Of a stretch of DNA of 10,113 nt, positions 1 to 10,113 are shown in pieces. Each line of letters begins with the position of its first letter. The first letter of the stretch is position 1. Below the pieces are notes generated by a model. That model saw only the letters and a program-made list of their open reading frames with translations. It had not been told where the DNA came from and ran no database searches. The DNA is from an uncultured beta proteobacterium. Lineage in GTDB: Bacteria > Pseudomonadota > Gammaproteobacteria > Burkholderiales > Burkholderiaceae_C. Made by a program: the position numbers and the translations under genes. The stretch lies in NCBI GenBank assembly GCA_903920405.1, contig CAIXMC010000055.1, positions 1-10,113 on the forward strand. Reading direction: 5' to 3'.

Positions 1-282
1 ACCGCGTGGGCATGGATACAGGAAGTCGCGCATTCAGAGCAATTGGATGTCACAGCCCCCGATAAACCTAGGCCAGACCCTCATGATGAAGCCCGCACGA
101 CCTTCGAGAGTGACTTCCATCTCTCAGGTGAGCGTGATGAATCGGCTTATCTGGGACGTGCCTTTGAGAGTTATGACGCGCTGATGGCTGAATTGCCAGG
201 CTGGGCACAGCAGCTTTATGGCGATTTGGCACGGCATGTGAAAACCGGTATGCCTTCGTCTTTCGCAGATGAACCCAACTAG
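1..282 (+). CDS. recC: C-terminal end of a large protein, probably exodeoxyribonuclease V subunit RecC (5'-partial)
   Basis: The frame is open from the first base to a TAG at 280-282, so this is the last 93 residues of a gene that begins outside the window; a TTG at 43 is not a convincing start. The tail begins TAWAWIQ and continues with a segment reading SGERDESAYLGRAF, then YDALMAELPGWAQQLYGDL. From memory of the family, RecC proteins end with a similar pattern: an alanine-rich 'KTAxAWL' helix, then a 'GE..xSPYLxR.(Y/F)P.FDAL' stretch, then a final helix ending in 'LYxPL'. RecC is the gamma subunit of RecBCD, which recognises Chi and processes double-strand breaks. recB usually follows recC, but no recB follows here, which weakens the call. 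The gene is convergent with tolA and ends at a hairpin terminator. Confidence 0.5.
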   Translation, partial: TAWAWIQEVAHSEQLDVTAPDKPRPDPHDEARTTFESDFHLSGERDESAYLGRAFESYDALMAELPGWAQQLYGDLARHVKTGMPSSFADEPN

Positions 283-291
283 GAGAAGAGT

Positions 292-314
292 TAGGCGAAT
301 TTATTCGCCTATTT
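292..314 (+). terminator. Hairpin terminator after the recC-like gene
   Basis: An 8-bp perfect stem (TAGGCGAA at 292-299 and TTCGCCTA at 304-311, loop TTTA) starts 10 bases after the stop codon of the recC-like gene and is followed by a short TTT run. The weak U-tract makes it a modest intrinsic terminator. On the minus strand no T-run follows, so it would not serve tolA equally well. Confidence 0.5.
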
Positions 315-327
315 CACTATCAATAAG

Positions 328-384
328 ATAGCTACTTACGCAAGCAGGACGGGCGCTAGAGGTCGATTTGTTATACAAAAAAAC
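328..384 (+). repeat. 57-bp intergenic repeat, copy A
   Basis: This stretch, containing CGCAAGCAGGACGGGCGCTA and TTGTTATACAAAAAAAC, matches the reverse complement of 5363-5419 at about 51 of 57 positions without gaps. It lies 46 bases past the recC terminator hairpin, between convergent genes. The 'tagct..cgcaag..gcgctagagg' flavour resembles short intergenic repeats I associate with Comamonadaceae genomes; that association is from memory. It holds no coding frame. Confidence 0.8.
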
Positions 385-404
385 AGGTACGTTCAACTGA
401 TGAA

Positions 405-494
405 TCGTAACCGTTTGCACCCCGCCTGGTTCATCCATGTCCCCGTAGGTTGGACTGAAGTCTGACCTGCGAGACGGGGTGTCAACGGTTACGA
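405..494. repeat. 90-bp palindromic structure between convergent recC-like gene and tolA
   Basis: The arms at 406-424 (CGTAACCGTTTGCACCCCG) and 475-493 are reverse complements at 17 of 19 positions, and 405/494 also pair. Inside lies a second shorter inverted pair, 444-450 and 465-471, matching 6 of 7. The structure ends 10 bases from the tolA stop codon, so it could act as a transcription stop for tolA or for both converging transcripts. There is no T-tract directly beside the stem, so a classical intrinsic terminator is not certain. It may instead be a small mobile palindrome. Confidence 0.6.
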
Positions 495-503
495 AACTTC
501 AGG

Positions 504-1361
504 TTAATCTTTGGGACTAAAAACAATCGTCAGGGGACTGACAATTTTTCCATCGGTATCGCGTGGTAGCACTTCGGTCTTGTCAATGGCCTTGATGACG
601 GCATCATCCCAGGCTTGATGACCGCTGGATTTAACCAATTTGCGTCCGATGATGGTGCCGTCCGACGATGTTCGCACCTCTACCTCAGCCGTTGGGTTGC
701 CCAGAACATCTTCTGTAAACACAATATTGGGTTTGATGCGGGCACGAATGCGTCCGGCATAACCGGCAGATGGTCCGTATGACTTTTGTGCTGTGCCTGT
801 GGTCTTGGCATTGGCCGATCCGTCTGAACCCGCCATGCCCAATGATCGCTGAATTTGATCTTGATGCAGGGCTTCGAGTTGTTTGGGGTCAAGTGCTGTA
901 CTTTTCCTGGCTGTAGCAGCCTGACGTACTCGCTCTGCCTGTTTTTCCTTTTCGAGTTTTTCTCGCTTGGCATTTGCATTGGCCAACTTGATTTTTTGTT
1001 GGCGTTCCTTGTCGTTCAGGGCTTTTATCGCCCTTTGCTTTTGCTGGCGCAAGTTTTCCTGTTCCTGGACAATATCAACTTCAGATGGCTCTGGGGATGG
1101 CGGGGTTTCTTCGGGGGGGGCTACAGGCTCTTGTGCAAGCGGCTTTGGGGCTGGAACTAGCGATGGGGGCGCTGCTTCTTGTGGCACGGCAGACCAAAGT
1201 TCGGCCTCGACGCTGATCACTTGCACATCGCGTTGCCAATGCACCCCCCACGTCAAAGCTACCAGCAACAGGCCATGCGCCAGAACCGCCAACACCAGCG
1301 CACGCAATATGCCCGGGGTGACAGGTGGTGCAAATTCAAGCCATTCAGCGCTTTGGTGCAT
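504..1361 (-). CDS. tolA: TolA, inner-membrane/periplasm-spanning protein of the Tol-Pal system
   Basis: TolA links the TolQ-TolR proton-driven motor in the inner membrane to TolB/Pal at the outer membrane, helping outer-membrane constriction at division and envelope integrity. The 285-residue protein has one N-terminal membrane anchor (about 20-40), a proline/glutamate-rich linker (about 58-95), a long Lys/Glu/Gln/Ala-rich coiled-coil stretch (about 96-155), and a C-terminal TonB-like domain (about 200-285) with AGRIRARIKPNIV, an AEVEVRTSSDGTI strand pair and a closing PLTIVFSP strand. It is shorter than the E. coli protein because the helical middle is shorter. It starts 15 bases after tolR ends. 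tolB and pal do not follow; the next gene is convergent. The domain order and position after tolQ and tolR make the call firm. Confidence 0.95.
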   Translation of the reverse strand: MHQSAEWLEFAPPVTPGILRALVLAVLAHGLLLVALTWGVHWQRDVQVISVEAELWSAVPQEAAPPSLVPAPKPLAQEPVAPPEETPPSPEPSEVDIVQEQENLRQQKQRAIKALNDKERQQKIKLANANAKREKLEKEKQAERVRQAATARKSTALDPKQLEALHQDQIQRSLGMAGSDGSANAKTTGTAQKSYGPSAGYAGRIRARIKPNIVFTEDVLGNPTAEVEVRTSSDGTIIGRKLVKSSGHQAWDDAVIKAIDKTEVLPRDTDGKIVSPLTIVFSPKD

Positions 1362-1376
1362 GGTGCATGATTCAAA

Positions 1377-1796
1377 CTAATAGACAATTTGCACCGACAA
1401 GCCCACACGCTCGACACCTGCACGCTGCAAGGTGTCCATCACCCGCACCACAGCTTCGTATTTCACGTTTTTATCAGCGCTGATCACAACTGCTGAATTG
1501 GTTTTGCCGGTTTGCGCCTCTAGGACAGCACGTGCAATGTCCTGGATACCGATAGCCATCGACTTGTCTTTCTGCTTGAGTTCAAGGGTTTCATCCTTGC
1601 CAATGATAATTTGCACCACTTGGTCTGGCGGCTTGGCGGCCCGGCCTACGCTGGGTAAATGAATGACACTGGGTGCAATCAAGGGCGCCGTGACCATGAA
1701 AATAATCAACAGCACAAGCATCACATCAATAAACGGCACCATGTTGATTTCGTTGATGGTGCGGCGTCCCCGCCCACGGTGGATGACAGCAGGCAT
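1377..1796 (-). CDS. tolR: TolR, ExbD-family proton-channel subunit
   Basis: TolR pairs with TolQ to form the proton-driven stator that energises TolA. The 139-residue protein has a short basic cytoplasmic N-terminus (HRGRGRR), one transmembrane helix (about 20-42, VPFIDVMLVLLIIFMVTAPLI) carrying the conserved aspartate Asp24 of the proton path, and a periplasmic domain with the ExbD/TolR pattern ending in VMDTLQRAGVERVGLSVQ. The start is supported by an AAGGA Shine-Dalgarno sequence eight bases upstream. That ribosome site lies just outside a 160-bp repeat element inserted between tolQ and tolR, inside the direct repeat that flanks it. The protein itself appears intact and of normal length. 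Confidence 0.96.
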   Translation of the reverse strand: MPAVIHRGRGRRTINEINMVPFIDVMLVLLIIFMVTAPLIAPSVIHLPSVGRAAKPPDQVVQIIIGKDETLELKQKDKSMAIGIQDIARAVLEAQTGKTNSAVVISADKNVKYEAVVRVMDTLQRAGVERVGLSVQIVY

Positions 1797-1809
1797 GATT
1801 GAATCCTTA

Positions 1810-1969
1810 GGATATGGTCAACAATAAGTTCCGCATTTGGCCGTCAGAGTTGGGATGCAATGCTAGGCGCAAATCGTGCGGTGTGGCCCCAGCCACATAA
1901 GCGATTTGTAACGACGCAGTGCGCCCAAATCTGACGAGCCAAATGCGGAACTTATTATTGACCATATCC
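1810..1969. mobile_element. 160-bp near-palindromic MITE-like element inserted between tolQ and tolR (copy 1)
   Basis: The outer arms, 1810-1841 and 1938-1969 (beginning GGATATGGTCAA), are reverse complements at 31 of 32 positions. The pairing continues through 1842-1854 against 1924-1936. A nested apical hairpin follows (CAAATCG 1870-1876 with 1902-1908; TGTGGC 1882-1887 with 1892-1897). An 8-bp direct repeat, ATCCTTAG, lies at 1803-1810 and 1966-1973. With perfectly symmetric ends the duplicated target would be the 3-bp TTA at 1807-1809 and 1970-1972. The element has no start-to-stop frame of its own; frames crossing it are accidental. A second copy begins at 9977. The size, long terminal inverted repeats and lack of coding fit a non-autonomous miniature element moved by a transposase elsewhere, which is an inference. 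In the tolQ-tolR message it would fold into one long stem-loop. Confidence 0.85.
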
Positions 1970-2662
1970 TTAGTGCCCAGAGGCCGATTGGGACCCCACA
2001 TTGCGTTGCAAAATATTGGAAAACTCTTCAATAAAGGTTTCCAGCCGAATGGCGGTGCGGTCAATATCTCGCGCAAAACGGTTGTAAGCCACTACAGCCG
2101 GAATGGCAGCAAACAACCCAATCGCGGTGGCAACCAGAGCCTCTGCAATACCAGGGGCTACAGTCGCCAGCGTGACTTGTGTGAGCGCAGCCAAGCCCGT
2201 AAAGGCATGCATGATGCCCCAGACTGTGCCAAACAAACCAACGTAAGGCGACACCGAACCCACGGAAGCCAAAAATGACAAATGGGTTTCAACCACGTCC
2301 ATTTCACGCTGAAAACTTGCTCGCATGGCGCGCCGTGCACCGTCCATCAGTGTGCCGGGGTCGGTGATGCGACGCTCGCGCAGTTTTTGGTATTCACGCA
2401 TACCGCTGGCAAAAATACGCTCCATCGGCCCAGCCGTTCGCGCATTTTTGGCTGCTGCCGCGTACAAATCATTGAGGCTGCTGCCTGACCAAAATTCACG
2501 CTCAAAATTGTCGTTGAGAGATTTGACTTTTCCTAAAGAAAACAGTTTGCGAAAAATGGCTGCCCAACTGGCCATGGAAATCATCACCAGCAGCAACATG
2601 ACGAGTTGCACCACCAGGCTGGCGTTTTGCACCAGAATCCAAATTGAAAGGTCTTGGTTCAT
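1970..2662 (-). CDS. tolQ: TolQ, ExbB/MotA-family motor subunit
   Basis: TolQ forms the multimeric inner-membrane channel that, with TolR, converts proton flow into movement of TolA. The 230-residue protein has the family's three membrane helices: about 14-36, about 128-152 (with GLFGTVWGIMHAF) and about 168-194 (with GIAEALVATAIGLFAAIPAVVAYN). A cytoplasmic loop lies between the first two. Conserved threonines sit in helices 2 and 3 (Thr146, Thr179), as expected for the ion path. Its ATG overlaps the ybgC stop (ATGA), which suggests translational coupling, and there is little Shine-Dalgarno sequence. Its TAA stop at 1970-1972 lies exactly at the junction with the inserted palindromic element, within the flanking direct repeat, so the insertion did not alter the protein. 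Confidence 0.96.
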   Translation of the reverse strand: MNQDLSIWILVQNASLVVQLVMLLLVMISMASWAAIFRKLFSLGKVKSLNDNFEREFWSGSSLNDLYAAAAKNARTAGPMERIFASGMREYQKLRERRITDPGTLMDGARRAMRASFQREMDVVETHLSFLASVGSVSPYVGLFGTVWGIMHAFTGLAALTQVTLATVAPGIAEALVATAIGLFAAIPAVVAYNRFARDIDRTAIRLETFIEEFSNILQRNVGSQSASGH

Positions 2663-3099
2663 ATCAGCTTGTTTTGAATGTTTTGGGGAATTCTGGCGGG
2701 TTTGCCCAAAGCATTGACCCAGCCTGCGCGAATGCGTGCTTCACTCAGCAACACGGCATCATCAGAAGATGTTATCAAAACTTGCTGGCCTATTGTGATG
2801 GATGCACGCCCCTGTTCAATCAGGGTGCATGTCACCCTCAGTTCATCATCTAAGTGAGCACTTTTGAGGTAGCGAACGTGAGCCTCGCTCACCACAAACA
2901 TGCCGCCCGTTTGTGTGCGCATGGCCTGTTGATGAATGCCTGAAGCACGCAACCACTCGGTGCGGGCACGTTCAAAAAACTTCAGGTAGTTGGCGTAATA
3001 CACCACGCCACCGGCATCTGTGTCTTCCCAATAGACGCGAACTGGCCACGAAAAATGGGAGGTGACCCAACTGGCATCAGGCGGCGTGGCGCTGTTCAT
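2659..3099 (-). CDS. ybgC: YbgC, hotdog-fold acyl-CoA thioesterase of the Tol-Pal cluster
   Basis: YbgC is a cytoplasmic hotdog-fold (4-hydroxybenzoyl-CoA thioesterase-like) enzyme that hydrolyses acyl-CoA thioesters and is usually encoded ahead of tolQ. The 146-residue protein carries the signature [30 protein letters not shown] cut into its two key parts: EDTDAGG, with the catalytic aspartate at residue 28, and [10 protein letters not shown]. The histidine found in the E. coli YHASY motif is a tyrosine here (YYANY). The N-terminus is about ten residues longer than in E. coli. A GAGG ribosome site lies about nine bases before the ATG, inside nusB. The gene overlaps the end of nusB by 23 bp and the start of tolQ by 4 bp. 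Confidence 0.93.
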
Positions 3100-3622
3100 C
3101 TGAATGGACCTCAGCCATCCGCAACTGGCGGGCTAACACGTTAAGCACGCCATTCACATACTTGTGGCCATCGGTGCCGCCAAATTCCTTGGCCAGCTCA
3201 ATACATTCGTTGAGCACCACACGCCACGGAATGTCAGGGCAGTGTTGCAGTTCATACGCACCAATCCACATGACTGCGTGCTCTACGGGAGAAATGTGGG
3301 TGAGTTTGCGATCGAGCGTGGGCACAATCAAGGTATCAAGCGCCAGGGCCTGCTCTGCACAGCCGTGAAGCAGAACCTCAAAATGCGCGGCATCGGCTTT
3401 GGAAAAACCTGTCAAATCGCGGGTAAACACATCCACATCCGCCACTGTATTTTTGCCCACGATCACCTGGTAAAGGGCTTGCAGGGCAAATGCACGCGAT
3501 TTGGAACGCTCAGACTTGTTGGCGGCCTTGCGAACACCTGTGTCGGGCAGACCTTTGCTTGGCTGCCTGGGGGGGCGACTGGACGTGCCCAATGTGTGGG
3601 GAGAAGTAGAGGGATACATCAA
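3077..3622 (-). CDS. nusB: NusB, transcription antitermination factor
   Basis: NusB binds boxA RNA with ribosomal protein S10 and takes part in rRNA antitermination. The 181-residue protein is longer than the roughly 140-residue family norm. It starts with about 37 residues of low-complexity, Ser/Pro/Lys/Arg-rich sequence ([11 protein letters not shown]...) before the core at [11 protein letters not shown]. The core keeps the family's closing features: [16 protein letters not shown], then the [15 protein letters not shown] helix. The start overlaps the ribH stop by 4 bp (ATGA). The ribH-nusB pairing is common in proteobacteria. Whether the extension is really translated is uncertain, but the 4-bp overlap favours the long form. 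Confidence 0.94.
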
Positions 3623-4086
3623 ATGGACTCCATCAGACGAGCCATTTCAACGGCAACGCGGGCTGCATCGCGCCCTTTGTCGGTTTGGCGGGCGACGGCT
3701 TGCGCCAGTGTGTTGGTGGCCAAAATAGCATTGGCGATGGGTATTTGGTAGTCCAGCGCGACCCGACTGACCCCTGCGGCAGATTCATTGGCCACACACT
3801 CAAAGTGGTAGGTTTCACCCCGAACAATGCAGCCTACTGCAATCAAGGCATCAAACTTGACCTGGTCTGCCAAGGCCACCAAAGCCACCGGAATTTCAAG
3901 CGCACCGGGCACTTGTACCACGGTGATGTTGTCTTCAGGCACGCCGAGCTGGATGAGTTCATTGTGGCAGGCCGTTGTCAATGCGTGAGTCACACTCGCG
4001 TTAAATCGAGCTTGAACGATGCCAATGGTGAGTTGATCGCCATGAAGGCGTGTGTCGCCTGCAATACCCTGGTCTGCAATTTGCAT
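3619..4086 (-). CDS. ribH: RibH, 6,7-dimethyl-8-ribityllumazine synthase
   Basis: RibH condenses 5-amino-6-ribitylamino-uracil with 3,4-dihydroxy-2-butanone 4-phosphate to give 6,7-dimethyl-8-ribityllumazine, the last-but-one step of riboflavin synthesis. The 155-residue length is typical. Family features are present in order: ARFNASVT near residue 27, [10 protein letters not shown] near 59-68, and [18 protein letters not shown] (85-102), whose His94 matches the catalytic histidine of the family. It ends with the conserved [20 protein letters not shown] segment. The gene starts 20 bases after ribBA, whose product makes its butanone-phosphate substrate, and overlaps nusB by 4 bp. I see no strong ribosome-binding site before the ATG. 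Confidence 0.97.
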
Positions 4087-4106
4087 AGTATTTGAAGATA
4101 AAAAAA

Positions 4107-5222
4107 TTATGGAATTTCGTAGCCAACGACCTCAAGACCGTAGCCCGTCATGCTGGGCATGCGGCGAGGATTGCCCATCAACTTCATTTTGTGAACCCCA
4201 CACTCACGCAAAATTTGTGCGCCAATGCCGTAGGTTCGCAAGTCCATGCTGCCGGGTGTTGTGCCGTGGGCTGCCTTGGCCGTGCCGTCAAACTGCGCCA
4301 GAAGTTGTTGGGCACTTTCGCCACAGTTCAAAAATACCACCACGCCCTGGCCTTGTGCCCCCACGCGTGACAAACTGGCATCCAGACTCCAGGAATGCAG
4401 CGTTCGACCTACTTCAAGGGCATCCAGCACAGACAAAGGCTCGTGAACCCGCACCAGAACGGCTTCGTCAGCTCGCCACTGACCTTTGACCAATGCCAAA
4501 TGCACACCATGGGCAATTTTGTCTTTGAACGCATGGGCTGTAAATTCTCCAAAAACCGTGTGGATGGTGTGTTGCCCTACCCGCTCCACCATCGACTCTA
4601 CCCGGCTGCGATGGGCAATCAAATCGGCAATGGTGCCAATTTTCAGGCCATGCTCTGCTGCAAACCATTGCAAATCAGGCAATCTGGCCATGGTGCCATC
4701 GTCTTTCATGATCTCGCAAATAACCGCTGAAGGCCTACAACCTGCCATAAAGGCCAGGTCGCAACCGGCTTCAGTGTGACCTGCGCGCATCAGTACTCCC
4801 CCGGGTACGGCCTGTAACGGAAAAATATGACCAGGTTGCACCAAATCTGAAGCCGTGGTGTGGCGACCCACAGCCACCTGGATGGTTCGAGCACGGTCTG
4901 CTGCAGAGATACCGGTCGTTACACCCTCGGCAGCTTCAATTGACACCGTAAAAGCTGTGCCCTTTTTGTCACCGTTATGCGCTGTCATGGGTGGAAGTTT
5001 GAGGTGTTCACAACGCTCACGTGTGAGCGTCAGGCAAATCAGGCCACGACCAAAACGCGCCATAAAATTCACGGCATCCGCGGTGACGTGCTCGGCTGCC
5101 ATCAGCAGATCACCTTCGTTTTCGCGGTTTTCTTCGTCCACCAAAATGACCATGCGGCCAGCACGCATGTCTGCAGCGATGTCTTCAACGGGGGAAATGG
5201 CGGCGGGAGTAAGCGTTGTCAT
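4107..5222 (-). CDS. ribBA: RibB fused to a degenerate GTP cyclohydrolase II (RibA-like) domain
   Basis: Residues 1-205 are 3,4-dihydroxy-2-butanone 4-phosphate synthase, with the metal/substrate motif [10 protein letters not shown] (29-38), [16 protein letters not shown] (91-106) and the RAGHTEA motif (146-152). Residues 206-371 align in layout with GTP cyclohydrolase II and keep [12 protein letters not shown] (327-338). The zinc-binding cysteine cluster expected near 262-277 (ECxxGDx...LxCDC in active enzymes) is absent: [21 protein letters not shown] is found there in two consecutive stretches. The only cysteines in this domain, Cys300 and Cys341, do not form that cluster. RibB activity is therefore expected and cyclohydrolase activity is not, matching the RibB-plus-RibA-like fusions known in many proteobacteria. 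A separate ribA should exist elsewhere. No clear Shine-Dalgarno or FMN riboswitch is seen before the start, which was chosen by comparison with RibB length. Confidence 0.93.
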
Positions 5223-5333
5223 ACGAAAAAAGTGGACGCGAAGGGGAGTTTATCGCGAATTATCGTTGTATGGCATTCACCCTATCTGTACGGGTGCGTT
5301 TCAAACTGATGTGGAATTTTATGTAGCTACAGT

Positions 5334-5346
5334 GGGCAAGATGCCC
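5334..5346. repeat. Small palindrome GGGCAAGATGCCC
   Basis: A 5-bp stem with a three-base loop, flanked by GT and GC. The core GGCAAGATGCC is the reverse complement of the core of the hairpin at 9366-9384. An 11-base match between two places in 10 kb is not significant alone, but both sit in palindromes in repeat-rich gaps. Function unknown. Confidence 0.5.
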
Positions 5347-5362
5347 GCGCTCCCAGATGTGA

Positions 5363-5419
5363 GTTTTTTTGTATAACAAATTAGCCTCTAGCCCCCGTCC
5401 TGCTTGCGTAGTTAGCTAT
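5363..5419 (-). repeat. 57-bp intergenic repeat, copy B
   Basis: This is the reverse-complement copy of 328-384 (about 51 of 57 identical, no gaps). On the minus strand it lies downstream of the kinase gene in the same relative orientation as copy A lies downstream of the recC-like gene. It sits inside the 5292-5512 element. The AT-rich end beyond it (TTTTTTTAATAG, 5419-5430) is not shared with copy A. Confidence 0.8.
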
Positions 5420-5543
5420 TTTTTTAATAGTAAAAATAGGAGAACACATTCGTCAAACTCATCTTTTGTATGCGGCCAGGTTGGCTGTTCCACATCACTT
5501 TAAATCGCACCCGATGAACCAGGCACTGATAGATTTCGACCAC

Positions 5544-9047
<3,504 letters not shown>

Positions 9048-9168
9048 GGACAGTCGAATCATGCAGTTAAAATTGCTACCATTAAAATAGCTGACAACGC
9101 ATACTGGACGTGCGTTACAGGGCAAAAAGCCTTGTAAATTTTTGGTAGATCATGCTGTGGGTAAATTG

Positions 9169-9294
9169 GGGTGCGTTTCAAAGTGATGTGGTGCAATATA
9201 AAAACCAAATCCCCCCTAACCCCCCTTTTTCAAAAGGGGGTTAGGGGGGATTTGGATGTCGCACCCCAAAGCCACATCACTTTGAAACGCACCC
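9169..9294. mobile_element. 126-bp element with perfect 23-bp terminal inverted repeats around a C/G-rich hairpin
   Basis: The ends 9169-9191 (GGGTGCGTTTC...TGATGTGG) and 9272-9294 are perfect reverse complements over 23 bp, with a further GGTGC/GCACC pairing just inside. They match the ends of 5292-5512. Between them lies a very strong hairpin (9205-9255) unrelated to the inside of the other element. GTAAA occurs at 9161-9165 and 9295-9299, but three bases separate the first from the repeat, so a target duplication is unproven. No coding capacity. Confidence 0.75.
9200..9255 (-). terminator. Strong hairpin with T-tract, minus-strand intrinsic terminator between rpsT and the kinase gene
   Basis: The arms 9205-9229 and 9232-9255 (CCAAATCCCCCCTAAC... 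against GTTAGGGGGGATTTGG) pair along about 24 bp with one bulged C. On the minus strand the stem is followed directly by TTTTT (9204-9200) and then ATAT. This has the form of an intrinsic terminator for transcripts coming from rpsT. The plus strand lacks the T-run. A very similar CCCCCCTAACCCCCC hairpin is, as I recall, a common dispersed palindrome in several environmental bacterial groups. Confidence 0.55.
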
Positions 9295-9365
9295 GTAAAG
9301 GTCAGACTTCCTGATCCGCACTGGGCAAGAAGCTGAATGATTGGAATCAGGCATGGCACTCGTGG

Positions 9366-9384
9366 AAGCGGCATCTTGCCGCTT
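9366..9384. repeat. 8-bp perfect hairpin AAGCGGCA-TCT-TGCCGCTT
   Basis: A perfect 8-bp stem with a three-base loop lies in the gene-free stretch 9295-9507 downstream of rpsT. On the minus strand it is followed by CCACG rather than a T-run, so it is not a standard intrinsic terminator, though it could protect the rpsT mRNA 3' end. Its core GGCATCTTGCC is the reverse complement of the palindrome core at 5334-5346. Confidence 0.55.
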
Positions 9385-9405
9385 TGCCAGCGTCAGCGGC
9401 TGGAA

Positions 9406-9431
9406 ACTGCTGCTACATGACCACCAGCAGT
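9406..9431. repeat. Inverted repeat ACTGCTG / CAGCAGT
   Basis: Seven-base perfect arms (9406-9412 and 9425-9431) enclose a 12-base loop. With the hairpin at 9366-9384 it gives the gene-free 9295-9507 stretch two consecutive foldable units downstream of rpsT. No frame or remnant of a gene is recognisable there. Confidence 0.4.
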
Positions 9432-9507
9432 GCCATTGTGCAATCTGAAGAACTTGCTTTTGAAATGAGCGAACCGTGAGTTGCCATTCCGAAGAGGTCT
9501 GGAAATA

Positions 9508-9807
9508 TTAGGAGGCGCAAGCCAAGGCTTTTACCTTAGCAGAGAGGCGGCTTTTGTCACGCGCAGCCTTAGATTTGTGAAAAATGCCCTTGTCAGCCAC
9601 GGTATCCACCACGGACTGCATATTAGCAAAAAAATCAGCAGCCTTGATTTTGTCGCCCGCCAAAACTGCTTTTTCAACATTTTTCACTGCAGTGCGATAC
9701 TTGGAACGCAGCGATGTATTGGCGGCGTTGATCTTAATGTCTTGGCGGACGCGTTTACGCCCAGATGCCAGACGTGGGTTTTTTTTCTTGAGTTTTGTGG
9801 ATGCCAT
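9508..9807 (-). CDS. rpsT: Ribosomal protein S20
   Basis: S20 binds 16S rRNA in the small ribosomal subunit and acts early in assembly. The 99-residue protein is very basic. Its N-terminus [21 protein letters not shown] is of the betaproteobacterial type, and it shows the two helical parts [21 protein letters not shown] and the closing [23 protein letters not shown] seen throughout the family. It is about ten residues longer than the E. coli protein, mostly through the lysine-rich N-terminus, as is usual in this class. An AAGGA sits about 11 bases before the ATG. It stands alone, with a likely promoter just upstream and hairpins downstream. Confidence 0.97.
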
Positions 9808-9841
9808 GATTTAAGTGTTCCTTGAGTCTATGGATGTTGTC

Positions 9842-9872
9842 AGTATAGAGTCCAATACTAACCAAGCGACAA
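9842..9872 (-). promoter_or_regulatory. Candidate rpsT promoter
   Basis: On the minus strand a TATACT box (9847-9842) matches the sigma-70 -10 consensus in five of six bases. TTGTCG (9872-9867) lies 19 bases upstream, a slightly long spacer. Transcription would start near 9835, giving a leader of about 28 bases with the AAGGA site. A TTGACA at 9971-9966 (minus strand) is an alternative -35 but has only a weak -10 (AATTAT) 18 bases on. The remaining 9873-9976 holds no recognisable gene. Confidence 0.4.
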
Positions 9873-9976
9873 GCATCGCAACCAATCCATACCAGAGCTT
9901 GACGGGATTAGTCGCTTTACTATTTACTAGCTACGGACTCAATAATTTTGCGGATTCTAGCAGCCTGTCAAACTTA

Positions 9977-10113
9977 GGATGTGGTCAGTAATAAGTTCCC
10001 CATTTGGCCGTCAGAGTTGGGATGCAATGCTAGGCGCAAATCGCGCGGTGTGGCCATGCCACATAAGCGATTTGTAACGACGCAGTGCGCCCAAATCTGA
10101 CGAGCCAAATGGG
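9977..10113. mobile_element. Second copy of the 160-bp palindromic element, cut by the window edge
   Basis: This copy lies in the same orientation as the one at 1810-1969 and is nearly identical over 137 bp: about eight substitutions and one single-base gap. As in copy 1, the first base follows TTA (9974-9976). The left arm and the start of the right arm are visible; the last ~23 bases lie beyond the window. Differences cluster at the ends and in the apical loop (CCCA versus CAT between GTGGC and GCCAC). The loop-closing stems are unchanged. It lies upstream of rpsT. Confidence 0.85.

Follow-up and report, generated by a model that had tools for sequence, protein, structure and literature searches.

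Insertion sequences of the IS1031 group, within the IS5 family, are described in the available passages of PMC12016507 as preferring TNA targets and as producing exclusively 3-bp direct repeats. Among miniature elements, the closest published case of an insertion tolerated by an operon is, in the excerpts consulted, the Chunjie MITE of Geobacter uraniireducens: a title cited in PMC10969869 reportedly concerns an operon insertion that left operon structure undisturbed, and the excerpted text gives lengths of 178-235 bp and 37 additional copies and describes the disruption of one copy of a phosphate uptake operon. The excerpt of PMC2229807 covers two further groups, namely the Correia/NEMIS elements of Neisseria, which occur in a 155-bp form and for which RNase III cleavage of the RNA has been proposed, and RUP of Streptococcus pneumoniae, which inserts in TA-containing targets and has ends like those of IS630-Spn1. 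REP and BIME sequences are extragenic palindromes of high copy number (PMC2817692, in part), REPs being 20-40 bp long (PMC3733652, in part).

The element analysed here, a 160-bp palindrome located between tolQ and tolR, shares several of these traits. As in the partial descriptions cited, it is short, highly repeated and bounded by terminal inverted repeats like Correia/NEMIS and RUP (PMC2229807), a high-copy extragenic palindrome like REP/BIME (PMC2817692), and a MITE inside an operon like Chunjie (PMC10969869), these likenesses to Correia/NEMIS, RUP and Chunjie being by description only. It differs from REPs in its length and its target duplications (PMC3733652), from RUP in duplicating a 3-bp TWA triplet instead of using a target that contains TA (PMC2229807), and from Chunjie in being shorter, the latter being moreover described as disruptive in the excerpt (PMC10969869). 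Its use of TWA and of 3 bp falls within the TNA pattern of the IS1031 subgroup, of which ISLrh is an example in the passages of PMC12016507. Unlike members of that subgroup, it has no transposase; profiles PF13586 and PF13340 have no match in either of the two genomes that carry the family, and its ends differ by eye from the ISLrh end GAACCTGTCTAGTATCT, the only IS1031-group end compared (PMC12016507, in part). Very probably, the element is one copy of a lineage-restricted, MITE-like palindrome family that was inserted into the tolQ TAA by a TWA-choosing, 3-bp-duplicating transposase resembling the IS1031 type. This reading is built on the observed boundaries of the element, the 3-bp duplication of its family, its absence from the tolQ-tolR junction of a sister genome, and the intact genes on either side.

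The window, i.e., the whole stretch of 10,113 nucleotides analysed, corresponds to contig C55 in a draft genome of 2.68 Mb (458 contigs, 89.8% complete). Its minus strand carries ybgC, tolQ, tolR and tolA in this order; the NCBIfam profiles of ybgC, TolQ and TolA are matched above their cut-offs. tolQ (1970-2662, minus strand, 230 aa) is intact and scores 283.9 bits with TIGR02796 (cut-off 221), tolR (1377-1796, minus strand, 139 aa) is intact and has TIGR02801 as its best match, at 119.4 bits just below the curated cut-off of 127.3, and tolA (504-1361, minus strand), the next gene of the operon, exceeds the cut-off of TIGR02794. The first-pass annotation had recognised a palindromic element between tolQ and tolR that leaves both proteins intact; the sequence, the open reading frames and the profile matches confirm its presence, and the reading frames also confirm that TolQ and TolR are whole. 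The near-perfect palindrome, GGATATGGTCAACAATAAG...CTTATTATTGACCATATCC, occupies positions 1810-1969 without assigned strand and ends in GGATATGGTCAAYAATAAG, its limits being set by the sequence, by its inverted repeat (I3, arms 94% complementary), by the ends of the family and by the alignment of copies. Folded as single-stranded DNA, positions 1795-1985 reach -67.2 kcal/mol against a shuffle mean of -23.9 (z = -13.2), and none of 200 shuffles folds as well as the native DNA. An Rfam search of the window at the gathering score returned no match. Two mechanical reading frames of at least 80 aa overlap the element (1807-2076, minus strand; 1919-2278, plus strand), and both run into tolQ in other frames. 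A second copy (9977-10113, no assigned strand), recognised through direct repeats D1/D2, is cut by the contig end and has the triplet TTA at 9974-9976.

The ends of the family were defined from 309 ends and 109 two-sided copies, the latter restricted in the script to 90-200 bp with at least 12 nt of flank per side, and 91 copies were aligned. As expected of short, non-coding MITEs, 81 of the 109 two-sided copies measure 159-160 bp, and terminal inverted repeats are shared across copies. The bases immediately outside the 309 ends (matched with up to 2 mismatches) are T in 96%, A or T in 96% (45% and 51%) and A in 94%, the triplet being preceded by C in 50%. Exact flank repeats of 3, 2, 1 and 0 bp are found in 71, 14, 1 and 23 of the two-sided copies, respectively, the 3-bp repeat being imperfect in 38, and none of the 109 has a flank repeat longer than 3 bp. 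TAA accounts for 39 of the 71 exact triplets and TTA for 30, with one TTG and one TTT. The target duplication of the family is thus of fixed length, 3 bp, with the sequence TWA. MITEs of the RUP or IS630 type duplicate 2 bp, and the counts given above, 71 against 14 of 109, depart from such a TA-only duplication.

The first-pass annotation had assumed a duplication of 8 bp, and the repeat on which it relied, ATCCTTAG, is literally present at 1803-1810 and 1966-1973 with a spacing of 163 bp. That an 8-bp-duplicating transposon copied CTAAGGAT on insertion has nevertheless next to no probability: flank repeats above 3 bp are absent from the two-sided copies, empty sites elsewhere carry a single triplet and not 8 bp, and ATCC falls, when 91 copies are aligned, within the conserved end of the element. 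The 8-bp duplication was rejected on the flank-repeat statistics of the family. Because the 3-bp repeat dominates the family and is never exceeded, the element is assigned to 1810-1969, with TTA as the duplicated triplet. On the plus strand, the left 8-bp repeat (1803-1810) consists of native ATCC, the duplicated TTA and the first G of the element, and the right one (1966-1973) of the last ATCC of the element, TTA and a native G; the five extra bases are native flank fortuitously equal to the element ends. Counted in the register of the first reading, repeats of at least 8 bp occur in 6 of the 109 two-sided copies. The duplication statistics place the tolR-side copy of the triplet at 1807-1809 (TTA on the plus strand, TAA on the coding strand) and, together with the end of the reading frame, the tolQ-side copy at 1970-1972, where it is the tolQ stop codon TAA on the coding strand; neither copy is given a strand. 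A longer direct repeat flanking an insertion is therefore, as a matter of caution, not necessarily its target duplication.

Removal of 163 bp yields CACTAAGGATTCAATCATG on the coding strand and shortens the tolQ-tolR gap from 173 nt to 10 nt, exactly as had been predicted. Despite the insertion, tolQ ends on its own TAA, and tolR retains AAGGA, spacer and ATG. The Shine-Dalgarno-like AAGGA of tolR (1804-1808, minus strand) is composed of native GGA and of AA from the duplicated TAA; GGAT behind the tolQ stop is element DNA, and GGATTCAATC ahead of tolR is native. The proposal that the insertion split two overlapping signals and provided each gene with its own copy stands as far as both the stop and AAGGA are kept. 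It does not stand in its details, since only TAA and not 8 bp was duplicated, the tolQ-side GGAT belongs to the element, and the tolR-side AAGGA owes only its AA to the duplication. Both genes are intact because the three duplicated bases happen to be the tolQ stop codon. In mechanistic terms, a transposase would pick a TWA triplet and duplicate 3 bp, as IS1031-type IS5 transposases do; the triplet hit at this junction would have been the tolQ stop TAA, and the duplication would recreate the stop and leave GGA, spacer and start of tolR untouched, making the insertion presumably near neutral and allowing the copy to persist.

In the sister genome (G097), whose TolQ is 97% identical, no element is found at tolQ-tolR. 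The junction reads CACTAAAGGTAAAGGATTCAGTCATG, with 7 extra nt and one substitution relative to the predicted empty site, and exact CACTAAGGATTCAATCATG was not found in the sister; the expectation of an empty site in relatives is met by the absence of the element and missed in the letters of the junction. A 6-bp tandem duplication of TAAAGG together with one base change in the sister would explain this difference. Gaps of 1-33 nt and no element characterise tolQ-tolR in 20 congeners, nine loci outside the genus, where the tolR start was extrapolated, being left out of the count, and 5 further congeners checked at this junction also lack the element. The element is therefore not a feature of all tolQ-tolR junctions, and the relatives examined are free of it there. 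These comparisons also bear on the assembly, in which a high-copy repeat in a 458-contig draft could have joined two unrelated contigs. Such a chimera is extremely improbable, as the genes on the two sides of the element still follow one another as ybgC-tolQ-tolR-tolA, TTA flanks it on both sides, and tolQ, tolR and tolA follow in the same order in the sister.

The sister carries a copy of its own at tolR-tolA, about 157 bp long with TAA on both sides, at a site that is empty in the source genome, where genome comparison locates the plus-strand TAA at 1378-1380 (no assigned strand). By eye, the tolR stop TAG at this sister copy (L161/L091) is re-formed with the first G of the element. A first comparison set 113 two-sided copies (59 from the source genome and 54 from the sister) against the available loci of the other genome: the sister spans the sites of source-genome copies L014, L137 and L105 without the element, and at one site (L104/L222) both genomes carry it. 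Among the eight rows scored as empty, L188, L210 and L027 were not counted (70-78% matches), and L219 shows a 6-nt difference. In a second comparison, 24 of 35 eligible further source-genome copies were queried; ten are spanned in the sister without the element (one of them, L061, with a 4-nt gap beside the site), 13 have no spanning match, and one (L021) is spanned with an 11-nt element stub. At five of the ten element-free sites (L003, L007, L010, L025 and L029) the sister triplet is one base off, being TAG, CAA, TTG, TCA or, in L007, the other TWA, and both triplet copies in the filled genome are TWA. The stub, a remnant of the element end at the orthologous sister locus L251, is bracketed by a pair of AACAAT words, one belonging to the element and the other to the flank, which suggests that the palindrome was lost by slippage or deletion between these short repeats. 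Filled and empty orthologous sites, as expected of a mobile MITE, and the different tol joints filled in the two genomes indicate that the family was moving at about the time when the two species separated.

The terminal 19-mer GGATATGGTCAAYAATAAG has 179 matches per strand in the draft genome (up to 2 mismatches) and no control match, which corresponds to about 180 copies if each copy contributes one end per strand. At up to 1 mismatch, two of 89 genomes of the genus are positive, the source genome with 102/100 matches and the sister with 130/139, and the 87 others have no end match. Both are drafts with many copies near contig ends. Among 399 family-level genomes, four besides the source genome have a single 2-mismatch match each; these are taken as chance, since two other genomes match the reversed control pattern. 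At least six Bacteroidetes records with one exact 19-mer match each are likewise taken as chance. Searches of plasmids and phages for the element, and of viral contigs for its exact end, gave no match. No description of the family was found in the open-licence literature searched, and the element 12-mer retrieved from open-licence papers, among the matches listed, unrelated subjects only. The family is thus a new, lineage-specific and MITE-like one that duplicates TWA, and one of its copies occupies the tolQ stop codon.

A transposase associated with these ends was not found through PF01609, PF13586 or PF13340 in the two draft genomes. PF13586 and PF13340 each gave zero matches in both, and PF01609 gave one match per genome, with no pair of element ends in the stretch examined and, in one of the two stretches, a lone 12-mer end match with 2 mismatches. 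These two matches look like transposases of IS1634 and IS4 type. Of the interiors adjoining 348 ends, the 40 commonest include nothing in more than two copies apart from the MITE and nested repeats, and an autonomous copy is thus not apparent among them. The mobiliser may have been lost, may lie outside the bins, or may belong to a family beyond those three profiles.

Other repeats occur in and around the window. A second family, GGGTGCGTTTCAAAGTGATGTGG and its complement, lies at 5292-5314, 5490-5512, 9169-9191 and 9272-9294, flanks a CCAAATCCCCCCTAACCCCCC hairpin (9205-9255), and is also represented by pieces just inside some ends of the tolQ-tolR element family. A third, dispersed intergenic repeat forms a 73-nt inverted pair (312-384 and 5363-5435, 86% complementary) about 5 kb apart, and a local palindrome with 36-nt arms (392-427 and 472-507, 78%) lies directly downstream of tolA and overlaps its last bases. 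The right flanks of source-genome copies L002, L006, L011, L017, L020, L028 and L134 share TAAGTGGGAAGC or a near form, as if these copies sat beside a second common repeat.

Whether the family seeks out stop codons can be judged from 242 ends that have a TWA flank and sufficient surrounding sequence. Of these, 98 face a gene end, and in 16 of the 98 the triplet coincides exactly with the stop. Compared with TWA sites lying within 200, 100 or 60 nt after a gene end, landing on a stop has an odds ratio of 2.9 (p = 0.0007), 2.3 (p = 0.012) or 2.1 (p = 0.038), respectively, an excess that would fit specific targeting of stop codons or ribosome-binding sites. When the comparison is confined to TWA sites no more than 30 nt from a stop, however, the odds ratio is 1.5 (p = 0.27), and proximity to gene ends together with the guaranteed TWA of a TAA stop therefore explains much of the excess; such targeting is very unlikely. 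The null model relies on reading-frame heuristics at sister loci rather than on a curated annotation, and each TWA site enters it twice, once per orientation; a cruder one (86 stops against 2249 other sites), which probably overcounts non-coding sites, was set aside. A separate preference for stop codons was held unlikely on the 30-nt comparison. On the simplest reading, insertions persist when they fall close to the end of a gene, where the TAA of a stop always offers a TWA site that can be hit without harm; some true preference may exist as well. Layout was scored for the 86 copies that have 450 nt or more of sequence to either side: same-strand genes flank 48, convergent genes 10 and divergent genes 9, and 19 are unclassified. 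By the same heuristic, 11 of the 86 occupy same-strand junctions that would span no more than 60 nt if the element were removed. One such short-gap junction in the sister is, from the protein text and by eye, presumably pyrH-frr.

At the RNA level, the expectation that any transcript crossing tolQ-tolR gains a long stem-loop is supported, the element alone folding at about -106 kcal/mol. The resulting hairpin might have been selected at operon junctions as a processing site or stabiliser that tunes TolQ:TolR, and the pairing of the 91 aligned copies can be read in this way: 95.5% of cells are paired, 15 pairs show two-sided changes, and the covariation exceeds all 500 shuffles and every slid version, although relatedness alone can exceed shuffles. 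Different insertions at tolQ-tolR and tolR-tolA in two sister genomes point in the same direction. Yet a single dinucleotide exchange, with CC/GG in 40-42 copies and GT/AC in 30-31, separates two arm forms and supplies 61 of the 83 two-sided cells; 11 copies mix these forms, and at two positions of the stem 39-40 of the 91 copies are unpaired. For these reasons the covariation is no proof of selection on RNA, and with the mixed genomic layout of the 86 copies and a sister that manages without the element at tolQ-tolR, selection for a functional hairpin is unlikely.

The copy may all the same affect expression as a tolerated insertion, the likely consequence being a strong intercistronic hairpin that sets tolQ termination and tolR initiation 173 nt apart. 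It may be cut by RNase III, a fate of this type being plausible here. At two positions of the tolR AAGGA, the predicted unpaired probability falls from 0.74 and 0.64 in the joined empty site to 0.20 and 0.15 with the element; no conclusion on accessibility is drawn from this, because the element-free sister is predicted to be lower still (0.11-0.15 at the first four positions). It is tempting to imagine that the hairpin family repeatedly rewired operons at the RNA level, through placement at stop codons that keeps proteins intact and through RNase III-type processing, with tolQRA cut at different joints in the two sisters, but we give this idea only a slim chance. In that scenario, the coincidental 8-bp repeat on either side of the palindrome would additionally let the tolQ-tolR insertion be reversed easily and precisely.

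The tolQ-tolR copy is an ordinary but cleanly documented example of a selfish element that an operon tolerates. It illustrates that such a palindrome can spread throughout a small genome, even into the joints of housekeeping operons, without breaking genes, and that any TAA stop codon can be hit harmlessly when the 3 bp duplicated are TAA. The sister pair, with its filled and empty sites, offers a usable system for studying the effects of intercistronic hairpins on operon expression.
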